Source: an uncultured Gammaproteobacteria bacterium
GTDB taxonomy: Bacteria > Pseudomonadota > Gammaproteobacteria > Pseudomonadales > Pseudohongiellaceae
Length of the DNA stretch: 64,000 nucleotides
Direction: 5' to 3'
Assembly (NCBI GenBank): GCA_913048385.1
Contig: CAJWVZ010000009.1
Coordinates: forward strand, 1 to 64,000
Shown: positions 1-64,000 of the stretch, in pieces
Layout of the letters: each line of letters starts with the position of its first letter
Numbering within the stretch: position 1 is the first letter of the stretch
The notes under the pieces: model-generated
Databases searched by the model: none
What the model was told of the DNA's origin: nothing
The model's input: the letters and a program-made list of their open reading frames with translations, nothing else
Made by a program: the position numbers and the translations under genes

Positions 1-2
1 CC

Positions 3-1034
3 AATACAAATATTATTGATATAAAGGGGAGGGCCTTCGCTATAGTCGAGGCAGGAGGGTTCCCCGTTGAATTAGATGAAAGACTTAATATGGTAAGACA
101 TAACCCTTTCGATAATACATTGCACGGGTCTTATTCGGCCCACCCACATGTGGATCCTGTGAACGGTGAAAGACATGCGATCTGCTATGACAGTGCGTCA
201 CAGGAGCGAGTGTGGCATGTTGTAGTTGACCACAATGCACAGGTCGTTCGAAGAGAGCCCATAGCAGTAAAAAATGGACCCTCTATTCATGATTGCGCCA
301 TTACTGAGAACTATGTTTTGGTCTTCGACTTGCCTGTAACCTTCTCAATGAAGTCTGTCTTGGCAGGACATCGCTTTCCTTACAAATGGAATGAGGAGCA
401 CCGTGCACGGGTAGGTCTGTGCCCACGACAGGGGAGCGGAGATGATACGATTTGGTGCGACGTTGACCCTTGTTATGTATTTCATCCAGCCAACGCCTAT
501 GAAAAATCTGATGGAACCGTAATCGTTGACGTAATCGCACATGAAACTATGTTTGCGGAGAGTGCCATTGGTCCAGATTCTAAACGATCTCGTTTAGAGC
601 GCTGGACAATCAACGCATCAGAGAAGAGTGTAAAGCGCGAAATTCTTCATGACCATAATCAGGAGTTTCCGCGCGTGAATGAAGCCTTTACTGGAAGGTC
701 GCACCGATATGTATATTCGATCGCTCTGTCGATGGACGCTGATGACGAGATACTTAACCATCCGGCGACTGAGCTGTTCAAGTATGATACTGAGAATCGC
801 TCAGTTCAGGTTCGTGATTTCGGCAAGGATTGCCATCCGGGCGAATTTGTCTTTGTGCCAAGTGGGAATGGTGATAGTGAGGATGATGGGTGGCTGATGG
901 GTTTTGTTGTTGATGGGAAAAACCGGACGACTGAGCTGATGATTTTAAGTGCTAAGGATATCAGAGGTCCCGCTCAAGCAAGCATCCACATCCCCCATGC
1001 CGTGCCCAGTGGCTTCCACGGGAATTGGGTGTAA
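3..1034 (+). CDS. Carotenoid oxygenase family protein, C-terminal part (5' end outside window)
   Basis: The reading frame is open from the first bases of the window, so the gene begins upstream. The visible part (about 343 residues) is the C-terminal two thirds of a carotenoid/retinal-pigment-epithelium-type dioxygenase, a seven-bladed propeller with a non-haem iron held by four histidines. Candidate ligands are visible in SAHPHVDP, SIHDCAIT, FHPANAYE and in the final GFHGNWV, which is the normal end of the family. Such enzymes cleave carotenoid or stilbene double bonds. The substrate cannot be told. The next gene starts 7 bp downstream, so co-transcription with the kynurenine genes is possible. 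Confidence 0.85.
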   Translation, partial: NTNIIDIKGRAFAIVEAGGFPVELDERLNMVRHNPFDNTLHGSYSAHPHVDPVNGERHAICYDSASQERVWHVVVDHNAQVVRREPIAVKNGPSIHDCAITENYVLVFDLPVTFSMKSVLAGHRFPYKWNEEHRARVGLCPRQGSGDDTIWCDVDPCYVFHPANAYEKSDGTVIVDVIAHETMFAESAIGPDSKRSRLERWTINASEKSVKREILHDHNQEFPRVNEAFTGRSHRYVYSIALSMDADDEILNHPATELFKYDTENRSVQVRDFGKDCHPGEFVFVPSGNGDSEDDGWLMGFVVDGKNRTTELMILSAKDIRGPAQASIHIPHAVPSGFHGNWV

Positions 1035-1040
1035 ATTCGG

Positions 1041-1904
1041 TTGAGGAAAATAAATCAGAAGTTTATTTATTTTTTTTTATCGGTTTTTGCTTTCATTATT
1101 AACGGAGGGAGCCTTGCAGCTGAGCGAATTTATGAAACGGTGGCTGGCGACGTTGAATTTAGCCAAGTATTAGCGTTGGACTGGCGTGAGAGCGATGAAA
1201 AAATTTTCTATGGCTCTGACTCGCTTCAATTTGGAGAGCTTTGGCTTCCCGATTCGGCATTGCCATCGAAAGGGTTGATTGTTTTCGTGCATGGCGGTTG
1301 CTGGCTCAATGAGTTTGATATAACTCATACGTACCCACTGAGTTCGGCACTGGCTGAAGCCGGTTATACGGTGTGGTCGCTTGAATATAGACGTGTTGGG
1401 GATGAGAACGGCGGTTGGCCTGGTACCTATGAGGATATACAAGCAGGACTGAGCCACATCGATGAACTCCGCAGATTTGGAGTGTCGATTGAGAATGTAG
1501 TTCTTATGGGCCACTCAGCAGGGGGGCATCTTGCTCTTTTAGCAGGGTCGTACAAAGATGAAGCGGTACTAGCATTGAATGCAGTAGTGGGTTTAGGGGC
1601 AATTACAAATTTAGTTTCTTATGCGGATGGAAATAACAGTTGTGAGATTGCAACACCGATGTTCATCGGCGGCAGTTATGCTGAGAAGACAAATGATTAC
1701 GCAAAAGCAAATCCCGTAAATTACGCGATGCATCCGCAAACATTTTTGTTGCATGGTGAACTAGACTCAATAGTTCCTATCGAACAGTCTTCGGTCAAAG
1801 GGGCCACCGTAAAGATTTTGCCGCAAACAAATCATTTTGACTGGATTCATCCGGGTTCAGCTGCATTTCGAACAGTCTTAACTCTACTACAGGAACTGCT
1901 CTGA
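1041..1904 (+). CDS. Exported alpha/beta hydrolase, probable N-formylkynurenine formamidase
   Basis: 287 residues with a TTG start. The N-terminus is a hydrophobic signal-like segment ending near SLAAE. The fold shows HGGCW (oxyanion loop), nucleophile elbow GHSAGG with Ser near residue 159, an acid in HGELDS and a late His in QTNHFDW. HGGxW-type hydrolases include kynurenine formamidase, and kynureninase follows after 1 bp, so formylkynurenine hydrolysis is the natural guess. The signal-like N-terminus is odd for that cytoplasmic job: either a later start is used or the enzyme is periplasmic. A general carboxylesterase is the alternative. Confidence 0.7.
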   Translation: MRKINQKFIYFFLSVFAFIINGGSLAAERIYETVAGDVEFSQVLALDWRESDEKIFYGSDSLQFGELWLPDSALPSKGLIVFVHGGCWLNEFDITHTYPLSSALAEAGYTVWSLEYRRVGDENGGWPGTYEDIQAGLSHIDELRRFGVSIENVVLMGHSAGGHLALLAGSYKDEAVLALNAVVGLGAITNLVSYADGNNSCEIATPMFIGGSYAEKTNDYAKANPVNYAMHPQTFLLHGELDSIVPIEQSSVKGATVKILPQTNHFDWIHPGSAAFRTVLTLLQELL

Positions 1905-1905
1905 T

Positions 1906-3141
1906 TTGAAATCTCTTGATACAGCGGCCCTGGATCATGCCGACAAGTTGGCGCACAAGTTGGCAGATTTCGATTTGCCAGAGGGCTGTATCTACCTCAA
2001 TGGTAATTCGCTGGGTCCTCCAACCAGGCACGTTAAAGAAGAAGTGCAAGGTATCCTTAGCCAGCAGTGGGGTAAGGATCTGGTATCGAGTTGGAATAAT
2101 CACGGGTGGATAGATCTTCCGGTTACAGTGGGTGAAAAAATAGCTCACCTCGTCGGTGCTGGACCTGGTCAAGTCATTTGCTGCGACTCTGTTTCGATAA
2201 ATTTATTTAAAATTTTGAGTTCGTGTTTGTCCCTTAGCGGAAACCGTCCCGTCATACTTTCAGAACTTAACAATTTCCCGACCGACCTCTATGTTGCTCA
2301 AGGAATTGAACGTCTTATCGGCTCTGAGCTATGTCAATTACGGTTGGTGGATGCTGAAGATATAGTGTCCTCCATAACCGATGATGTAGGCGTCTTGCTT
2401 CTATCACATGTAAATTTTCGCGATGGCGGAATGCTTGATATGAAATTAATTACCGATCAAGCTCATAATAGAGGAGCTTTAGTTGTTTGGGACCTTGCGC
2501 ACAGCGCAGGCGTGCTTCCAATCTTGTTAGATGAGTGCGGAGTAGATTTTGCAGTCGGTTGTGGCTATAAATACCTAAATGGTGGTCCAGGCGCTCCGTC
2601 TTTTCTTTACGTTAATCAAAAGCTGCAGGGACAATTTACACAGCCGTTACAGGGCTGGATGGGTCACGCATCTCCTTTTGATTTTGATTCAAGTTATAGA
2701 GCGGCAAGCGGGGTCTCGCAATTTCTATGCGGAACACCTCCTATTTTATCTCTCGGTGCGTTAGACGCTGCCCTAGATATTTTTGCTGATGTAAACATTG
2801 ACGACCTTGCTAAAAAAGCCGGTCTTCTTCGAGATACATTTCTAGCCTTGCTAGAGTCTGACAAAAGTCTCGTGACTTTGAAGTTAGAATCCCCGAGAGG
2901 AAGTATTGATCGCGGTGCACAATTATCTTTTTCTCACCCGAAGGCATACGAGATTTGTCGTGCCTTACATGAGGATGGAGTAATCGCTGATTTTCGGAGT
3001 CCGAACTTAATAAGGTTCGGATTTTCACCATTATTTTTGAGCTTTGCTGCGATTAGCGACGCAGTTGGCAAGCTCTCTAATATAATGCGTGATGAAATTT
3101 TTGATCGGCCAGAATTTAATGTAAGGCAAAAAGTTACCTAA
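1906..3141 (+). CDS. kynU: Kynureninase
   Basis: 411 residues, TTG start directly after the stop of the hydrolase. It is a PLP aminotransferase-fold enzyme that splits kynurenine to anthranilate and alanine. Diagnostic segments are the N-terminal YLNGNSLGPPTR, the PLP-phosphate region, DLAHSAG with the ring-contacting Asp, and CGYKYLNGGPG carrying the Schiff-base Lys near residue 223. Length is normal for bacterial KynU. With the upstream hydrolase it forms a two-step unit of the tryptophan-kynurenine route. Tryptophan 2,3-dioxygenase is not in the window and may lie upstream of it. Confidence 0.93.
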   Translation: MKSLDTAALDHADKLAHKLADFDLPEGCIYLNGNSLGPPTRHVKEEVQGILSQQWGKDLVSSWNNHGWIDLPVTVGEKIAHLVGAGPGQVICCDSVSINLFKILSSCLSLSGNRPVILSELNNFPTDLYVAQGIERLIGSELCQLRLVDAEDIVSSITDDVGVLLLSHVNFRDGGMLDMKLITDQAHNRGALVVWDLAHSAGVLPILLDECGVDFAVGCGYKYLNGGPGAPSFLYVNQKLQGQFTQPLQGWMGHASPFDFDSSYRAASGVSQFLCGTPPILSLGALDAALDIFADVNIDDLAKKAGLLRDTFLALLESDKSLVTLKLESPRGSIDRGAQLSFSHPKAYEICRALHEDGVIADFRSPNLIRFGFSPLFLSFAAISDAVGKLSNIMRDEIFDRPEFNVRQKVT

Positions 3142-3180
3142 ATCTCGTTCATATTGTACCTTACGAAACGAGGTTTTAAT
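3141..3180 (+). terminator. Probable terminator after kynU
   Basis: A stem AATCTCGTT / AACGAGGTT (one U-G pair) with a 17-base loop starts at the kynU stop and is followed by TTTAATTTTC. The loop is long and the T-run interrupted, so it is only moderately convincing. Confidence 0.45.
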
Positions 3181-3295
3181 TTTCTCTTGATGGATTCGAT
3201 TGTGCGCTCCGAGGAAATATTGGCTTAGAATGACGGCAATGAGTAGGTCAATGATGCTCGGGCTGAAACCGTGTAATGTGATGAAGAGGTGAGAT

Positions 3296-4237
3296 ATGAA
3301 AATATATCAGTTGATTGGATTTTTGCTTGCCAGCATGTCTATTTGCAGTGCCGGCGCAGCTGAAAGTGACTGGCTAAACAAGGCAGTGCATAATTTTGGC
3401 GCCCCTATAAATACGATGTGGGCCGAGGGCGAGTTGTCTTTTGCTGATGACGGGACGATGGTTTATTGCAGTGCACGAGAGGATTTAGCGGTGGCTAAAG
3501 GGGATCCTAAGGATCTCTATATAGCTAGATTTAACGAGGTTACCGGGAGTTGGGATACGCCGATTAACATGGGGATCCCAGTTAATGCGCCGCCAGAGAT
3601 CAGTGTTGATCCTTTAAGAAGGGGCGATGATAGGGAGCCATGGATAACTGGGGACGGAAATACTATTTACTTTAAATCAGATCGACTGGCGACGACAGTT
3701 CCTCGTAATAACAACGATTTGTTTGTCACTCATAAGGTAAACGGAGAGTGGACCAAGCCTGAGGTCGTAGGGTTTCCGATCAGTACGGACGAGGGCGACG
3801 AGCACTGTCCGGCGATCTTGCAGGATGGAAAGACCTTGTGTTTTGCTTCTCGTCGTGACGGAGGTTTTGGGGGTTCAGATATCTATTGTTCTGAACCCGA
3901 TAGCGACGGCAATTGGCTTGAGCCTGTCAATCAGGGGCCTACCATTAATACCGCAGCTGAGGAATTTCATTTTTCTCAAGACAAAGATGGAATGGTCTAC
4001 TTCACTTCAAACAGACCAGGTGGCTTTGGTGGGATGGATTTATGGGGTGCAATGCAGACCTCTAAAAATCAGTGGGGTCCAGCGAGGAATTTAGGATCAC
4101 AAGTAAATACTGCCGGTTCCGATATGTGCCCAGCACTTCCTCCGGGTTCTGATACGTTTACCTGGTTTTCTAGTCGGTCAGACAACAGTTTCGGTAATAT
4201 TGATATATTTTGGACGAAGATGGTTAATGTGCGCTGA
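3296..4237 (+). CDS. Exported PD40/WD40-like beta-propeller protein
   Basis: 313 residues with a clear Shine-Dalgarno (GAGGTG) before the ATG and a signal peptide cleaved around SAGAAES. The body has PD40-type blades as in TolB and peptidoglycan-associated proteins: SRRDGGFGGSDIY, TSNRPGGFGGMDLW and SSRSDNSFGNIDIF are three related blade ends. No catalytic domain or OmpA domain is attached. It stands alone between kynU and a convergent quinoprotein gene. The function is unknown; a periplasmic binding or scaffold role is only a guess. Confidence 0.75.
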   Translation: MKIYQLIGFLLASMSICSAGAAESDWLNKAVHNFGAPINTMWAEGELSFADDGTMVYCSAREDLAVAKGDPKDLYIARFNEVTGSWDTPINMGIPVNAPPEISVDPLRRGDDREPWITGDGNTIYFKSDRLATTVPRNNNDLFVTHKVNGEWTKPEVVGFPISTDEGDEHCPAILQDGKTLCFASRRDGGFGGSDIYCSEPDSDGNWLEPVNQGPTINTAAEEFHFSQDKDGMVYFTSNRPGGFGGMDLWGAMQTSKNQWGPARNLGSQVNTAGSDMCPALPPGSDTFTWFSSRSDNSFGNIDIFWTKMVNVR

Positions 4238-4318
4238 GAATTGCAGCTCTTACTAGGGCAAGCCTTAGAGAAGCCAAGAGCTTTCCAAAACTAAAACCTA
4301 CCCTAAGAAAGTTGATTT

Positions 4319-6256
4319 CTATGGTAATGCCAGAGCTATAAGCTCAGCTGGTGTTGCGCCACCGCCAATAAACATTGCGACATATTGAACTCCCTCATGT
4401 TCGTATGTGAAAGGTAGTCCGGTTTGGTTGCTTGGGAGGCCTATCTCTGCCAGGATCTCACCGGTTTGTTTATCTACGGCCCTGAAGATTGGACTGGCTC
4501 CCGCAGCACCGGTGCCTTCGCCTACAAACAGCAAAGTTTTTGTGAGCAAGACTCCTGCGCGGGTCGGAACACCGGTTCGCGGTATATCTATTCCTTGCAA
4601 TAAGGGATGATTAGTTATTCGATCTGGGGTATCTGCATTTGCGATGTGCCAAAGATGGTCGCCGGAATTCATATCGATGGCAGTGATGCGGCCGTATGGA
4701 GGTTTTACAATATCTAGGCCTTGTACTCTCGGAGCTCTCACACCAAAGCTTTGACTAAAATCGATATCAGAGTCTGGATTCTTTGCCAACGAAAGCACCT
4801 GTACTTGCGTCCTAGACGGCACGTAAAGAATTCCCGTCTCGGGATCAAGAGCGGAGCTTTCCCAGTTTGAACCGCCAGTGGAAGAAGGTAGGCTCAGAAG
4901 CCCACGAGTTCCGTCTGACGATTCTGCAAGTGATGGTGGTGTGAAAAATTCAGGGCTTAAGCGAAAGCCCTTGATAGCCTCCAAGGCGAGCGCTCGAACT
5001 TTAGGTGTCCAGTCTATTAAATCTTCTTCGCTAAAGCCTTGGCGATCAAACGGTGCTGGTTTGGTTGGAAAAGGCTGTGTGGGTGAGTACCACTCACCGG
5101 GCACGTCTCCGGCTGGTACCGGCTGCTCTACGATTGGCCAAATTGGTTCGCCCGTGAGCCTATCGAATGTGTAGACCCAAGCTTGTTTAGTTACCGACAT
5201 AACGACCTTGCGGCCGTTTGGTAAGTCTGCAACGATTGGAGGCGACGGGACATCCCAATCCCAGATATCATGATGGATGAACTGTTGATGCCATTGTCGT
5301 TCCCCGGTTTGAATGTCTAAAACCACTAAGCCACTAGAAAATAAATTATCACCATGTCGGTCTCCACCATAGTAGTCTCCTGTAGGATCCTCGACTGGTA
5401 AGTAGACATGTCCTAATTCTGGATCGCCTGACATGGGTGCCCAAACGCCAGAATTGCCTGTAATGTCATTGCCAGTTAGCCAAGATTCGTAACCGACCTC
5501 GCCAAACTCGGGAATGGTATGAAAGGTCCAGAGTAATTCGCCAGTCCGAACATCGAAACCTCTGATATCGCCTTTTGTATTGAACTTTGATCGCGGCCGT
5601 CCACCAGTGCGATGGGCTGCCCCAATCACGATAACGTCATTCATTACAAAAGGCGGAGCAGAAATACCAATATCAGGATAGGGGTACCTTGGGTCGTCAG
5701 CATTCCGTAAGCCTAAATATAGGTCTACGATGCCGTTATCGCCAAAACTTGGGTCTGGAATGCCTGTTTCCGCGTCTAGTGAGATCAATTGGTATCCTGG
5801 AGATACGTCGATCACCCTTGAAACATCGCCATCGCGCCAAAAGGCAACGCCTCGTCCAGGACCTTTCCTTGGTGCTTGATCAAAGCGATCTCCCTCTTCA
5901 TAACGCCATAGCCATAGAACTTGCCCCGTCGACGCATCAATAGCTGCCACGTTTCGCGTGCTAGCAATGTTGGCATAGAGAATGCCGTCAACTTCAATCG
6001 GTGTTGATGGATTATTAAAGTCCGTTGACGGACCGAAATTTTCAGTTGAAAAACGCCATGCAATTTCCAAATTAGCTACATTCTCTGCATTAATTTGATC
6101 GAGAGGGGAATATCGTTGTCCTGCCATATTAGATGTATAGACCGGCCAGTCTCCGTCGTATACACTTCTCCCCGGTTGGCTCAAAGCTGTGGACGCGAAG
6201 GCCATTAAAGCAAGAATTAGTGTAGTTGCAGAAAACTTATTTTTTTTTATTTTCAC
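4319..6256 (-). CDS. PQQ-dependent dehydrogenase (soluble quinoprotein, glucose/alcohol dehydrogenase type)
   Basis: I place the start at the GTG at 6256, preceded by AGGAG 8 bases upstream. This gives 645 residues beginning with a proper signal peptide that ends at ALSQ. A longer ATG version (from 6385) would bury the signal in a 43-residue extension. It is an eight-bladed PQQ propeller: WPVYTSNMAGQRYSPLDQI at the start, FIHHDIWDWDVPSPP in the middle and WESSALDPETGILYVPS later. There is no vicinal Cys-Cys pair and no cytochrome domain, so electrons must go to a separate acceptor. The substrate is unknown. The space between Shine-Dalgarno and GTG is AACAACAA, a possible Hfq/Crc target (see findings). 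Confidence 0.87.
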   Translation of the reverse strand: MKIKKNKFSATTLILALMAFASTALSQPGRSVYDGDWPVYTSNMAGQRYSPLDQINAENVANLEIAWRFSTENFGPSTDFNNPSTPIEVDGILYANIASTRNVAAIDASTGQVLWLWRYEEGDRFDQAPRKGPGRGVAFWRDGDVSRVIDVSPGYQLISLDAETGIPDPSFGDNGIVDLYLGLRNADDPRYPYPDIGISAPPFVMNDVIVIGAAHRTGGRPRSKFNTKGDIRGFDVRTGELLWTFHTIPEFGEVGYESWLTGNDITGNSGVWAPMSGDPELGHVYLPVEDPTGDYYGGDRHGDNLFSSGLVVLDIQTGERQWHQQFIHHDIWDWDVPSPPIVADLPNGRKVVMSVTKQAWVYTFDRLTGEPIWPIVEQPVPAGDVPGEWYSPTQPFPTKPAPFDRQGFSEEDLIDWTPKVRALALEAIKGFRLSPEFFTPPSLAESSDGTRGLLSLPSSTGGSNWESSALDPETGILYVPSRTQVQVLSLAKNPDSDIDFSQSFGVRAPRVQGLDIVKPPYGRITAIDMNSGDHLWHIANADTPDRITNHPLLQGIDIPRTGVPTRAGVLLTKTLLFVGEGTGAAGASPIFRAVDKQTGEILAEIGLPSNQTGLPFTYEHEGVQYVAMFIGGGATPAELIALALP

Positions 6257-6264
6257 TTGTTGTT
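6257..6264 (-). promoter_or_regulatory. AANAANAA (catabolite activity-type) motif in the quinoprotein leader
   Basis: On the minus strand, AACAACAA fills the gap between the AGGAG Shine-Dalgarno and the GTG start of the quinoprotein gene. The first codons are also A-rich and give a second match, AATAAAAA. In Pseudomonas such motifs at ribosome-binding sites are bound by Hfq with Crc. Because the window carries cbrAB and a CrcZ-like RNA locus, this is a reasonable but unproven target. A-rich leaders are common, so a chance match is possible. Confidence 0.4.
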
Positions 6265-6521
6265 CTCCTGAGTTAAGAGGCACCAGTGGTGCGATTAAAC
6301 TCGCCTTTCCATCACAAATATGACGATTTAATTTGGAAAGAGTCTGTCGGTAACCATTGGAAATTGCAAGTAGGCGAACGAACATATTTTACTAGTTAAG
6401 CGCAGGCATTAATTCCAGCTAAGTGTTGATGCCAGAGTATGTTTAGAATATGTGGCCATTTGCTGAGAGGGCCCATTAACATAATTACGTTGATGATTCG
6501 GGGCATAAGAAGGAAAAGTAG

Positions 6522-8081
6522 ATGAGTTTGGAATTTATTAGCAGTGATGATCAGTTGTACCGACCTGTTCTGGCTTACGATTGGCTTGAATATCAGAGCG
6601 ATGTTAATCCTGAAAATATTGCAATTGTGGATCTCGATTCTGGAAAGAGCTTTTCGTACAAAGAGTTTAATGAGCGCGCCACTAAACTTGCAAATTATTT
6701 TCGTAATGATCTGAAGATAAAGAAATCTGACAGGGTCGCTATTCTAGCGAAAAATGGGAACGAGTATCTAGAGCTCTATTATGCTTGCAATAAACTTGGT
6801 GCAATTTCGGTATTGCTTAATTGGAGGTTAACGACAAGCGAGTTAGAATTTATTGTAAATGACTCTGAACCAAGTCTCATCGTTTATGACGAAGAGTTCA
6901 GTGAGCAGGTCGTTGAGCTCATTGATCTTTGCTCGATCAACGACGAATTGCGAATTAATCGAGGTGCGGCTGATAATCCTTTTGAAGCCGTGTTAGCAAA
7001 GTCTTCTCCAACTCCTTTACATGCTTCCGGCAGTCCTCTAAGGCTGATAGATGTCCAAACAATCATGTACACTTCCGGAACGACCGGTAAACCAAAAGGC
7101 GCAATGATTACTCATAACATGACTTTCTTTAACGCAGTGAACTCTGGTGTTCCTAATGGTTTATCTACAGAAAGTGCCAATCTAGTTATCTTACCCCTTT
7201 TTCATACGGCAGGTCTTAATTGTTACATGAACCCAGCAGTTCATGCGGGTGCGACAAACGTTATTATACGAGATTTCGATCCCGAAGACTGTTTGAAAAA
7301 AATTACAGATCCAGATTTGGGAATAAGTCATTTCTTAGCTGTTCCGGCGGTCTACTTATTTATGTCTCAATGCTCATATTTTGATAAGGCTTCTTTTGAT
7401 CATGTAAGGCACGCGGCAGTCGGTGGAGCCCCAATTCCGCTCGCTACACTATTGACGTGGCAGGGAAAAGGACTTCCTCTAAAGCAAGGTTTCGGTATGA
7501 CTGAGACAGCCCCCTCATGCTTGTCTTTACCGAGTCATAAAACGATAGAAAAAGTGGGGTCAGTAGGCTTGCCGCTCCTGCACTGTGAAGTTCGTATTGT
7601 CGACGAGCACGGCGGAGACGTGGCTCAAGGAGAAATTGGTGAGTTATGGGTGAGGGGGCCAAATGTTTGTCCCGGTTACTGGAATCGACCAGATGCAAAT
7701 CAGAGCTCGTTTACTGATGATTGGTTTCATACAGGTGATGCGGCAAGGCAAGACGATGATGGGTATTTCTTTATCGTAGATCGGAGGAAGGATATGTACA
7801 TCTCAGGTGGCGAAAACGTTTATCCAGCCGAAGTTGAGTCAGTCATCCATGAGCTTGCTGGAGTGGGTGAGGCCGCTGTGATTGGTGTTCCGGACGAGAA
7901 ATGGGGAGAGGTTGGTAAAATATTTCTTGTTTTGAAGCCAGATTCCGCTTTGTCTGCTGGCGAGGTTCTTGATCATTGCGCGGATAAGTTGGCTACGTTT
8001 AAAGTGCCGAAAAGCGTCGAGTTAATCGAGGTTCTTCCCCGAAACGCAAGCGGTAAAATTTTAAAAAGAGAGCTTGCTTAA
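6522..8081 (+). CDS. AMP-dependent acyl-CoA synthetase (FadD-like)
   Basis: 519 residues, ATG with AAGGAAA upstream. It belongs to the ANL superfamily of enzymes that adenylate a carboxylic acid and transfer it to CoA. Visible motifs are the P-loop YTSGTTGKPKG near residue 181, FGMTETAP (A5), WFHTGDAARQDDDGYFFIVDR (A7/A8 hinge) and the C-terminal catalytic Lys in NASGKILKREL. The length fits medium/long-chain or aromatic acid CoA ligases, and substrate cannot be read from sequence. It is flanked by a quinoprotein and a TAXI TRAP transporter, suggesting activation of acids made or taken up by them. Confidence 0.88.
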   Translation: MSLEFISSDDQLYRPVLAYDWLEYQSDVNPENIAIVDLDSGKSFSYKEFNERATKLANYFRNDLKIKKSDRVAILAKNGNEYLELYYACNKLGAISVLLNWRLTTSELEFIVNDSEPSLIVYDEEFSEQVVELIDLCSINDELRINRGAADNPFEAVLAKSSPTPLHASGSPLRLIDVQTIMYTSGTTGKPKGAMITHNMTFFNAVNSGVPNGLSTESANLVILPLFHTAGLNCYMNPAVHAGATNVIIRDFDPEDCLKKITDPDLGISHFLAVPAVYLFMSQCSYFDKASFDHVRHAAVGGAPIPLATLLTWQGKGLPLKQGFGMTETAPSCLSLPSHKTIEKVGSVGLPLLHCEVRIVDEHGGDVAQGEIGELWVRGPNVCPGYWNRPDANQSSFTDDWFHTGDAARQDDDGYFFIVDRRKDMYISGGENVYPAEVESVIHELAGVGEAAVIGVPDEKWGEVGKIFLVLKPDSALSAGEVLDHCADKLATFKVPKSVELIEVLPRNASGKILKRELA

Positions 8082-8089
8082 TTTAGATT

Positions 8090-10036
8090 TCAATTTTCTC
8101 CTGCATTTCTCTTTCGTAGGCTGAGGGAAATACCAATCAATCCAAGCCCAAAGCCTGATATCAAGAGGGTCGAGGAAGCCACCTCTAGCCCAATGACTTC
8201 CAGAGAAGGCAGCGCAATAAGACCTCCTCCAAAGCCAGTCAGAACTCGTCCAAAAATGGCCAATGGAGTTTTTTTATCTAAAAAACCAACACCCAAAACA
8301 TAGTGTTGGAGTGAGCCAGCAATAAAGATTATGCCGACAGCAACCTCTAGAGTCGCGAAGACTGTTTTCTCCAAGTTGCCGGACATTATCAGGGCGGGTT
8401 CAAGTACAAAGAAGAACGGAATAAAGTAAATTATGCTGCCAAGTCTCATTGCTTTGAAGCCGGTAGATAAGGCTGAAGCATCTGCGATGCTCGCAGCTGC
8501 AAACGCTCCCAATGCGACGGGTGGTGTTATGAATGACAGCATGCCCCAGTAAAGAATAAAGAGGTGAACGCTCATTGGGTCCAACCCTCCTTGAATGAGT
8601 GCGGGTGCGAGGACTATCGCAAGGAAAACATAAGCGGCTGTTACGGTCATTCCAATACCTAGAATAAAGCTTGTAAACGCTCCCATGAGCAGAAGAAGAA
8701 GAACTGAGTCCCCTGCTAAATAAAGTAAGTCGTTCACGAGAGTTCCGGATAAGCCCGTAACGGATAGGGCTCCCACAATTAAACCGACGCCAGCCATAAT
8801 TGTCAGCAATTCCATCAACAGTTTTCCTGTTGCAACTAGAAAATTGCCTGCCTTTGATAAGTTCCAGCGATGTTTTGATGAGAGTTGGTTTAAAAACAGT
8901 AAAATCCCCGTAGCAATAAAAGGTGCGATTGCTTCTCTTTGAAGATAAACCAGCAAAAAAATTAGCGTTAGAAACGCAGCAACATAATACCATCCCCGCT
9001 GTAAGGTTTTTATCGGGCTCGGCAAATCTTCTCTTGGTGTTCCTTTTAATCCTTTTCGAGCGGCGTAGGCGTCTACTTGAATAAATAATCCAAAAAAATA
9101 CAAGAAAGCTGGAACGGCGGCAGCAAGAGCAACATTGGTATAGGGAACATTTAAGAATGTAGCCATGACGAAGGCAGTTGAGCCCATGATCGGAGGAAGA
9201 AGAACGCCTCCCGTCGAAGCGCATGCTTCAACTCCAGCCGCATACTCTTTCTCAAAGCCATTTTTTTGCATTGCGGGAATGGTCATTTGACCTGTCGTCA
9301 GAACGTTGGTAATAACACTTCCGCTCATCGATCCCATCAGTCCGCTGGATACAATTGCTACTTTTGCAGAGCCTCCTCGAACGTGACCAAATATAGCAAG
9401 GGCAAGATCTATAAAAAATTTACCGCCTCCCGTATGTTGTAATGCAATGCCGAAAATTAGAAATCCTATGACAAGTTCTGCGAACGCTCGAAACGGGAGC
9501 CCCAAGATACTTTCGATACTCATGACATGATAAGAGGCTGTCTCCGTCGGCGATGACGCCATACCGGAGATGCTGCCCGGCAGTTTGTCGGCAAACATTG
9601 GGTAAAGCGAAAATAGCAGTACGAGGATAAAGAGCACCATTCCCCCACTGCGACGCAATGCCTCTAGTATCAGTGCCCAAAGCATAAAGCTCAGCCAAGC
9701 TGCGTGTAAGGGAGCAGCGAACTCCCAGCCATAATCGAGCATCGTTTCTGCATTAATAAAAAAGAAAGCGCAAGCGGACAATGTCAGGAAGCTAAGCGTT
9801 GAATCAAGCCAGATACTTTTTGAATTTGTAGTTGTAGGATAAATCAAAAAGCATAGTGGGAGCAGCAGGCCCAGTAGTGCATAATAATAATGATTCTGAA
9901 CGGTGATTATATTGCTCAGAAGGGGCGCATCAGAAAACAGACGTAGCGAATCCATTGCTAAAAATCCGCTTGCAACGGCTGCACCACCGCTCAGCCATTG
10001 AATGATGGTGGGTATTTTTTCTGTTCTGTTTGTCAT
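8090..10036 (-). CDS. TRAP transporter fused permease (DctQ-DctM type, TAXI family)
   Basis: 648 residues from the ATG at 10036, which overlaps the stop of the binding-protein gene as ATGA. A TTG 9 bp further upstream is the alternative start. The protein is almost entirely transmembrane. An N-terminal block of about four to five helices corresponds to the small DctQ subunit, and the rest to the large DctM channel. Characteristic segments are GGKFFIDLALAIFGHVRGG, SSGLMGSMSGSVITNV and FITPPVALGAFAAASIA. It uses an ion gradient to import the ligand delivered by the TAXI receptor. It converges with the acyl-CoA synthetase, 8 bp apart. Confidence 0.92.
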   Translation of the reverse strand: MTNRTEKIPTIIQWLSGGAAVASGFLAMDSLRLFSDAPLLSNIITVQNHYYYALLGLLLPLCFLIYPTTTNSKSIWLDSTLSFLTLSACAFFFINAETMLDYGWEFAAPLHAAWLSFMLWALILEALRRSGGMVLFILVLLFSLYPMFADKLPGSISGMASSPTETASYHVMSIESILGLPFRAFAELVIGFLIFGIALQHTGGGKFFIDLALAIFGHVRGGSAKVAIVSSGLMGSMSGSVITNVLTTGQMTIPAMQKNGFEKEYAAGVEACASTGGVLLPPIMGSTAFVMATFLNVPYTNVALAAAVPAFLYFFGLFIQVDAYAARKGLKGTPREDLPSPIKTLQRGWYYVAAFLTLIFLLVYLQREAIAPFIATGILLFLNQLSSKHRWNLSKAGNFLVATGKLLMELLTIMAGVGLIVGALSVTGLSGTLVNDLLYLAGDSVLLLLLMGAFTSFILGIGMTVTAAYVFLAIVLAPALIQGGLDPMSVHLFILYWGMLSFITPPVALGAFAAASIADASALSTGFKAMRLGSIIYFIPFFFVLEPALIMSGNLEKTVFATLEVAVGIIFIAGSLQHYVLGVGFLDKKTPLAIFGRVLTGFGGGLIALPSLEVIGLEVASSTLLISGFGLGLIGISLSLRKRNAGEN

Positions 10037-11229
10037 TCTTGCCAAACCGGGTCGAACCCAGCTTCAGAGAGATGTTTGGCACGAGTCTGTTGCCAAATGG
10101 TCGCAAACGATTCGTTATCGGGACTCTTGTTGATCACCTCTGCCCATGCTGAAGATAAAACTTCTTGGCGACGGATAAGTGATTGGTTGTGTGCCTCAAA
10201 AGATTCCGACCAAACCCCGAGTTCCCGCCAGTATTTGACTGCGCCCTCATGGTAAGGAACGACCCAATCGAATACTTGGGACTCGACCGCCCATCCTATA
10301 GCTCCTGGGTCTGAATCTTTAAAGTCTGCATAGTTCTCGTTGATGGCTCGGGTCAGGTTGTAGACTAACGCGGGATCCTGTCCGATTAACGTGGTCAGAA
10401 GAGGGTAGGGATAGGTCCCAGCTTCATGCGTGTTATCTTTGCTTACGGACGCGCCGCGTGTCGCAATATGTTTCGTGAAGTAAGGACCTATTGCTGACAT
10501 TCTGTCCCAACATCCCTCGTCATCATGTGGAGCTGGTAGCCAAAAAATTCCTCTTGGGGAAGCCTCAAGGCGGAACGGAGGACCTGAAACAGTTGTGCCA
10601 AAGGCAACATCGACATCGCCATTAATGATTCCATTCCAGCTAGCTTCGTAACCTGGGAAGTCCACTCGAACGACATCGTCCCAAGTTAAATCTCCGCATG
10701 CCAGATATGCTTCCATAGAAATGTTTAGGGCAGGAGCAGCCCTTACGTAGGGTACGCGGCGTCCTCGCAGATCTGAGAAACGGGTGATGCCTGTATCAGC
10801 GGCTGCGGCTACGGCCTGATTACTGAGACCGTTTGACGTCATTAACAGCCGAAGGGGTTGAGGCCCCCACTCTCTGCTCGCAAATTGAAACATTCCCTCT
10901 TGTGCTAGGTAAGTGGCTACTCCATTTGCTGTAAAATCGACCCGACCCATTTTAAGAGGTAATAAACGAGACACGTCGTTTTGGCCGGGGATAACCCGTA
11001 GTGTAACGTTATACTTTTCTCGTAGCATTGCGCCAATCGCGACCGCCTGATTGTAGCCGGTAGACCCGAGGTTGTATGCTGTCCAAGCGATCTGACGAGG
11101 AAGCTGAATTTGATCGCTTTGACTGATAGAGAGGTTCGAAATGCAGATAAGAGGCAGGGCGGAAAGGGTTAGGAGGGTTTTTCGCGGTCGACCGATTTTC
11201 GATTTCCAATAATTCAGGGTGAATGCCAC
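10033..11229 (-). CDS. TAXI family TRAP transporter solute-binding protein
   Basis: 398 residues from a GTG with AGGAG 8 bases upstream. After a signal peptide (to about SNLSISQS) comes the TAXI receptor core: LGSTGYNQAVAIGAMLREKY near the start, VDFTANGVATYLA, the ligand-lobe segment FSDLRGRRVPYV, and VDVAFGTTVSGPP. TAXI receptors bind small acids such as glutamate or other dicarboxylates, and the ligand is not predictable here. The stop overlaps the permease start by 4 bp (ATGA), so the two are translationally coupled. It is divergent from the quinohemoprotein gene, which shares the 250-bp promoter region. Confidence 0.9.
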   Translation of the reverse strand: MAFTLNYWKSKIGRPRKTLLTLSALPLICISNLSISQSDQIQLPRQIAWTAYNLGSTGYNQAVAIGAMLREKYNVTLRVIPGQNDVSRLLPLKMGRVDFTANGVATYLAQEGMFQFASREWGPQPLRLLMTSNGLSNQAVAAAADTGITRFSDLRGRRVPYVRAAPALNISMEAYLACGDLTWDDVVRVDFPGYEASWNGIINGDVDVAFGTTVSGPPFRLEASPRGIFWLPAPHDDEGCWDRMSAIGPYFTKHIATRGASVSKDNTHEAGTYPYPLLTTLIGQDPALVYNLTRAINENYADFKDSDPGAIGWAVESQVFDWVVPYHEGAVKYWRELGVWSESFEAHNQSLIRRQEVLSSAWAEVINKSPDNESFATIWQQTRAKHLSEAGFDPVWQE

Positions 11230-11480
11230 GAAAATCTCCTCAAAAAATAAAAATTTAGAATGCTAAATCCTAGCTTTGATGATAACAGAACAGATGACTT
11301 TGAACATAAATGAATTAGCTTAATCTTGTAAAACTGAATGCAGTGAAACCTTATTTTATTGCGTGCAATGTTTCTCAAATCGGGGCTACAATAAACTAGG
11401 ATTCCGCTTAATGTCTATTAAGAAGAAGTTATAGTTTTCTCAAGAGAGTCGGTGAGTTTTTTGAAAAAGGAGAAAGTGTC

Positions 11481-13508
11481 TTGAATCGCTTCGCTATTAT
11501 TGTTTCTATTCTCATAAACACAATTTATCCCTTTTCATACGCCGCAGAATTTTCGCAGGTCCGACCCAGCGCTGAAGAACAGCTGCAACTTCCGGCAGAG
11601 AGCTGGCTGACTAATGGAGGAGACCTTTTCAACCGTAACTTTTCTTCTTTGGAAGAGATAGATAGGTCAAATGTTAATGAGTTACGTCCAATATGGCGTT
11701 CTCATCTCAACGGCTCAGGGCTTCAAACTAAATACTCAGGAGAGGCCCAAGCTATTGTTCACGAAGGAGTGATGTTTATTATTACCGGCGCGGACGATGT
11801 GTTTGCTCTCAGCCTTGATTCGGGTGAAATTTTATGGAGTACAGAAGCGAATTTAACCGATGAAATATCAACTATATGTTGTGGTTGGACTAGTCGTGGT
11901 GTCGGCTTCGGTGAAGACAAGATTTTTGTTGGGCAGCTCGATGGAGTTTTAAAAGCATTAGACAAGGAAACAGGGTCAACTATTTGGAGTGTCCAAGCGG
12001 AGAATTGGGAAGAGGGTTATACCATTACGAGTGCTCCATTATATTTTAATGGAATGGTCATTACAGGATTTGCCGGAGCCGAGTTTGCGGCACGAGGAAG
12101 GGTAAAGGCATTTAACGCAAATAATGGCGAACTTCTATGGACTTTCTTTACAGTCCCGAGCCCGGGTGAAAGCGGCTTCGAAACGTGGCCCTCGGATAAC
12201 GACGCATGGAAAACTGGTGGGGGAACTGTCTGGCATACACCTGCAGTGGACCCTGACCTTGGAATGATTTATTTTTCAACCGGCAATCCGGGGCCGGACT
12301 ACAATGGATCTTCACGAGCGGGTGATAATTTATTTACCGCCTCGATTGTTGCTCTCGATGTTTATACAGGGGAGTACCGCTGGCATTTTCAGCAGGTTCA
12401 TCATGATATTTGGGATTTTGATGCTCCTAATCCAGTGGTTCTGTTCGATCTTCCATATAATGGACGCATTAGAAAGGGCCTAGCTCAGGCCGGTAAGACA
12501 GGTTGGGTTTACATTTTAGATCGAACGAATGGAGAGCCGCTTGTTGGGATTGACGAAAAGCCGGTGCCCCAGGAATCTCGTCAAATGACTTCGGCAACAC
12601 AACCGGTGCCGGTCGGTGATGCTTTTGTGAGCCAAACTTTGGACATTCCTGCTGAAGGATTCGAGCTTGCGAACGGCGGCGCCATTTTTACGCCATTTTG
12701 GGAAGATCCAATACTGCTCCGACGCAGTGAGGCGAATTGGCCTCCCAGTGCGGTGGATCCTTTGTCTGGCGTTATGTATGTCTGTGCAGGCGAGCGCCAG
12801 GCGGCATACTCAACGCGGGAAGGGTTTGAGCAAGTAGAGCCGGGAGAACGTTATGTCGCCGGTAGCATGAGGTTTGCGCCGATTGCTACAACCGGTGTGG
12901 TTGCGGCGGTAGATTTGAGAACAAATAAACTTGTCTGGTCGCAACGATGGCCGAGTCGTTGCTATAGCGGCCTTGTGGCGTCGGCTGGTGGGTTAGTGTT
13001 TGCCGGACGGAATGACGGACGCTTAACCGCAATGGATTCTCGGAATGGAAAAAAATTGTGGGAATTTATGACTGATGCAGGGGTCAATGCGCCTCCGACG
13101 ATTTATGAGCACAACGGCAAGCAATATATCGCAGTTCTGTCAGCCGGAAATTTGCTTGCAAGCACAAAGCACGGTGACAGTGTCTGGGTCTTTGGTTTAG
13201 ATGAAGATGGTCTGGAATCAACGATCCAAATTGATGAAATAACACCACCTTTAGCAAACGATCAAGGTTTAGCTTTGTATCGCCAAAATTGTGTCTTTTG
13301 TCATGGCTTGAGAGGAGAGGGCGGCCACAGCGGAATGCCTCTTGAAGGTCTTGCAGCTTTCCATACAAATTACGTTTCTAATATTATCAGGGGAGGGAAA
13401 AACAACATGCCATCGTTTGCATCGGTGTTTTCTGTTAATCAAATTAGATTAATTGCTGAGCATGTTAGGACTTTAAATCCGGGAACCTTAAATAGGAATT
13501 CACAGTAA
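11481..13508 (+). CDS. PQQ-dependent quinohemoprotein dehydrogenase with C-terminal cytochrome c
   Basis: 675 residues, TTG start with AAGGAG upstream, signal peptide ending at SYAAE. The propeller starts with WLTNGGDLFNRNFSSL. It carries the vicinal disulfide pair in DEISTICCGWTSRG (near residue 132) that is typical of PQQ alcohol dehydrogenases, and HHDIWDFDAPNPV. The last 75 residues are a mono-haem cytochrome c with CVFCHG (near 603) and a distal Met candidate in NNMPSFASVF. This is a type II quinohemoprotein alcohol dehydrogenase layout that passes electrons through its own haem. Together with the TAXI/acyl-CoA ligase genes it may oxidise alcohols in the periplasm. Confidence 0.92.
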   Translation: MNRFAIIVSILINTIYPFSYAAEFSQVRPSAEEQLQLPAESWLTNGGDLFNRNFSSLEEIDRSNVNELRPIWRSHLNGSGLQTKYSGEAQAIVHEGVMFIITGADDVFALSLDSGEILWSTEANLTDEISTICCGWTSRGVGFGEDKIFVGQLDGVLKALDKETGSTIWSVQAENWEEGYTITSAPLYFNGMVITGFAGAEFAARGRVKAFNANNGELLWTFFTVPSPGESGFETWPSDNDAWKTGGGTVWHTPAVDPDLGMIYFSTGNPGPDYNGSSRAGDNLFTASIVALDVYTGEYRWHFQQVHHDIWDFDAPNPVVLFDLPYNGRIRKGLAQAGKTGWVYILDRTNGEPLVGIDEKPVPQESRQMTSATQPVPVGDAFVSQTLDIPAEGFELANGGAIFTPFWEDPILLRRSEANWPPSAVDPLSGVMYVCAGERQAAYSTREGFEQVEPGERYVAGSMRFAPIATTGVVAAVDLRTNKLVWSQRWPSRCYSGLVASAGGLVFAGRNDGRLTAMDSRNGKKLWEFMTDAGVNAPPTIYEHNGKQYIAVLSAGNLLASTKHGDSVWVFGLDEDGLESTIQIDEITPPLANDQGLALYRQNCVFCHGLRGEGGHSGMPLEGLAAFHTNYVSNIIRGGKNNMPSFASVFSVNQIRLIAEHVRTLNPGTLNRNSQ

Positions 13509-13541
13509 ATTTTTGCAAATTTTGTTGGGAGAGTAGTCGAT

Positions 13542-14609
13542 ATGGACAGGTTTAAAAGATTTAGGTTAAGCATCGGGGTAATCCGCGTTATCCTTATTTT
13601 CACAGGAGTCGTTGCTCTGGTCGGCTGCACCCAGGGCGACAATGAGCCAGAGGTTGTTAGGTTGCTGGACGGTCCGATAATTGGACCTGAGCTGCATGAT
13701 AGTATCGGCGTCAATATTCAGGGGCCCTCGTTGATCAAGGTGCCTGAATGGCTACCGAACAAGCTTGGTAGTTATTATCTTTATTTTGCTGACCATAAAG
13801 GGAGTTATATTCGATTGGCATACGCCGATAGTCTGCTTGGTCCTTGGAAAATCTATGTGCCGGGAACTCTGCAAATCGAAGAGTCTTATTTCTTAGTCGA
13901 GCCACCAGAGATCTCGGACCGGCAGGTGGAGGAAATGGCTGCGCAACGTCAGTCAGACTGGACAGCGGTTTCTCATGATTGGCGAACGGAATTGACCTCT
14001 CCGCACATAGCATCGCCTGATGTCCATGTTGATGACAAAAATAAGCAAATTATTATGTACTACCATGGGTTGGACGGGCCAGGGCGTCAGCTTACACGGG
14101 TAGCTACCTCGAGTAACGGGATTGACTTTACAGCGCAACCCCAGAATTTGGGAAGAACCTATATGAGGACTTTTGATTATGAGGGATTCATATACGCAAT
14201 GGCGATGCCTGGGCAGTTTTACCGTTCGAGCGACGGGTTTACGAACTTTGAAGAAGGCCCGAGACTTTTCAATGCAAACATGCGTCACGCAGGGCTTCTG
14301 GTCAGGGGTAACACACTTTATATTTTTTGGACTCAAGTCGGAGATGCTCCAGAGAATATAAAATTGAGTACAGTTGATTTAACAGAAGAATGGACTAGCT
14401 GGTCAGAAACTAAAGCGGTCGAAATTTTGAGACCTGAGAAATCTTGGGAAGGTGCAGGCGCAGCTGTTGAGCCATCGGTTCGCAGCACAGCCTACGGAGT
14501 TGTCAATCAGCTTCGTGATCCAGCGATCTTTTCTGAGGGAAATCAAACATACCTTTTGTACACCGTCGGAGGCGAGGCGGGAATTGCTATTTCGGAATTG
14601 AGGTTTTGA
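13542..14609 (+). CDS. Lipoprotein with GH43-like five-bladed propeller
   Basis: 355 residues. The signal peptide ends in the lipobox VALVGC, so it is likely lipid-anchored. The sequence resembles glycoside hydrolase family 43/62/DUF4185-type propellers: GSYYLYFADHKGSYIRLAYA followed by LLGPWKIY, then PDVHVDDKNKQIIMYYHGL, and near the end LRDPAIFSEGNQTYLLYTVGG. The repeated DP/YLYY pattern is typical of that fold. I cannot identify the full Asp/Asp/Glu catalytic set, so activity on sugars is uncertain. It begins 33 bp after the quinohemoprotein stop, so they may share a transcript. Confidence 0.65.
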   Translation: MDRFKRFRLSIGVIRVILIFTGVVALVGCTQGDNEPEVVRLLDGPIIGPELHDSIGVNIQGPSLIKVPEWLPNKLGSYYLYFADHKGSYIRLAYADSLLGPWKIYVPGTLQIEESYFLVEPPEISDRQVEEMAAQRQSDWTAVSHDWRTELTSPHIASPDVHVDDKNKQIIMYYHGLDGPGRQLTRVATSSNGIDFTAQPQNLGRTYMRTFDYEGFIYAMAMPGQFYRSSDGFTNFEEGPRLFNANMRHAGLLVRGNTLYIFWTQVGDAPENIKLSTVDLTEEWTSWSETKAVEILRPEKSWEGAGAAVEPSVRSTAYGVVNQLRDPAIFSEGNQTYLLYTVGGEAGIAISELRF

Positions 14610-14680
14610 GTAAGTTATTCTCAATTTTTTTGGCCGTGATAAGCAATGAAGCTCTGATATGTTGGAGCGATTTTTAAATA

Positions 14681-14757
14681 GGACCTAGTGTGTTTTTGGA
14701 TCGCACTAGGCATAGAAAAAGTTTTAGGGCTAGGTCCGGGTCTAACAATTTTTTTGC
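14681..14757 (+). terminator. Alternative hairpins followed by a T-run
   Basis: GGACCTAG (14681) can pair with CTAGGTCC (14730), or CCTAGTGTG (14684) with CGCACTAGG (14702, one G-U). The two pairings exclude each other because they share bases, and a T7 run follows at 14749. It lies 72 bp after the GH43-like gene and about 85 bp before the next ORF. The simplest reading is a terminator for the upstream unit; an attenuator is possible. Confidence 0.45.
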
Positions 14758-14842
14758 GTACATTTCCCAGCGTAATCATTATATATAAAACTATGCAGCA
14801 TGTTTTAGCGTTTCACGCTTTGTGTTAAGTGAGGAGTGAAGT

Positions 14843-15139
14843 ATGAGAGCGCTATTGGTAAATGGGCTAGCACAATCCATGTCCGAGGTGGATATAGGGG
14901 GGGTGAAAGATTTGGCATTAGTATTGGGTGTTGAATCCGTGGTTGGCGATAGTCTGGACTCAGAGCACCAGATTTTTTTTGATGAAGATTGTTTTATAAA
15001 ACAGACTAATGGACGGTTTCAGATAGATGCTCTCCCTCCGATAGCTGGGAAAGCTGTTTTAGCGAGGGTGGTTGACGGTGAGTTTTCTGGTGTAACTTTG
15101 GGGCTTAACGAAATCGAATCACGGGTTAAGTTTCTCTAG
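14843..15139 (+). CDS. Hypothetical protein, 98 residues
   Basis: A small acidic soluble protein with a good Shine-Dalgarno (GAGGAG) before ATG and a stop 16 bp before nei. I do not recognise the family with confidence. The pattern of a short N-terminal strand, SLDSEHQIFFDEDCFIKQ, and LPPIAGKAVLARVVDGEFSG faintly recalls DUF3846-like proteins found near mobile DNA, but this is only an impression. No signal peptide or membrane segment is seen. Position suggests co-transcription with nei and the RNase J-like gene. Confidence 0.6.
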   Translation: MRALLVNGLAQSMSEVDIGGVKDLALVLGVESVVGDSLDSEHQIFFDEDCFIKQTNGRFQIDALPPIAGKAVLARVVDGEFSGVTLGLNEIESRVKFL

Positions 15140-15155
15140 AAATTAGGAGTCTGTT

Positions 15156-15977
15156 ATGCCGGAAGGGCCCGAAATTAGGCTTGCTGCAGATCGAATTGCT
15201 AGGGTTATCGAAGGGAAAAAAATTAAAAGCGCGAAGTTTTTTATCGATCATCTGGCAGAATATGACCAATTATTTACCGGTGTATTGGTTCGTGAAATAC
15301 AGACTAAGGGTAAAGCGCTACTTACCCACTTTGAAAACGGATACACAATCTATAGTCATAATCAGCTTTATGGTCGGTGGTATGTACTATCTGGTGATAA
15401 GAGGCCGAAGACATCGCGTTCTTTGAGATTAGCCTTACACACAGGCGACCATACTGCTTGGCTTTACAGCGCTACCGACATCAGTGTTTGGAAAAGTAGC
15501 AGCCTCGGGGAGCATCCGTTTCTATCAAGACTAGGTCCAGATATTTTAGATTCTTCTCTGTCCGCCCTTGATGTGGAAGACCGCCTTTGCAGTAAAATGT
15601 TTTCTGGACGTTCCCTTGGCTCGTTATACTTGGATCAAAAGTTTCTGGCCGGCATAGGAAACTACTTAAGGTCAGAAATTTTGTTTGACGCGGGATTAAG
15701 CCCATTTGCTCGACCAAAGTCACTCGGTCTAGATGCCATACGGAGTCTTTCTGCCGCTACATTGAATATAAGCAGAAGAAGCTACAAGACAAAGGGAATA
15801 ACTAACCGGCCAAAAATTGTAGAAGATCTCAAAGCGGCTGGTTGGACAAGATCGAAATATCGCCACGCTGTTTTCGGTCGTGAGGGCGCAAAGTGCCACA
15901 TGTGTGATTCCAAAATCGCTAAAGACGCAATTGCCGCAAGACGAATATACTACTGCGGAAATTGTCAGGAGGTTTGA
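15156..15977 (+). CDS. nei: Endonuclease VIII (Fpg/Nei DNA glycosylase)
   Basis: 273 residues. It starts MPEGPEIRLAADRI, where after Met removal Pro is the nucleophile and Glu the catalytic acid; this start is diagnostic for Nei rather than Fpg. The H2TH region holds LDQKFLAGIGNYLRSEILF, and the C-terminal zinc finger has C-x2-C-x16-C-x2-C (CHMC ... YYCGNC). It removes oxidised pyrimidines and cleaves the abasic site. ATG is preceded by TAGGAG. The gene precedes an RNase J-like gene after 52 bp. Confidence 0.95.
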   Translation: MPEGPEIRLAADRIARVIEGKKIKSAKFFIDHLAEYDQLFTGVLVREIQTKGKALLTHFENGYTIYSHNQLYGRWYVLSGDKRPKTSRSLRLALHTGDHTAWLYSATDISVWKSSSLGEHPFLSRLGPDILDSSLSALDVEDRLCSKMFSGRSLGSLYLDQKFLAGIGNYLRSEILFDAGLSPFARPKSLGLDAIRSLSAATLNISRRSYKTKGITNRPKIVEDLKAAGWTRSKYRHAVFGREGAKCHMCDSKIAKDAIAARRIYYCGNCQEV

Positions 15978-16029
15978 TTTGTTCGACCCTAGGCGTGCGC
16001 TTGAAATAGTCAGTTAAACGAGGGAAAAA

Positions 16030-17391
16030 TTGAATCCATCTCACAAAGACTTCTGGTTTGTCCCGCTTGGCGGTTGCGGTGAGATTGGAATGAACCTCAA
16101 TTTATACGGGCATTCTGAAAGTTGGTTAATGGTTGACTGCGGCGTTACTTTCGAAAATGATTCTAGCTCGGGCGGGGGAGGGAACCTAGTTGAAATGCCA
16201 GACCCAATGTTTATTGCCAATCGTAGTCAAGCGCTGGTGGGAATGGTTGTTACTCATGCTCATGAAGATCATATCGGTGCTATCGCCCACCTTTGGGATC
16301 AATTGAAATGCCCGATCTATACGACAAGATTTACTCGAGAAGTGCTTCTCATTAAGTTTTTAGAACGTGGAATCAAACCTCCCATTATCTTGGTAGCTCC
16401 CGGCGAACAAATTATTATGGGACCTTTTCAGGTGACATGGGTTCCAATGACGCATTCTACTCCTGAGACTAATGGGCTACTGATTGAAACTGAAGTTGGC
16501 AAAGTCTTCCATACGGCGGACTGGAAAGTGGACAGTGCTCCGGTTTGTGGAGAGTCGTTTGATTCGAAACATATGGAGAGCTTGGGAGCGTTGGGAATAG
16601 ATGCAATTATCTGTGATTCAACAAATGCTTTACAGTCGGGAAGTTCAGAGTCAGAGGCGGCTTTATTTAACGGTCTTTTGTCGGTGATTGAGGATGCGCC
16701 AGGACGTGTTGTAGTCGCTTGTTTTTCTAGCAATGTTGCAAGATTGCAAACCATTGGGAATGTTGCGCATGTCACCGGTCGGTTTCTTGGTTTACTTGGA
16801 CGCTCTCTTCAAAACATGCATTTGTGTGCAAAGAAAGCCGGATATTTGAATGAAAACTTTAATTGTATTGAGTCGGCTCATCTGGGGTATCTACCACCTA
16901 ACGAAGTCCTTGCCATTGCGACTGGAAGCCAGGGGGACGTTGGGGCTGCATTAATGCGATTGGCGAGTGACACCCATCCCAATTTGAGCTTAGCACGCGG
17001 TGACCGAGTCGTTTTTAGCTCCAAAACGATTCCTGGTAATGAAGAAGCTGTTGAGAGACTGGTCGAGGCTCTGGAGAATCTTGGGGTGATTGTGATTCAA
17101 GCTGAGTACAAATCGATGCCGCTGCATGCAAGTGGTCACCCATGCGTGGAAGAGCTAACCCATATGTATTCTTCGGTTAAGCCGAGTATTTCCATCCCGG
17201 TGCACGGAGAGGAGAAGCATATGACTCGGAATAATCGAATCGCGTCGAATGCCGGAGTTAGAACTCAATTGCAGGGTCGTAATGGTGACTTGTTTGATAT
17301 TGTCCATGCGAAGGTTCGGCGAAAGGCCGTACCTGTTGGCAGACTTAGATTGAATAAGCACAACGGCAGTCTTGAGCAGGTTTCGGCTTAA
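16030..17391 (+). CDS. RNase J-like metallo-beta-lactamase/beta-CASP nuclease
   Basis: 453 residues, TTG start with GAGGG upstream. It begins VPLGGCGEIGMNLNLYG, very like RNase J, and has the zinc motif THAHEDH near residue 75, HTADWKVD, CDSTNA and the beta-CASP PLHASGHPC motif. These define a 5'-to-3' exo/endoribonuclease of the RNase J group. It is about 100 residues shorter than Bacillus RNase J and lacks the C-terminal dimerisation domain. Gammaproteobacteria normally rely on RNase E, so the role may be specialised. It lies in one direction with nei. Confidence 0.85.
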   Translation: MNPSHKDFWFVPLGGCGEIGMNLNLYGHSESWLMVDCGVTFENDSSSGGGGNLVEMPDPMFIANRSQALVGMVVTHAHEDHIGAIAHLWDQLKCPIYTTRFTREVLLIKFLERGIKPPIILVAPGEQIIMGPFQVTWVPMTHSTPETNGLLIETEVGKVFHTADWKVDSAPVCGESFDSKHMESLGALGIDAIICDSTNALQSGSSESEAALFNGLLSVIEDAPGRVVVACFSSNVARLQTIGNVAHVTGRFLGLLGRSLQNMHLCAKKAGYLNENFNCIESAHLGYLPPNEVLAIATGSQGDVGAALMRLASDTHPNLSLARGDRVVFSSKTIPGNEEAVERLVEALENLGVIVIQAEYKSMPLHASGHPCVEELTHMYSSVKPSISIPVHGEEKHMTRNNRIASNAGVRTQLQGRNGDLFDIVHAKVRRKAVPVGRLRLNKHNGSLEQVSA

Positions 17392-17653
17392 GCCCTCGCG
17401 CTTGGTGTAAAAATGATCCTTGACATGGAGCATACCCAAGCTCTCAGAATGTCTCGATAAGTGAATGGAATTATGAATGTTTTAAGGCGGTTCTTGAAAA
17501 GATCAGATATTTCATTATTATTACGTTGATGTTACTTATGTAGGGGCTGGTGGCCGTTGGTTTTTGATAACCCGTTTATCAATAGCTTCTGGATCTCAGC
17601 GCAAGTCCTGACTAAGCGGTGTAAAAGAATATTTATCCTAAGGAGAACGTTGA

Positions 17654-18835
17654 ATGCTCAGTTATTTTTTAAGATCTTGTACTTTTGTGGTCGCTATCGG
17701 TCTGGTTTCACTCGGTAATGCTCAAACAAAAAGCTTTTATGCGGCCCACCATGATTATAACGTGGTGACGGTAGCTGAGGGGTTTGCTCAGCCGTGGTCA
17801 ATGGCATGGCTTCCGGACGGTGATATGTTGGTTACTGAAAAACCGGGCAGATTGCGAATAGTTAGAGATGGGCAATTATTACCGGAGGCAGTTGCTGGTG
17901 TTCCAGAGGTGTTTTATACCGGGCAAGGTGGATTGTTTGAAGTTCTGCCTCACCCCAATTTTGAAAGCAATCGCTGGGTTTATTTGAGCTTTGCAAGGGT
18001 CGAAGGGGAAACCTCAGTCACTGCAGTGATTCGTGCGCGCTTCGAAAACGATCGCTTGAATAATGTTGTTGAGATTTTTGCGGCGACGGCATCTGGCTTC
18101 GGTCACTATGGTGGCAAGATGGTTTTCGATGAGGAGGGCTATCTTTTCCTTACGCTAGGAGAGCGCCAAGCTCCAGCTCGAGGTGATCTTGCAGCTCACC
18201 CGGCGCAAGACCTCACAAACCATCACGGCGTAATTGTCCGCCTTAATGACGACGGTTCAGTGCCAAGCGACAACCCCTACGTGGGTGATTCTAGTGTGCT
18301 TCCAGAGATATGGAGCTATGGACATCGCAGTCCCCAAGGCCTAGCAATTCATCCTGAGACAGGCGATCTCTGGGGCACAGAGCATGGGCCGCAGGGCGGG
18401 GATGAATTGAACCTCATTCAACCAACGCAAAATTACGGCTGGCCTGTGATTGGCCGAGGCGTAAACTATGGTGCGAAAGGTTCGCCAATACATGGCGGGT
18501 TCAGTCAAGAGGGTATGACCCAGCCAGTGCATTTCTGGGTGCCGTCGATCGCTACCTCTGGCCTTATGATCTATGACGGTGATAAATTTCCAGGTTGGCA
18601 TGGAAGTATATTTTCCGGCGCGCTTGCTGGAGAGCAGCTTGCTCGATTGCATATGAGTAGTGATTATCAAGAGGTTATTACTGAAGAAACGCTTGCATAT
18701 GGTATGGGGCGTATCCGGGACGTACGCCAGGGACCTGATGGCTATATTTACCTCGCCATTTCTGATGGTAACGGGGCTGGCCGAGGAAGTTTTGAAGAGA
18801 CTGCTATTATGAGGTTAGAGCCGGTAGATCGCTAA
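17654..18835 (+). CDS. Periplasmic PQQ-dependent sugar (aldose) dehydrogenase, copy 1
   Basis: 393 residues, AAGGAG before ATG, signal peptide ending near LGNAQT. It is a six-bladed soluble aldose dehydrogenase of the YliI/Asd group: QPWSMAWLPDGDMLVTEKPG, the His in GQGGLFEVLPHPNF, GEHPETGDLWGTEHGPQGGDE-type loop (HPETGDLWGTEHGPQGG) binding Ca2+/PQQ, and IRDVRQGPDGYIYL at the end. It oxidises the C1 of aldoses in the periplasm. A second, divergent copy lies 0.75 kb downstream. A strong terminator follows this gene. Confidence 0.9.
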   Translation: MLSYFLRSCTFVVAIGLVSLGNAQTKSFYAAHHDYNVVTVAEGFAQPWSMAWLPDGDMLVTEKPGRLRIVRDGQLLPEAVAGVPEVFYTGQGGLFEVLPHPNFESNRWVYLSFARVEGETSVTAVIRARFENDRLNNVVEIFAATASGFGHYGGKMVFDEEGYLFLTLGERQAPARGDLAAHPAQDLTNHHGVIVRLNDDGSVPSDNPYVGDSSVLPEIWSYGHRSPQGLAIHPETGDLWGTEHGPQGGDELNLIQPTQNYGWPVIGRGVNYGAKGSPIHGGFSQEGMTQPVHFWVPSIATSGLMIYDGDKFPGWHGSIFSGALAGEQLARLHMSSDYQEVITEETLAYGMGRIRDVRQGPDGYIYLAISDGNGAGRGSFEETAIMRLEPVDR

Positions 18836-18854
18836 AAGATTGTTGAGTTGAATA

Positions 18855-18900
18855 GTAAAAAGGATAATCGGCAAAACTCTGCTGATTATCCTTTTTTTAC
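18855..18900 (+). terminator. Strong intrinsic terminator
   Basis: AAAAAGGATAATC pairs with GATTATCCTTTTT around a short inner stem, followed by T-rich sequence. The A-tail on the left also makes it functional for the convergent small gene at 18989-19372. Confidence 0.85.
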
Positions 18901-18988
18901 TTTTATTGTTTTGTAAACCTTTAAGGAAACTTTAGTAGTCGGCGTAATATGTTCGCTAGGCATCATTTTTTTTACGCACTCTTATATT

Positions 18989-19372
18989 TTAGTTCCTCGT
19001 GTAGACTGAACCTGAATAAATAAGAGTCTCTAACGCAATTTCGCCCTCGCTCCTTGTTTTACGCCCCGTTGATTCCTCTCCTTCCATCGTAATCTTGTAA
19101 ATGTGTTTGCCCTCTACCTGGTTCCAAGTTCCATCAAGAGACCCAAAAATTCGAGTGCCGTCCTCAAGCATGGCCTCGCCAAGCCAGCTACATGTTCCAC
19201 TTTTTGCATCAGCTTCATTGAAGTTTTCAACGAAGGTCAGTGAGCCAAATACGCCACCATAAACCGAAACCTCTCCGCTAAAGTCTATGGTTGAGACAAC
19301 CTGGTTAATTGCATTCCGTGAATACGAGCTACCCATGTGTTTTAAAGAAAAGTCTGTAATTTTTTCGGCCAT
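18989..19372 (-). CDS. Hypothetical protein, 127 residues (beta-barrel, DUF3224-like)
   Basis: I choose the ATG at 19372, preceded by AGGAG at 8 bases; a 23-residue longer version from 19441 has no such site. The protein has no signal peptide. Alternating hydrophobic strands (VVSTIDFSGEVSVYGGVFG, then GTRIFGSLDGTW and KHIYKITMEGE) suggest a small beta-barrel such as DUF3224/allene-oxide-cyclase-like proteins. That is a fold-level impression only. It sits reversed between two PQQ sugar dehydrogenases. Confidence 0.7.
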   Translation of the reverse strand: MAEKITDFSLKHMGSSYSRNAINQVVSTIDFSGEVSVYGGVFGSLTFVENFNEADAKSGTCSWLGEAMLEDGTRIFGSLDGTWNQVEGKHIYKITMEGEESTGRKTRSEGEIALETLIYSGSVYTRN

Positions 19373-19595
19373 TATTGATTCTCCTTTTATGATATGTTGA
19401 GAAAGTGGATCGAGGTTACATCGAAAAAACATGAAACGCACTACTATATTTTTACTTAATTGGCAGTTAGTCTAAATAACATGTTTGACGAACGATTTGA
19501 TTATTAAATATGAATCCTACAGAACAGAAGTGTAGTAGAGAGTCTCTAGAAAAGGTTTTTTAGGCGGCATTTTCCTTTAGGTATTGGAGAAATAG

Positions 19596-20804
19596 ATGTT
19601 AATTCGTAATCCAAGATTTTCTTTGATCCAATTAATTTTTTTTATAACGATAGGTTCGGTGTCAAAAGCACAAGAGATTTCGCTTGGTGTTCGTGCATTA
19701 ACCGAACCGACAGTTTTTAATACTTTTGAAGTTGAAGAAGTTGAGCTTGTTCCGGTTGTTTCAGGATTATCAAATCCGTTCGGCATGGCTTTTCGAGAAA
19801 ATGGTGATATTTTAATTACAGAGCGTTACACCGGTAAAATAAGGCTGGTGAGAGATAATAAGTTGCAATCGGAAGAGGTTGGCGTACTTACCGATTTTTA
19901 TTCAGACGCATTTCGTGCGGGACTAATGGCGATTGTGATTCATCCAGATGACGAGGACGTTATCTATCTAACATACACAAAATCGATAGAGTACGAAGGA
20001 GAGCAGACGCAAACTGTTGCACTCTTACGGGGAGAATTAGTCGATAGTGTTTTGACAAAGGTTGAAGAGATTTTTGTTGCGGAGGGCTTGGATACCGCTA
20101 TTGCTGGATCTGTCTTGTTGTTTGGCCCCGACAACAAACTATTTATGACCGTTGGAGGTGCGTATGCTTATGCTGCAACTGCTGACTATGCGCAAGATGG
20201 TGACGTGCATTATGGTAAATTATTACGGCTAAATGAAGACGGCTCTGCGCCGCGGGATAATCCCTTTGTTGAAAGTGGAGAGTTTCTTCCCGAAGTTTTC
20301 TCGATTGGCCATCGTAATCAACTCGGTTTAGCTCTGCACCCTGAGACGGGGGAGTTATGGGCCAGCGAGAACGGGCCTCAGGGTGGCGATGAAGTAAATA
20401 TCATTGCACCAGGGAAAAACTATGGCTGGCCACTTGTTTCCTTTAGCAGGCAGTATAGAGGTGATTGGGTGTCTGACCTGACACGTAAGGAAGGGTTTGA
20501 GGCTCCGACTATTATCTGGTGGCCGTCGATTGCACCTGCGGGGATGACTTTTTACACTGGCAACCATTTTCCTGAGTGGCAAGGTAACTTATTCGTGGGC
20601 TCCTTAATCGAGGGTAGGATTCCTGGAACGGGCCATTTGGAGCGCATCGTTTTCAACAGCCGAGGGGAGGAGCTTCGCAGAGAATCCTTGTTTACTGGGC
20701 TGAGGCAACGTGTTCGCGATGTCCAGCAGGGGCCTGATGGTCACCTGTATTTTTTAACGGATGAAGAAGACGGTGCCTTGCTCCGCATTGAGCCCGTTTT
20801 CTGA
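19596..20804 (+). CDS. Periplasmic PQQ-dependent sugar (aldose) dehydrogenase, copy 2
   Basis: 402 residues, TGGAG before ATG, signal peptide to about SVSKAQE. It has the same family signatures as the gene at 17654: NPFGMAFRENGDILITER, HPETGELWASENGPQGGDE, NYGWPLVSFSRQY and VRDVQQGPDGHLYFL. Its middle part is clearly divergent, e.g. AGLMAIVIHPDDEDVIYLTY where copy 1 has GLFEVLPHPNF, so the catalytic His region differs and substrate choice probably does too. It is likely transcribed alone. Confidence 0.88.
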   Translation: MLIRNPRFSLIQLIFFITIGSVSKAQEISLGVRALTEPTVFNTFEVEEVELVPVVSGLSNPFGMAFRENGDILITERYTGKIRLVRDNKLQSEEVGVLTDFYSDAFRAGLMAIVIHPDDEDVIYLTYTKSIEYEGEQTQTVALLRGELVDSVLTKVEEIFVAEGLDTAIAGSVLLFGPDNKLFMTVGGAYAYAATADYAQDGDVHYGKLLRLNEDGSAPRDNPFVESGEFLPEVFSIGHRNQLGLALHPETGELWASENGPQGGDEVNIIAPGKNYGWPLVSFSRQYRGDWVSDLTRKEGFEAPTIIWWPSIAPAGMTFYTGNHFPEWQGNLFVGSLIEGRIPGTGHLERIVFNSRGEELRRESLFTGLRQRVRDVQQGPDGHLYFLTDEEDGALLRIEPVF

Positions 20805-20877
20805 AGAAGTATATGAGTTGACGCAAAATTATTTCGGAATAGATAGTTCGTCACGTCTCTGTATAAATTGATGAGTT

Positions 20878-21171
20878 TCAATTCCCATTCAATCCGCCTG
20901 CTGTGTTCAAGACTCCAAGTTGCTGCGCCTGTGCTGCCGATCCGTAGAGAGCCTCGACTGTCGCACAACGTTTACGACGTATACGACTCATGGTGGTTTT
21001 ATCTTCCACACAGATAATCATTTGCCCCAAATTACGTCCTTCATTGTAAGTAGCCAGCTCAGCATCACTCATTCTCTCGAAATTGGGGATGCCATCATCA
21101 ATAGCGCAGGAGTTCGCAGTCAGAACGATTACGGCAAAAAAAACACTGTTTTTATTGATTCTGGTGGTCAT
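20878..21171 (-). CDS. Small lipoprotein, unknown function
   Basis: 97 residues with a lipoprotein signal ending LTANSC. The mature part is short and charged with two further cysteines (MIICVED and RKRCATVE) that could form a disulfide. I know no family for it. It converges with the sugar dehydrogenase, leaving 73 bp between stops, and is divergent from the NHL lipoprotein gene. Confidence 0.6.
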   Translation of the reverse strand: MTTRINKNSVFFAVIVLTANSCAIDDGIPNFERMSDAELATYNEGRNLGQMIICVEDKTTMSRIRRKRCATVEALYGSAAQAQQLGVLNTAGGLNGN

Positions 21172-21301
21172 AGGAAAAGCCTAAAAGCCCTCTTTTAAGG
21201 TGACATTTTATAAGAAAAGGGATTAAATGTATAATCGCGTCAAATATTGACTGCTCAGAAAAGGGCTGTACCGTTAAAAAAGTCGACAATAAGGAGGAGA
21301 C

Positions 21302-22459
21302 ATGTCTACAAAAAAAAACTCATTGAGGACCGCAGTGCTTTGCGCTACGGCTGTGATGTTTGGTTGTGGCGAGATGCCAGTTGAAGTTTCAACAGAATCG
21401 AATCTTACTCAAGGTAACAGCATCACCGGGGAGGGAATGTCAAACCCGAATCCGTTAGTAACACAAAATTGGGGCGACCTACCCATGGGGAGGGAATGGG
21501 GTTCGACCGCTGGGATAGATATTGATCCGGTGGATGGAAATATAGTTGGTTATGAGCGCTGTGGCGCAGGCAATTTTGGGTCAGGTGTTCCAATAAACTG
21601 TGACACTAATCCAGTTAATCCTATTTTTAAGTTTGACCGAATGACAGGAGAGGTTTTAGCAAATTTCGGTGGAGGGCTTATGATGACGCCGCATGGAATT
21701 GATGTGGACGGTGAAGGTAATGTTTGGGTGACTGACTTCGCCGGAAATGCTGAGGGCACAAAAGGCCATCAAGTCCATAAATTCAGCTCTAATGGAGAGC
21801 TGTTAATGAGTTTAGGCCAGCCCGGTCAAACTGGGAGTGATGGAGCGCATTTTAACCAACCTAATGATGTTATTGTAGGTCCAGATGGAAGTATCTACGT
21901 GTCTGACGGTCATAATGGGCAGGGTATGATCAGTGACCAAGCTATGGAAGAGGGTCGTGCTAGAGGAGATACGGCACGCATCATGAAGTTTAACGCTGAC
22001 GGGACTTTTGTTAAGCAGTGGGGACAGATAGGTGTTCGCCATGGAGAGTTTCGGACACCTCATGCTTTAGAATTTGACTCCCGTGGCAGGCTTTGGGTAG
22101 CTGATCGTGGAAATCATAGGATAGAAATCTTTGATCAAGAGGGAAATTATTTAGAATCGCGTTTTACCTACGGGCGGATCAGCGGGTTATTCATCACTGA
22201 CGACGATATGGTTTATGCGATTGACTCAGAGTCAAGTCCAACAAACCATCCAGGGTGGAGGAATGGGGTTCGTGTTGGACATATAGACGAGGATATTACT
22301 CGAGCGATGATTCCTCCCTTTGAACGTGAGAATCGCGTATATCAAGGTACTGCTGGTGAGGGAGTTGCAGTTGATTCTGATGGAAATGTGTACGCAGCTG
22401 AAGGGCCCAATTCGCTCAGTCAAGCTGGCGGCGCTTTTACGAAGTATTCAGTACAGTAG
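21302..22459 (+). CDS. NHL-repeat beta-propeller lipoprotein
   Basis: 385 residues with an excellent ribosome site (AAGGAGGAG) and lipobox VMFGC. The body is an NHL propeller: PHGIDVDGEGNVWVTDFAGN, FNQPNDVIVGPDGSIYVSDG, FRTPHALEFDSRGRLWVADR and GVAVDSDGNVYAAEGPN are four of its blades. The closest named relatives would be peptidyl-alpha-hydroxyglycine amidating-lyase-like and 6-bladed NHL proteins. No enzyme activity can be assigned. A perfect terminator follows. Confidence 0.8.
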   Translation: MSTKKNSLRTAVLCATAVMFGCGEMPVEVSTESNLTQGNSITGEGMSNPNPLVTQNWGDLPMGREWGSTAGIDIDPVDGNIVGYERCGAGNFGSGVPINCDTNPVNPIFKFDRMTGEVLANFGGGLMMTPHGIDVDGEGNVWVTDFAGNAEGTKGHQVHKFSSNGELLMSLGQPGQTGSDGAHFNQPNDVIVGPDGSIYVSDGHNGQGMISDQAMEEGRARGDTARIMKFNADGTFVKQWGQIGVRHGEFRTPHALEFDSRGRLWVADRGNHRIEIFDQEGNYLESRFTYGRISGLFITDDDMVYAIDSESSPTNHPGWRNGVRVGHIDEDITRAMIPPFERENRVYQGTAGEGVAVDSDGNVYAAEGPNSLSQAGGAFTKYSVQ

Positions 22460-22490
22460 CTAATATTTTTGCCACAAACTGTGGGAAGTA

Positions 22491-22527
22491 AAAGAAAAAC
22501 CCAGAGCGGTGCTCTGGGTTTTTCTTT
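22491..22527 (+). terminator. Perfect intrinsic terminator after the NHL gene
   Basis: A 17-bp perfect stem (AAAGAAAAACCCAGAGC and its complement) with loop GGT and T-rich 3' arm. It separates the propeller cluster from the oxidation cassette and would work in both directions. Confidence 0.93.
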
Positions 22528-22594
22528 AGATGAGTGCCTCGTTTTTAACTGAGCGAAACAAATTTGAGACTTTGGAGCTAGTTAAGAGAAATTT

Positions 22595-23269
22595 ATGGAA
22601 TTTGAAACCCTGGTTCGAACTCGTCGTAGTGTGCGTGGCTATAAAAAGAAACCTGTTCCTCGAAAAGTTATCGAGGAAATCATCGAGATTGCAAAAGGTG
22701 CTCCATCATCGATGAACACGCAGCCATGGCATTTATACGTCGTGACAGGTGAACCGCTCGATAGAATTAGGAGAGGTAACACGGAGAGAATGTTGGCCGG
22801 TGTAAAGCCGCAAAGAGATTTCCCGACTAAGGAGGCTTACGAAGGAATTCATCGTCAGAGACAGGTCGATATTGCAAAACAGTTGTTTGGTGCAATGGGA
22901 ATTGAACGCGATGACAAGGAGAGACGGCAGGATTGGGTGATGAGGGGTTTTCGTCAGTTTGATGCGCCGGTATCTATTGTGCTTACGTACGAAAAGATCT
23001 TAGAGCCTGCAGCGATAGGTCAATTTGACTTAGGAGCGGTTTCTTATGGGATATGTCTCGCGGCATGGGAGCGAGGATTAGGAACCGTGATTAATGGTCA
23101 GGGAGTCATGCAGACGCCAGTCGTAAGAGAGCATGCGAACATTCCTGACAGTCAGAATATTTTGACTTGTATCGCTATGGGTTATCCTGACGACGAATTT
23201 TCAGCGAACAGAGTAAAATCTTTGCGCGCGGATCAGGAAGATTTTGTGAACTTCGTGGGTTTTGATTAA
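22595..23269 (+). CDS. Nitroreductase family protein (FMN-dependent)
   Basis: 224 residues. The start ETLVRTRRSVRGYKKKPV and the FMN-phosphate loop with GAPSSMNTQPWHLYVV are typical of the NfsB/BluB-type nitroreductase fold. Later GICLAAWERGLGTVING and CIAMGYPDDEF match the dimer and FMN parts. Such enzymes reduce quinones, nitro groups or enones with NAD(P)H. The NIPSNAP gene begins at or just after its stop, so the two are probably in one operon. Confidence 0.9.
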   Translation: MEFETLVRTRRSVRGYKKKPVPRKVIEEIIEIAKGAPSSMNTQPWHLYVVTGEPLDRIRRGNTERMLAGVKPQRDFPTKEAYEGIHRQRQVDIAKQLFGAMGIERDDKERRQDWVMRGFRQFDAPVSIVLTYEKILEPAAIGQFDLGAVSYGICLAAWERGLGTVINGQGVMQTPVVREHANIPDSQNILTCIAMGYPDDEFSANRVKSLRADQEDFVNFVGFD

Positions 23270-23291
23270 GATTTTTTTCAGTCAAGAGGAG

Positions 23292-23768
23292 ATGGTTATC
23301 GTTTCAAAGCAGATTGTTAAGATGTTTTTGTTTATTACCTTCAGTTGTTTCCAAGTGAGTAGTGGAAATGAGGTGATATTGGGATGCGGTCCGTCTGGAA
23401 TCCTTGGTAAAGAATTTTCGAGTAATGTAGATTCTGATTCTCGTTGTTTTGAGGTACGGATGTACACTGCAGCACCTGAAAATTCGGATGGCGTTGGGGG
23501 TATTGGAAATCTTCATCAACGGTTTAGGGAGCAAGAAGTCGCTATTTTTGAGAGGCTTGGGGCTGAAGTAGTTGCAATTTGGCAACGCTTGGACAACCCG
23601 AATACGCTTGTTTGGATGCTTGCATACATAGATGGAGAACATCGAGATAAAGTTTGGGATGAATTTAGATCTGATCCCGAGTGGTTGGCGTTGAAAAAAA
23701 AATACCCGGTCTCTTTGTCGGCAGAAGTCTATATGATGAGTGCGACTGATTATTCAAAGTTAAAATAA
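23292..23768 (+). CDS. NIPSNAP family protein with signal peptide
   Basis: The ATG at 23292 gives 158 residues, but AGGAG abuts it directly; a TTG at 23262 overlapping the nitroreductase is the alternative. After a hydrophobic N-terminus (VKMFLFITFSCFQVSSG) comes a NIPSNAP domain: CFEVRMYTAAP, a helix, then LVWMLAYIDGEHRDKVWDEF and WLALKKKYPVSLSAEVYMM. NIPSNAP domains are ferredoxin-like barrels, often next to catabolic oxidoreductases, with no firm activity. The two Cys around CGPSG and CFEV may form a disulfide. Confidence 0.72.
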   Translation: MVIVSKQIVKMFLFITFSCFQVSSGNEVILGCGPSGILGKEFSSNVDSDSRCFEVRMYTAAPENSDGVGGIGNLHQRFREQEVAIFERLGAEVVAIWQRLDNPNTLVWMLAYIDGEHRDKVWDEFRSDPEWLALKKKYPVSLSAEVYMMSATDYSKLK

Positions 23769-23830
23769 TTTAGGCTTAGCCTCTAAAAAAAACAATGCTT
23801 CGACTTTTTTGAATCAGTTTTGGAGAAGTT

Positions 23831-24412
23831 ATGAATAAAGTTCTTTCACGTCGCTCATTTTTGCGAAATTCTTCTGAGGTTTTTCACAAATCCTGCATCG
23901 TTTTGACAACGCCAATGATTCTTTCTGCTTGTAAAGAAGCCTCTAAGGATTATTCAGACTCACCAAACTTTAAGATCCTTTCGGTAAATGAGGGTAAAGA
24001 GTACGCAGCGATTGCCTCTCGGATTATTCCTTCAGACGAAAGTCCCGGAGCTAATGAAGCAGGCGTGGTTTTTTTCATGGATAATGTTTTAAGCGACGGT
24101 CGAGAGTTGGAGCATAACATTTTAAAAGAAGGTCTTAAAAATTTGCAAGCAATGGGTGTTGAGAATTTTGGTGCATCAGGATTCTATAGCCTTAATACAG
24201 ATCAGCAAGATCAACTGCTTGAGGAAATTGAGGGAGCCGAATTCTTTGAAACCATGCGTTATTTAACCATTGCTGGCATGCTTTCCTTGCCTGAGTACCA
24301 AGGTAATAGAGATAATATCGGTTTCAAGATGCTCGGATACGAAAACCGTCATGCTTGGGCCTCGCCTTACGGATATTATGATACAGGTTATCCGTTGCTG
24401 GGTGATAAGTGA
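23831..24412 (+). CDS. Gluconate 2-dehydrogenase subunit 3-like protein (Tat, lipobox)
   Basis: 193 residues. The N-terminus shows a twin-arginine-like RRSFLR and ends in a lipobox-like ILSAC, so Tat export with lipid anchoring is likely. The domain (YAAIASRIIPSDESPGANEAGVV ... FETMRYLTIAGMLSLPEY ... GYENRHAWASPYGYYDTGYP, given in pieces) is the small subunit that accompanies membrane-bound GMC dehydrogenases. It helps export and activity of the flavoprotein. Its stop overlaps the GMC gene start (TGATG), so they are coupled. Confidence 0.85.
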   Translation: MNKVLSRRSFLRNSSEVFHKSCIVLTTPMILSACKEASKDYSDSPNFKILSVNEGKEYAAIASRIIPSDESPGANEAGVVFFMDNVLSDGRELEHNILKEGLKNLQAMGVENFGASGFYSLNTDQQDQLLEEIEGAEFFETMRYLTIAGMLSLPEYQGNRDNIGFKMLGYENRHAWASPYGYYDTGYPLLGDK

Positions 24413-26070
24413 TGGATACGGGAGTAAAATATTCGAACGATACTCAGGTCGACTTTGTAATCGTCGGTTCAGGGGCTGCGGGCGGGGTTATCGCTAAAGA
24501 ATTGTCGACTGCTGGATTTTCAGTTGTAGTTTTGGAGCAAGGTCCTTATTTGAAAGCTAGCGATTTTAAGCATGACGAATGGGGTTACAAGCATAATGGG
24601 GACCTTGTATGGGGAAAACGAAAAGGACATCCCCAAACTTTCCGTAAGTCGATTAATGAAAAAGCGACCGAGAGAGAGGTGTGTTTTGGCTATGCCCACA
24701 ATGTTGGTGGAAGTAGTGTGCATTTTTCAGGTAATTTTTGGCGCTTTCGGCCGATTGACTTTAACGAAGCAAGTGTTTTAGGTCCAATTTCAGGGACCAC
24801 CTTCGCTGATTGGCCGATAACTTATGAAGACCTAGAGCCCTACTATACTAAGGTTGATTGGGAAGTGGGCGTATCGGGGCTTCAAGGTTCATGGGATCCA
24901 CCTCGATCTAGGGATTACCCCTGCAAACCCATGCCTGCAAAGTCCGCGGGTGTTCTTCTTGAGAGAGCGGGAAAAGCTCTTGGATACAATCCTTATCCTG
25001 CTCCGGTAGCCATTTTGTCTGAGCCCCATAATGGGAGGCCCGGATGCATTCATTGCGGGTTTTGTAACGGTTTTGGCTGCGAAGTTGATGCTAAATCTTC
25101 ATCAATGTCATCAATGATACCCTTAGCGCTTTCGTCTGGAAATTGCGAGCTGAGGACTTTTTGTACTGTATCTAGGATAAATTTAGATAAGGCAGATAAT
25201 GCGGATGAGGTTGTCTATTGGGATAGGGCGGGCGTCGAGCACTCCCAAAAGGCTCGCGCGGTTGTGGTTTGCGCTAATGGGGCTGAGACTCCTCGGCTTA
25301 TGCTTTTGTCTGAATCCTCGCGTTTTCCTGATGGATTAGCGAACTCAAGCGGAATGGTTGGTAAGAATCTTATGTTCAACGGGTGGTCTTCAGCTGAGGG
25401 GATTTTTGATCACCCTGTAAATGGCTTCAAGAGCATTCCGACCACTAGGGTTATACATGATTTTTACAGTATCGATTCAAGCTTTGGTTTTTATGGTGGC
25501 GGAGGTATTGATTCGCGTCATCCATCTGACGGCCTTCCGATGAGATCTGCCCTAGATTCGGGCAGGTTCGGAGGGCCGCGATGGGGAAGCGAATATAAAA
25601 GATTGGTCCGGGAAGAATTTACTCACACGGCTGCATTCCACGGGCACAGCACTTCTTTGCCGCTCGCATCAAATACGGTAACGCTGGATGATACATTAAA
25701 AGACAGATGGGGGAGATCAGCTCTTTGTTGCACTTATAAGGACCACCCTGATGACATTGCAACTGCGAAATTCTTTCAAGACAGGTCGGTTGAGTTACTT
25801 GAAGCGGCTGGAGCGAAGAAAATAAATAGAACGCCCGTTGTCGAGCAAGAGAGTAACGTGCATCTTTTGGGTACTTGTCGTATGGGAGATGACCCAGAAA
25901 ATTCAGTCGTTGATCGATATAACCGTAGCCACGATGTCTCAAACTTATTTATGTGCGATGGCTCCAGTTTGGTGACCAGTGGGCGTGGCCAACCAACAAT
26001 GACTATAATGGCTTTGGCATTTAGAACTGCCGATCATATTATTCAAGCGAGCAAGCGTAACGAAATATAA
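24412..26070 (+). CDS. GMC oxidoreductase, flavoprotein subunit of a membrane dehydrogenase
   Basis: 552 residues from the ATG overlapping the upstream stop; a GTG one codon earlier is also possible. The FAD-binding start FVIVGSGAAGGVIAKELS has the GxGxxG motif. HIGFCNGFGCEVDAKSS-like Cys-rich loop (HCGFCNGFGCEVDAK) and the C-terminal SSLVTSGRGQPTMTIMALAF match the gluconate-2-dehydrogenase/choline-type GMC group. It has no signal peptide of its own and would travel with the Tat-borne partner. A cytochrome c third subunit is not adjacent. The substrate is probably an alcohol or sugar acid; a long-chain alcohol would fit the P450 next door. Confidence 0.88.
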   Translation: MDTGVKYSNDTQVDFVIVGSGAAGGVIAKELSTAGFSVVVLEQGPYLKASDFKHDEWGYKHNGDLVWGKRKGHPQTFRKSINEKATEREVCFGYAHNVGGSSVHFSGNFWRFRPIDFNEASVLGPISGTTFADWPITYEDLEPYYTKVDWEVGVSGLQGSWDPPRSRDYPCKPMPAKSAGVLLERAGKALGYNPYPAPVAILSEPHNGRPGCIHCGFCNGFGCEVDAKSSSMSSMIPLALSSGNCELRTFCTVSRINLDKADNADEVVYWDRAGVEHSQKARAVVVCANGAETPRLMLLSESSRFPDGLANSSGMVGKNLMFNGWSSAEGIFDHPVNGFKSIPTTRVIHDFYSIDSSFGFYGGGGIDSRHPSDGLPMRSALDSGRFGGPRWGSEYKRLVREEFTHTAAFHGHSTSLPLASNTVTLDDTLKDRWGRSALCCTYKDHPDDIATAKFFQDRSVELLEAAGAKKINRTPVVEQESNVHLLGTCRMGDDPENSVVDRYNRSHDVSNLFMCDGSSLVTSGRGQPTMTIMALAFRTADHIIQASKRNEI

Positions 26071-26125
26071 CATTTGTTTGATGCCAAAATATTAATTAGT
26101 TTTGAAAAAAAGGGAATAGAAAGAG

Positions 26126-26446
26126 ATGGTTCAAATACTTTTTAAAAGTCATTCTGGTGAGGAGCAATGGGTCGAGGGAAGCATTGGAAACTCATTAATG
26201 CAAGTTGCTGTAAGTAATGGTGTCACCGGTATTGATGCGGATTGCGGCGGGTCATGTTCATGTGCGACCTGTCACGTTTTTGTTGAGCAAGATTGGCTTG
26301 AGAAATTAGAAAGTATCGATCCAAATGAAGACGCGATGCTTGGGCTAAGCCCCGACCGCAGTGATAACTCAAGGCTGTCATGTCAGATTCAGATAACGGA
26401 AGATTTAGACGGATTAGTCGTTAGCACTCCTGAATTTCAATTTTAG
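26126..26446 (+). CDS. 2Fe-2S ferredoxin (adrenodoxin/putidaredoxin type)
   Basis: 106 residues. The cluster ligands are C-x5-C-x2-C (CGGSCSCATC) with the fourth Cys in RLSCQI, as in ferredoxins that feed bacterial P450s. It lies 57 bp before the P450 gene and in the same direction, so it is the likely electron donor. A ferredoxin reductase is not found in the window. Confidence 0.94.
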   Translation: MVQILFKSHSGEEQWVEGSIGNSLMQVAVSNGVTGIDADCGGSCSCATCHVFVEQDWLEKLESIDPNEDAMLGLSPDRSDNSRLSCQIQITEDLDGLVVSTPEFQF

Positions 26447-26503
26447 AATCTATTTTATTTGAACCTTTACATTAATGGATTATTCAAGAGATAAATAGGG
26501 CCT

Positions 26504-27766
26504 ATGAGTGATCTACAAACTCAAAAATCTGCAAGTCGTTGGAGTATGGTTGGCAAAGATCCGTACGCTATGCCAATTGAGGAAATAGATTTAGCGCATC
26601 CGGGGATTTGGCAGAAAAATGAATATTTGCCGTTTTTAAAGAGACTGCGAGAGGAGTCTCCGGTTCACTACTGTGCCAAATCTGCGACTGGGCCTTATTG
26701 GTCAGTGATGAAATATAAAGACATCATGGAGGTTGATACGTCTCCAGATATTTATTCATCTGAACCAACTATTGCCATAGTAGATTCGTTTGAAGAATTT
26801 ACTTTGCCTTCATTTATTGCGATGGACCCGCCGAAGCACGACCACCAGAGACGAGCAGTGCAAGGCGTAGTAGCTCCTCTTAATTTAAAAAATTTGGAAT
26901 CAGTTATAAGAGAGCGAGCCGTTGCAATATTAGATGGCTTGCCATTGGGTGTGGAGTTTGATTGGGTTGAGAAAGTTTCTATTGAACTCACCACGCAAAT
27001 GCTCGCAATTCTTTTTGATTTTCCTTTTGAGGACAGAAGAAAGTTGACCTATTGGTCTGATATTACAACCGCGATTCCGGGCGGCGGTATAGTTGAAACT
27101 CACGAGGAACGCTGGGACGCACTGCAAGACTGTTTAGCTACTTTTACAAAGTTGTGGAATGATCGTGTAAATGCTGAGCCAGGAAATGACTTGATCTCGA
27201 TGCTTGCCCACGGAGCGGCGACAAAGAATATGCCGCCAATGGAATACCTAGGGAACCTGCTTTTACTTATTGTTGGTGGTAATGACACGACTCGCAATTC
27301 GATTACTGGTGGGGTGCTAGCTCTCGATCAATACCCGGACGAATACGAGAAGTTACGAGGAGATCTTTCGTTAATACCTAATATGGTTTCTGAGATTATT
27401 CGTTGGCAAACCCCGTTGGCTTACATGCGGCGTTCAGTCAAGGTTGATACGGTGCTGAATGGACAACATATAAAGAAGGGTGAAAAGGTTGTCATGTGGT
27501 ACGCATCAGGAAATCAAGACGAAACGGTAATTGACGATCCGGAGCGATTAATCATTGATCGCCCTAATGCCCGTCGACATTTGGCTTTTGGTTTTGGTCT
27601 TCATCGTTGTATGGGTAATCGCCTTGCGGAGATGCAGTTGCGAGTCATGTGGGAGGAGATCATGGAGCGGTTCGGTAAGATTGAAGTTAAATCAGAACCG
27701 AAGCGAATATATTCTAGTTTTGTGAAGGGTTATTCTGAACTTAGGGTTATGCTGCACGCAAAGTGA
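26504..27766 (+). CDS. Cytochrome P450, CYP153-like
   Basis: 420 residues, soluble. The I-helix GGNDTTRN, the ExxR in SEIIRW and the haem loop FGFGLHRCMGNRLAE with Cys near residue 368 are all present. GGNDTTRNSITGGVLAL and MGNRLAEMQLRVMWEEI are very close to what I know from CYP153 alkane and fatty-acid omega-hydroxylases, so terminal hydroxylation of alkyl chains or terpenoids is likely. CYP108/CYP111-type terpene hydroxylases are the alternatives. It forms a unit with the ferredoxin and probably with the GMC dehydrogenase. Confidence 0.9.
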   Translation: MSDLQTQKSASRWSMVGKDPYAMPIEEIDLAHPGIWQKNEYLPFLKRLREESPVHYCAKSATGPYWSVMKYKDIMEVDTSPDIYSSEPTIAIVDSFEEFTLPSFIAMDPPKHDHQRRAVQGVVAPLNLKNLESVIRERAVAILDGLPLGVEFDWVEKVSIELTTQMLAILFDFPFEDRRKLTYWSDITTAIPGGGIVETHEERWDALQDCLATFTKLWNDRVNAEPGNDLISMLAHGAATKNMPPMEYLGNLLLLIVGGNDTTRNSITGGVLALDQYPDEYEKLRGDLSLIPNMVSEIIRWQTPLAYMRRSVKVDTVLNGQHIKKGEKVVMWYASGNQDETVIDDPERLIIDRPNARRHLAFGFGLHRCMGNRLAEMQLRVMWEEIMERFGKIEVKSEPKRIYSSFVKGYSELRVMLHAK

Positions 27767-27889
27767 CGGTTCAGGCGTTGCTGGATTTTGTCGTCTGTGA
27801 ACGTGGCTTATCACCGCAATCGTAAGCCCTCTAGTTCCGCATCTTTAGCGACCTATTAGTTCAGATGAGCTAAATGGGTAGGAGGTGGC

Positions 27890-29449
27890 ATGAGTTGGCA
27901 GAGGGAAATCGAGGAATTAGAGAAACGTAAACGATTAGCAGCTGAAATGGGTGGTGCTGAACGGGTTCAGCGTCATCATGATAATGGACGCTACACCGTT
28001 AGAGAACGAATTTCTGCCCTGGTAGATGCTGAATCATTCCACGAAATCGGTGCGTTGGCTGGAAAGGCCTCCTATGACTCGGAAGGACAGTTGGAGCATT
28101 TTCTCCCTTCGAACTTTGTTTTTGGCACTGCCGATATTCGCGGACGCAGAGTCGTTATTGGTGGGGATGATTTCACTGTTCGCGGCGGAGCTGCTGATGC
28201 GAAGGTGGGTGATAAGTCGGGCTTTGGTGAGAGATATGCCCTTGATATGCGCCTTCCTCTTGTACGTCTAGTTGATGGCAGCGGTGGCGGGGGAAGCGTC
28301 AAAACGCTTGAAATGGCAGGGCATTCATATGTTCCTGCATTAACTGGGTTTGAAACCACGATGAAACTGATGGGGGAAGTACCTGTCGTCTGCGCCTGCA
28401 TGGGTTCCGTGGCCGGTTTGGGTGCGGTGAGAACTACCATTTCACATTTCTCTATTATGATTAAAGATACCAGCCAGTTGTTTGTGGCAGGACCGCCCGT
28501 TGTTGAGCGTGGTTTTGGCAAATCGGTCGACAAAAATACTTTGGGTGGTTCGCATATACATGCGCATATCAGTGGTGCCGTTGACAACGAGGTGGCGTCT
28601 GAAGAAGAGGCTTTTAAAGCAATTGGCGATTTTTTAGCCTTTTTGCCTAGCAGCGTTTATGAGTTGCCGCCAGTTGTCACAACTGAAGACCCTGTCGACC
28701 GAGAGGACGAGGCATTACTCTCTGTGATTCCTCGTGACAGGCGTGAGATGTATGAAGTCCGTGAAATTGTTACTTCGATAGTGGATAGTGAGTCATTTTT
28801 TGAAATCAACCCTGATTATGGTCGTTCTTTGGTGATAGGCTTTGCAAGACTTGCTGGACATCCGGTAGGTATTATGGCGAATGACACGCATTTTTTCGGT
28901 GGCGCGGTAGACGCGAGTGCTGCAGAAAAAATGATGCGATTTGTTGATCTTTGCGACACCTTTCATATACCGATGGTCAATCTTGTTGATAATCCCGGTT
29001 TTCTAATTGGTGTTGGTGCTGAACAAGCGGGTACAGTTCGGCTTGGGAGCAGAGCGTTGATGGCTTGTTATCAGGCATCAATACCCTGGGTGTCTGTTAT
29101 TGTGAGACGTTGTTACGGCGTTGCGGGGGCTGGGCATTCTAATTCTGATGGCTTGAATCTTCGATACGCATGGCCCTCGGCAGATTGGGGATCGCTGCCG
29201 ATAGAGGGGGGGGTTCAAGCGGCCTATCGCCGAGAGATCGAGTCATCTCAAAATCCCGTAAAAAAGCGTAAGGAATTGGAAGACAGACTTGAGCAATATC
29301 GTTCGCCGTTTCGAACTGCCGAGGCTTTTGGTATTGAGGAAATCATTGATCCTCGCACAACCCGTCCGTTACTTTGCGATTGGGTAAAGCTCGCTTATCG
29401 CTTACTTCCCTCGCAATTGGGGCCTAAAGCACGTTCAGCTAGACCGTAG
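27890..29449 (+). CDS. Acyl-CoA carboxylase carboxyltransferase (beta) subunit
   Basis: 519 residues, AGGAGG before ATG. It is a crotonase-fold carboxyltransferase as in propionyl-, methylcrotonyl- or geranyl-CoA carboxylase: RISALVDAESFHEIGALAG at the start, DFTVRGGAAD, VNLVDNPGFLIGVGAE and RRCYGVAGAGHSN. It moves CO2 from biotin to an acyl-CoA. The biotin carboxylase/carrier subunit that it needs is not in the window. The gene follows the P450 with a 123-bp gap and precedes an MFS transporter. Confidence 0.88.
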   Translation: MSWQREIEELEKRKRLAAEMGGAERVQRHHDNGRYTVRERISALVDAESFHEIGALAGKASYDSEGQLEHFLPSNFVFGTADIRGRRVVIGGDDFTVRGGAADAKVGDKSGFGERYALDMRLPLVRLVDGSGGGGSVKTLEMAGHSYVPALTGFETTMKLMGEVPVVCACMGSVAGLGAVRTTISHFSIMIKDTSQLFVAGPPVVERGFGKSVDKNTLGGSHIHAHISGAVDNEVASEEEAFKAIGDFLAFLPSSVYELPPVVTTEDPVDREDEALLSVIPRDRREMYEVREIVTSIVDSESFFEINPDYGRSLVIGFARLAGHPVGIMANDTHFFGGAVDASAAEKMMRFVDLCDTFHIPMVNLVDNPGFLIGVGAEQAGTVRLGSRALMACYQASIPWVSVIVRRCYGVAGAGHSNSDGLNLRYAWPSADWGSLPIEGGVQAAYRREIESSQNPVKKRKELEDRLEQYRSPFRTAEAFGIEEIIDPRTTRPLLCDWVKLAYRLLPSQLGPKARSARP

Positions 29450-29543
29450 GATATGGTAAAAAGTTTGAAATCTTTCTCGCTTGGCGTGATCGTGTATAAG
29501 TGCTTTAATCGCGATTATAGAATTTAAGACTATAGGTAAAGCT

Positions 29544-30875
29544 ATGACTGAATCTGCTGTTTCTTCCACCCCGCCCACTAAACGGACAATGTCAGAAACA
29601 GCAAAAGCCTATAGTAAACCGAGCTACCGGTATTTAGTGCTTGGCGTTCTGACCCTCGTCTATGTCTCCAATTTTGTCGACCGACAAGTTATCAATGTCC
29701 TTGCAAAGTTCATCATCGAAGATTTAGGCCTCACAGATGGGCAGTTCGGTATGCTGTCGGGATTAGCTTTTGCGTTGATATATACGTGTCTTGGAATTCC
29801 CATAGCCCGTATTGCTGACTTGAGCAATAGGCGTAATGTGATTGCCGTTTCTGTTGCGATTTGGAGTTTAATGACGGTGGCGTGCGGTTATGCCCAAAAT
29901 TTTGGTCAGTTGTTTCTCGCGCGATTTGGAGTGGGGATTGGTGAGGCTGGTGGATCGCCTCCGTCTCATTCTATTGTTTCTGATATTTTTCCAGCGGAGC
30001 AACGTGCGACTGCGTTATCGATTTACTCATTTGGGGTTTACGGAGGAATCTTAGTTGGAACAGTTGGTGGCGCTTATTTGGTTGAATATTTCGACTGGCG
30101 AACAGCTTTTGTTGTAGTTGGGCTTCCAGGGTTGCTCCTCGCATTAGTTGTGCGTGTCATGGTTCGGGAGCCCGAAAGAGGAATGGCAGAAGCGCGAAAA
30201 GATTCCGCGCCACCGGGTTTTTTTCGGGTCTTTTCTTATCTGTGGGAACGGAAATCGTTTCGACACCTTGCTTTTGCATGTGGACTGCATGCTTTTGTGA
30301 CATATGGAATGGGTAATTTCATGCCCCTTTTTCTCGGTCGAATCCATGGGATGGAGATACTCGATATAGGCTGGTACTACGGTCTCATAGCGGGCATTGC
30401 AGGTCTCGCCGGAACGTTCGTTGGCGGCTGGGTTGCTGATAGGATGGCTAATGAGAAAAATGATAAGGTTTGGTATATCTGGATACCTTTATTCTCTACC
30501 TTTGTAGCTATACCCTTTGCTTTAATTACGTTTTTGGTAATGCCAACAGGATTATCAGCGGTTTTTTCCTATTTTGTTCCCTGTTTTTTTGGAGGGCTGT
30601 ATCTTGGTCCTTGCATAGCGGCTACGCACTTTCTTGTCGGAATCCGAATGCGTGCAATGGCATCTGCAATATTGTTTTTCGTACTTAATCTCATCGGCTT
30701 AGGACTCGGCCCTATGGCGACAGGATTAGTCAGCGATGCGTTGACCCCTACTTTTGGTGATAATGCTTTGCGTTGGGCTATGTCGGTAACTGTTTTGTTT
30801 AACTGCTGGTGTGGTTTCCATTATTACTGCTGCTCTAAGACAATTCGTGAGGATATTGGTCGAGCGATTAGCTAG
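29544..30875 (+). CDS. MFS transporter (spinster-like/phthalate permease type)
   Basis: 443 residues with about 12 membrane helices. The N-terminal half has the loop-2 motif region LGIPIARIADLSNRR and NFVDRQVINVLAKFI, which is typical of the Spns-like bacterial MFS group common in sphingomonads and marine gammaproteobacteria. GVGIGEAGGSPPSHSIVSD is another group signature. Substrates in this group are mostly unknown lipids or organic acids. It is convergent with selB (13 bp). Confidence 0.88.
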   Translation: MTESAVSSTPPTKRTMSETAKAYSKPSYRYLVLGVLTLVYVSNFVDRQVINVLAKFIIEDLGLTDGQFGMLSGLAFALIYTCLGIPIARIADLSNRRNVIAVSVAIWSLMTVACGYAQNFGQLFLARFGVGIGEAGGSPPSHSIVSDIFPAEQRATALSIYSFGVYGGILVGTVGGAYLVEYFDWRTAFVVVGLPGLLLALVVRVMVREPERGMAEARKDSAPPGFFRVFSYLWERKSFRHLAFACGLHAFVTYGMGNFMPLFLGRIHGMEILDIGWYYGLIAGIAGLAGTFVGGWVADRMANEKNDKVWYIWIPLFSTFVAIPFALITFLVMPTGLSAVFSYFVPCFFGGLYLGPCIAATHFLVGIRMRAMASAILFFVLNLIGLGLGPMATGLVSDALTPTFGDNALRWAMSVTVLFNCWCGFHYYCCSKTIREDIGRAIS

Positions 30876-30888
30876 AAAAATTTCCTGG

Positions 30889-32856
30889 TCAACATTGCTC
30901 CGTTTTGAATCGAATTTTTTCTGGATTGAGAATAGCTCGTTGGTTCTCGGTCCGTTTTGTAAAACCGATGCTGTCAAAATATTCGAGTATTTCAACGCAA
31001 AGATTGCGACCGATGCCCGTATGATCGCGGAATTGAATTACTGAGAAACCAGTTTCGGGATTTCGTGACGCGATCTCGATGGTACTTTCTGCGATTTTAG
31101 ATAAAGCAGTTGGAAGGTAGTGACGGTTTTTGGCCACTCTTATTAGTTCTTTTTCTTTTTCACATTCTTTCATAATGGATTCAATACTACCAAGTGGCAT
31201 CTTTAAAGCCTCGGCAACTTCACGAGTTCGGGGCGGGATTTTTTGACTTTTTAGCAGTAGGGGCTTAATAGTTTGATCGAATTTAAGAAGTGCCGGATTA
31301 CGAATTGTTTCGTGTCCTGTTATTTTTATTAATCCGCTTGTAATCTGAATGGAACCTTCGCTGGCTATCTTGGAAATCAAGTTTGACCAAAAACTGACTG
31401 TAAACTTAACGGGAAAATTGGTCGATAAGCTTGTTATCTTTAGCCCATTTTCTGAAGGGTTTTCTTTATGATGTTGAGCGATGCGTTCTTCAACCCATGT
31501 TTTATAATCATCATATTTCTCTCGATCCAATAGAAATTCCCCTAAGTTTTTATCCTCTATTGTTGTGAAAGAATTAGGAGGTGCTAATGCTTGGCGTACT
31601 AAGCTTTTAAAACCGAGAAGTGTTAAATTTCGATTTTCAACAAACTTTTTAACATGGAGACCCGTGGGCTCTTCGTTAATAAGGCCCCGCAATGCGTCTG
31701 CGTCATTAAGTTGATTTATTCCAAGAACTTTTAGCCTTTGAGGGCTTGCTCGATTTCGTCGTGGAACCGAGATATCGATTACCCGGCCTCCGGCGAGAGT
31801 TTTCGTTGCTGATGGGTCTCGCAGAATTAATCTGTCGCCGTGATGTATGGAAAGAGGTTCATTGTAGGAGATTTGATATAAATTAGCGCCTAGGTGTCTG
31901 ACCCTTGCTATTCTATGAGACGCGCCAAGATAAAGATGGTATTGATGATTTGTTCCAATATTTAAAGTGTTAAATTTGGACATTGTCAAGCTGGCATCAA
32001 ATCGATCAAGGTGCTGAAGACCTTTGTTTTTAGCCGCGAATAAATAATCGCCTCTTTTTATATCAGTATGATGTACATTAACGAGTAAGGCGGCTCTTTG
32101 ATTAATATGTGCTTGGGAGATATCGATTGAGTCGAGTCTAATTCCGCGAATTTTAATAATTTTGTCAGAGTTGCTGAGGGCTAGATTGTCGTCCTTCTTT
32201 ATGATGCCAGAGATCACGCTGCCAGTTACCACAGTACCTAATCCTTTGATAACGAAACTTCTATCGACGAGAAATCGACTGTTTTTCCGTTCGGTGTCCG
32301 AGCCGAGCTTCTTATTATGTTTTTTAAACAAATTATTAAGGTGCTGCCTTAGTTCGACAATTCCTTGCTTGGTTATACAAGATACGAGGAAAGTTCCGCT
32401 ATTCTTTAGTCCGGTAGTTCCTAGCAAGTTCTCGATTTGGTAAGTGACTTCCTTGATTCGCGCAGAGTCAACGCGGTCAACTTTTGTTATTACCACTACC
32501 GCTAATTTTATATTAAGTAGATCAAGAATTTCGATATGTTCTCGAGTCTGTGGCATTATGCCGTCATCTGCGGCAACGGCGATCACACAGCCTTCTACTG
32601 ATCCCACCCCTGAAATCATGTTGCTTACAAAGCTGTGGTGTCCTGGGACATCAACAAAGCCTAGAACAAAGTCGTTGTTATCCGACTCTAGGTAAGCAAA
32701 ACCAGGTACGATAGTTAGGCCACGAGCTTTTTCCTCAGCTAATGTGTCAGTTTCAACTCCGGTTAATAGCCTAATAAGCGAGGTCTTGCCATGATCTACA
32801 TGACCCGCTGTCGCAAGGATTAGGGTTCGGCGATTTTTAACTTGCATTGTTTGCAT
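30889..32856 (-). CDS. selB: Selenocysteine-specific elongation factor SelB
   Basis: 655 residues. The GTPase has G1 GHVDHGKTS, G2 region ARGLTIVPGFAYL, G3 DVPGHH and G4 TKVD, all as in SelB and not EF-Tu. After the three translation-factor domains comes a C-terminal winged-helix region (about residues 400-655) that in SelB binds the SECIS hairpin. It delivers Sec-tRNA to UGA codons. It is about 40 residues longer than the E. coli protein. selA lies 6.4 kb away on the other strand; I found neither selC nor selD in the window. Confidence 0.95.
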   Translation of the reverse strand: MQTMQVKNRRTLILATAGHVDHGKTSLIRLLTGVETDTLAEEKARGLTIVPGFAYLESDNNDFVLGFVDVPGHHSFVSNMISGVGSVEGCVIAVAADDGIMPQTREHIEILDLLNIKLAVVVITKVDRVDSARIKEVTYQIENLLGTTGLKNSGTFLVSCITKQGIVELRQHLNNLFKKHNKKLGSDTERKNSRFLVDRSFVIKGLGTVVTGSVISGIIKKDDNLALSNSDKIIKIRGIRLDSIDISQAHINQRAALLVNVHHTDIKRGDYLFAAKNKGLQHLDRFDASLTMSKFNTLNIGTNHQYHLYLGASHRIARVRHLGANLYQISYNEPLSIHHGDRLILRDPSATKTLAGGRVIDISVPRRNRASPQRLKVLGINQLNDADALRGLINEEPTGLHVKKFVENRNLTLLGFKSLVRQALAPPNSFTTIEDKNLGEFLLDREKYDDYKTWVEERIAQHHKENPSENGLKITSLSTNFPVKFTVSFWSNLISKIASEGSIQITSGLIKITGHETIRNPALLKFDQTIKPLLLKSQKIPPRTREVAEALKMPLGSIESIMKECEKEKELIRVAKNRHYLPTALSKIAESTIEIASRNPETGFSVIQFRDHTGIGRNLCVEILEYFDSIGFTKRTENQRAILNPEKIRFKTEQC

Positions 32857-32940
32857 GTTTTGAAGTGTTCGAAGAGTGCATAAAATATTGGTTAAGAGTT
32901 AAGTCGCTTTGCAGAACATCTCTTTAGGCGCGTTTCCTAT

Positions 32941-34725
32941 TTATTTATTGATGCGCTGACTTACAAAAATAAGAGTCACCATACCAGTAAGAATTGAGGC
33001 TGCTAGGACAGTGCCCAAATTAAGAGGGTTGCCTAGATTGACTATGCTGTAACCGAGTGCTCCAGAAAGCAGGGCGTAATAACAAAACGCGGGGAGGGTT
33101 TTGCGTATAACAGAACCCTCACGTCCAGTGAGACCCACAACAGCAGAAGCTGCAACCACATTATGCACGCATATTATATTGCCCGAGGCACCTCCAACCG
33201 CTTGCAATGCTACTATCCAAAGCGGATCTGCCGCGATTCTTTCGGCTACTCCAAATTGGAATAGCGAAAACATCATATTGCTGACGGTATTGCTTCCTGC
33301 AACAAACGCCCCCGTTCCACCAATAAATGTCGCGAAGAGTGGCCAAGTGTTACCTGCTAAATCTGCCACGCCCTCAGCGAGAGCAAGGGGCATTTGCGGA
33401 TGTCCGCTTGCTCCGCCGCTTGAATTGATAAATACCTGTACCATTGGAACTGTGAAAAGAAGAGCCATGGAAGCCGGTAAAAGTGTTTTTAAGGAGGTGT
33501 TCAGAGCTTTCTTACAGTTTTCAGCAGAAAGATTGTGCATTGCAAATGTACAAATCGACGCAAAAATAAAGATAGTACCCGGAGACCAGAGCGGCTGAAA
33601 AGAGGCGCTAACGCTACTTCCGAAAATATTTGGCCAAACCCAAGTAATAATTGGGTGCGCGTTTCTCAGCAGTGGCTCAAGAGAAAATGTTGGGAGGCGT
33701 GTTATTACCAATAAACCGGTTATGAGCAGATAGGGCAGCCAAGCGCGGATCAGGGACATTTTAGAGTTGTTTGATTCCGAATCATCATTTTGTAATGCTA
33801 CCGCACCTGTCCACTCGGGATCCCATTTATCACGAGCATTAAATTGCCAAATTTTTTCGGTAGGTGGCATAAATAAACCACGCTTCGCAGCGCTGATAAC
33901 AATTAGTAGACCGGTGAGGCCGCCAAGGAGAGATGGAAATTCAGGGCCTAAGAATGCAGCTACTAAAAGATAGGGAATCGTCATAGCCAATGCCGAAAAA
34001 ACAGCGAACCTCCAGACCTCAAAGCCTTCAGCAAACGATTTGTTGACACCGAAAAAGCGCGTCATAGTGCCTACTACAATGAGTGGAATAAATGTGCCGG
34101 TGAGGGAATGTAAAATAGCAACTCTGAATCCAATTTCACGTAACATCTGGTCAAGACCATCGAATCCGACGCTTTCGGCAAAGCTTCCCATATTAAGGTC
34201 TGCCGACAAGCCATTTCCAACGCCAACCAAAATAGGTGTTCCCATCGCACCAAAAGATACTGGAGTGCTTTGTATAATCATACCGGCGACAACGGCAGCC
34301 ATTGCTGGAAAACCCAGTCCAACCATGAGCGGTACAGCAACCGCAGCTGGAGTGCCAAAACCAGCTGCTCCCTCGATAAACGAGCCAAATAGCCACGCAA
34401 TTATAATAACTTGTATGCGACGGTCTGGGCTTATATCCGAGAAACCTGTGCGGATACTATGAAGAGCACCTGATTCTTTAAGAGTGTTTAAGAGTAGTAT
34501 GGCACCAAAAATTATGTAAATAAGAGTTGACGCGATAATCAAGCCATTAACACTTGCTGCAGCGACTTGAACAATGGGAACTTGCCAAAGAAAAATCGCT
34601 AAGCACGCGACTATTAAATAAGAAATCGGCATTGCCTTACTGGCCGGCCAGCGCAAAACGACGAGCAAAAGTGCTACTGATATTATTGGTAAAAGGGAAA
34701 TCAGAGCTAGCAAACCAGTACCCAT
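32941..34725 (-). CDS. lldP: L-lactate permease (LctP/LldP family)
   Basis: 594 residues with about 13-14 membrane helices. Typical segments are [55 protein letters not shown] and the end [22 protein letters not shown], all found in LldP/GlcA transporters that co-transport lactate or glycolate with H+. It lies between ppdK and selB on the same strand. With PPDK this would allow growth on lactate by lactate, pyruvate, PEP; the lactate dehydrogenase is not adjacent. Confidence 0.93.
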
Positions 34726-34838
34726 ATCGCGCGACCCTCGCAGACAGTTTGTCTAAGAAGATACCAGATAAAGAAGCCAAGTGAAGCCTTTAATTTTCGT
34801 GAATAGGAGAACTTTCGCCGAAATATTAGCAGAACTTG

Positions 34839-37646
34839 CTACTTCGACCCCAGACCGTCAGCACGCAGTTTTGCTTGCGCGGCGGCTAGTCGCGCAATTG
34901 GAACTCGTGGGGGTGAGCAGCTAACATAATTGAGTCCCGTTCTGTGACAGAAATCTATGGAGTTAGGATCTCCTGCATGTTCGCCACAGATGCCCAGCTT
35001 AATATTGGGTTTTGAACTACAGCCACGCTCCACGGCTAGCTCTATAAGTTTGCCAACACCTGTTTGATCGAGGCTGGCAAATGGGTTTTGGTTATAAATC
35101 TCTTTGCGCTGATACTCATCGTAAAAAAGACCCATATCATCTCGACTTAGTCCAAGCGTTGTTTGTGTTAAGTCATTTGTGCCAAAACTAAAAAAATCAG
35201 CTTCCAGTGCAATTTCATCTGCAGTTATTGCCGCCCGTGGAACTTCTATCATGGTGCCGACCAGGTAGTTAATTTTTACCTTATTTTTCTTCATAACTTG
35301 ATCTGCAACTCTGTGAACTATGTCGAGCTGATCTTTTAGCTCGGCTTGGAAACCCACCAGTGGGATCATTATTTCAGCATTTACCTTTATGCCACGCTTG
35401 CTCTTCATTACTTGGGCGGCTGCCTCAAAAATAGCACGGGCCTGCATTTCTGTGATTTCTGGATATATTATTCCTAAGCGACAACCACGACATCCAAGCA
35501 TTGGATTCTCTTCATGTAGCGCCTTTATTCGATCTATTACAAAATCGAATGGCACATCCAAATTCTCTGCAAGTTGACGACGTACAGCGTCATCGTTAGG
35601 TAGAAACTCGTGCAAAGGTGGGTCCAGTAGTCGGATAGTAACTGGCCGGCCTGCCATCTCGCGAAACAAACCAATAAAGTCTTTTTTCTGGAATGGAAGA
35701 AGTTTTTTTAGCGCAGAGCGACGCTGTACCTCATCTGCTGCCAGAATCATTTGCCGCATAAGGTCAATACGGTCTCCATCAAAGAACATGTGCTCTGTTC
35801 TGCACAGACCGATTCCCTCAGCTCCGTATGCTACGGCTTGTTTAGCGGAGTTTGGGGTGTCGGCGTTTGTTCGAATTTTTAATTTTCGATGTTTGTCTGA
35901 CCATTTCATAACTGTTTCAAAGAGCTCATAGGTGTAGTTTCGGCGGGCTTTTGATTTACCTTCTAAAACCTTTTTTACCTCAGAATCAGCACTTTCTATC
36001 ATTCCCCGATAAATATTTCCGGTGCTACCGTCGATAGAAATATAGTCACCTTCTTTGAGTTTTCGATTACCAGCTATGAGAATTTTCTTTTCGTAGTTAA
36101 CAGTGATTTCAGACGCTCCACAAACACAGACTTTCCCTAATTGCCTAGCAACGAGGGCTGCATGAGAAGAAACTCCACCGCGAGAGGTTAGAATTCCCTG
36201 TGAATGAAGCATTCCCTTCAAGTCGTCAGGAGAGGTTTCTGTGCGACAAAGAATTACCTTATTCCCTTTGCGAGTTTGTCGCTCAGCAGCCTTGGAACTA
36301 AATACGATTCTCCCTGTAGCCGCTCCCGGTCCGGCTGGAAGACCGCGGCCTATTAACGGAGCGACCTTTAGCGCTTTTGGATCAAATATGGGAACAAGTA
36401 AAGTGTCGATTGATTCTGCTGGGATCTTTAGTAGGGCCGTCTGTTGTGAAATTAATTTTTCTTTCTGCATTTCTACAGCGATTCGTACTGCTGCCAGTCC
36501 CGTGCGCTTTCCATTGCGAGTTTGAAGAATAAAAAGAGTCCCTTTTTCAATAGTAAATTCAAAATCCTGCATGTCTTTGAAATGCTTTTCTAGTTTTAGA
36601 CGAACCTTTTCAAGATCTTTGAAGTTTTTTGGCATTGCTTTTGCTAGTTCAGAAATCGAGTTTGGCGTCCGTACACCCGCAACAACGTCCTCTCCCTGTG
36701 CGTTTATCAGGTACTCGCCATAAAATAACTTCTCGCCGTTTGCGGGGTCGCGAGTAAAAGCGACCCCTGTAGCGCTGTCATTACCTGCATTTCCAAAAAC
36801 CATGGCTTGAATGTTAACCGCGGTTCCCCATTCCGTCGGAATATTGTATTGCTGGCGATACAAAATGGCTCGCTTGTTCCGCCAAGAACCAAAGACCGCG
36901 CTAATGGCGCCCCAAAGTTGTTCCATCACATCTTGGGGGAAAGCTTTTTTGGTCCGGTTTTGTATTAGTTCTTTATATTTCTTTACAAGGTCTTGGAGAT
37001 TTTCTGTTGATAGATCACTATCGGATTTCAATTTCAGATCTTTCTTCATAATGTCTAAAATACAACTAAATGGATCTGAATCCTCCTCCGATTTCGCGTG
37101 AACTCCCATTACCACATCACCGTACATTTGGATAAAACGCCGGTAGCAATCCCAAGCAAAGCGTGAATTTGCGCTGTTTGTTGCAAGTCCCTCTACTGTT
37201 TCATCATTGAGCCCAAGGTTGAGAATTGTATCCATCATTCCGGGCATAGAATCCCTTGCCCCGGAGCGGACTGAGACGAGGAGGGGGTTTTTCCGGTCAC
37301 CAAATCGCTTGCCGAGTTGGGATTCTATCTCCTTTATAGCGGCCGACGTTGAGTGAGCCAGTGAGTCAGGGTACCGACGACGGTTGTCATAGTAGTAACT
37401 GCAGACTTCCGTACTAATGGTAAATCCCGGTGGTACGGGAAGTCCTATTGCGGCCATCTCAGCGAGATTTGCACCTTTGCCTCCCAGCAATTCTCGCATT
37501 TGAGCGTTGCCCTCTGTGTTTCGGCCGAAAGCAAAGACATATTTGTTTTTATTAATGGAAGTAGTCTTGTACTTTGTCATTTTCTTTTGCGAGTGGTGTC
37601 TGCTAGAGGGCTTGTTATTAGTACTAGTATCTTTTTGTCGACTCAT
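34839..37646 (-). CDS. ppdK: Pyruvate, phosphate dikinase
   Basis: 935 residues from 37646; an ATG at 37580 (913 residues) is nearer to the usual length of about 880 and to the conserved start YVFAFG. Domains in order: ATP-grasp nucleotide part ([37 protein letters not shown]), swivelling phospho-His domain ([15 protein letters not shown], His near residue 495) and the PEP/pyruvate barrel (GCRGCRLG and [11 protein letters not shown]). It interconverts pyruvate and PEP with ATP and phosphate. Upstream on the same strand come a CPXCG protein gene and a 2-hydroxyacid dehydrogenase gene. Confidence 0.95.
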
Positions 37647-37892
37647 ATTTTTCGATTCGCCTTAAAATTTTCAACAGTGCTTTTGCCGCGATTTTTTGCT
37701 TAGCATTGGGTTGAGATCAGTTTCTCTGAGATGTGTCGCTTTCAATTATAACCGAAAAGCACCGAAATTTTGACGTGATTATTTGATCAGCTGCTGGTGT
37801 TTTTCGAAATTCGTCATCGTCGATCGATCGAGCAGAATAAAGCAACGTTTACTTAAAATCTAGGTGGTAAGCCTGCTTCTAAGTAAATTTTA

Positions 37893-37922
37893 TTAGGCAA
37901 AACGTTAAAGCGACTTGCCTAA
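37893..37922 (-). terminator. Inverted repeat after the CPXCG gene
   Basis: TTAGGCAA and TTGCCTAA are separated by 14 bases, 19 bp beyond the CPXCG stop, and on the minus strand are followed by TAAAATTTAC. It may be a weak terminator of the 2-hydroxyacid dehydrogenase/CPXCG unit. A second pair, TTACTTA and TAAGTAA, lies just beyond it. Confidence 0.45.
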
Positions 37923-37940
37923 CCTAAGCAGATTTGTTGG

Positions 37941-38126
37941 TTATTCATTTTCATGTCGAACGATTAAGTTGATCTCGCCGTCCTCATCGGTCTTTACGGT
38001 GATGTTGATCGGTCGGCAGCAAACTTGGCAATCTTCAATATAATCCTGATTCTCCAACATGGCCTCGACTAAAAGGTCAATATTTTCGCCGCAATATGGG
38101 CAGGATGCTGGTATGAGGTTTATCAA
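37941..38126 (-). CDS. CPXCG motif-containing cysteine-rich protein
   Basis: 61 residues. CPYCGENIDLLVE at the start and CQVCCRPINITV in the middle give two Cys pairs that probably bind zinc, followed by an acidic tail. This is a small conserved family (DUF/CPXCG) of gammaproteobacteria without known function. The start overlaps the 2-hydroxyacid dehydrogenase stop by 4 bp (ATGA). Confidence 0.92.
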   Translation of the reverse strand: MINLIPASCPYCGENIDLLVEAMLENQDYIEDCQVCCRPINITVKTDEDGEINLIVRHENE

Positions 38127-39067
38127 TCCTTGACCTCCGTAATAAGTTTGGTTTTACAAATTGCTGCATTTAGGTTTTCTATTACGAGTTGTCCCATTGC
38201 CTTTCGAGTCTCAACAGTTGCACTGCCAATATGGGGTAGCAGAACGACATTTGATAGTGTTGTTAATTTCTGATTGACTTCGGGTTCTCGTTCATAAACA
38301 TCCAAGCCAGCCGAGCCAAGATCTCCATTAGCGAGAGCCTCAGCAAGAGCTTCCTCGTCAACGCAGCTCCCACGGCCTACGTTAATGAAAGTTCCTAATG
38401 GCCCAATTTTCTTAAAAATGTTTTTGCTAATTAGACCCCTTGTTACATCACCTCCCGGAAGCATACAAAGGAAAAAATCAGAGGCCGTTGCCAGAGCTTC
38501 GAGACTCGGATGATAGGTATAGGGAAGGTTGACCTTTGAGCGGTTATGGTATTCGATGTTAAGTTTAAATGCTTCAGCTCTTCGCGCAATCGCTTTACCA
38601 ATCCTTCCGAGCCCAGCAATACCAAGTGTTTTGCCAGCCAATCCAGATCCAAAGGGGAAAGAGCTCTTCTGCCAAGATCCCATTTTTACAAATTTATCGG
38701 CATTTACTAAGTTTCGAGATGTTGATATCAAGAGGCCCATGGCTAGATCTGCGACCGCGTCGGTAAGCACATCGGGAGTATTTGTAACTCGAATGCCTCG
38801 ACTTCGGACGGTTACTAAATCAATTCCGTCAATTCCTACGCCAAAGCAGGCAATTAACTCTAGTGATCTTAAGGTGTATATGAAAGGGTCCGTATCCCAA
38901 GAGGCGGTGGCTACAAGTCTGCATTGGCCTTCGAGCCTCTTGATCAATAACTTTTTTTCAATATTTGTTAGCTTCCAAAGGTGATGTGTTTGATATTGTT
39001 GATCAAGCTGCTCGATAGTATCTTCGTGAAATTTATTTGCGATAAGCAAGTGATGACGTTTCAGCAT
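38123..39067 (-). CDS. D-isomer-specific 2-hydroxyacid dehydrogenase
   Basis: 314 residues from the ATG at 39067, which has AGGG upstream and gives the family's usual length; a TTG at 39142 would add 25 residues. The Rossmann motif is GIAGLGRIGKAIA. The catalytic Arg lies in NVGRGSCVDEEAL, the Glu in DVYEREPEV and the His in LLPHIGSATVETR. Glyoxylate/hydroxypyruvate reductases are the closest group. It could link to lactate or glycolate metabolism, given lldP and ppdK downstream, but the substrate is not certain. Confidence 0.9.
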   Translation of the reverse strand: MLKRHHLLIANKFHEDTIEQLDQQYQTHHLWKLTNIEKKLLIKRLEGQCRLVATASWDTDPFIYTLRSLELIACFGVGIDGIDLVTVRSRGIRVTNTPDVLTDAVADLAMGLLISTSRNLVNADKFVKMGSWQKSSFPFGSGLAGKTLGIAGLGRIGKAIARRAEAFKLNIEYHNRSKVNLPYTYHPSLEALATASDFFLCMLPGGDVTRGLISKNIFKKIGPLGTFINVGRGSCVDEEALAEALANGDLGSAGLDVYEREPEVNQKLTTLSNVVLLPHIGSATVETRKAMGQLVIENLNAAICKTKLITEVKD

Positions 39068-39222
39068 AGCAAGCCCTGAGGGAACATTAGGTAAGTAGAC
39101 TTTTATCGTTCTTTGTAACTTTCTTTTAACTGCAATGTGCAATCAGAATCCCGTTATCTGATTTTTCAAAAGAGACTCCGGTCCTCTATTTTGCTATCCT
39201 AACGCTAACTGGTGCGATTTTT

Positions 39223-40659
39223 ATGTCTAACGTCAATAAAAGTATTTCTTTTTACAATTTAATTCCTTCTCTCGATAAATTGATGAGAGAAGATATTTTG
39301 GTTATGTGCGCCGAAAAATTTGGACACCAGAGTATAAAACTTATTGCACAAGAAATTCTAGGTGATTTTCGCGGCAAGATATCAGCGTCCGATCTTGAAA
39401 CTATATCGATGTTGGAATCAGAAAATGCGATTTCTGATATCGCCAAGGAGATATGTGCTCGCGCTACACATGCCTTGAAGAGTCCGATTACGCCCGTTTT
39501 TAATCTGACCGGGACTGTGATACACACGAATTTAGGTCGCGCAGCTCTAGCTTCATCTGCTGTTATTGCTATGACGCAAGCAGCTGAGCAAACAACAAAT
39601 CTTGAATATGATCTTGAAACAGGTAAACGGGGCGATAGAGATACCGTTATAGAGGGGCTATTGTGTGATTTGACGGGTGCTGAAGCTGCGACGATTGTAA
39701 ATAATAATGCTGCAGCTGTACTTCTGACACTTAATAGCTTGGCGCGAGAAAAAAAGGTAGTTATATCCCGTGGCGAGCTTGTCGAAATCGGTGGAGCTTT
39801 TAGAATTCCTGAAGTAATGACTACTGCAGGTTGCAGTCTTTTTGAGGTTGGGACTACCAATCGTACGCATTTAGATGATTATGCGTCGGCGTTGGAATCA
39901 GACGAAATTGCTTTATTAATGAAGGTGCACTCTAGTAATTACGAAATTAAGGGATTTACAAGTTCTGTGTCTGAACGAGAACTAGCTTCCCTCGCTCGGC
40001 AAAAAAACGTTCCTCTCGCGACCGACTTGGGCAGTGGCTCATTAGTAAATTTAAGTCGATATGGTTTGCCATCTGAGCCTACCGTAAAGGATATTATTGC
40101 GGATGGAGCGAACATCGTCACTTTTAGTGGAGATAAATTACTCGGTGGTCCGCAGGTTGGGATTATTGTTGGAAGTAAGAAATTAATCGGACAAATCAAA
40201 TCTAACCCGCTCAAGCGGGCTTTGCGAGTTGATAAGACTATTCTTGCGGCACTACTTGGGACTTTGAGGTTGTATCAAGATCCTGGAAGTTTGAATCTTC
40301 GGTTGCCGATTCTAAGAAATTTGACTCGGGGTGCCGATGACATATTCGCTATAGCTCGCGAAATAGTTCCTAAATTCGAAACTCTCCTTAGTGGTATTGC
40401 GACCGTAACGATAGAGGACTGTATGAGTCAGATAGGAAGTGGAGCTCTACCATTAGATGTAATGCCAAGTTCAAGTTTGGTTATGACTCCTATTGCTGAT
40501 AAAGGGCAGAGCGACGCAACTCTCCAAAAGCTAGCAAAGTCGTTTCGCTGTTTGCCAAAGCCGATCATTGGTCGTATTTCTGATGGGCGCCTTTTCTTTG
40601 ATTTAAGGTGCTTGTGGGACAAGGATGAGCTACTAGCGCAGCTGGATTTTTTTAAGTAA
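39223..40659 (+). CDS. selA: L-seryl-tRNA(Sec) selenium transferase
   Basis: 478 residues. SelA converts Ser-tRNA(Sec) to Sec-tRNA(Sec) with selenophosphate. It shows FNLTGTVIHTNLGRAALA, NNNAAAVLLTLNSLA, the PLP aspartate region ATDLGSGSLVN and the Schiff-base Lys in SGDKLLGGPQVG (near 305). Length is normal. It is divergent from the 2-hydroxyacid dehydrogenase and transcribed alone, opposite to selB. selA and selB both intact mean that the organism should decode UGA as selenocysteine somewhere. Confidence 0.96.
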   Translation: MSNVNKSISFYNLIPSLDKLMREDILVMCAEKFGHQSIKLIAQEILGDFRGKISASDLETISMLESENAISDIAKEICARATHALKSPITPVFNLTGTVIHTNLGRAALASSAVIAMTQAAEQTTNLEYDLETGKRGDRDTVIEGLLCDLTGAEAATIVNNNAAAVLLTLNSLAREKKVVISRGELVEIGGAFRIPEVMTTAGCSLFEVGTTNRTHLDDYASALESDEIALLMKVHSSNYEIKGFTSSVSERELASLARQKNVPLATDLGSGSLVNLSRYGLPSEPTVKDIIADGANIVTFSGDKLLGGPQVGIIVGSKKLIGQIKSNPLKRALRVDKTILAALLGTLRLYQDPGSLNLRLPILRNLTRGADDIFAIAREIVPKFETLLSGIATVTIEDCMSQIGSGALPLDVMPSSSLVMTPIADKGQSDATLQKLAKSFRCLPKPIIGRISDGRLFFDLRCLWDKDELLAQLDFFK

Positions 40660-40667
40660 CGGCTGAT

Positions 40668-41864
40668 TTACGCCGCTGCTTCGGGTTTCGTTCCTACTGA
40701 TAATTTCATGCTTGTTGTAAAGAAGTATAAAGATGCTAGCGCGGCAAAGAGCATGACAAATAAAAGTGGATATGCGGTGCCGTTGAATAATATCGAAACT
40801 AATTGCGCGAATAGCGCTGAAAAAGCCATTTGTAAGAACCCTGTGAGTCCTGAAGCTGTCCCCGCGAGATGAGGAAATTCATTGATCGCTGAGGCTTGAG
40901 CATTCGGTAATGTGACTCCATTTCCAAATATCGTTAGAGCGATTGGAGCAAATAAGATGAGCGGATGCTTAATCCCAGAAAGTTGTAACCCAATAGCAAT
41001 CAAAATTCCTAAAATACTTACAGAAACGCCGAACTTTATCATTTCTTGTACGCCATATTTTCTCCCAAATCGACGTGCTACTTCGTTTCCAAGTATAAAT
41101 CCCGAAGTTACTATTATGAAGTAGTAGCCATATTCCGTTGAAGGGCGTTCAAATGCAGAGATCATTATTTCCGGTGCCCCTGCAATAAAGCTGAAAAAGA
41201 CCACTGATACAAAAGCTACACATAAGCTATATCCGCGAAAAGCGGGTGAGTGCATGAGAGAAGAAAAGTTTCTTAAAAGCGGACGGATTCCGGAAAACTT
41301 TTGTGGTTCTTTCAGCGTCTCATTCAGCCAGAAACGCGATAGGAGCATTACTAAAATGCTGAAACAGGCTACCACAATAAATACGGATTTCCATCCAAAG
41401 CGAGCAGTAAGCTCACCTCCCAATGCCGGCGAAAGCATAGGAAGCACGACCATAATCATAACTAAAGTTGCGATAACTCGCGCAGCATCATCGGCGCCAT
41501 AGACATCGCGAATTATCGCGCGCGCAAGCACAAGCCCTGCTGCGCCACCGAATGACTGAATAATTCGGGCCAGTATAAGCAGCTCAATCGAAGGAGCAAA
41601 ATAACACAATGCTGAGCCGAATATCGTAATCGCCAGGCCAAGGAGTAAAACAGGTTTGCGTCCAAATTGGTCAGCTAACGGCCCGTAAAAAAGTGTACCA
41701 AAAGCAATTGATAACATTGACAGACTGAGAGTAAGTTGAGCGATTTCTGCGGAGACCTGAAAGTATTCTTTTATGATCGGTATGGCTGGGAGAAGTATTT
41801 GCATTCCAATCGGCCCAAGAGCTGAAGCGACGGCCAGCAATATAAGTATTTTTCTTGTAAACAA
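40668..41864 (-). CDS. Bcr/CflA-type MFS efflux transporter
   Basis: 398 residues, TTG start, about 12 membrane helices. GPIGMQILLPAIPIIKEYF, then LSMLSIAFGTLFYGPLADQFGRKP and RIIQSFGGAAGLVLARAIIRD are typical of the DHA1 drug-export subfamily (Bcr/CflA). GNGVTLPNAQASAI is another family segment. It converges with selA, 8 bp apart, and is probably unrelated to selenium. Substrate is unknown. Confidence 0.9.
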   Translation of the reverse strand: MFTRKILILLAVASALGPIGMQILLPAIPIIKEYFQVSAEIAQLTLSLSMLSIAFGTLFYGPLADQFGRKPVLLLGLAITIFGSALCYFAPSIELLILARIIQSFGGAAGLVLARAIIRDVYGADDAARVIATLVMIMVVLPMLSPALGGELTARFGWKSVFIVVACFSILVMLLSRFWLNETLKEPQKFSGIRPLLRNFSSLMHSPAFRGYSLCVAFVSVVFFSFIAGAPEIMISAFERPSTEYGYYFIIVTSGFILGNEVARRFGRKYGVQEMIKFGVSVSILGILIAIGLQLSGIKHPLILFAPIALTIFGNGVTLPNAQASAINEFPHLAGTASGLTGFLQMAFSALFAQLVSILFNGTAYPLLFVMLFAALASLYFFTTSMKLSVGTKPEAAA

Positions 41865-41983
41865 AACTGTAGACCCCGAAATTGAGCTAACTTTTGCGTG
41901 CTAGCGACGTATTAGGCTGAAAAATTTTGGCCATTTTTTGAAGGAAGAAACACTGTCTTTTAGATTTAGTTGAGCACGATGAA

Positions 41984-42853
41984 TTATACAGATAAGTTTT
42001 CAGAGATTGAAAACCGTACGTTATCGATAAGCCTGGTTTTGTTGATGGTTGCGGCGGCTAAGATGATAATCTCAGAATCGTCTTTGGCAAGAGGCTTTAA
42101 ATCAAGCGCGTTTCTGATAGCAAAGTAATCAACAGTAAAGTCAGTATTCGCCAGCAGTTCAGAGCCTCTTTTTTCAATTTCACAATAATTTCTGTTTCCT
42201 TCTAAAATCTCCCCAGAGAGTTTTTTGAGGGTCTGAAATAAGAGTGGGGCACTTTTAATTTCAACTTCCGTGAGATATTTATTCCTTGAGCTAAGTGCAA
42301 GTCCGTTATTTTCTCGAAAAATTTCAATCCCAACAATTTCTACCCCTAGCTCCAGGTCAAGGTTAAGTTTCTTCACTACTAAAAATTGTTGATAGTCCTT
42401 TAGACCGAAGTAAGCGGTGTCGGGTCGTATCAAGTTAAATAATTTTGAAACAATTGTAGCGACGCCCTCGAAGTGTTGAGGCCTTGACTTGCCGCAGAAT
42501 CCTTCGCTTAACCCGGAGACGTGCACTGTTGTTTGGGAATCAGTACTTTCTGAATACAAGTCTATTTCAGGGGGCGCATAAAGAATGTCACATTTTGATG
42601 CGCTCAGCTTTATGATGTCCTCATCAAGTGTTCGTGGGTAAGTGTCTAAATCTTCATGTGCTTCAAATTGAAGTGGGTTGATGAAAACGCTGCAAACAAC
42701 AAGGTCGTTTTGTGCGCGCGCGGCCTCTATTAGTTGCATGTGACCTTGGTGAAGATTTCCCATAGTGGGGACGAATCCGACCTTTAGAACGTCATTATTT
42801 TTGTATTTTTTCAGAAAGGCTTTGAGCTCTAGTTTATTGTTGAATATCTTCAT
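41984..42853 (-). CDS. panC: Pantothenate synthetase
   Basis: 289 residues. It condenses pantoate and beta-alanine with ATP. The nucleotidyl-transferase signatures are PTMGNLHQGH near the start and SSRNKYL in the place of KMSKS, with GFCGKSRPQHFEGVATIV in between. It follows panB after 12 bp and ends the pan unit. Confidence 0.96.
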   Translation of the reverse strand: MKIFNNKLELKAFLKKYKNNDVLKVGFVPTMGNLHQGHMQLIEAARAQNDLVVCSVFINPLQFEAHEDLDTYPRTLDEDIIKLSASKCDILYAPPEIDLYSESTDSQTTVHVSGLSEGFCGKSRPQHFEGVATIVSKLFNLIRPDTAYFGLKDYQQFLVVKKLNLDLELGVEIVGIEIFRENNGLALSSRNKYLTEVEIKSAPLLFQTLKKLSGEILEGNRNYCEIEKRGSELLANTDFTVDYFAIRNALDLKPLAKDDSEIIILAAATINKTRLIDNVRFSISENLSV

Positions 42854-42865
42854 TTGACTTGACGT

Positions 42866-43681
42866 CTATTTAAAGCAATGTTCTGGGCCAGGAAACGCTT
42901 TGTTTTTCACTGCTGCTGTGTAAGAGGACATGGCGCCCGGAATTCCTCTCGTATCATTTTCCAGAAAATTTTTTACGAATTTAGGAGTGATTGGCGATAC
43001 TCCAAGTAAGTCGTGTAATACCATGATTTGACCATCGGTATCGGCTCCGGCTCCTATTCCGATAACAGGTATCTCGAGAGAGGCCGTGATTTTCTTTCCA
43101 AGTGATTTAGGCACACACTCGAGCAGGAGTAAACTCGCTCCCGCTTTCTGAAGTAACAACGCTTCTTCTATAATTTCTTGCGCTTGATTTGTGTCACGAC
43201 CCTGAACATGGAATCCCCCAAGTCGGTTCACTGACTGCGGTGTAAGGCCCATATGCGCGCAGACTGGAATGCCTCTTTCTACTAAAAGCTTTGTTGTATT
43301 AGCTATCCAAGCACCTCCCTCAAGCTTAACAATGTTAGCTCCCGCTCGCATCAATGCCGCAGCATTTTCTAAAGTCTGGGTTTCGGAGGCATAACTCATG
43401 AAAGGCATGTCAGCCATCAGTAATGCTCCTCTATTCCCTCTTTTGGTACATTGCATGTGATAGATCATGTCATTCATAGTTACAGGGAGTGTGCTGTCAT
43501 GTCCTTGTAGGACCATTCCCAATGAGTCACCCACTAAAAGCACTTCAACTCCCGCCTCACTAGCGATTTTTGAAAAACACGCATCATAAGCCGTCAAGCA
43601 GGCAAACTTCCGACCATTTTTTTTATGATTTTTTAAGGTTTTGAGGGTCGTATTTAAATCTGTTCCGTTTTGTGCGCTCAA
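42866..43681 (-). CDS. panB: Ketopantoate hydroxymethyltransferase
   Basis: 271 residues, TTG start. Visible parts are [28 protein letters not shown]-type start ([20 protein letters not shown]), [19 protein letters not shown] and the C-terminal [12 protein letters not shown]. It makes ketopantoate from 2-oxoisovalerate and methylene-THF. A gap of 124 bp separates it from the deoxynucleoside kinase, where many gammaproteobacteria have folK. Confidence 0.96.
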
Positions 43682-43805
43682 AGCTCAATTACCAAGTATG
43701 TATTTTAATGAAAGGCACCTGTCCGCCAAGAATGTTGTGATCCTAACAGAAAGGTTACTATTGCACTATTCTTCCAACTGCTCTCCGCACGATTTTGTAT
43801 ATTTT

Positions 43806-44456
43806 CTATAGCAATGAATTGGTGGGATTAAAGTAGTGAGTTCCGTTCGGACATTTTTGAATATGTTTTACTAATCTTTTGTAGTCAGGCTCACTATGTA
43901 TCGGATCAAATTCCTCGGTGTTGACGATAAGAAGAGAGCTATCTTTATAATAATGAAAAAATTCAGCATAAGCATTGTTTAGTTGATCTAAATAATCGAG
44001 CTCAATTAACTGTTCGGATGCAACGCCGCGTTCTTTGATTCGTTCTAGCAATGCCGCTGTAGAAGCTTGAAGATAGATTATTAAATTTGGTTTTGGTGCG
44101 TTAATAGTTAAATGATCGTAGATCTGGCCATAAAGGTTGTACTCGTCTTTGTCTAAATTCTGCTGTGCAAATAACATATCTTTATCAATTAAAAAGTCTG
44201 CTATTCTTAAGTTTTTAAAAAGATCATTCTGGTGCAGGGTTCGAATTTGCTCCACTCTTTGAAAGAGAAAAAACAATTGGGTTGCCAACGCATGCCGCTG
44301 CGGGTTTTCATAAAAACGATCTAGAAAGGGGTTTTTGTTCGGTTCTTCCAGTAAAAGCTCATACTCGAAGGTTTCTGCAAGACGCTTGGCTAAGCTCGTT
44401 TTCCCTACGCCAATAGGTCCTTCAATTGCGATGTAGTAAGGCAGGTGTTCAGTCAT
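43806..44456 (-). CDS. Deoxynucleoside kinase (dAdo/dGuo kinase family)
   Basis: 216 residues. The P-loop is GPIGVGKTSLAKRL; FYENPQRHALATQLFFLFQR and an arginine-rich lid (LLERIKERG) follow, as in bacterial deoxyadenosine/deoxyguanosine kinases. It would salvage deoxynucleosides. The start overlaps the pcnB stop as ATGA, so it is coupled to pcnB. It sits where folK is expected in this gene order; nothing in it resembles the pyrophosphokinase. Confidence 0.92.
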   Translation of the reverse strand: MTEHLPYYIAIEGPIGVGKTSLAKRLAETFEYELLLEEPNKNPFLDRFYENPQRHALATQLFFLFQRVEQIRTLHQNDLFKNLRIADFLIDKDMLFAQQNLDKDEYNLYGQIYDHLTINAPKPNLIIYLQASTAALLERIKERGVASEQLIELDYLDQLNNAYAEFFHYYKDSSLLIVNTEEFDPIHSEPDYKRLVKHIQKCPNGTHYFNPTNSLL

Positions 44457-45811
44457 TGTACTTGTAATTTCTTAATTTTTTTCACTGTTTTCTTTTTATC
44501 ATATGAAGACTTTTTATTGTCAATCATTTGAGCTTGGGTCAGTTCATCGCTTATTTGAAACTGGGTCCACCACGTAGTTATCGATTTGAGTTTCTCTCCA
44601 CTTTGTTCACGAAGTAACAAGAAGTCGTAAGCGGCTCTAAATCTTTTGTTAGAAAAAATCATGCATATGTTACGCGGGCTAGCTCGTTCGAGTTGAGATT
44701 GTAACCTCCAGATTTCCTTTATAGCGATGGTGAAGCGCTTAGGGACGGCTGTATAAGACAGCTGGCGCTCGATAGCTATGTCAATTGAGCTTTGAAATAA
44801 TTGTTTTTTTGTAAGCTTGAGTTTTTTGTTAATTTCCATGTACATTTGAAATACTGGCCAAAGTAATGCGGCGAATAAAAAACCTGGTGTCACTGATTTT
44901 CCTTCTTCAAGTCTTAGATCAGTATTATGGAGTGCAAGGTCAAGCAAGCGGCTTGATTGCTCATTTTTTGTAAAGTCGGTTTCCATTGCAGACAGTGTGG
45001 GTTCGAATAAATATTGACCTATTTTATACTGTTTTAAACTTTCGAAGCTTTTTCTTGCGTGGCCGGTTGCTAATAATTTGATCGACTCATCGAATAATCG
45101 TGCGGTTGAGATTGACGCTAGCAAATAGGCAAGCCTATTGATCGGTTCAAGCGTCCTCCTTTCTATCTTGAAATTGAGCTTTGCGCTAAATCGCAAAGCT
45201 CGTAGCATTCTTACGGGGTCCTCTGTGTAGCGCTCTGTAGGGTCGCCGATTATTCTGATCGTTTTCTCTTGGATGTCTTGAATTCCTCCAGTAAAGTCAA
45301 GAATAACGAAATTCTCTAGGGTGTAGTAAAGAGAATTTACCGTGAAATCTCTTCTCTCGGCATCCTCGTCAATTTTTCCATAAACATTGTCACGTAATAT
45401 TAGACCCTTATTTGATTGAGCAGATTCAAGCCCTTTAATATTTTGTTGTCCTTTATCACCGACAACGTTCAAGTTATTGTGGGGACCGCGGAAAGTTGTC
45501 ACTTCAAATATCTCCCGACCAAATCGAACGTGGACGATTTTGAATCGCCTGCCGATTATGCGCGAGTTTCTAAAAACTTTTTTTATTTGCTCTGGCGTGG
45601 CGTCTGTTGCAATATCAAAATCTTTCGGTTGTTGCCCTAAAAGTAGGTCTCTAACTCCACCACCCACAAGGTATGAATCATATCCGGCTGCATTCAGGCC
45701 CCTAAGTACACGGAGGGCAGCATCTGATATATTTCGCCGCGAGACGTTGTGTTGGTCGCGTGAGATAACAACTGCCTTACTTACGGTTTTTTTATTTTGC
45801 TGTTCAGACAT
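44453..45811 (-). CDS. pcnB: Poly(A) polymerase I
   Basis: 452 residues. The nucleotidyltransferase head YLVGGGVRDLLLGQQPKDFD with the DxD metal site, RRDFTVNSLYY and the RNA-binding body match PcnB rather than the CCA-adding enzyme (long basic C-terminal tail with KKSSYDKKKTVKKIKK). It adds A-tails that speed RNA decay. It is the first protein gene after the CrcZ-like RNA on the same strand; transcription may read through from there. Confidence 0.95.
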   Translation of the reverse strand: MSEQQNKKTVSKAVVISRDQHNVSRRNISDAALRVLRGLNAAGYDSYLVGGGVRDLLLGQQPKDFDIATDATPEQIKKVFRNSRIIGRRFKIVHVRFGREIFEVTTFRGPHNNLNVVGDKGQQNIKGLESAQSNKGLILRDNVYGKIDEDAERRDFTVNSLYYTLENFVILDFTGGIQDIQEKTIRIIGDPTERYTEDPVRMLRALRFSAKLNFKIERRTLEPINRLAYLLASISTARLFDESIKLLATGHARKSFESLKQYKIGQYLFEPTLSAMETDFTKNEQSSRLLDLALHNTDLRLEEGKSVTPGFLFAALLWPVFQMYMEINKKLKLTKKQLFQSSIDIAIERQLSYTAVPKRFTIAIKEIWRLQSQLERASPRNICMIFSNKRFRAAYDFLLLREQSGEKLKSITTWWTQFQISDELTQAQMIDNKKSSYDKKKTVKKIKKLQVQ

Positions 45812-46017
45812 TAGTTATGGTTACTTTACAAGATGATGAGCTTCTAGATAGCTGGTTAAATTCGATAAGCACAAATGCCTTGTCAGTTGGACCATGATCG
45901 GTAGCTGTGCGCGATCGAACCTCCAACGTAACTTCGCAATAGTAACGACATGATACACCGATGATCATTAAATTGAACTGATTCAGTCTTCGTGGGGGAG
46001 AGCAAAAGGGGGAAGAT

Positions 46018-46195
46018 ACAAAATCTACCGAGGGCGATAACGCCCTCGAATTTGGCTAAATACGTATGGGTTCCAGATGTGCCCAAAGCCAAAAATCAGA
46101 CCTATAATTTTTGTGGATTTTTTTATTATTTAGACAAAAATGTAAAGAGACTGAGCACTAACCAAATTATTATTATTATTTATTGTTATTATTGG
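46018..46195 (-). ncRNA. CrcZ-like Hfq/Crc decoy small RNA (candidate)
   Basis: The 554-bp gap between cbrB and pcnB is where Pseudomonas encodes CrcZ. On the minus strand a sigma-54 promoter predicts a start at about 46195. The RNA would open with two blocks of AAN triplets (46164-46193: AAT-AAT-AAC-AAT-AA, then five AAT) bracketed by ACCAA and TTTGGT. A second A-rich block (AAATAATAAAAAA, 46118-46131) follows. AANAANAA is the known Hfq/Crc-binding motif. An 8-bp GC hairpin at 46029-46048 may end it, giving about 175 nt, shorter than P. aeruginosa CrcZ (about 400 nt). The exact 3' end is uncertain; it could also be a leader of pcnB mRNA. Confidence 0.62.
46029..46048 (-). terminator. GC-rich hairpin, possible terminator of the CrcZ-like RNA
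   Basis: On the minus strand CGAGGGCG pairs perfectly with CGCCCTCG around TTAT. The following GTAGATTTTGT is T-rich but not a clean run, so termination may be partial and let RNA polymerase reach pcnB. Confidence 0.5.
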
Positions 46196-46205
46196 TAACC
46201 TAGGC

Positions 46206-46221
46206 TGCATAATCTGCGCCA
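46206..46221 (-). promoter_or_regulatory. Sigma-54 promoter of the CrcZ-like RNA
   Basis: Minus strand TGGCGC-AGATT-ATGCA against the consensus TGGCAC-N5-TTGCA: two mismatches, and the invariant GG and GC are exactly 10 bases apart. It points away from cbrB, whose product is a sigma-54 activator, into the AAN-repeat tract. Confidence 0.72.
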
Positions 46222-46294
46222 ACTAAAATATATTCATAAATTTCAATTACTTAATCAGAAAATAAACACTTCGGTCTAATCGTACGAGAAAGAG

Positions 46295-46340
46295 TGTTAC
46301 CAAACTTCGCTAAAAAATGGGTATGCTAGTATCAGTAACA
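46295..46340. promoter_or_regulatory. Inverted repeat TGTTAC-N34-GTAACA, probable CbrB binding site
   Basis: Two perfect inverted half sites lie 75-135 bp upstream of the sigma-54 promoter, the usual place for an enhancer-binding protein. As I recall, CbrB of Pseudomonas recognises TGTTAC...GTAACA palindromes. Here the spacing N34 equals two 14-base gaps plus a 6-base middle element, i.e. half sites 40 bp centre to centre, about four helix turns. Confidence 0.6.
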
Positions 46341-46365
46341 TTTCGATTTAACAAAACGAACGTGC

Positions 46366-47730
46366 TCAAACCGTTATGTTTTTCTTTTTTGGCATACCAA
46401 GGCGTTGCCGTCGTTCCCATAGACATTTTCGACTGATTCCTAGTTTCTTAGCGAGCTGAGTTTCGTTCATTTTTCCCTCATGCTCCTTAACGAATCGTTG
46501 AAAATAATCCGAAAGCGACATTTCTTTGAGGTTCTGTGCGACAGTCTCTTCAGCATTGTCTGATGACTGGAGAACTTCTCCGATCTTCTTATTATCAAGC
46601 GCTAAAAATTCCTCATGTATTTCTATGCTTTCGGTGAGAACAACCGCTCTTTCAATTGAGTTTTCCAGCTCACGAACATTTCCCGGCCAGCTATAATTCT
46701 GGAGCGCCTTTTTAGCCTCCTTTGTAAAAGTCATCGAGTCTTTATTTAGTCTATCACAAGCCTTCTTCAGCTTGTCGGCAGCTAGCTTCAGGATATCACT
46801 TCCGCGCTCGCGCAGGGGAGGAATATTGATGGTCATTACGTTAATACGGTAGTATAAATCCTCGCGGAATTGGCCAGCGTTGACAAGTTTCTTTAAATCT
46901 CGATGAGTTGCAACAAGAAGGCGGACGTCTACCTGTTTTGAGTGAATCGAGCCTATCTTTCGTATTTCATTGTCTTGCAAAACGCGGAGCAGTCGAGCTT
47001 GTGCTTCAAGAGGAAGTTCACCTATTTCATCAAGAAAAAGAGTGCTGTTATCTGCTGCTTCGACCAAACCGGTGCGGCTGTTGACCGCTCCTGTGAATGC
47101 CCCTTTTTCATGGCCAAAAAGCTCTGATTCTATTAAGTTCTCCGGAATGGCTGCGCAATTAACTGAGATCATCTTGTGCTCGTTTCGGGCACTAAGCTCA
47201 TGTATCCCGCGGGCGACCAATTCTTTACCGGTGCCTGACTCACCGTTTATGAGAACAGTCGATGATGTGGAAGCGATCTTGTTGGCGCGCGCAAAAAGTT
47301 CAGTCATTCCATTGCTAGTGCCGATCATCCCCCGAATCGGCTGCATCGTAACGTTGCCCTCAGGTTTATCCGCTAAAGCATCGCTAAGGATTTTTCTCAC
47401 TGTTTCAAGAAGTTCACTATGGTCAAATGGTTTGGCGATATAGTCTGTCGCCCCAAGTTTCATCACGTCAATCGCTGACCGGATGCTGGAGTAGCTTGTC
47501 ATGATCAAAACGGGAGCCGGGATGGCTGTGATTAAGTCTGTACCCGGTGCGCCAGGCAGGCGTAGATCACTGATTACCATGTCAAAATCATCGATATCGT
47601 GAGTTTCTATGGCATTTTGGACGCTGCTCGCTTCGCTAACCTTGTAATTATGACGCTCGAGCAGGCGGCACAGCGAAGTTCGTATTACAGGCTCGTCCTC
47701 AACAACTAAAATATGATTACTTGGACGCAT
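46366..47730 (-). CDS. cbrB: Sigma-54-dependent response regulator CbrB
   Basis: 454 residues in NtrC layout. Receiver domain with phospho-Asp 55 (VISDLRLPG); AAA+ domain with GESGTGKE, the sigma-54 contact loop GAFTGA and ELPLEAQARLLRVLQ; C-terminal Fis-type helix-turn-helix (NETQLAKKLGISRKCLWERR). Gene order cbrX-cbrA-cbrB-pcnB identifies it as CbrB, which in Pseudomonas controls carbon/nitrogen balance and the crcZ RNA. It follows cbrA by 34 bp. Confidence 0.9.
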   Translation of the reverse strand: MRPSNHILVVEDEPVIRTSLCRLLERHNYKVSEASSVQNAIETHDIDDFDMVISDLRLPGAPGTDLITAIPAPVLIMTSYSSIRSAIDVMKLGATDYIAKPFDHSELLETVRKILSDALADKPEGNVTMQPIRGMIGTSNGMTELFARANKIASTSSTVLINGESGTGKELVARGIHELSARNEHKMISVNCAAIPENLIESELFGHEKGAFTGAVNSRTGLVEAADNSTLFLDEIGELPLEAQARLLRVLQDNEIRKIGSIHSKQVDVRLLVATHRDLKKLVNAGQFREDLYYRINVMTINIPPLRERGSDILKLAADKLKKACDRLNKDSMTFTKEAKKALQNYSWPGNVRELENSIERAVVLTESIEIHEEFLALDNKKIGEVLQSSDNAEETVAQNLKEMSLSDYFQRFVKEHEGKMNETQLAKKLGISRKCLWERRQRLGMPKKKNITV

Positions 47731-47764
47731 TATGCTCTAGCTCCACGGTTATACTTTAAAGGTT

Positions 47765-50689
47765 TTAGTATCTGGGGAAACTAAGTGTTACTTGTGTCCC
47801 TTTGCTACCTTTTCCGGTCGGACTCATTATATCAATATTGCCATTTAAATCCTTTACAATACTATAAACAAGCGATAATCCCAGACCAGTGCCTTCCCCA
47901 GGTTCCTTTGTTGTGAAGAATGGGTCGAAAACTCGGTTTTGTAAATGATCAGGAATTCCGGAGCCTTCATCCGTTATTGTGATCTTCACAGTATTTCCTT
48001 CGGCGCTTGTTCGAGTAATAACCTTATCTCCCTTCTGGCTGGCGTCTCTCGCGTTGTTAATCAAATTTACAAAAATTTGTAACAACCGCTGGGAATCACC
48101 TAAGATTTCTGCCTTAGGGTCGGTTTCGAAAATATAGTCAATGTCTGTGCTTTTTTTATCAAGCGAAATAAGTGTTTTCGTATCCGCTATACAGTCGCTA
48201 ACGGCTATCTTTTGCTTTGAATAAAGTTTTTGGTTTGTCCCTGTGTGTGCGAAGTTGACAAGTGATTGGAGTATCTTAGATGTTCGGTTTGTTTGAGCAA
48301 TAATTTCGCCTGACAATTCTTGTAATTCTTCGCTTTTAAATTCATCGCGAATAGTTTGAGCAAGGCATGCGATTCCAGTTATGGGATTGCCGATCTCGTG
48401 CGCCACCCCAGCCGCAAGCCGACCAATAGAGGCGAGTCTTTGGCTGTGCGCGAGCCCGGCCTCAAGATTTTCGGTGTCTGTCAAATCTTCTACTAAAATA
48501 ATTAAGCCGTCGGTGCTTGAGTTGGAATCCGGATCTATTTCTTTTTCGATCATTGCCTTGTGAAGTTTGACTGTCTTTCTGACATTTTTGAGAGCGAAGC
48601 TTCTCTTATCAGTCTGATTAATATTATTTTCAGAGAAGTCTTCCAAAATACCTTGCCATGGTTCAGGCAGATTAATTGTCTGCGAACCAATAATTTGCGC
48701 GGACTTGATTCCTGTTAAATTTTCTAGCTCTCTATTCCACATTACTATCTCGTTATTTGGTCCCAGCGAGCAAATACCAATCGGTAAGTTGAATAAGATG
48801 TGTCGGTGGTATCGCCTAAGATTGTCTAAATCAGCAGCTACGCCAGATAGATTGCCTCGATAAGCCTCTATACCGCTTTCTATAACATTAAGATCTGTTC
48901 CAATATTTTTAGAAACTATCTCATACGGTAAAGAGGACTCAATAATACCACGGCCCACTTTAGGACCCAGTAATTCCGACAAGTTGACCTCCAGCCGACC
49001 ACGAAGGAGACGCATAGCATAAGGGCGCTGGTCCCCCTCAGTAAAGTTTAGTTCCCTGAGGGCATGTTTGACTTCGCGTCTTGCGGTCTTTAAACCCAAG
49101 GGTGCCTCTAAATTTTTGATGAATTCACCTACCGACTTTGCAACAAGCTCACCTTGGTGTGGTCTTCTTAAGTTGTCCAGAGAGCAAATATTAGCGGTGT
49201 TGAACTCTTCTTCATCCGAGGGGAAAAGAAGCGAAACTATCGCAAATACTGCGACATTTACCGCAAGAGATAATGCCGTCGCCAATCTCCAGTTGATGAT
49301 AGACTGCTCTGTTATTAACCTCCAATTGATGAGGGATTCTTGAGCGAAGTCGGTATAAAACAGGTAGAGGATCAAAAGAATTGAGCTCGCAATAATCCCT
49401 GCTATGTAGCCTCTTTTATTCCCTGGTGGCCAATACAATATCGCGAGCACACCGGGAAGAAATTGCAGGCAGGTAATAAAAGCCATCGCGCCAATTGAGC
49501 CTATGGCAACAAGGTCAGAAGGAAGGTAATGTAGCGCAAAACCGGCCCAGATCAGCGCGGATATTAAAATACGACGACGCCACATTAACCATTTGTAGAT
49601 ATTTTGCTTCGGAGACGGTTGGCGCAGGGGCAGAATTATATGATTTAGACACATGTTGGAGAGGGCGAGTGTTATAACAATAATCAGACCGCTCGCTGCA
49701 GAGAGACCACCCATGTAACCTAAAAGGCTCAGTAAGGGCCTCCCGAAGGAATCACCAATAATTACAGGGTAATATTCAACCGGAACTGTTGAGCCACTTT
49801 TAAGGCCCGCCCAAAGTATTGGCAAGACCGGCAAACTTATTAAGAAAAAATATAAGGGCAGGCCCCAGCTTGCGAACGACAAGGCGCGACGGCCATTGTT
49901 TTCGGTGAAAGTGGTATAGAACATATGGGGCATGGTTATTGAGGCGGCAAAGAAGACTACTATAAATATTTGGGACTGGCTAAAATTGGTCGAATTCTTC
50001 TGCGTGAGTGTTGACATTGGTTGCAACTCAACCCACGCGCCCATGGACTCGAAACCACCAAAACCACCATAAATGGCGAAACCGCCGACGATTAAAAACG
50101 CAATAAGCTTACTTAAGGATTCGAATGCGATCGCCATAACTAAGCCGTCATGTTGTTCGCGATTTTTTTCTCTCGAGGTTCCAAATAAGACAGCGAACAA
50201 GGTTATCAAAGCACAAAAACCAATTGCGATGCTATCGTGAGACGAAGCAGTTGTTAGGACGTCAGCTGTGTCGGCGACCACGCGAATCTGCAGTGCGATG
50301 AGAGCTATCGATCCTACAAGGATAACCGAAGTTGTTAATGTTCCGGCGAACGGTGACCGGTATCGAAAAGCAATAAGATCTGCGAGTGAGCTCAACTGAT
50401 AGGTTCGAGTTAAATCAAGAATTGGTTGTAAGAGGAGTGGAGAAAGCAAAAACGCCAGAGAAATTCCAATTGCGCTGGAAACGAAGCCATACCCAGATCG
50501 TAGGGCTAGTCCGATCGAGTTAAAGTAAAACCAGCCACTAGCGAAAACACCCATTGAAAGAACATAAACCAAAGGATGTCGGACAATTTTTTGGGGAATC
50601 CACCCACGATCGGTGATGAATGCAATTCCGAAAAGAATCGCTAAGTAGGCACTCCCAAAGACAAAAAGAGTGGTGAGGTCAAAATCCAT
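47765..50689 (-). CDS. cbrA: Transporter-fused sensor histidine kinase CbrA
   Basis: 974 residues. The first about 480 residues form a sodium:solute symporter (SLC5) domain with some 13 helices. A linker and a PAS-like part follow (LFNLPIGICSLGPNNEIVMW near 630). Then come the HisKA domain with phospho-His near 764 (GVAHEIGNPITG) and the ATPase domain (NLINNARDAS, DEGSGIPD, GTGLGLSLVYSI). Length and architecture equal Pseudomonas CbrA (about 980). The transporter part can carry histidine there; the ligand here is unknown. Confidence 0.93.
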   Translation of the reverse strand: MDFDLTTLFVFGSAYLAILFGIAFITDRGWIPQKIVRHPLVYVLSMGVFASGWFYFNSIGLALRSGYGFVSSAIGISLAFLLSPLLLQPILDLTRTYQLSSLADLIAFRYRSPFAGTLTTSVILVGSIALIALQIRVVADTADVLTTASSHDSIAIGFCALITLFAVLFGTSREKNREQHDGLVMAIAFESLSKLIAFLIVGGFAIYGGFGGFESMGAWVELQPMSTLTQKNSTNFSQSQIFIVVFFAASITMPHMFYTTFTENNGRRALSFASWGLPLYFFLISLPVLPILWAGLKSGSTVPVEYYPVIIGDSFGRPLLSLLGYMGGLSAASGLIIVITLALSNMCLNHIILPLRQPSPKQNIYKWLMWRRRILISALIWAGFALHYLPSDLVAIGSIGAMAFITCLQFLPGVLAILYWPPGNKRGYIAGIIASSILLILYLFYTDFAQESLINWRLITEQSIINWRLATALSLAVNVAVFAIVSLLFPSDEEEFNTANICSLDNLRRPHQGELVAKSVGEFIKNLEAPLGLKTARREVKHALRELNFTEGDQRPYAMRLLRGRLEVNLSELLGPKVGRGIIESSLPYEIVSKNIGTDLNVIESGIEAYRGNLSGVAADLDNLRRYHRHILFNLPIGICSLGPNNEIVMWNRELENLTGIKSAQIIGSQTINLPEPWQGILEDFSENNINQTDKRSFALKNVRKTVKLHKAMIEKEIDPDSNSSTDGLIILVEDLTDTENLEAGLAHSQRLASIGRLAAGVAHEIGNPITGIACLAQTIRDEFKSEELQELSGEIIAQTNRTSKILQSLVNFAHTGTNQKLYSKQKIAVSDCIADTKTLISLDKKSTDIDYIFETDPKAEILGDSQRLLQIFVNLINNARDASQKGDKVITRTSAEGNTVKITITDEGSGIPDHLQNRVFDPFFTTKEPGEGTGLGLSLVYSIVKDLNGNIDIMSPTGKGSKGTQVTLSFPRY

Positions 50690-50709
50690 TGATATTCACC
50701 CTTGGCTCG

Positions 50710-50883
50710 TTAATCGTCATTATCTTGATTGTGGTGGATCCATCTAGCGCAGACTATTATAAGAAGCCCTATAAAAACTGGGCTGTACCAGATTCTTGGT
50801 ATCTCGACGTCTATACTTGTGACGATTAGAAACCCAAGGTATAGAGTCAGTAAGAAAACAAGAATGGGCCGCGGGATGTACAC
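50710..50883 (-). CDS. cbrX: CbrX-like small membrane protein (57 residues)
   Basis: A small gene from a GTG at 50883 with AGGGGA upstream, to a TAA 20 bp before cbrA. The product begins MYIPRPILVFLLTLYLGFLI, then VTSIDVEIPR, then a second helix YSPVFIGLLIIVCARWI and a polar end HHNQDNDD, so it is a two-helix membrane protein. Pseudomonas cbrA is preceded by a similarly short gene, cbrX, said to be co-translated with cbrA. Position, size and topology fit; no sequence comparison was possible. Confidence 0.78.
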   Translation of the reverse strand: MYIPRPILVFLLTLYLGFLIVTSIDVEIPRIWYSPVFIGLLIIVCARWIHHNQDNDD

Positions 50884-50928
50884 TGGACATTCCCCTAAAA
50901 ATGAGAATAACTAAGCACGTTCAGTTAT

Positions 50929-51879
50929 TCAGTAAAGAACGGAGTCGAACACTATACTAGCTAACTTTGGCACTGACTGTAACTCCCAATGTTCGATCGC
51001 CCAATTCAGAAGGCTATTTGGCGATCGTGAAAATTGCCGTTCAGGAGGCCTTTGACCGAGCAGCAGCAGTGCACGAAATAATAAGGGAAAAGCGTCTTCG
51101 GTATCAATAGCGCGAGCAAAAGCTTGTTTACTCAATTTCGTTCCATTTGTGTCTGTCACGATGGGGATATGCGCATATGTGGGTTGGGCTAATCCTAGCA
51201 CTGTTTGTAAGTATCGTTGTTTAGGCGTCGAGCTGAGCAGGTCGGTTCCACGAACAATGTTAGTAACGCCTTGCCATGCATCGTCAATGACAACAGCAAG
51301 CTGATAGGCGATCATTCCGTCTTTGCGGCGAATGATAAAATCTCCTCCACTTTCACTTAGCTGAGAACTAAAAGGGCCAAGGATAGCGTCTTCAAACCCA
51401 ACCTTTTTTAAGTCGGTTCGAATTCGGATTGAGGTGCTGTGTTGTTTCTTGATTGGGTATTGTAACTCGCGCGCGCTTAACCCATTTGACCGGCACTTTC
51501 CGCTGTATCCGCCTTTCATGGTTTTGACATCCCGTCGAGAACAGGAGCAATGAAAGCATAATCCCTCACTTGCTAATGTCATAAGGGCCGTGTCATATGC
51601 GTCGATTCTTTTACTCTGAAAAAGCACCTCGTCGTCCCATGTAAGGCCCAAGCTCTCAAGTTGTTGAATAATTTTTTTGGCAGCGCCTGCTGGCTCTCTG
51701 GGAGGATCTAAATCTTCAATGCGAAGGAGCCACAAGCCATTGTTCGCTTTCGCGTCTAAGTAACTGGCCAATGCGGATACCAGTGATCCAAAGTGAAGAG
51801 GCCCGCTGGGCGATGGGGCAAAGCGGCCTACGTATTTTGGGGTCCTTTGGGCTGTGAACGGTTGGTCGTTGGACATCAA
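50929..51879 (-). CDS. gluQ: Glutamyl-Q tRNA(Asp) synthetase
   Basis: 316 residues. It is a short glutamyl-tRNA-synthetase-like enzyme lacking the anticodon domain. HIGH region: GRFAPSPSGPLHFGSLVSAL; zinc ligands in CFHCSCSRRDVK and GKCRSN; KMSKS-like loop GTKLSKQAFA. It attaches Glu to queuosine of tRNA(Asp). It follows dksA by 3 bp, as in most gammaproteobacteria. Confidence 0.95.
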   Translation of the reverse strand: MMSNDQPFTAQRTPKYVGRFAPSPSGPLHFGSLVSALASYLDAKANNGLWLLRIEDLDPPREPAGAAKKIIQQLESLGLTWDDEVLFQSKRIDAYDTALMTLASEGLCFHCSCSRRDVKTMKGGYSGKCRSNGLSARELQYPIKKQHSTSIRIRTDLKKVGFEDAILGPFSSQLSESGGDFIIRRKDGMIAYQLAVVIDDAWQGVTNIVRGTDLLSSTPKQRYLQTVLGLAQPTYAHIPIVTDTNGTKLSKQAFARAIDTEDAFPLLFRALLLLGQRPPERQFSRSPNSLLNWAIEHWELQSVPKLASIVFDSVLY

Positions 51880-51882
51880 TAC

Positions 51883-52323
51883 CTATGCGCTACCCAATTG
51901 TTTTTCCTTTATCTCATCAAGGGTTTTGCAATCAATGCATTTGTTTGCGGTGGGTCTTGCTTCGAGTCTTCGGATACCAATTTCGATGCCGCATGACTCA
52001 CAAAAACCATAATCGTCTTGAGCAATCAGCTCAATTGTTGAGTCAATTTTCTTGATTAATTTACGCTCACGATCTCGCGTGCGCAACTCCAAGCTAAACT
52101 CTTCCTCTTGTGTTGCCCTGTCCGCTGGATCTGGAAAATTAGCAGCCTCGTCTTGCATATGGTTAACCGTACGATCAACTTCCTGCATTAATTGACTACG
52201 CCAGTCTAACAAAATTGCCTTAAAATGGCCTTGTTGCTTTTCGTTCATATAGACTTCGCCGCGTTTTGGTTTGTAAGGAACGAAGTTTTTCAAAACTGGT
52301 TGTGCGGAATCTACGGTGGACAT
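51883..52323 (-). CDS. dksA: RNA polymerase-binding transcription factor DksA
   Basis: 146 residues from the ATG at 52323; a 29-residue longer frame has no family support. The coiled-coil tip has DPADRA (DxxDxA), and the zinc finger is C-x2-C-x17-C-x2-C (CESC ... CIDC). DksA sits in the secondary channel of RNA polymerase and works with ppGpp. Confidence 0.96.
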
Positions 52324-52648
52324 GCGATGTTTTGGCCTCTGCTCGTCGGAGAAATATACTTTTCGATTGTAGTTCTTTATTTTGGTCAAAAAAACTAAGT
52401 TGAATCCCAATGCTTAGCTTTAAAACACATAGAAAAGGTCTTCCGTTTTTTCGAACGGTCGGTAAGCTAGCAGATTATTAACGTGGAAGCTATAAGAAAT
52501 CGCTTAAAATTGTGACGTAACAATTGTGCTGGCGCTGGGAACTAAATTATAGTCCCCTGGGGGAGACAGAAGCTTTCTTATGTTTTCAATTCAAAAATGT
52601 TCAATTTTTTGACAAATTATGACGAATTAAAAGTAAAGGACTATAGCT
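52324..52648. other. Divergent intergenic region between dksA and the aminotransferase gene
   Basis: 325 bp without a gene. It should hold promoters for both sides. I see a small hairpin CCGTT/AACGG (52443-52458), close to the dksA side, and a short palindrome TCCCC-TG-GGGGA (52553-52564). AAAGGA lies 10 bases before the TTG of the aminotransferase. No confident -10/-35 pairs could be assigned by eye. Confidence 0.5.
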
Positions 52649-53851
52649 TTGGATTATGTTGATAAAATGAGAGGCTCAATAAAAACACCTTTTGCGCGAA
52701 AATCTTTGAAACATGTCAATTCCTTTAAAGCGATGGATGTGATGCGGAGGGCGTCGGAGCTCGAGAGCTCAGGGCGGAAAATAATCCATCTCGAGGTCGG
52801 GGAGCCAGATTTCCCAACAGTCGCGCCAATAGTCGATGCTGCCAAAAAGGCGCTCGATGAAGGCTTAACCCAATATACGTCGCCGACAGGAATCGTTGAT
52901 TTGAAGTATCGGCTTAGTGAGTTGTATTCTCGTCGCCACGGTTTGTCGGTTAGTCCCGAAAGAATTCTGATTACCCCTGGTGCGAGCGGAGGGCTTGTGT
53001 TACTGGCTAACCTTTTGGTTGAGGCGGGTGATGAAATTCTAATAACAGATCCAGCTTATCCCTGCGTTCGAAACTTTATAAGATTGATGTCGGCGACGCC
53101 GAGGCTGATTCCTATAGATGCTTATCGAAATTTTCGTCCAATGGTTTCTCAATTAGAGAAAGCTAACAATTCATCAACGAAAGGAATATGGCTCGCTTCG
53201 CCGAACAACCCTACAGGGACAGTTCTTGATCGCGAAACGCTTACTAAATTGGCAGTTTGGGCTCGGGCGACAAATAATCATTTCTTAGTCGACGAAATCT
53301 ATCACGGATTACATTATGTGAGTGATCTTCCCAGCGCGTTAGAGGTCGAGTCGAAGTCATTTGTTATTAATAGCTTTTCAAAATATTTCGGTATGACTGG
53401 CTGGCGTCTTGGTTGGATTGTTGTCCCAGATGAGTATGTTCAGCAAGCGACGCGACTGGCCCAGAATCTTTATATTTGTGCGTCCTCTATATCTCAGTAC
53501 GGTGCTCTTGGCGCATTTACACCGGATGCAGAAATTTTACTTGAGCATCGCCGAAACGAATTCAATCAGCGTCGAGTTTATTTTTGTAATGCACTTTCAG
53601 AAATTGGACTTCCGCCAGCGGCAAGTGTTGATGGCGCTTTTTATGTTTACGCTGATATTTCCCACTTCAGTGATAATAGTCAAAAATTTTGTCAATTGAT
53701 GCTCGAGAAGTATGGTGTTGCGATGACCCCTGGTGCTGATTTTGGGGAGTATAAGAGTGACCAATACGTTCGCATGTCGTTCACAACCAGCAGAGACAAT
53801 CTTGAACTTGGAATAGAGCGTTTGCAACTGGCTTTAGAGTCACTTGGATGA
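52649..53851 (+). CDS. PLP-dependent class I/II aminotransferase
   Basis: 400 residues from a TTG with AAAGGA upstream; an ATG six codons later is the alternative. The fold-type I features are LEVGEPDFPTV, TPGASGGLVLLANLL, SPNNPTGTVLD, VDEIYHGLHY and the Lys in SFSKYFGMTGWRLGW (near 244). The N-terminal YTSPTGIVDLKYRL matches aspartate/tyrosine-type or alanine aminotransferases. An aminotransferase gene is found next to sfsA/dksA in Pseudomonas as well. Its stop overlaps the sfsA start. Confidence 0.9.
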   Translation: MDYVDKMRGSIKTPFARKSLKHVNSFKAMDVMRRASELESSGRKIIHLEVGEPDFPTVAPIVDAAKKALDEGLTQYTSPTGIVDLKYRLSELYSRRHGLSVSPERILITPGASGGLVLLANLLVEAGDEILITDPAYPCVRNFIRLMSATPRLIPIDAYRNFRPMVSQLEKANNSSTKGIWLASPNNPTGTVLDRETLTKLAVWARATNNHFLVDEIYHGLHYVSDLPSALEVESKSFVINSFSKYFGMTGWRLGWIVVPDEYVQQATRLAQNLYICASSISQYGALGAFTPDAEILLEHRRNEFNQRRVYFCNALSEIGLPPAASVDGAFYVYADISHFSDNSQKFCQLMLEKYGVAMTPGADFGEYKSDQYVRMSFTTSRDNLELGIERLQLALESLG

Positions 53852-54570
53852 CTTTTGAGAATCCCTTAAGAGAGGGTGTTCTTGTAAGGCGGTATAAGAG
53901 ATTTCTTGCGGATGTGAAACTTAAAGATGGTAGTGTAGTGACTGTTCATTGTCCGAACACCGGTTCAATGACTAATTGCAGTGACCCAGGTAGTCGAGTT
54001 TGGTTTAGCAGATCAAATAATGAAAAAAGAAAATATCGTTATACTTTGCAAATTATCCAGACCGCAATGAATGATCTCGTAGGTATAAACACGAGTTTAG
54101 CTAATGATCTTGTGGTCGAGGCGATAAGAAACAATATAGTCAAATCTTTAGGTTTCTATTTGAGACTGCGGCGCGAGGTCGTATTTGGTGGGCAACGCAG
54201 CCGGATCGATTTAAAGTTAGAGGATTCATCTGTGGGAAGAAATAATTGTTACCTAGAAGTAAAAAACGTAAGCTACGGAATTTCAAATGGTATTGGGTTA
54301 TTTCCAGACGCTATTACACTGCGGGGTCAAAAACATTTAAGGGATTTGACCATGATCCGAAAATCCGGGGAACGTGCTGCCTTGCTTTTTTGTGTACAGC
54401 ACAGTGGTGTTGATTTTATTCGGCCTGCAGATAACATAGATCCAAGTTATGGGTCTTTATTGAGAGAAGCATTTAATTCTGGAGTTGAGGTTTTAGCGGT
54501 AAAGGCCAAGTTTGATATTCAGAGTTCACAAATATGTCTAAGTCATGAGGTTCCGGTAGTTCTATCTTAA
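53848..54570 (+). CDS. sfsA: SfsA family protein (sugar fermentation stimulation)
   Basis: 240 residues, ATGA overlap with the aminotransferase gene. Family segments: GVLVRRYKRFLADVKL, VHCPNTGSMTNCSDPGSRVW, YLEVKNVSYG and FPDAITLRGQKHLRDL. The second half resembles a restriction-endonuclease-like nuclease core, and the first an OB-fold; the true role is unsettled. It is a common neighbour of dksA. Confidence 0.95.
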   Translation: MTFENPLREGVLVRRYKRFLADVKLKDGSVVTVHCPNTGSMTNCSDPGSRVWFSRSNNEKRKYRYTLQIIQTAMNDLVGINTSLANDLVVEAIRNNIVKSLGFYLRLRREVVFGGQRSRIDLKLEDSSVGRNNCYLEVKNVSYGISNGIGLFPDAITLRGQKHLRDLTMIRKSGERAALLFCVQHSGVDFIRPADNIDPSYGSLLREAFNSGVEVLAVKAKFDIQSSQICLSHEVPVVLS

Positions 54571-54588
54571 AATTTAAATTTTATAAAT

Positions 54589-54930
54589 CTAAAAACCGAG
54601 AGAAATTAATGCTCGCTCTTGAACCTTTATCTCGCCGTTTTCTAATTCAAAAGGTATGGGTTGAAGATTTTTTCCTTGACATGGCCCAACAAGGCATTTG
54701 CCATTATTAATTTGAAAGAGAGCCCCATGCGTTGCACATCGGATTAAAGCTTTTTCTGAATCTAAAAAGTCGTCTTCACTCCACTCTAGCGGAGTACCGA
54801 GGTGAGGACAGCGATTTAAATATAAAAAAATCTCTTCGTCTTTTTTTACGGCAAAAAGGGATATATTTTTGTACTTAAGTCCCGTTGCTGAATCGTTTTT
54901 AATTTCGCTGCTGTGTATTAAGTTAATCAT
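54589..54930 (-). CDS. Rieske-type 2Fe-2S ferredoxin
   Basis: 113 residues from the ATG at 54930, which overlaps the upstream gene's stop by 8 bp; a GTG 12 bp earlier is possible. The cluster motifs are CPHLGTPLEW (C-x-H) and CATHGALFQ (C-x2-H), with a third Cys pair later (KCLVGPC). It resembles small Rieske proteins of dioxygenase or nitrite-reductase small-subunit type. No matching oxygenase is nearby; electron partner unknown. Confidence 0.92.
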   Translation of the reverse strand: MINLIHSSEIKNDSATGLKYKNISLFAVKKDEEIFLYLNRCPHLGTPLEWSEDDFLDSEKALIRCATHGALFQINNGKCLVGPCQGKNLQPIPFELENGEIKVQERALISLGF

Positions 54931-56176
54931 TTGATATTCCACCTGCTTTTTCGAGCGCCTGGTTTAAATCATTTAGCAAATCTTGTTCATCTTCAATCCC
55001 AATAGCAAACCGAAGCGTCGAGTCCTTTATCCCCATCGACTCGCGTTGTTTTGGACCAAGTTCGTAAAAAATAGTGTGTGCTACAGGTATGCCCAAGGTC
55101 CGATTGTCTCCGAGGTTAGTGGATGTGATTACTGTTGTCATATTATTAAGGACTTCAAAACAGTCGATTTTATCATCAAGATTGATGCTTACTAAGGTGC
55201 CGAACGAGTTAAATAATTCAGTCGCCCTGACATGCTGGGGATGATTTTTTAGCCCAGGATAAAAGGTTTGAGTTATCAACGGATGGTTGTTACAAAAAAG
55301 TGCAAAAGCCATTGCGTTGCTGCACGCTTTTTCTAGTCGAAGAGATAATGTTTCAGAACCGATTGAGAGGTGGTGCGCTGATTCTGCACCTAATGTCGCG
55401 CCCATATCTCTTAGACCTTTTTTTCGGATTTGTGTTAAGCCCCATTGAGAGGTCTCTAAATTGTGATTAGGACTGATGATGTTTTTAAATGAACTCCAAT
55501 CGAAGAGACCTGTATCAGTAATGGTCCCTCCTAAGGCATTGCCATGGCCTCCTATAGATTTGGTTAAGGAGTTTATGACCAGGCTCGCGCTGACAGTCTT
55601 TGGTAAAAATAGGTAGGGCGTGGTCAAGGTGTTGTCAACGCAGTAAAGTATATTATGTTTCAGGCAAACGGCCCCAATGCCCGCTAGGTCAGCAACTTGA
55701 GTTACAGGATTAGCTATCGTTTCAACGAATATTATAGTCGTATCGGGAGTTATAACCGCCTCTACATTGCGTGACTCAGTGGGGTCGACCAAAGTTACCG
55801 TGATACCTAGGCCCTCTAACGTGGAGAGGAAGCTCCTCGTATTGGCGAACAAAAAGGAGCTTGCAATTATATTGTCCCCTGCACGCAGCAAGGACAGCAT
55901 AGTTGCTGCTATGGCAGCCATGCCTGTAGCAAAAGCAAGAGTCGCAACCCCCTCTTCCATCCTCGTAACTTTGTTTTGTAACGCAGTAATAGTCGGGTTT
56001 AGTTGCCGGCTATATGCGTACCCTTTTTTGGTTCCTTGAAACACTGCAGCCAAATCACGTGCGTCCTCGAAGCCGAAAGCTACGGATGTGTGAATTGGTT
56101 TGTGCAGAGCGCCGTGCTCTGGTTTGGTTGATCTGTCTAGATGTAGATTTTTCGTATTGAATTTTTTATTTGTCAA
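54923..56176 (-). CDS. Cys/Met metabolism PLP enzyme (O-succinylhomoserine sulfhydrylase or methionine gamma-lyase type)
   Basis: 417 residues, TTG with AAGGAC upstream. Features: YSRQLNPTITALQNKVTRME, FVETIANPVTQVADL, YCVDNTLTTPYLFLP and the Schiff-base Lys in SLTKSIGGHGNALGG (near 205). The family covers direct sulfhydrylation, gamma-lyase and cystathionine enzymes; the GHGNALGG part suggests the sulfhydrylase/MGL side. Final choice needs phylogeny. It forms a tight unit with the upstream unknown gene (22 bp) and the Rieske gene (overlap). Confidence 0.88.
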   Translation of the reverse strand: MTNKKFNTKNLHLDRSTKPEHGALHKPIHTSVAFGFEDARDLAAVFQGTKKGYAYSRQLNPTITALQNKVTRMEEGVATLAFATGMAAIAATMLSLLRAGDNIIASSFLFANTRSFLSTLEGLGITVTLVDPTESRNVEAVITPDTTIIFVETIANPVTQVADLAGIGAVCLKHNILYCVDNTLTTPYLFLPKTVSASLVINSLTKSIGGHGNALGGTITDTGLFDWSSFKNIISPNHNLETSQWGLTQIRKKGLRDMGATLGAESAHHLSIGSETLSLRLEKACSNAMAFALFCNNHPLITQTFYPGLKNHPQHVRATELFNSFGTLVSINLDDKIDCFEVLNNMTTVITSTNLGDNRTLGIPVAHTIFYELGPKQRESMGIKDSTLRFAIGIEDEQDLLNDLNQALEKAGGISND

Positions 56177-56198
56177 ACCTTTGTCCTTTGCTAACCCT

Positions 56199-57548
56199 TT
56201 ATAGTTCTGCGAACAGAGCGAGAGAGTCTATTAAGTCGTTTATCTCGGAAATTTTTTGTAAATATTGCTTTCCATCGCGGCCTCGATAGATATCTATGAA
56301 TTCTTCTTCTCGGATACCGTCATTGTTGCTGCCTACGAAAGGCATATAGTCGAGCTCAGATTTCACCTCACTCAGTCTGAGCTGCATTGCCAAAGCTCGC
56401 GTTGGTGTTTCGGTCATTAGACTCGCAAGTTTTATACCAACGGTATTCGCTGTAAGATCAGAAAAACTAAAGCCCGAGCCAAATCGGGCGTCGTATATTT
56501 CTTTAGTGCTTGATATCATTTCTGCAATCGGTGATCCAAATGACGCAGTAATCGCAGCAGCCGAGGTAACATGTTGGGCGAGGTCTTGACGTTTATGCAG
56601 CCGAACTTCTATTTTCTGCTGAACAGCCTGATTTTTGCTCGGTTCCTCAAATTGCAGGTCAAAAGAATCATTAACATGAGCCGCGATAGCGCTGAGAAGA
56701 GCTCGATTCTCTAATATTGGATCCGCACCATCGATAGATTTTTGATAAGCGGAAGATGCAAGAGGCACAAGTAGAGCGTTAATAGAAATTGCTCTCCTTT
56801 CAGAAGGCAAATTGTTAATTAGTCTTTTAATCAGCTCACTGTAGTGCAAGAGACGGGTTTGGCCTTGAGTTGTTATAAACAGTGTCTGTGCTTTTGCACT
56901 GAGTGTCTCTAAGAAGTTTGGCTCCCACTCCAAGCTGATTTGAAAAGCCTCCGGCTGAACGCTTACCAGTTTTACCTTTTTTGAAAGGGCTTTAATGTCC
57001 AGATTATATGCGTTCAGGGTTTGCGCCGCAGTGGACAAAGCGATCTGTAATGCCCAATTTGGTACAGGAATTCTTCCAATTCTGACCGAGCTAATTTCTA
57101 ACGGTGATTTTTTTTGCACGTTAGGGCTTATTATTGCGTCGATGTTTAAAAAAAAAGTAGGAACCTTTAGTCCAAAGAAATCCAATACGAGTGGAGCACT
57201 AAAGTCCAATGATGCTTGTTCGTCGCCTAAATTTATCTGAATTTGAGAACTTTCTGTGGCCGGTATTATGCTCATTAAGTACTGTAGAACGAGGTTTGAG
57301 GCGTAGCTATCAAGTCTTATAGTGTGGATATCTGACGAAGAAGTGCTGCTCGTTAACGCGTTCAGAACAAGGTTCTGAATTTCGCGTATCTGTCCGGGTG
57401 AAATATCGGATGACTTTTCGAAACTTGGCTTTGGACTACTTGCTAAAATCAAAATTATGGCGAACACGAAAACAAAAAAACTCAGCAGGAACACAAGCCG
57501 CAAGAGTATTTTACGGACAGGATTTGTCGACGGAGAGTGGGTTAGCAT
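56199..57548 (-). CDS. Unknown protein with N-terminal membrane anchor, 449 residues
   Basis: One hydrophobic helix (residues about 15-38, LLRLVFLLSFFVFVFAIILI) is followed by a large soluble part without known motifs. The part from 45 to 170 looks like a beta-rich domain with lipid-binding-type strands (LGDEQASLDFSAPLVLDFFG). The rest is helical with conserved-looking KQYLQKISEINDLIDSLALF at the end. I do not recognise a family. It is first in a likely operon with the PLP enzyme and the Rieske protein. Confidence 0.75.
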   Translation of the reverse strand: MLTHSPSTNPVRKILLRLVFLLSFFVFVFAIILILASSPKPSFEKSSDISPGQIREIQNLVLNALTSSTSSSDIHTIRLDSYASNLVLQYLMSIIPATESSQIQINLGDEQASLDFSAPLVLDFFGLKVPTFFLNIDAIISPNVQKKSPLEISSVRIGRIPVPNWALQIALSTAAQTLNAYNLDIKALSKKVKLVSVQPEAFQISLEWEPNFLETLSAKAQTLFITTQGQTRLLHYSELIKRLINNLPSERRAISINALLVPLASSAYQKSIDGADPILENRALLSAIAAHVNDSFDLQFEEPSKNQAVQQKIEVRLHKRQDLAQHVTSAAAITASFGSPIAEMISSTKEIYDARFGSGFSFSDLTANTVGIKLASLMTETPTRALAMQLRLSEVKSELDYMPFVGSNNDGIREEEFIDIYRGRDGKQYLQKISEINDLIDSLALFAEL

Positions 57549-57762
57549 CCAAGACCTTTTCTAATTACCTGCGTTTTAAAAACACTGAGAAGGTATTCTA
57601 CTCAGATTTCTTTGATATATCTTCAGTTTCCTGCTGATTAAAGTTTTGAATCAAAAAATTAGAATTGGTCCTTCCCAAAAACAAGAGATATGATTGGCCC
57701 GGATTAGTATTAATAAAAAGCATGTACTAAACTGATCAATTTCAATTGGAAAAATAAATTGT

Positions 57763-58335
57763 ATGGGGGAGCTATTGGTGATATCCCGGTGTAAATTCTT
57801 TGAGCTTCGTAAGATTGAGCTGTGCTTGTTTTTGGTGGTTCTGGCAACGGGTTGTGCAACATTTGAACCGCCTGTTAAATCTGAACGGGAGGGCGAAGAT
57901 GAAGTTCATACTCAACAAAAGGAGGGGGATCCCGTCAAAGTGGGCTCGGAACGAGAGATTAAGACCTCAAGGGAACCAATTGAGGTTGAAGAGTCTCTCA
58001 AAGCTGAAAGTGATTTGAGTGAGCCTTCAACTGGTGAGGAAAACGCAGCAACGGATTTTGCCTCCGAACAAGAAGTGAAGAATTCACTTGCCCAGCAGCA
58101 GGCAAAAGTCATCGAACGAATACAATCAGCGCATATGGCTCAATTAGGTTTAAAGGAACAGCTTATAAAAGATCTGGAGCGGCAGCTCGGGGTCATAACC
58201 TCCGAGACGGATGAGAGCATGGAATCTGTTGAAGAACTTGTTGCGTTGCTGAATGCTACCAATGATCTCCTGACGGAACTCGAAATTGAAGTGGAAAAGC
58301 ACACTCAGCTAGATGATAGCGAGGGGGCTTGCTAA
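57763..58335 (+). CDS. Lipoprotein with C-terminal coiled coil
   Basis: 190 residues. Lipobox VVLATGC is at residue 26-32, so a shorter start (GTG at 57778) may be the true one. The mature protein is very acidic and low in complexity up to about residue 110, then forms a predicted helix rich in leucine and glutamine with heptad pattern (MAQLGLKEQLIKDLERQLG ... LLTELEIEVEKHTQ). It may be an envelope linker or stress lipoprotein. No family is recognised. Confidence 0.75.
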   Translation: MGELLVISRCKFFELRKIELCLFLVVLATGCATFEPPVKSEREGEDEVHTQQKEGDPVKVGSEREIKTSREPIEVEESLKAESDLSEPSTGEENAATDFASEQEVKNSLAQQQAKVIERIQSAHMAQLGLKEQLIKDLERQLGVITSETDESMESVEELVALLNATNDLLTELEIEVEKHTQLDDSEGAC

Positions 58336-58521
58336 CCTACTCGCCAAAGGTGGGTTGTTATAGCTTGACCAGAAAGTAAGGAATCTTCGACCCGATGTTT
58401 CTCGATGTCAGTCATTGAACAGATTATTAAGAAGCGATGTTTTTTTGTCTAAAGCCTTGTGGTAAAGTGCGCGCCATAAAAAAGTAATTCCGGTAGTTCG
58501 TCAACTAGGAGAAGAAGATAG

Positions 58522-60651
58522 ATGTTTAGCATAACAGTTTTAGTTTCCGTTGGTTTGTCGCTTTTAGGACTAGTGGTCGCATTATTTTATATGAGGAAAG
58601 TCTCTGCGGTGCCGGTAGATATGGGTCTAGAAGCCGATGATGCGGAGAGAACTAGGTTTATTCACGGTGCTATTGCTGACGGAGCGATGGCGTTTTTAAA
58701 GCAAGAATATAAATTTCTGACCATTTTCATGCTTGCCTTTGGTTTAATAATAGCCGTCGCGATCGATGACTCTCATACCCCGCAGTACCATGAAGGGATC
58801 TACACGATGGTGGCTTTTCTGTTTGGAGGCTTGATCTCAGTGGCATCAGGATATATCGGAATGAAAGTTGCCACTCAAGGAAACGCAAGGACCACAGTTT
58901 CAGCAAAACAAAGCTTAGCTGCTGCATTTGAGGTGGCTATTAATTCTGGCGCTGTAATGGGTTTTGCATTGGTCAGTCTCGCGGTGTTGGGCTTAGTTGT
59001 TGTTTATGTTGTCATGAGCGTTTTGATGTCAGATCTTGGGGTAGAGAACAATCATATTCTTATGGAGGTAATCGCGGGCTTTGGCTTGGGGGGCTCGACG
59101 ATTGCTCTCTTTGCTCGCGTGGGCGGAGGAATTTTCACCAAAGCTGCAGATGTCGGCGCGGACCTGGTAGGGAAGGTAGAGCAAGGAATTCCAGAGGATG
59201 ATCCCCGTAATCCGGCAGTTATTGCCGACAATGTGGGCGATAACGTTGGTGACGTTGCCGGAATGGGAGCCGATCTGTTTGGATCGTGCGCGGAAAGTAC
59301 TTGCGCGGCTATGGTCATTAGCGCTGTGGTGTTCGCTGCTGATCCCAACGCTTTACTTTACCCGATCCTCATCAGTGCGATTGGAATTCCCATCAGTCTT
59401 TTAACGAAATTATTGGTGTCGGTTAAGGAGGAAGAAGACGTTGCTCCTGGACTGATGAAGTTATTGATAATCTCAAGCGCCTTGATGAGTGTTGTGATGT
59501 ACTTTTTTACAGTCGCTTTGATACCAGATAGTTTTGAAATTAATGGCGCTAGTTATTCCAATTTAGGTGTCTATTATTGCTTTCTCTCAGGGTTGGTTTC
59601 TGGGTTGGCGGTCGGATTGTTGACGGGATTTTATACATCGGACAAGTATCGCCCTGTTCAAGAAGTTGCAGAATCGTGTGAAACAGGTGTCGCGACGAAT
59701 ATCATTTATGGTCTAGCTCTTGGATACAAGAGCACGGTACTACCATATATATGCATTGCCATAAGCATTTTCGTTTCTTGGGAATTTGCTGGAATGTATG
59801 GAGTGGCAATTGCCTCGCTTGGAATGTTGGGTACGTTGGTGGTCGCGCTCATGATTGATGCTTACGGTCCTGTAGCAGACAATGCTGGGGGGATTGCGGA
59901 AATGGTCGGGCTAGATCCCGAAGTTCGTCGCAGAACGGATGTCCTTGATTCGGCAGGGAATACGACGGCTGCAATCGGAAAAGGCTTTGCAATTGGGGCA
60001 GCTATCCTTACCTCACTGGCTCTTTTTGCTGCCTTTATAACTATCTCTGAAACACTAAGCGGTGAACAAATCACGATGAGCTTGCTCGAGCCAATGGTTT
60101 TTACGAGCGTTTTTATTGGAGCGGTATTACCTTTCCTGTTTACTGCGATGACCATGAAATCGGTAGGTAAAGCGGCTTTTGCGATGATAGAAGAGGTGAG
60201 GCATCAATTTAAAACAATTCCGGGAATTATGGAAGGCACTGGGAAACCAGATTATGCAAAGTGCGTGGCTATTTCAACTCAGGCTGCGCTTCGCGAGATG
60301 ATCGCGCCAGGTGTCTTAATAATGGGTACGCCCTTAATTGTGGGTTTTCTCTTCGGTGTTGAAGCTGTAGCTGGCGTTTTGGCTGGATCTTTGGTGTGTG
60401 GCGGCGTTTTGGCCATCTCCTCATCGAACAGTGGAGGAGCGTGGGACAACGCTAAAAAGTACATAGAGGCAGGTAATCTTGGTGGGAAGGGTTCTGAAGA
60501 GCATAAAGCCGCAGTGGTTGGAGACACGGTAGGGGACCCTTTGAAAGATACTTCAGGACCGTCTTTAAATATCTTGATTAAGTTATCGGCGATCTTGAGC
60601 TTGGTTTTTGCGCCATTTTTCGTACAATATGGAGGTTTCCTTCTCGGATAA
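58522..60651 (+). CDS. hppA: Membrane-bound pyrophosphatase, K+-dependent type
   Basis: 709 residues, about 16 helices, GGAG upstream of ATG. The active site is in [20 protein letters not shown] and [19 protein letters not shown]; the last part has [18 protein letters not shown]. At the K+-determining site the sequence is GNTTAA (near residue 480), with Ala, which in this family goes with K+-dependence, while K+-independent forms have Lys there. It hydrolyses PPi and pumps H+ or Na+. Pumped ion cannot be decided here without alignment. A terminator follows. Confidence 0.95.
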
Positions 60652-60658
60652 AAAAGAA

Positions 60659-60683
60659 TAAAAGGGCTTAAAGCCCTTTTTTT
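60659..60683 (+). terminator. Intrinsic terminator after hppA
   Basis: AAAGGGC pairs with GCCCTTT around TTAAA and runs into a T-tract. It also serves the convergent gene at 60713 poorly, since the A-run on its other side is short. Confidence 0.85.
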
Positions 60684-60712
60684 AATTATTTTCCTCAGCG
60701 CTGAAGGGTCGG

Positions 60713-61264
60713 TCAATCGTCGACACGACTTTCAAAGTGGTAGAGAACCCATTCGTCGTAACCTGTTGTTTTGCCATTAGCTGGATCGCGCAAGAATACG
60801 TTAACATTTCGGATGCACTGGTGAATTCTGAAAGAGTTTGTATCTTCGATTATTAGATTTCGAACGGAAGGGTTTAAGGTGTAATTTGAAATTTCGGCAA
60901 GTTTCCAATTTTGTTCAATGCTCCGATTTACGCAACCATCTCCATTTAAAAGGTCAGATAAGTGGATCTCAGCTTCAGCATATTTCTGTGGGAGAATCTT
61001 AAGATCAAAAAATAAAGTTATTTTTTCGGACTCTTCAGGTAGGTTTATGAAATCTAGTGATTTCAGTACAACCGTTGATGACGATTGGTTAAAAGCAACT
61101 ATTCTGAGCTTATCGCTAGTATTTTCTCCCCAAGCCGCTGAGAATAAGGCAAACTTAATTTTGGAATTTTTTTCATAGTCGCCCTCTGACGCTGACATGC
61201 CTTCTATCGGAGTTAGCATTAATGCGAGCAAGAAATGGGCTAAGAGTTTTTGTAATAATTTCAT
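60713..61264 (-). CDS. Exported protein of unknown function, 183 residues
   Basis: A signal peptide ([20 protein letters not shown]) is followed by a beta-rich domain with two Cys ([15 protein letters not shown]) that probably form a disulfide. The strand pattern [19 protein letters not shown] suggests an immunoglobulin-like or DUF-type periplasmic domain. I know no family. It is convergent with hppA and divergent from apbC. Confidence 0.72.
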
Positions 61265-61362
61265 TTATATGCTGATATTCTTATGTCAGGCGTGGAGAAC
61301 CTAAGTCTGAGATGACTTAGTCTTGAAGTCAAAGCAAAAATCTTTCGGGCGGTCGATTTGCG

Positions 61363-62217
61363 ATGGCCTCTTTAGGTTTTTTCGGGAAAAATTACGTGGA
61401 TCGATTAAATCAAGTAAAAAAAATTGTTTGTGTCGCATCAGGAAAGGGTGGGGTTGGGAAATCCACTACCGCACTGAATTTGGCAGTTGGTCTGGGCTTA
61501 AATGGCCATAAAGTCGGGATGCTCGATGCTGACATCTATGGTCCAAGCTTACCCGTCATGATGGGCATCCCAGCAGGAACCCGTCCAGAAATTAAAAATA
61601 AGAAATTCATGGTACCGCTGACAGCTCACGGAATAGAGTGTAATTCCATGGGTTTTTTAGTCGACCCTGAGACAGCAATGGTCTGGCGTGCTCCAATGAT
61701 TATATCAGCTTTTAATCAGATTCTGATGGACACATTGTGGTCCTCTCTTGATTATTTGATAATCGATATGCCTCCAGGAACCGGCGATATCCAATTAAGT
61801 TTGGCTCAAAATATTGGAGTGAGCGGGGCTTTGATTGTTACTACCCCTCAAGATATTGCTCTAGCAGATGTTCGTAGGGGAGTGGAAATGTTTAACAAAG
61901 TCGGTATCCCAATTATTGGTGTCGTTGAAAACATGAGTGTGCATGTGTGTAGCGAATGCGGTCATAAGGAGGCTGTGTTTGGGACAGGGGGTGCGGATAA
62001 GCTTGCGATGGATTATGGGATAGATGTGATTGAGCGAGTGCCCTTAGACGTGCGAATTCGAGAACAGACTGATCATGGCAAGCCTGTGGTAGCATCACCT
62101 GGTGTAAACGACGTCGGTACTTCTTATATGTCGCTGTCAAGGTCATTGCACTCGATAGTTCAGAGTGAAGATTTCTCTGATGACTCCGTCCCAGAAATTG
62201 TCATAAAAGACAATTAA
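61363..62217 (+). CDS. apbC: ApbC/Mrp family Fe-S carrier ATPase
   Basis: 284 residues. Deviant Walker A CVASGKGGVGKSTTALNLA, LDADIYGPSLPVMMG, DMPPGTGDIQLSLAQ and a C-x2-C (CSEC) near residue 202 are all conserved. It is about 80 residues shorter than E. coli ApbC and lacks the N-terminal DUF59/MIP18 domain. It would carry Fe-S clusters to apoproteins. No clear Shine-Dalgarno is seen before the ATG. Confidence 0.92.
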   Translation: MASLGFFGKNYVDRLNQVKKIVCVASGKGGVGKSTTALNLAVGLGLNGHKVGMLDADIYGPSLPVMMGIPAGTRPEIKNKKFMVPLTAHGIECNSMGFLVDPETAMVWRAPMIISAFNQILMDTLWSSLDYLIIDMPPGTGDIQLSLAQNIGVSGALIVTTPQDIALADVRRGVEMFNKVGIPIIGVVENMSVHVCSECGHKEAVFGTGGADKLAMDYGIDVIERVPLDVRIREQTDHGKPVVASPGVNDVGTSYMSLSRSLHSIVQSEDFSDDSVPEIVIKDN

Positions 62218-62291
62218 GAGCGAATTTGCCTTACGCTGATAATAAGATGTGGTTATTCTTTTATAAAAGCTATTCGAAATAGGGGTTTGAT

Positions 62292-63944
62292 GTGGACGCA
62301 GTAAATGATTTTTTGATTTTTGTTGACGGGTATCTTGGAAGCGCAATTTGGTTTCCAGCACTACTGTTATCGACCGGCGTATTTTTTACTCTGTATCTTA
62401 GATTTCCTCAGGTTCGATATTTTCGGCATGCAATATCTATAACAACTGGTCGATTTGACAAGTCTGACGCTGACGGAGATACAACTCATTTTCAGGCGTT
62501 GGCGACGGCGTTATCGGGTACTGTCGGCACCGGGAATATTGGAGGTGTAGCCTTAGCTCTACATCTTGGGGGTCCCGCTGCTCTATTTTGGATGTGGGTA
62601 ACCGCCTTTTTTGGAATGACTTCAAAGTTTGTAGAGGTTACTTTGTCGCATAAATACCGTGAGAAAACACCTGACGGCTCAATGGCTGGCGGACCCATGT
62701 ATTATATGGAAAAAGGTCTAAACGCAAAGTGGTTAGCGATCTTATTTGCGTTGGCAACTGTTTTGAGCTCGTTTGGTACAGGCAGTTTACCGCAGATAAA
62801 TAGTATAGCTGCCGGGTTGAAGAGCACGTTTGACATTGAGCCAATCGTGACAGCTTGCGTCTTATCTGTGTTGCTCGGTCTAGTTATTCTTGGCGGTATA
62901 AAAAGAATAGCGAGGTTTGCGGCAGCGGTAGTGCCAAGTATGGCTGTTATATATCTGATCGGGGCTTTTGCTGTCATTTTGCCAAATCTAGCAAATATAA
63001 TACCGTCTTTCGTTTCGGTTTTTTCTGACGCTTTTAGTGGATCCGCTGCGACGGGTGGTTTTCTCGGAGCCACTTTTGCATATGCTTTTGATAGGGGCGT
63101 AAATCGGGGGTTATATTCAAATGAGGCGGGGCAGGGGTCGGCGCCTATCGCTCACGCAGCAGCTAAAACAGATGAAGCGACAGATGAGGGAATGGTCTCT
63201 ATCTTAGAGCCTTTCATCGACACTATTTGTATATGTACAATTACTGGGTTAGTGATTCTGTCGTCTGGGGTTTGGAACGAAAAGTTTGATAACCAGTTCC
63301 AGCGTGCTGATATGATTTTTGTTGCAGGAGCTTATGATCAGTCTGATCAGGATGACGTTAGCAGTATCTCTGGTATGCTTAACGGCGCTGCAACATCCGC
63401 ACGGGGATACTCAGGGAAGATCTCTTTGATCGAGGGGATTGCTCAAAACAAAGAGGATTTTACTTTAATAAACTCCCGCTCATTTGCAGAAGACATTCGG
63501 TTCAGCAACAATGGAGAAAACCTGAGCCGTGAAGTTAGTGTCACTGATGGTCGTTTAGATGACTCTGGTATAGTTGTGACTGGTAAATCGTTGATTCATT
63601 CGGTGCCTTTGACTACTGTTGCGTTTACGAGGGGTTTTTTTGGTGATTTTGGTCAATATATTGTGGCTGTTGGCCTGATGCTTTTTGCTTTCTCTACTGC
63701 CATAGCATGGTCATATTATGGCGATCGCGCGATGACTTATTTGTTCGGTCCTAAATCAGTGACGCCATATCGTGTTGTTTATGTGATCGCGTTTTTTTAT
63801 GCTGCTTTGGCAGACACCACTGTTGTTTGGAATCTTGCCCTAATTACGATAGTTCTGATGACGGCTCCGAATCTCATAGGTATTCTTGTTATGCATAGAG
63901 AAATGCGAAAAACTGTAGCTGATTATTGGTCTCGTAAAAGCTAG
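62292..63944 (+). CDS. Sodium:alanine symporter family (AGCS) with internal insertion
   Basis: 550 residues from a GTG with AGGGG upstream. Family segments: [50 protein letters not shown] and [20 protein letters not shown], then [12 protein letters not shown]. It imports alanine, glycine or similar small amino acids with Na+. Around residues 340-438 there is a polar stretch of about 100 residues ([19 protein letters not shown] to [14 protein letters not shown]) between helices that most members lack or have shorter. It is the last gene; the 56 bases after it hold nothing I can name. Confidence 0.92.
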
Positions 63945-64000
63945 ACCCTTGACTGGCTGAGCCCACTAATAATCGTTATCGTGAGTATTCAAAGTAAGCG

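Follow-up and report, generated by a model that had tools for sequence, protein, structure and literature searches.

Does the gap between cbrB and pcnB in an uncultured bacterium of the Pseudohongiellaceae encode an RNA of the CrcZ type and, if so, by what route would that RNA act? CrcZ (RF01675) is an sRNA of Pseudomonas and Azotobacter, the gene for which lies between cbrB and pcnB. A sequence-only reading of the window (the whole stretch of DNA analysed here, 64,000 nucleotides in length) had placed a decoy RNA of this kind in the gap, marked by a TGTTAC/GTAACA repeat, a sigma-54 promoter, a start at about 46195, two AAN tracts and a hairpin; all of these elements are present on the minus strand (Table 1). 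Our analysis favours, with a probability of about 0.68, a CrcZ-type RNA gene, the product of which would function as a CbrB/sigma-54-controlled Hfq decoy acting without Crc. The gene order, the promoter geometry, the conservation of the locus and the presence of hfq, rpoN and cbrAB in a genome in which crc was undetected are the sequence-level grounds for this reading, from which we infer transcription, binding of CbrB, IHF and Hfq, titration and relief of targets.

Promoter region and predicted RNA in the cbrB–pcnB gap

Orthologues of CbrA and CbrB are encoded at approximately full length in the order gluQ–cbrA–cbrB; they share 48% and 57% identity with CbrA and CbrB of P. aeruginosa PA7 over residues 3–974 and 6–451, respectively. 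Pfam gave no call for a transporter-type (SSF) domain at 1e-5. The cbrB–pcnB gap is 554 nt in length and the RNA locus lies on the same strand as both genes; beyond pcnB, the minus strand carries genes for a deoxynucleoside kinase, panB and panC. The gap has only short ORFs on the minus strand: one of 30 aa covers the AAN tract, one of 38 aa lies upstream, and those of 69, 54 and 45 aa follow downstream. The genome from which the window comes (G000; 2.52 Mb) also has rpoN (C9:66685-68184) and hfq, the Sm core of whose product is nearly identical to that of E. coli-type Hfq.

Table 1. Genes and predicted elements at the cbrB–pcnB locus, in window coordinates.
Feature	Coordinates	Strand	Remarks
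gluQ	50929-51879	-	Upstream of cbrA
cbrA, sensor kinase	47765..50689	-	HisKA and HATPase domains
cbrB, response regulator, sigma-54 activator	46366..47730	-	Domain matches
CbrB-type subsite F, TGTTAC	46335..46340	-	119 nt before TGGC
CbrB-type subsite R, GTAACA	46295..46300	-	79 nt before TGGC
IHF-like site, TAAGTAATTGAAA	46241..46253	-	1 mismatch to YAANNNNTTGATW, which we take to be the IHF consensus; 32 nt before TGGC
Sigma-54 promoter, TGGCGCAGATTATGC	46207..46221	-	GG-N10-GC (TGGC-N8-TGC); predicted +1 at about 46195
Predicted CrcZ-type RNA, about 170-177 nt	46020..46196	-	Ends inferred from promoter and terminator
5′ AAN tract, AATAATAACAATAAATAATAATAATAAT, 28 nt	46166..46193	-	Putative Hfq distal-face site
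Second AAN tract, AATAATAAAAAAAT	46117..46130	-	
Terminator-like hairpin, tail TAGATTTTGT	46028..46049	-	No other such site in the gap; mean of 0.3 in shuffles
pcnB, poly(A) polymerase	44453..45811	-	Downstream boundary of the gap; TIGR01942, 481 bits, above cut-off

The TGTTAC/GTAACA pair had been read as an inverted repeat. The pair itself is present (the two hexamers are separated by 34 nt; TGTTAC-N28-40-GTAACA has one match in 64 kb against 0.02 expected, and 2 of 100 shuffles reach one); by position and spacing, and by analogy with P. putida, the hexamers are better taken as the separate CbrB subsites F1 and R2 than as one palindromic operator. The crcZ promoter of P. putida has subsites F1, R1 and R2, 20–25 bp apart, and is IHF-dependent, as described in an excerpt of PMC6296734. 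In several other families that we analysed, F, R and R stand at about -122, -101 and -80; the window's group (the 37 genomes labelled with its genus) retains F and the last R, and the middle subsite (R1 of P. putida) was not evident in the window. An IHF-like site with at most one mismatch is found in the 75 nt upstream of 31 of 38 promoters, all families taken together, against 7.8 expected from base shuffles, and 23 of those 31 sites lie at -31 to -33. Only one site in the 64 kb combines a sigma-54 promoter with an AAN tract behind it (three overlapping matches; mean 0.01 and maximum 1 in 100 shuffles). The gap also has two sigma-70-like matches, no more than chance would give (1.7), and one of these overlaps with the predicted start. 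A sigma-54 promoter, CbrB subsites and an IHF site are together predicted for this locus.

The predicted RNA has two AAN/ARN tracts. Among the AA[C/G/T] runs of the 344 kb of genome surveyed, those at 46193 and 46180 account for two of the top three in length. AANAANAANAANAA alone is not rare (three in the window against 0.84 expected, with 6 of 100 shuffles reaching three); the weight of the argument rests on the combination of elements and on their conservation, not on AAN runs alone. The first 28 nt are unpaired in the predicted fold, which would leave 25 of the 28 nt of the 5′ AAN tract unpaired. A shorter form of the RNA with its AAN sites near the 5′ end, as had been proposed, is what the sequence predicts; these sites are fewer than in most relatives, and the second AAN tract is kept only partly in the nearest relative, G028. 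A consensus fold of the RNA of 22 relatives (alignment A2, 22 loci of the group) has two-sided changes in 0 of 11 pairs.

Conservation and spread of the promoter–tract module

Gaps behind CbrB were read in 50 loci overall, 32 of them in the group (two cut by contig ends); the gaps of G005, G007, G015, G032 and G034, in which CbrB is absent or partial, were left out. AAN tracts are kept in 27 of the 32 group gaps, and the sigma-54 promoter together with a tract in 25. The expectation that both would persist in relatives with cbrB is borne out in these 25 loci and fails in the rest: the gap is closed in five loci with cbrB present (L034, L029, L028, L037 and L041, in G018, G021, G022, G030 and G033), leaving 13–86 nt from the cbrB stop to the first matched pcnB codon, and in two more (L025 and L024, in G001 and G026) the AAN tracts and one GTAACA are kept and the sigma-54 promoter is gone. 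Our promoter–tract model R1 (see below) found no copy elsewhere in the genomes of the five with a closed gap.

In L024, a TTTACT-N18-TATAAT match (10/12) stands just ahead of the tract, and L025 has the same letters; such matches are no more numerous in the region than chance would give (3 against 2.6). It is possible that these two loci have switched away from CbrB control. Loss of rpoN was rejected as a common cause of the promoter change: G026 has rpoN, and none was seen in G001 (75% complete). In a further genome (G013:C27:26972-28474), rpoN is apparently broken by several stops, although the promoter of the RNA and the AAN tracts show no sign of damage; the break may be a sequencing or assembly fault.

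Mean pairwise identity was computed over 25 rows of the group (L011 and L019, cut by contig ends, were left out). Subsite F lies at -117 to -121 in the 25 promoter-bearing group loci, with 0.88 identity in its columns, and the R site (GTAAC[AG]) at -77 to -81, with 0.99 identity against 0.44 for the spacer between R and the promoter; an IHF-like site lies near -32 in these loci. Identity reaches 0.96 for TGGC and 1.00 for TGC among rows with letters there; the first AAN block has 0.92, the +1 spacer only 0.37. This comparison upholds the proposed CrcZ-type RNA gene in its syntenic position, the CbrB-type sites, the IHF-like site and the sigma-54 promoter geometry all being conserved. The same pattern identified promoter and tract in 13 of 18 gaps read in other families; it was not seen in the gaps of G042, G037, G043, G045 and G053, and in G045 R1 matches further downstream. 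Two side-by-side copies of the promoter–AAN module occur near cbrB in L044 (G041), at offsets 124 and 515 after cbrB, as well as in G047 (C283:10764 and 11271) and G228 (C38:45351 and 45770); by analogy, they look as if they were crcZ/crcY paralogues in tandem.

The curated covariance model does not match this RNA: RF01675 gave no match in the window at its gathering score and none for the gap even at E ≤ 10, so that the candidate is not an ordinary CrcZ member by Rfam, and the prediction that an ordinary CrcZ search would be blind to it was correct. On the whole of the window's genome RF01675 also gave no match, but the controls were equally silent. It matched 5 of 11 loci tried, at 130–355 bits (L174 355, L170 309, L030 307, L147 296 and L187 130), four of the five being from named Pseudomonadaceae, and found nothing on L163, L203, L209, L214, L190 and L033. 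Model R1 covers promoter and tract over 67 positions and was built from 34 sequences (alignment A1, with 34 of the 38 promoters found; L035, L042, L044 and L050 were left out), including the Rfam-CrcZ locus L030 and none from named Pseudomonas. In named Pseudomonas loci it picks out the 5′ end of crcZ, and in two Gilvimarinus loci it matches within the gap. In a sample of 145 genomes from the order, which represent 87 genera, R1 matches 58 genomes and 39 genera at E ≤ 0.001 under strict filters; 50 of these genomes are new and 8 had contributed to the model. Twenty of the new matches, picked non-randomly across families, were fetched: 19 lie 103–752 nt behind cbrB on the same strand, and the 20th, at a contig start, lies just before pcnB. 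All three loci fetched from the sister genus g80 carry the module behind cbrB. The RNA thus appears to fall outside the Rfam model and yet to be of the same kind as CrcZ.

A conserved RNA at this place might instead be an Hfq-dependent base-pairing sRNA, in which the AAN tract merely docks Hfq and a structured 3′ part pairs with mRNAs. The fold of 46196-46020, stabler than 200 of 200 shuffles (z -3.1), and the conservation of the part after the first hairpin (identity 0.69 in the group) are in keeping with this; however, the AAN tract is the most conserved part of the RNA (the 0.92 given above), and the 3′ part in the window's pair (G000 and G028) is unlike that of the rest of the group, and we consider a base-pairing sRNA unlikely. 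A sigma-54-driven leader of pcnB, in place of a separate RNA, is less probable still. It would fit with pcnB lying on the same strand 384 nt behind the predicted start and with the T-poor tail of the hairpin, but that hairpin is terminator-like and its stem pairing is retained in G028, with one two-sided paired change (G-C to A-T) and one one-sided change (A-T to G-T); moreover, a strict terminator pattern is found in 4 of the 25 promoter-bearing group loci, with similar hairpins in others, L024 included. That the tract is an AT-rich product of chance, or a relic that has simply persisted, we find hardly credible: although the gap is A+T-rich, AAN runs alone are not rare and the RNA has been lost in part of the group, the combination, conservation and placement of the elements are far above chance, and the comparative data contradict such an origin.

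Crc and the ExoA-type nuclease

The sequence-only reading had concluded that this organism has the same carbon catabolite switch as Pseudomonas, and had proposed a search of the genome for hfq and crc. Of the two genes, hfq is present and crc was not found in the genome (98.9% complete), which leaves that conclusion unsupported as regards the Hfq–Crc pair. The single Exo_endo_phos gene of the genome, the N-terminus of which is cut by a contig end, lies at a locus other than the usual crc site; it was rejected as crc, its product scoring 260 bits to Neisseria ExoA (2jc5) against 214 to P. aeruginosa Crc (4jg3). Because it is the genome's only gene of this kind and its catalytic residues are intact, DNA repair explains this ExoA-type nuclease.

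The seven catalytic-site letters compared are kept in all 33 nuclease rows aligned for the group, which come from 31 of its 37 genomes; one of the 33, L104, is a second nuclease of another type. The nucleases of G005 and G010 are fragments at contig ends; no nuclease match was obtained in G019, G021, G034 and G036. Sixteen rows from 16 other families deviate at at least three of the seven letters and form one clade with P. aeruginosa Crc (100/99), of which ExoA is the nearest relative; for this tree the nuclease rows of the group were thinned and nine divergent rows of XthA type removed, and alignment A3 holds 13 of the 16 Crc rows (L089, L097 and L103 were left out). All 16 Crc genes adjoin pyrE, with rph also in the fetched stretch for 13. 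A Crc profile applied to the group returned only the nuclease genes already known and the contig-end fragments of G005 and G010. No crc lies between rph and pyrE in 16 of the 17 group pyrE loci fetched, rph being directly beside pyrE (the 17th is cut), and the rph–pyrE site of the window's own genome, with a gap of 39 nt, is likewise without crc. A check was made of the labels given to pyrE, rph, moaB and the septation protein gene; the label peptidyl-prolyl isomerase is a reading of the sequence.

The position of ExoA as nearest relative of Crc lends some plausibility to a full Hfq–Crc switch in which an ExoA-type nuclease moonlights as Crc. The KRR patch, which contacts RNA in Crc, is present in 10 of the 33 group nuclease rows, and in G057 (L119, 1988-2761) the place of crc elsewhere, between rph and pyrE, is taken by an ExoA that carries KRKRR and retains its catalytic residues. 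According to an excerpt of PMC6422490, R140 of P. aeruginosa Crc is needed for repression and R140E abolishes function; the window's ExoA has Gly at the position aligned with R140 and Asp-Gly-Arg in place of the patch, and for this organism a moonlighting nuclease seems to us improbable. The 10 KRR-bearing group nucleases might conceivably moonlight as Crc, and the ExoA of G057 at the crc locus possibly represents a pre-Crc state. Where the residue preceding the catalytic Asp is Ala, the ExoA rows of the group have a lysine-rich patch (KRRE, KSKRE or similar); where it is Gly, they do not, a division which possibly reflects a split of function.

Proposed action, age and relation to known systems

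An Hfq-only decoy is the simplest reading of the locus, because the promoter logic is the same, AAN tracts and Hfq are present, and no Crc was detected. When preferred carbon is short, active CbrB would occupy the TGTTAC/GTAACA subsites, IHF would bend the DNA, and sigma-54 polymerase would initiate near 46195. The resulting RNA, of about 175 nt, would expose a largely unpaired 5′ AAN tract and a second AAN tract; these would bind the distal face of Hfq, which would then be titrated off A-rich mRNA sites so that targets are relieved, and the titration would proceed without Crc. For P. aeruginosa, excerpts of two sources describe CrcZ as binding and sequestering Hfq via A-rich stretches, thereby relieving Hfq repression, and Crc as a protein that binds no RNA alone and assists Hfq (PMC4063720, PMC3662782). 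A look for AAN runs at the predicted translation starts (277 in 344 kb of the window's genome) showed no enrichment: AANAANAANAA occurs 0 times and AANAANAA 17 times, against 12.6 by column shuffling (maximum 22). ARN4 occurs 18 times at these starts, where the maximum over 200 column shuffles was 17, an excess which may come from Shine-Dalgarno sequences.

Outside the group, G052 and G057 also combine the RNA with no detected Crc; there the RNA is recognised from the gap sequence, as R1 matches only weakly (E 0.0066 and 0.0016, respectively) and below the threshold of the order-wide survey. In G052 the rph–pyrE site is empty and the only nuclease is catalytically intact; G038 has the RNA and no homologue, in a genome 75% complete. 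A quick RpoB tree (with no row for G044 and G053) places G052, G057 and G038 deep and, with weak support, the window's group among the Crc-bearing families. When the 15 Crc-bearing families were constrained to a clade without the window's group, the likelihood was 4.2 higher (p-AU 0.64). With such a clade unrejected and deep lineages in which Crc was undetected, the RNA may therefore predate Crc. We tentatively propose, at somewhat less than even odds for the whole, that CrcZ-type RNAs and CbrAB predate Crc in an ancestral circuit running from CbrAB through the RNA to Hfq, and that Crc arose later, once, from the ExoA-type AP endonuclease gene between rph and pyrE and joined an existing Hfq decoy circuit, of which the window's group would be a living Crc-free form. 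A Crc-free Hfq decoy is perhaps, then, the ancestral state; alternatively, Crc may have been lost later in the window's group.

CbrAB is called exclusive to Pseudomonads in an excerpt of PMC6296734, and a 2022 review, in the portion cited, describes CbrAB and its synteny with crcZ as unique to the Pseudomonadaceae (PMC8871633). In the present analysis, by contrast, a predicted CbrAB–RNA module occurs in many families of the order; in the open-licence literature, no CrcZ outside the Pseudomonadaceae or without crc was among the matches listed, and nothing was found on CrcZ in Marinobacter. A large group that keeps the RNA without detected Crc constitutes a natural test of RNA action via Hfq alone, and the lineage with a catalytically intact ExoA in the place of crc allows the descent of Crc from a DNA-repair enzyme to be tested, such that why Crc was added becomes an experimental question.

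Several known RNAs offer comparison. The RsmY/RsmZ and CsrB decoys are alike in that repeated sites titrate a translational repressor (excerpt of PMC4063720), and differ in the protein, RsmA/CsrA, and in the motif. The Pseudomonadaceae paralogues CrcY and CrcX share CbrB/sigma-54 control (crcY) and the decoy logic, as outlined in the cited part of PMC8871633; they differ in that the window's genome has one copy, at the cbrB locus. The sRNA99 of Acinetobacter baumannii is Hfq-associated, has AAN motifs and is CrcZ-like according to its authors in the excerpt available (PMC12802169), and is compared with the present RNA on these features. CrcZ itself, at 407 nt with six A-rich stretches (excerpt of PMC4063720), is longer than the roughly 175 nt predicted here. 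The window's RNA further differs from it in having no Rfam match, no evident middle subsite and no detected Crc, and resembles it in place, strand, CbrB-type subsites, IHF-like site, sigma-54 promoter, AAN tracts and an encoded Hfq.
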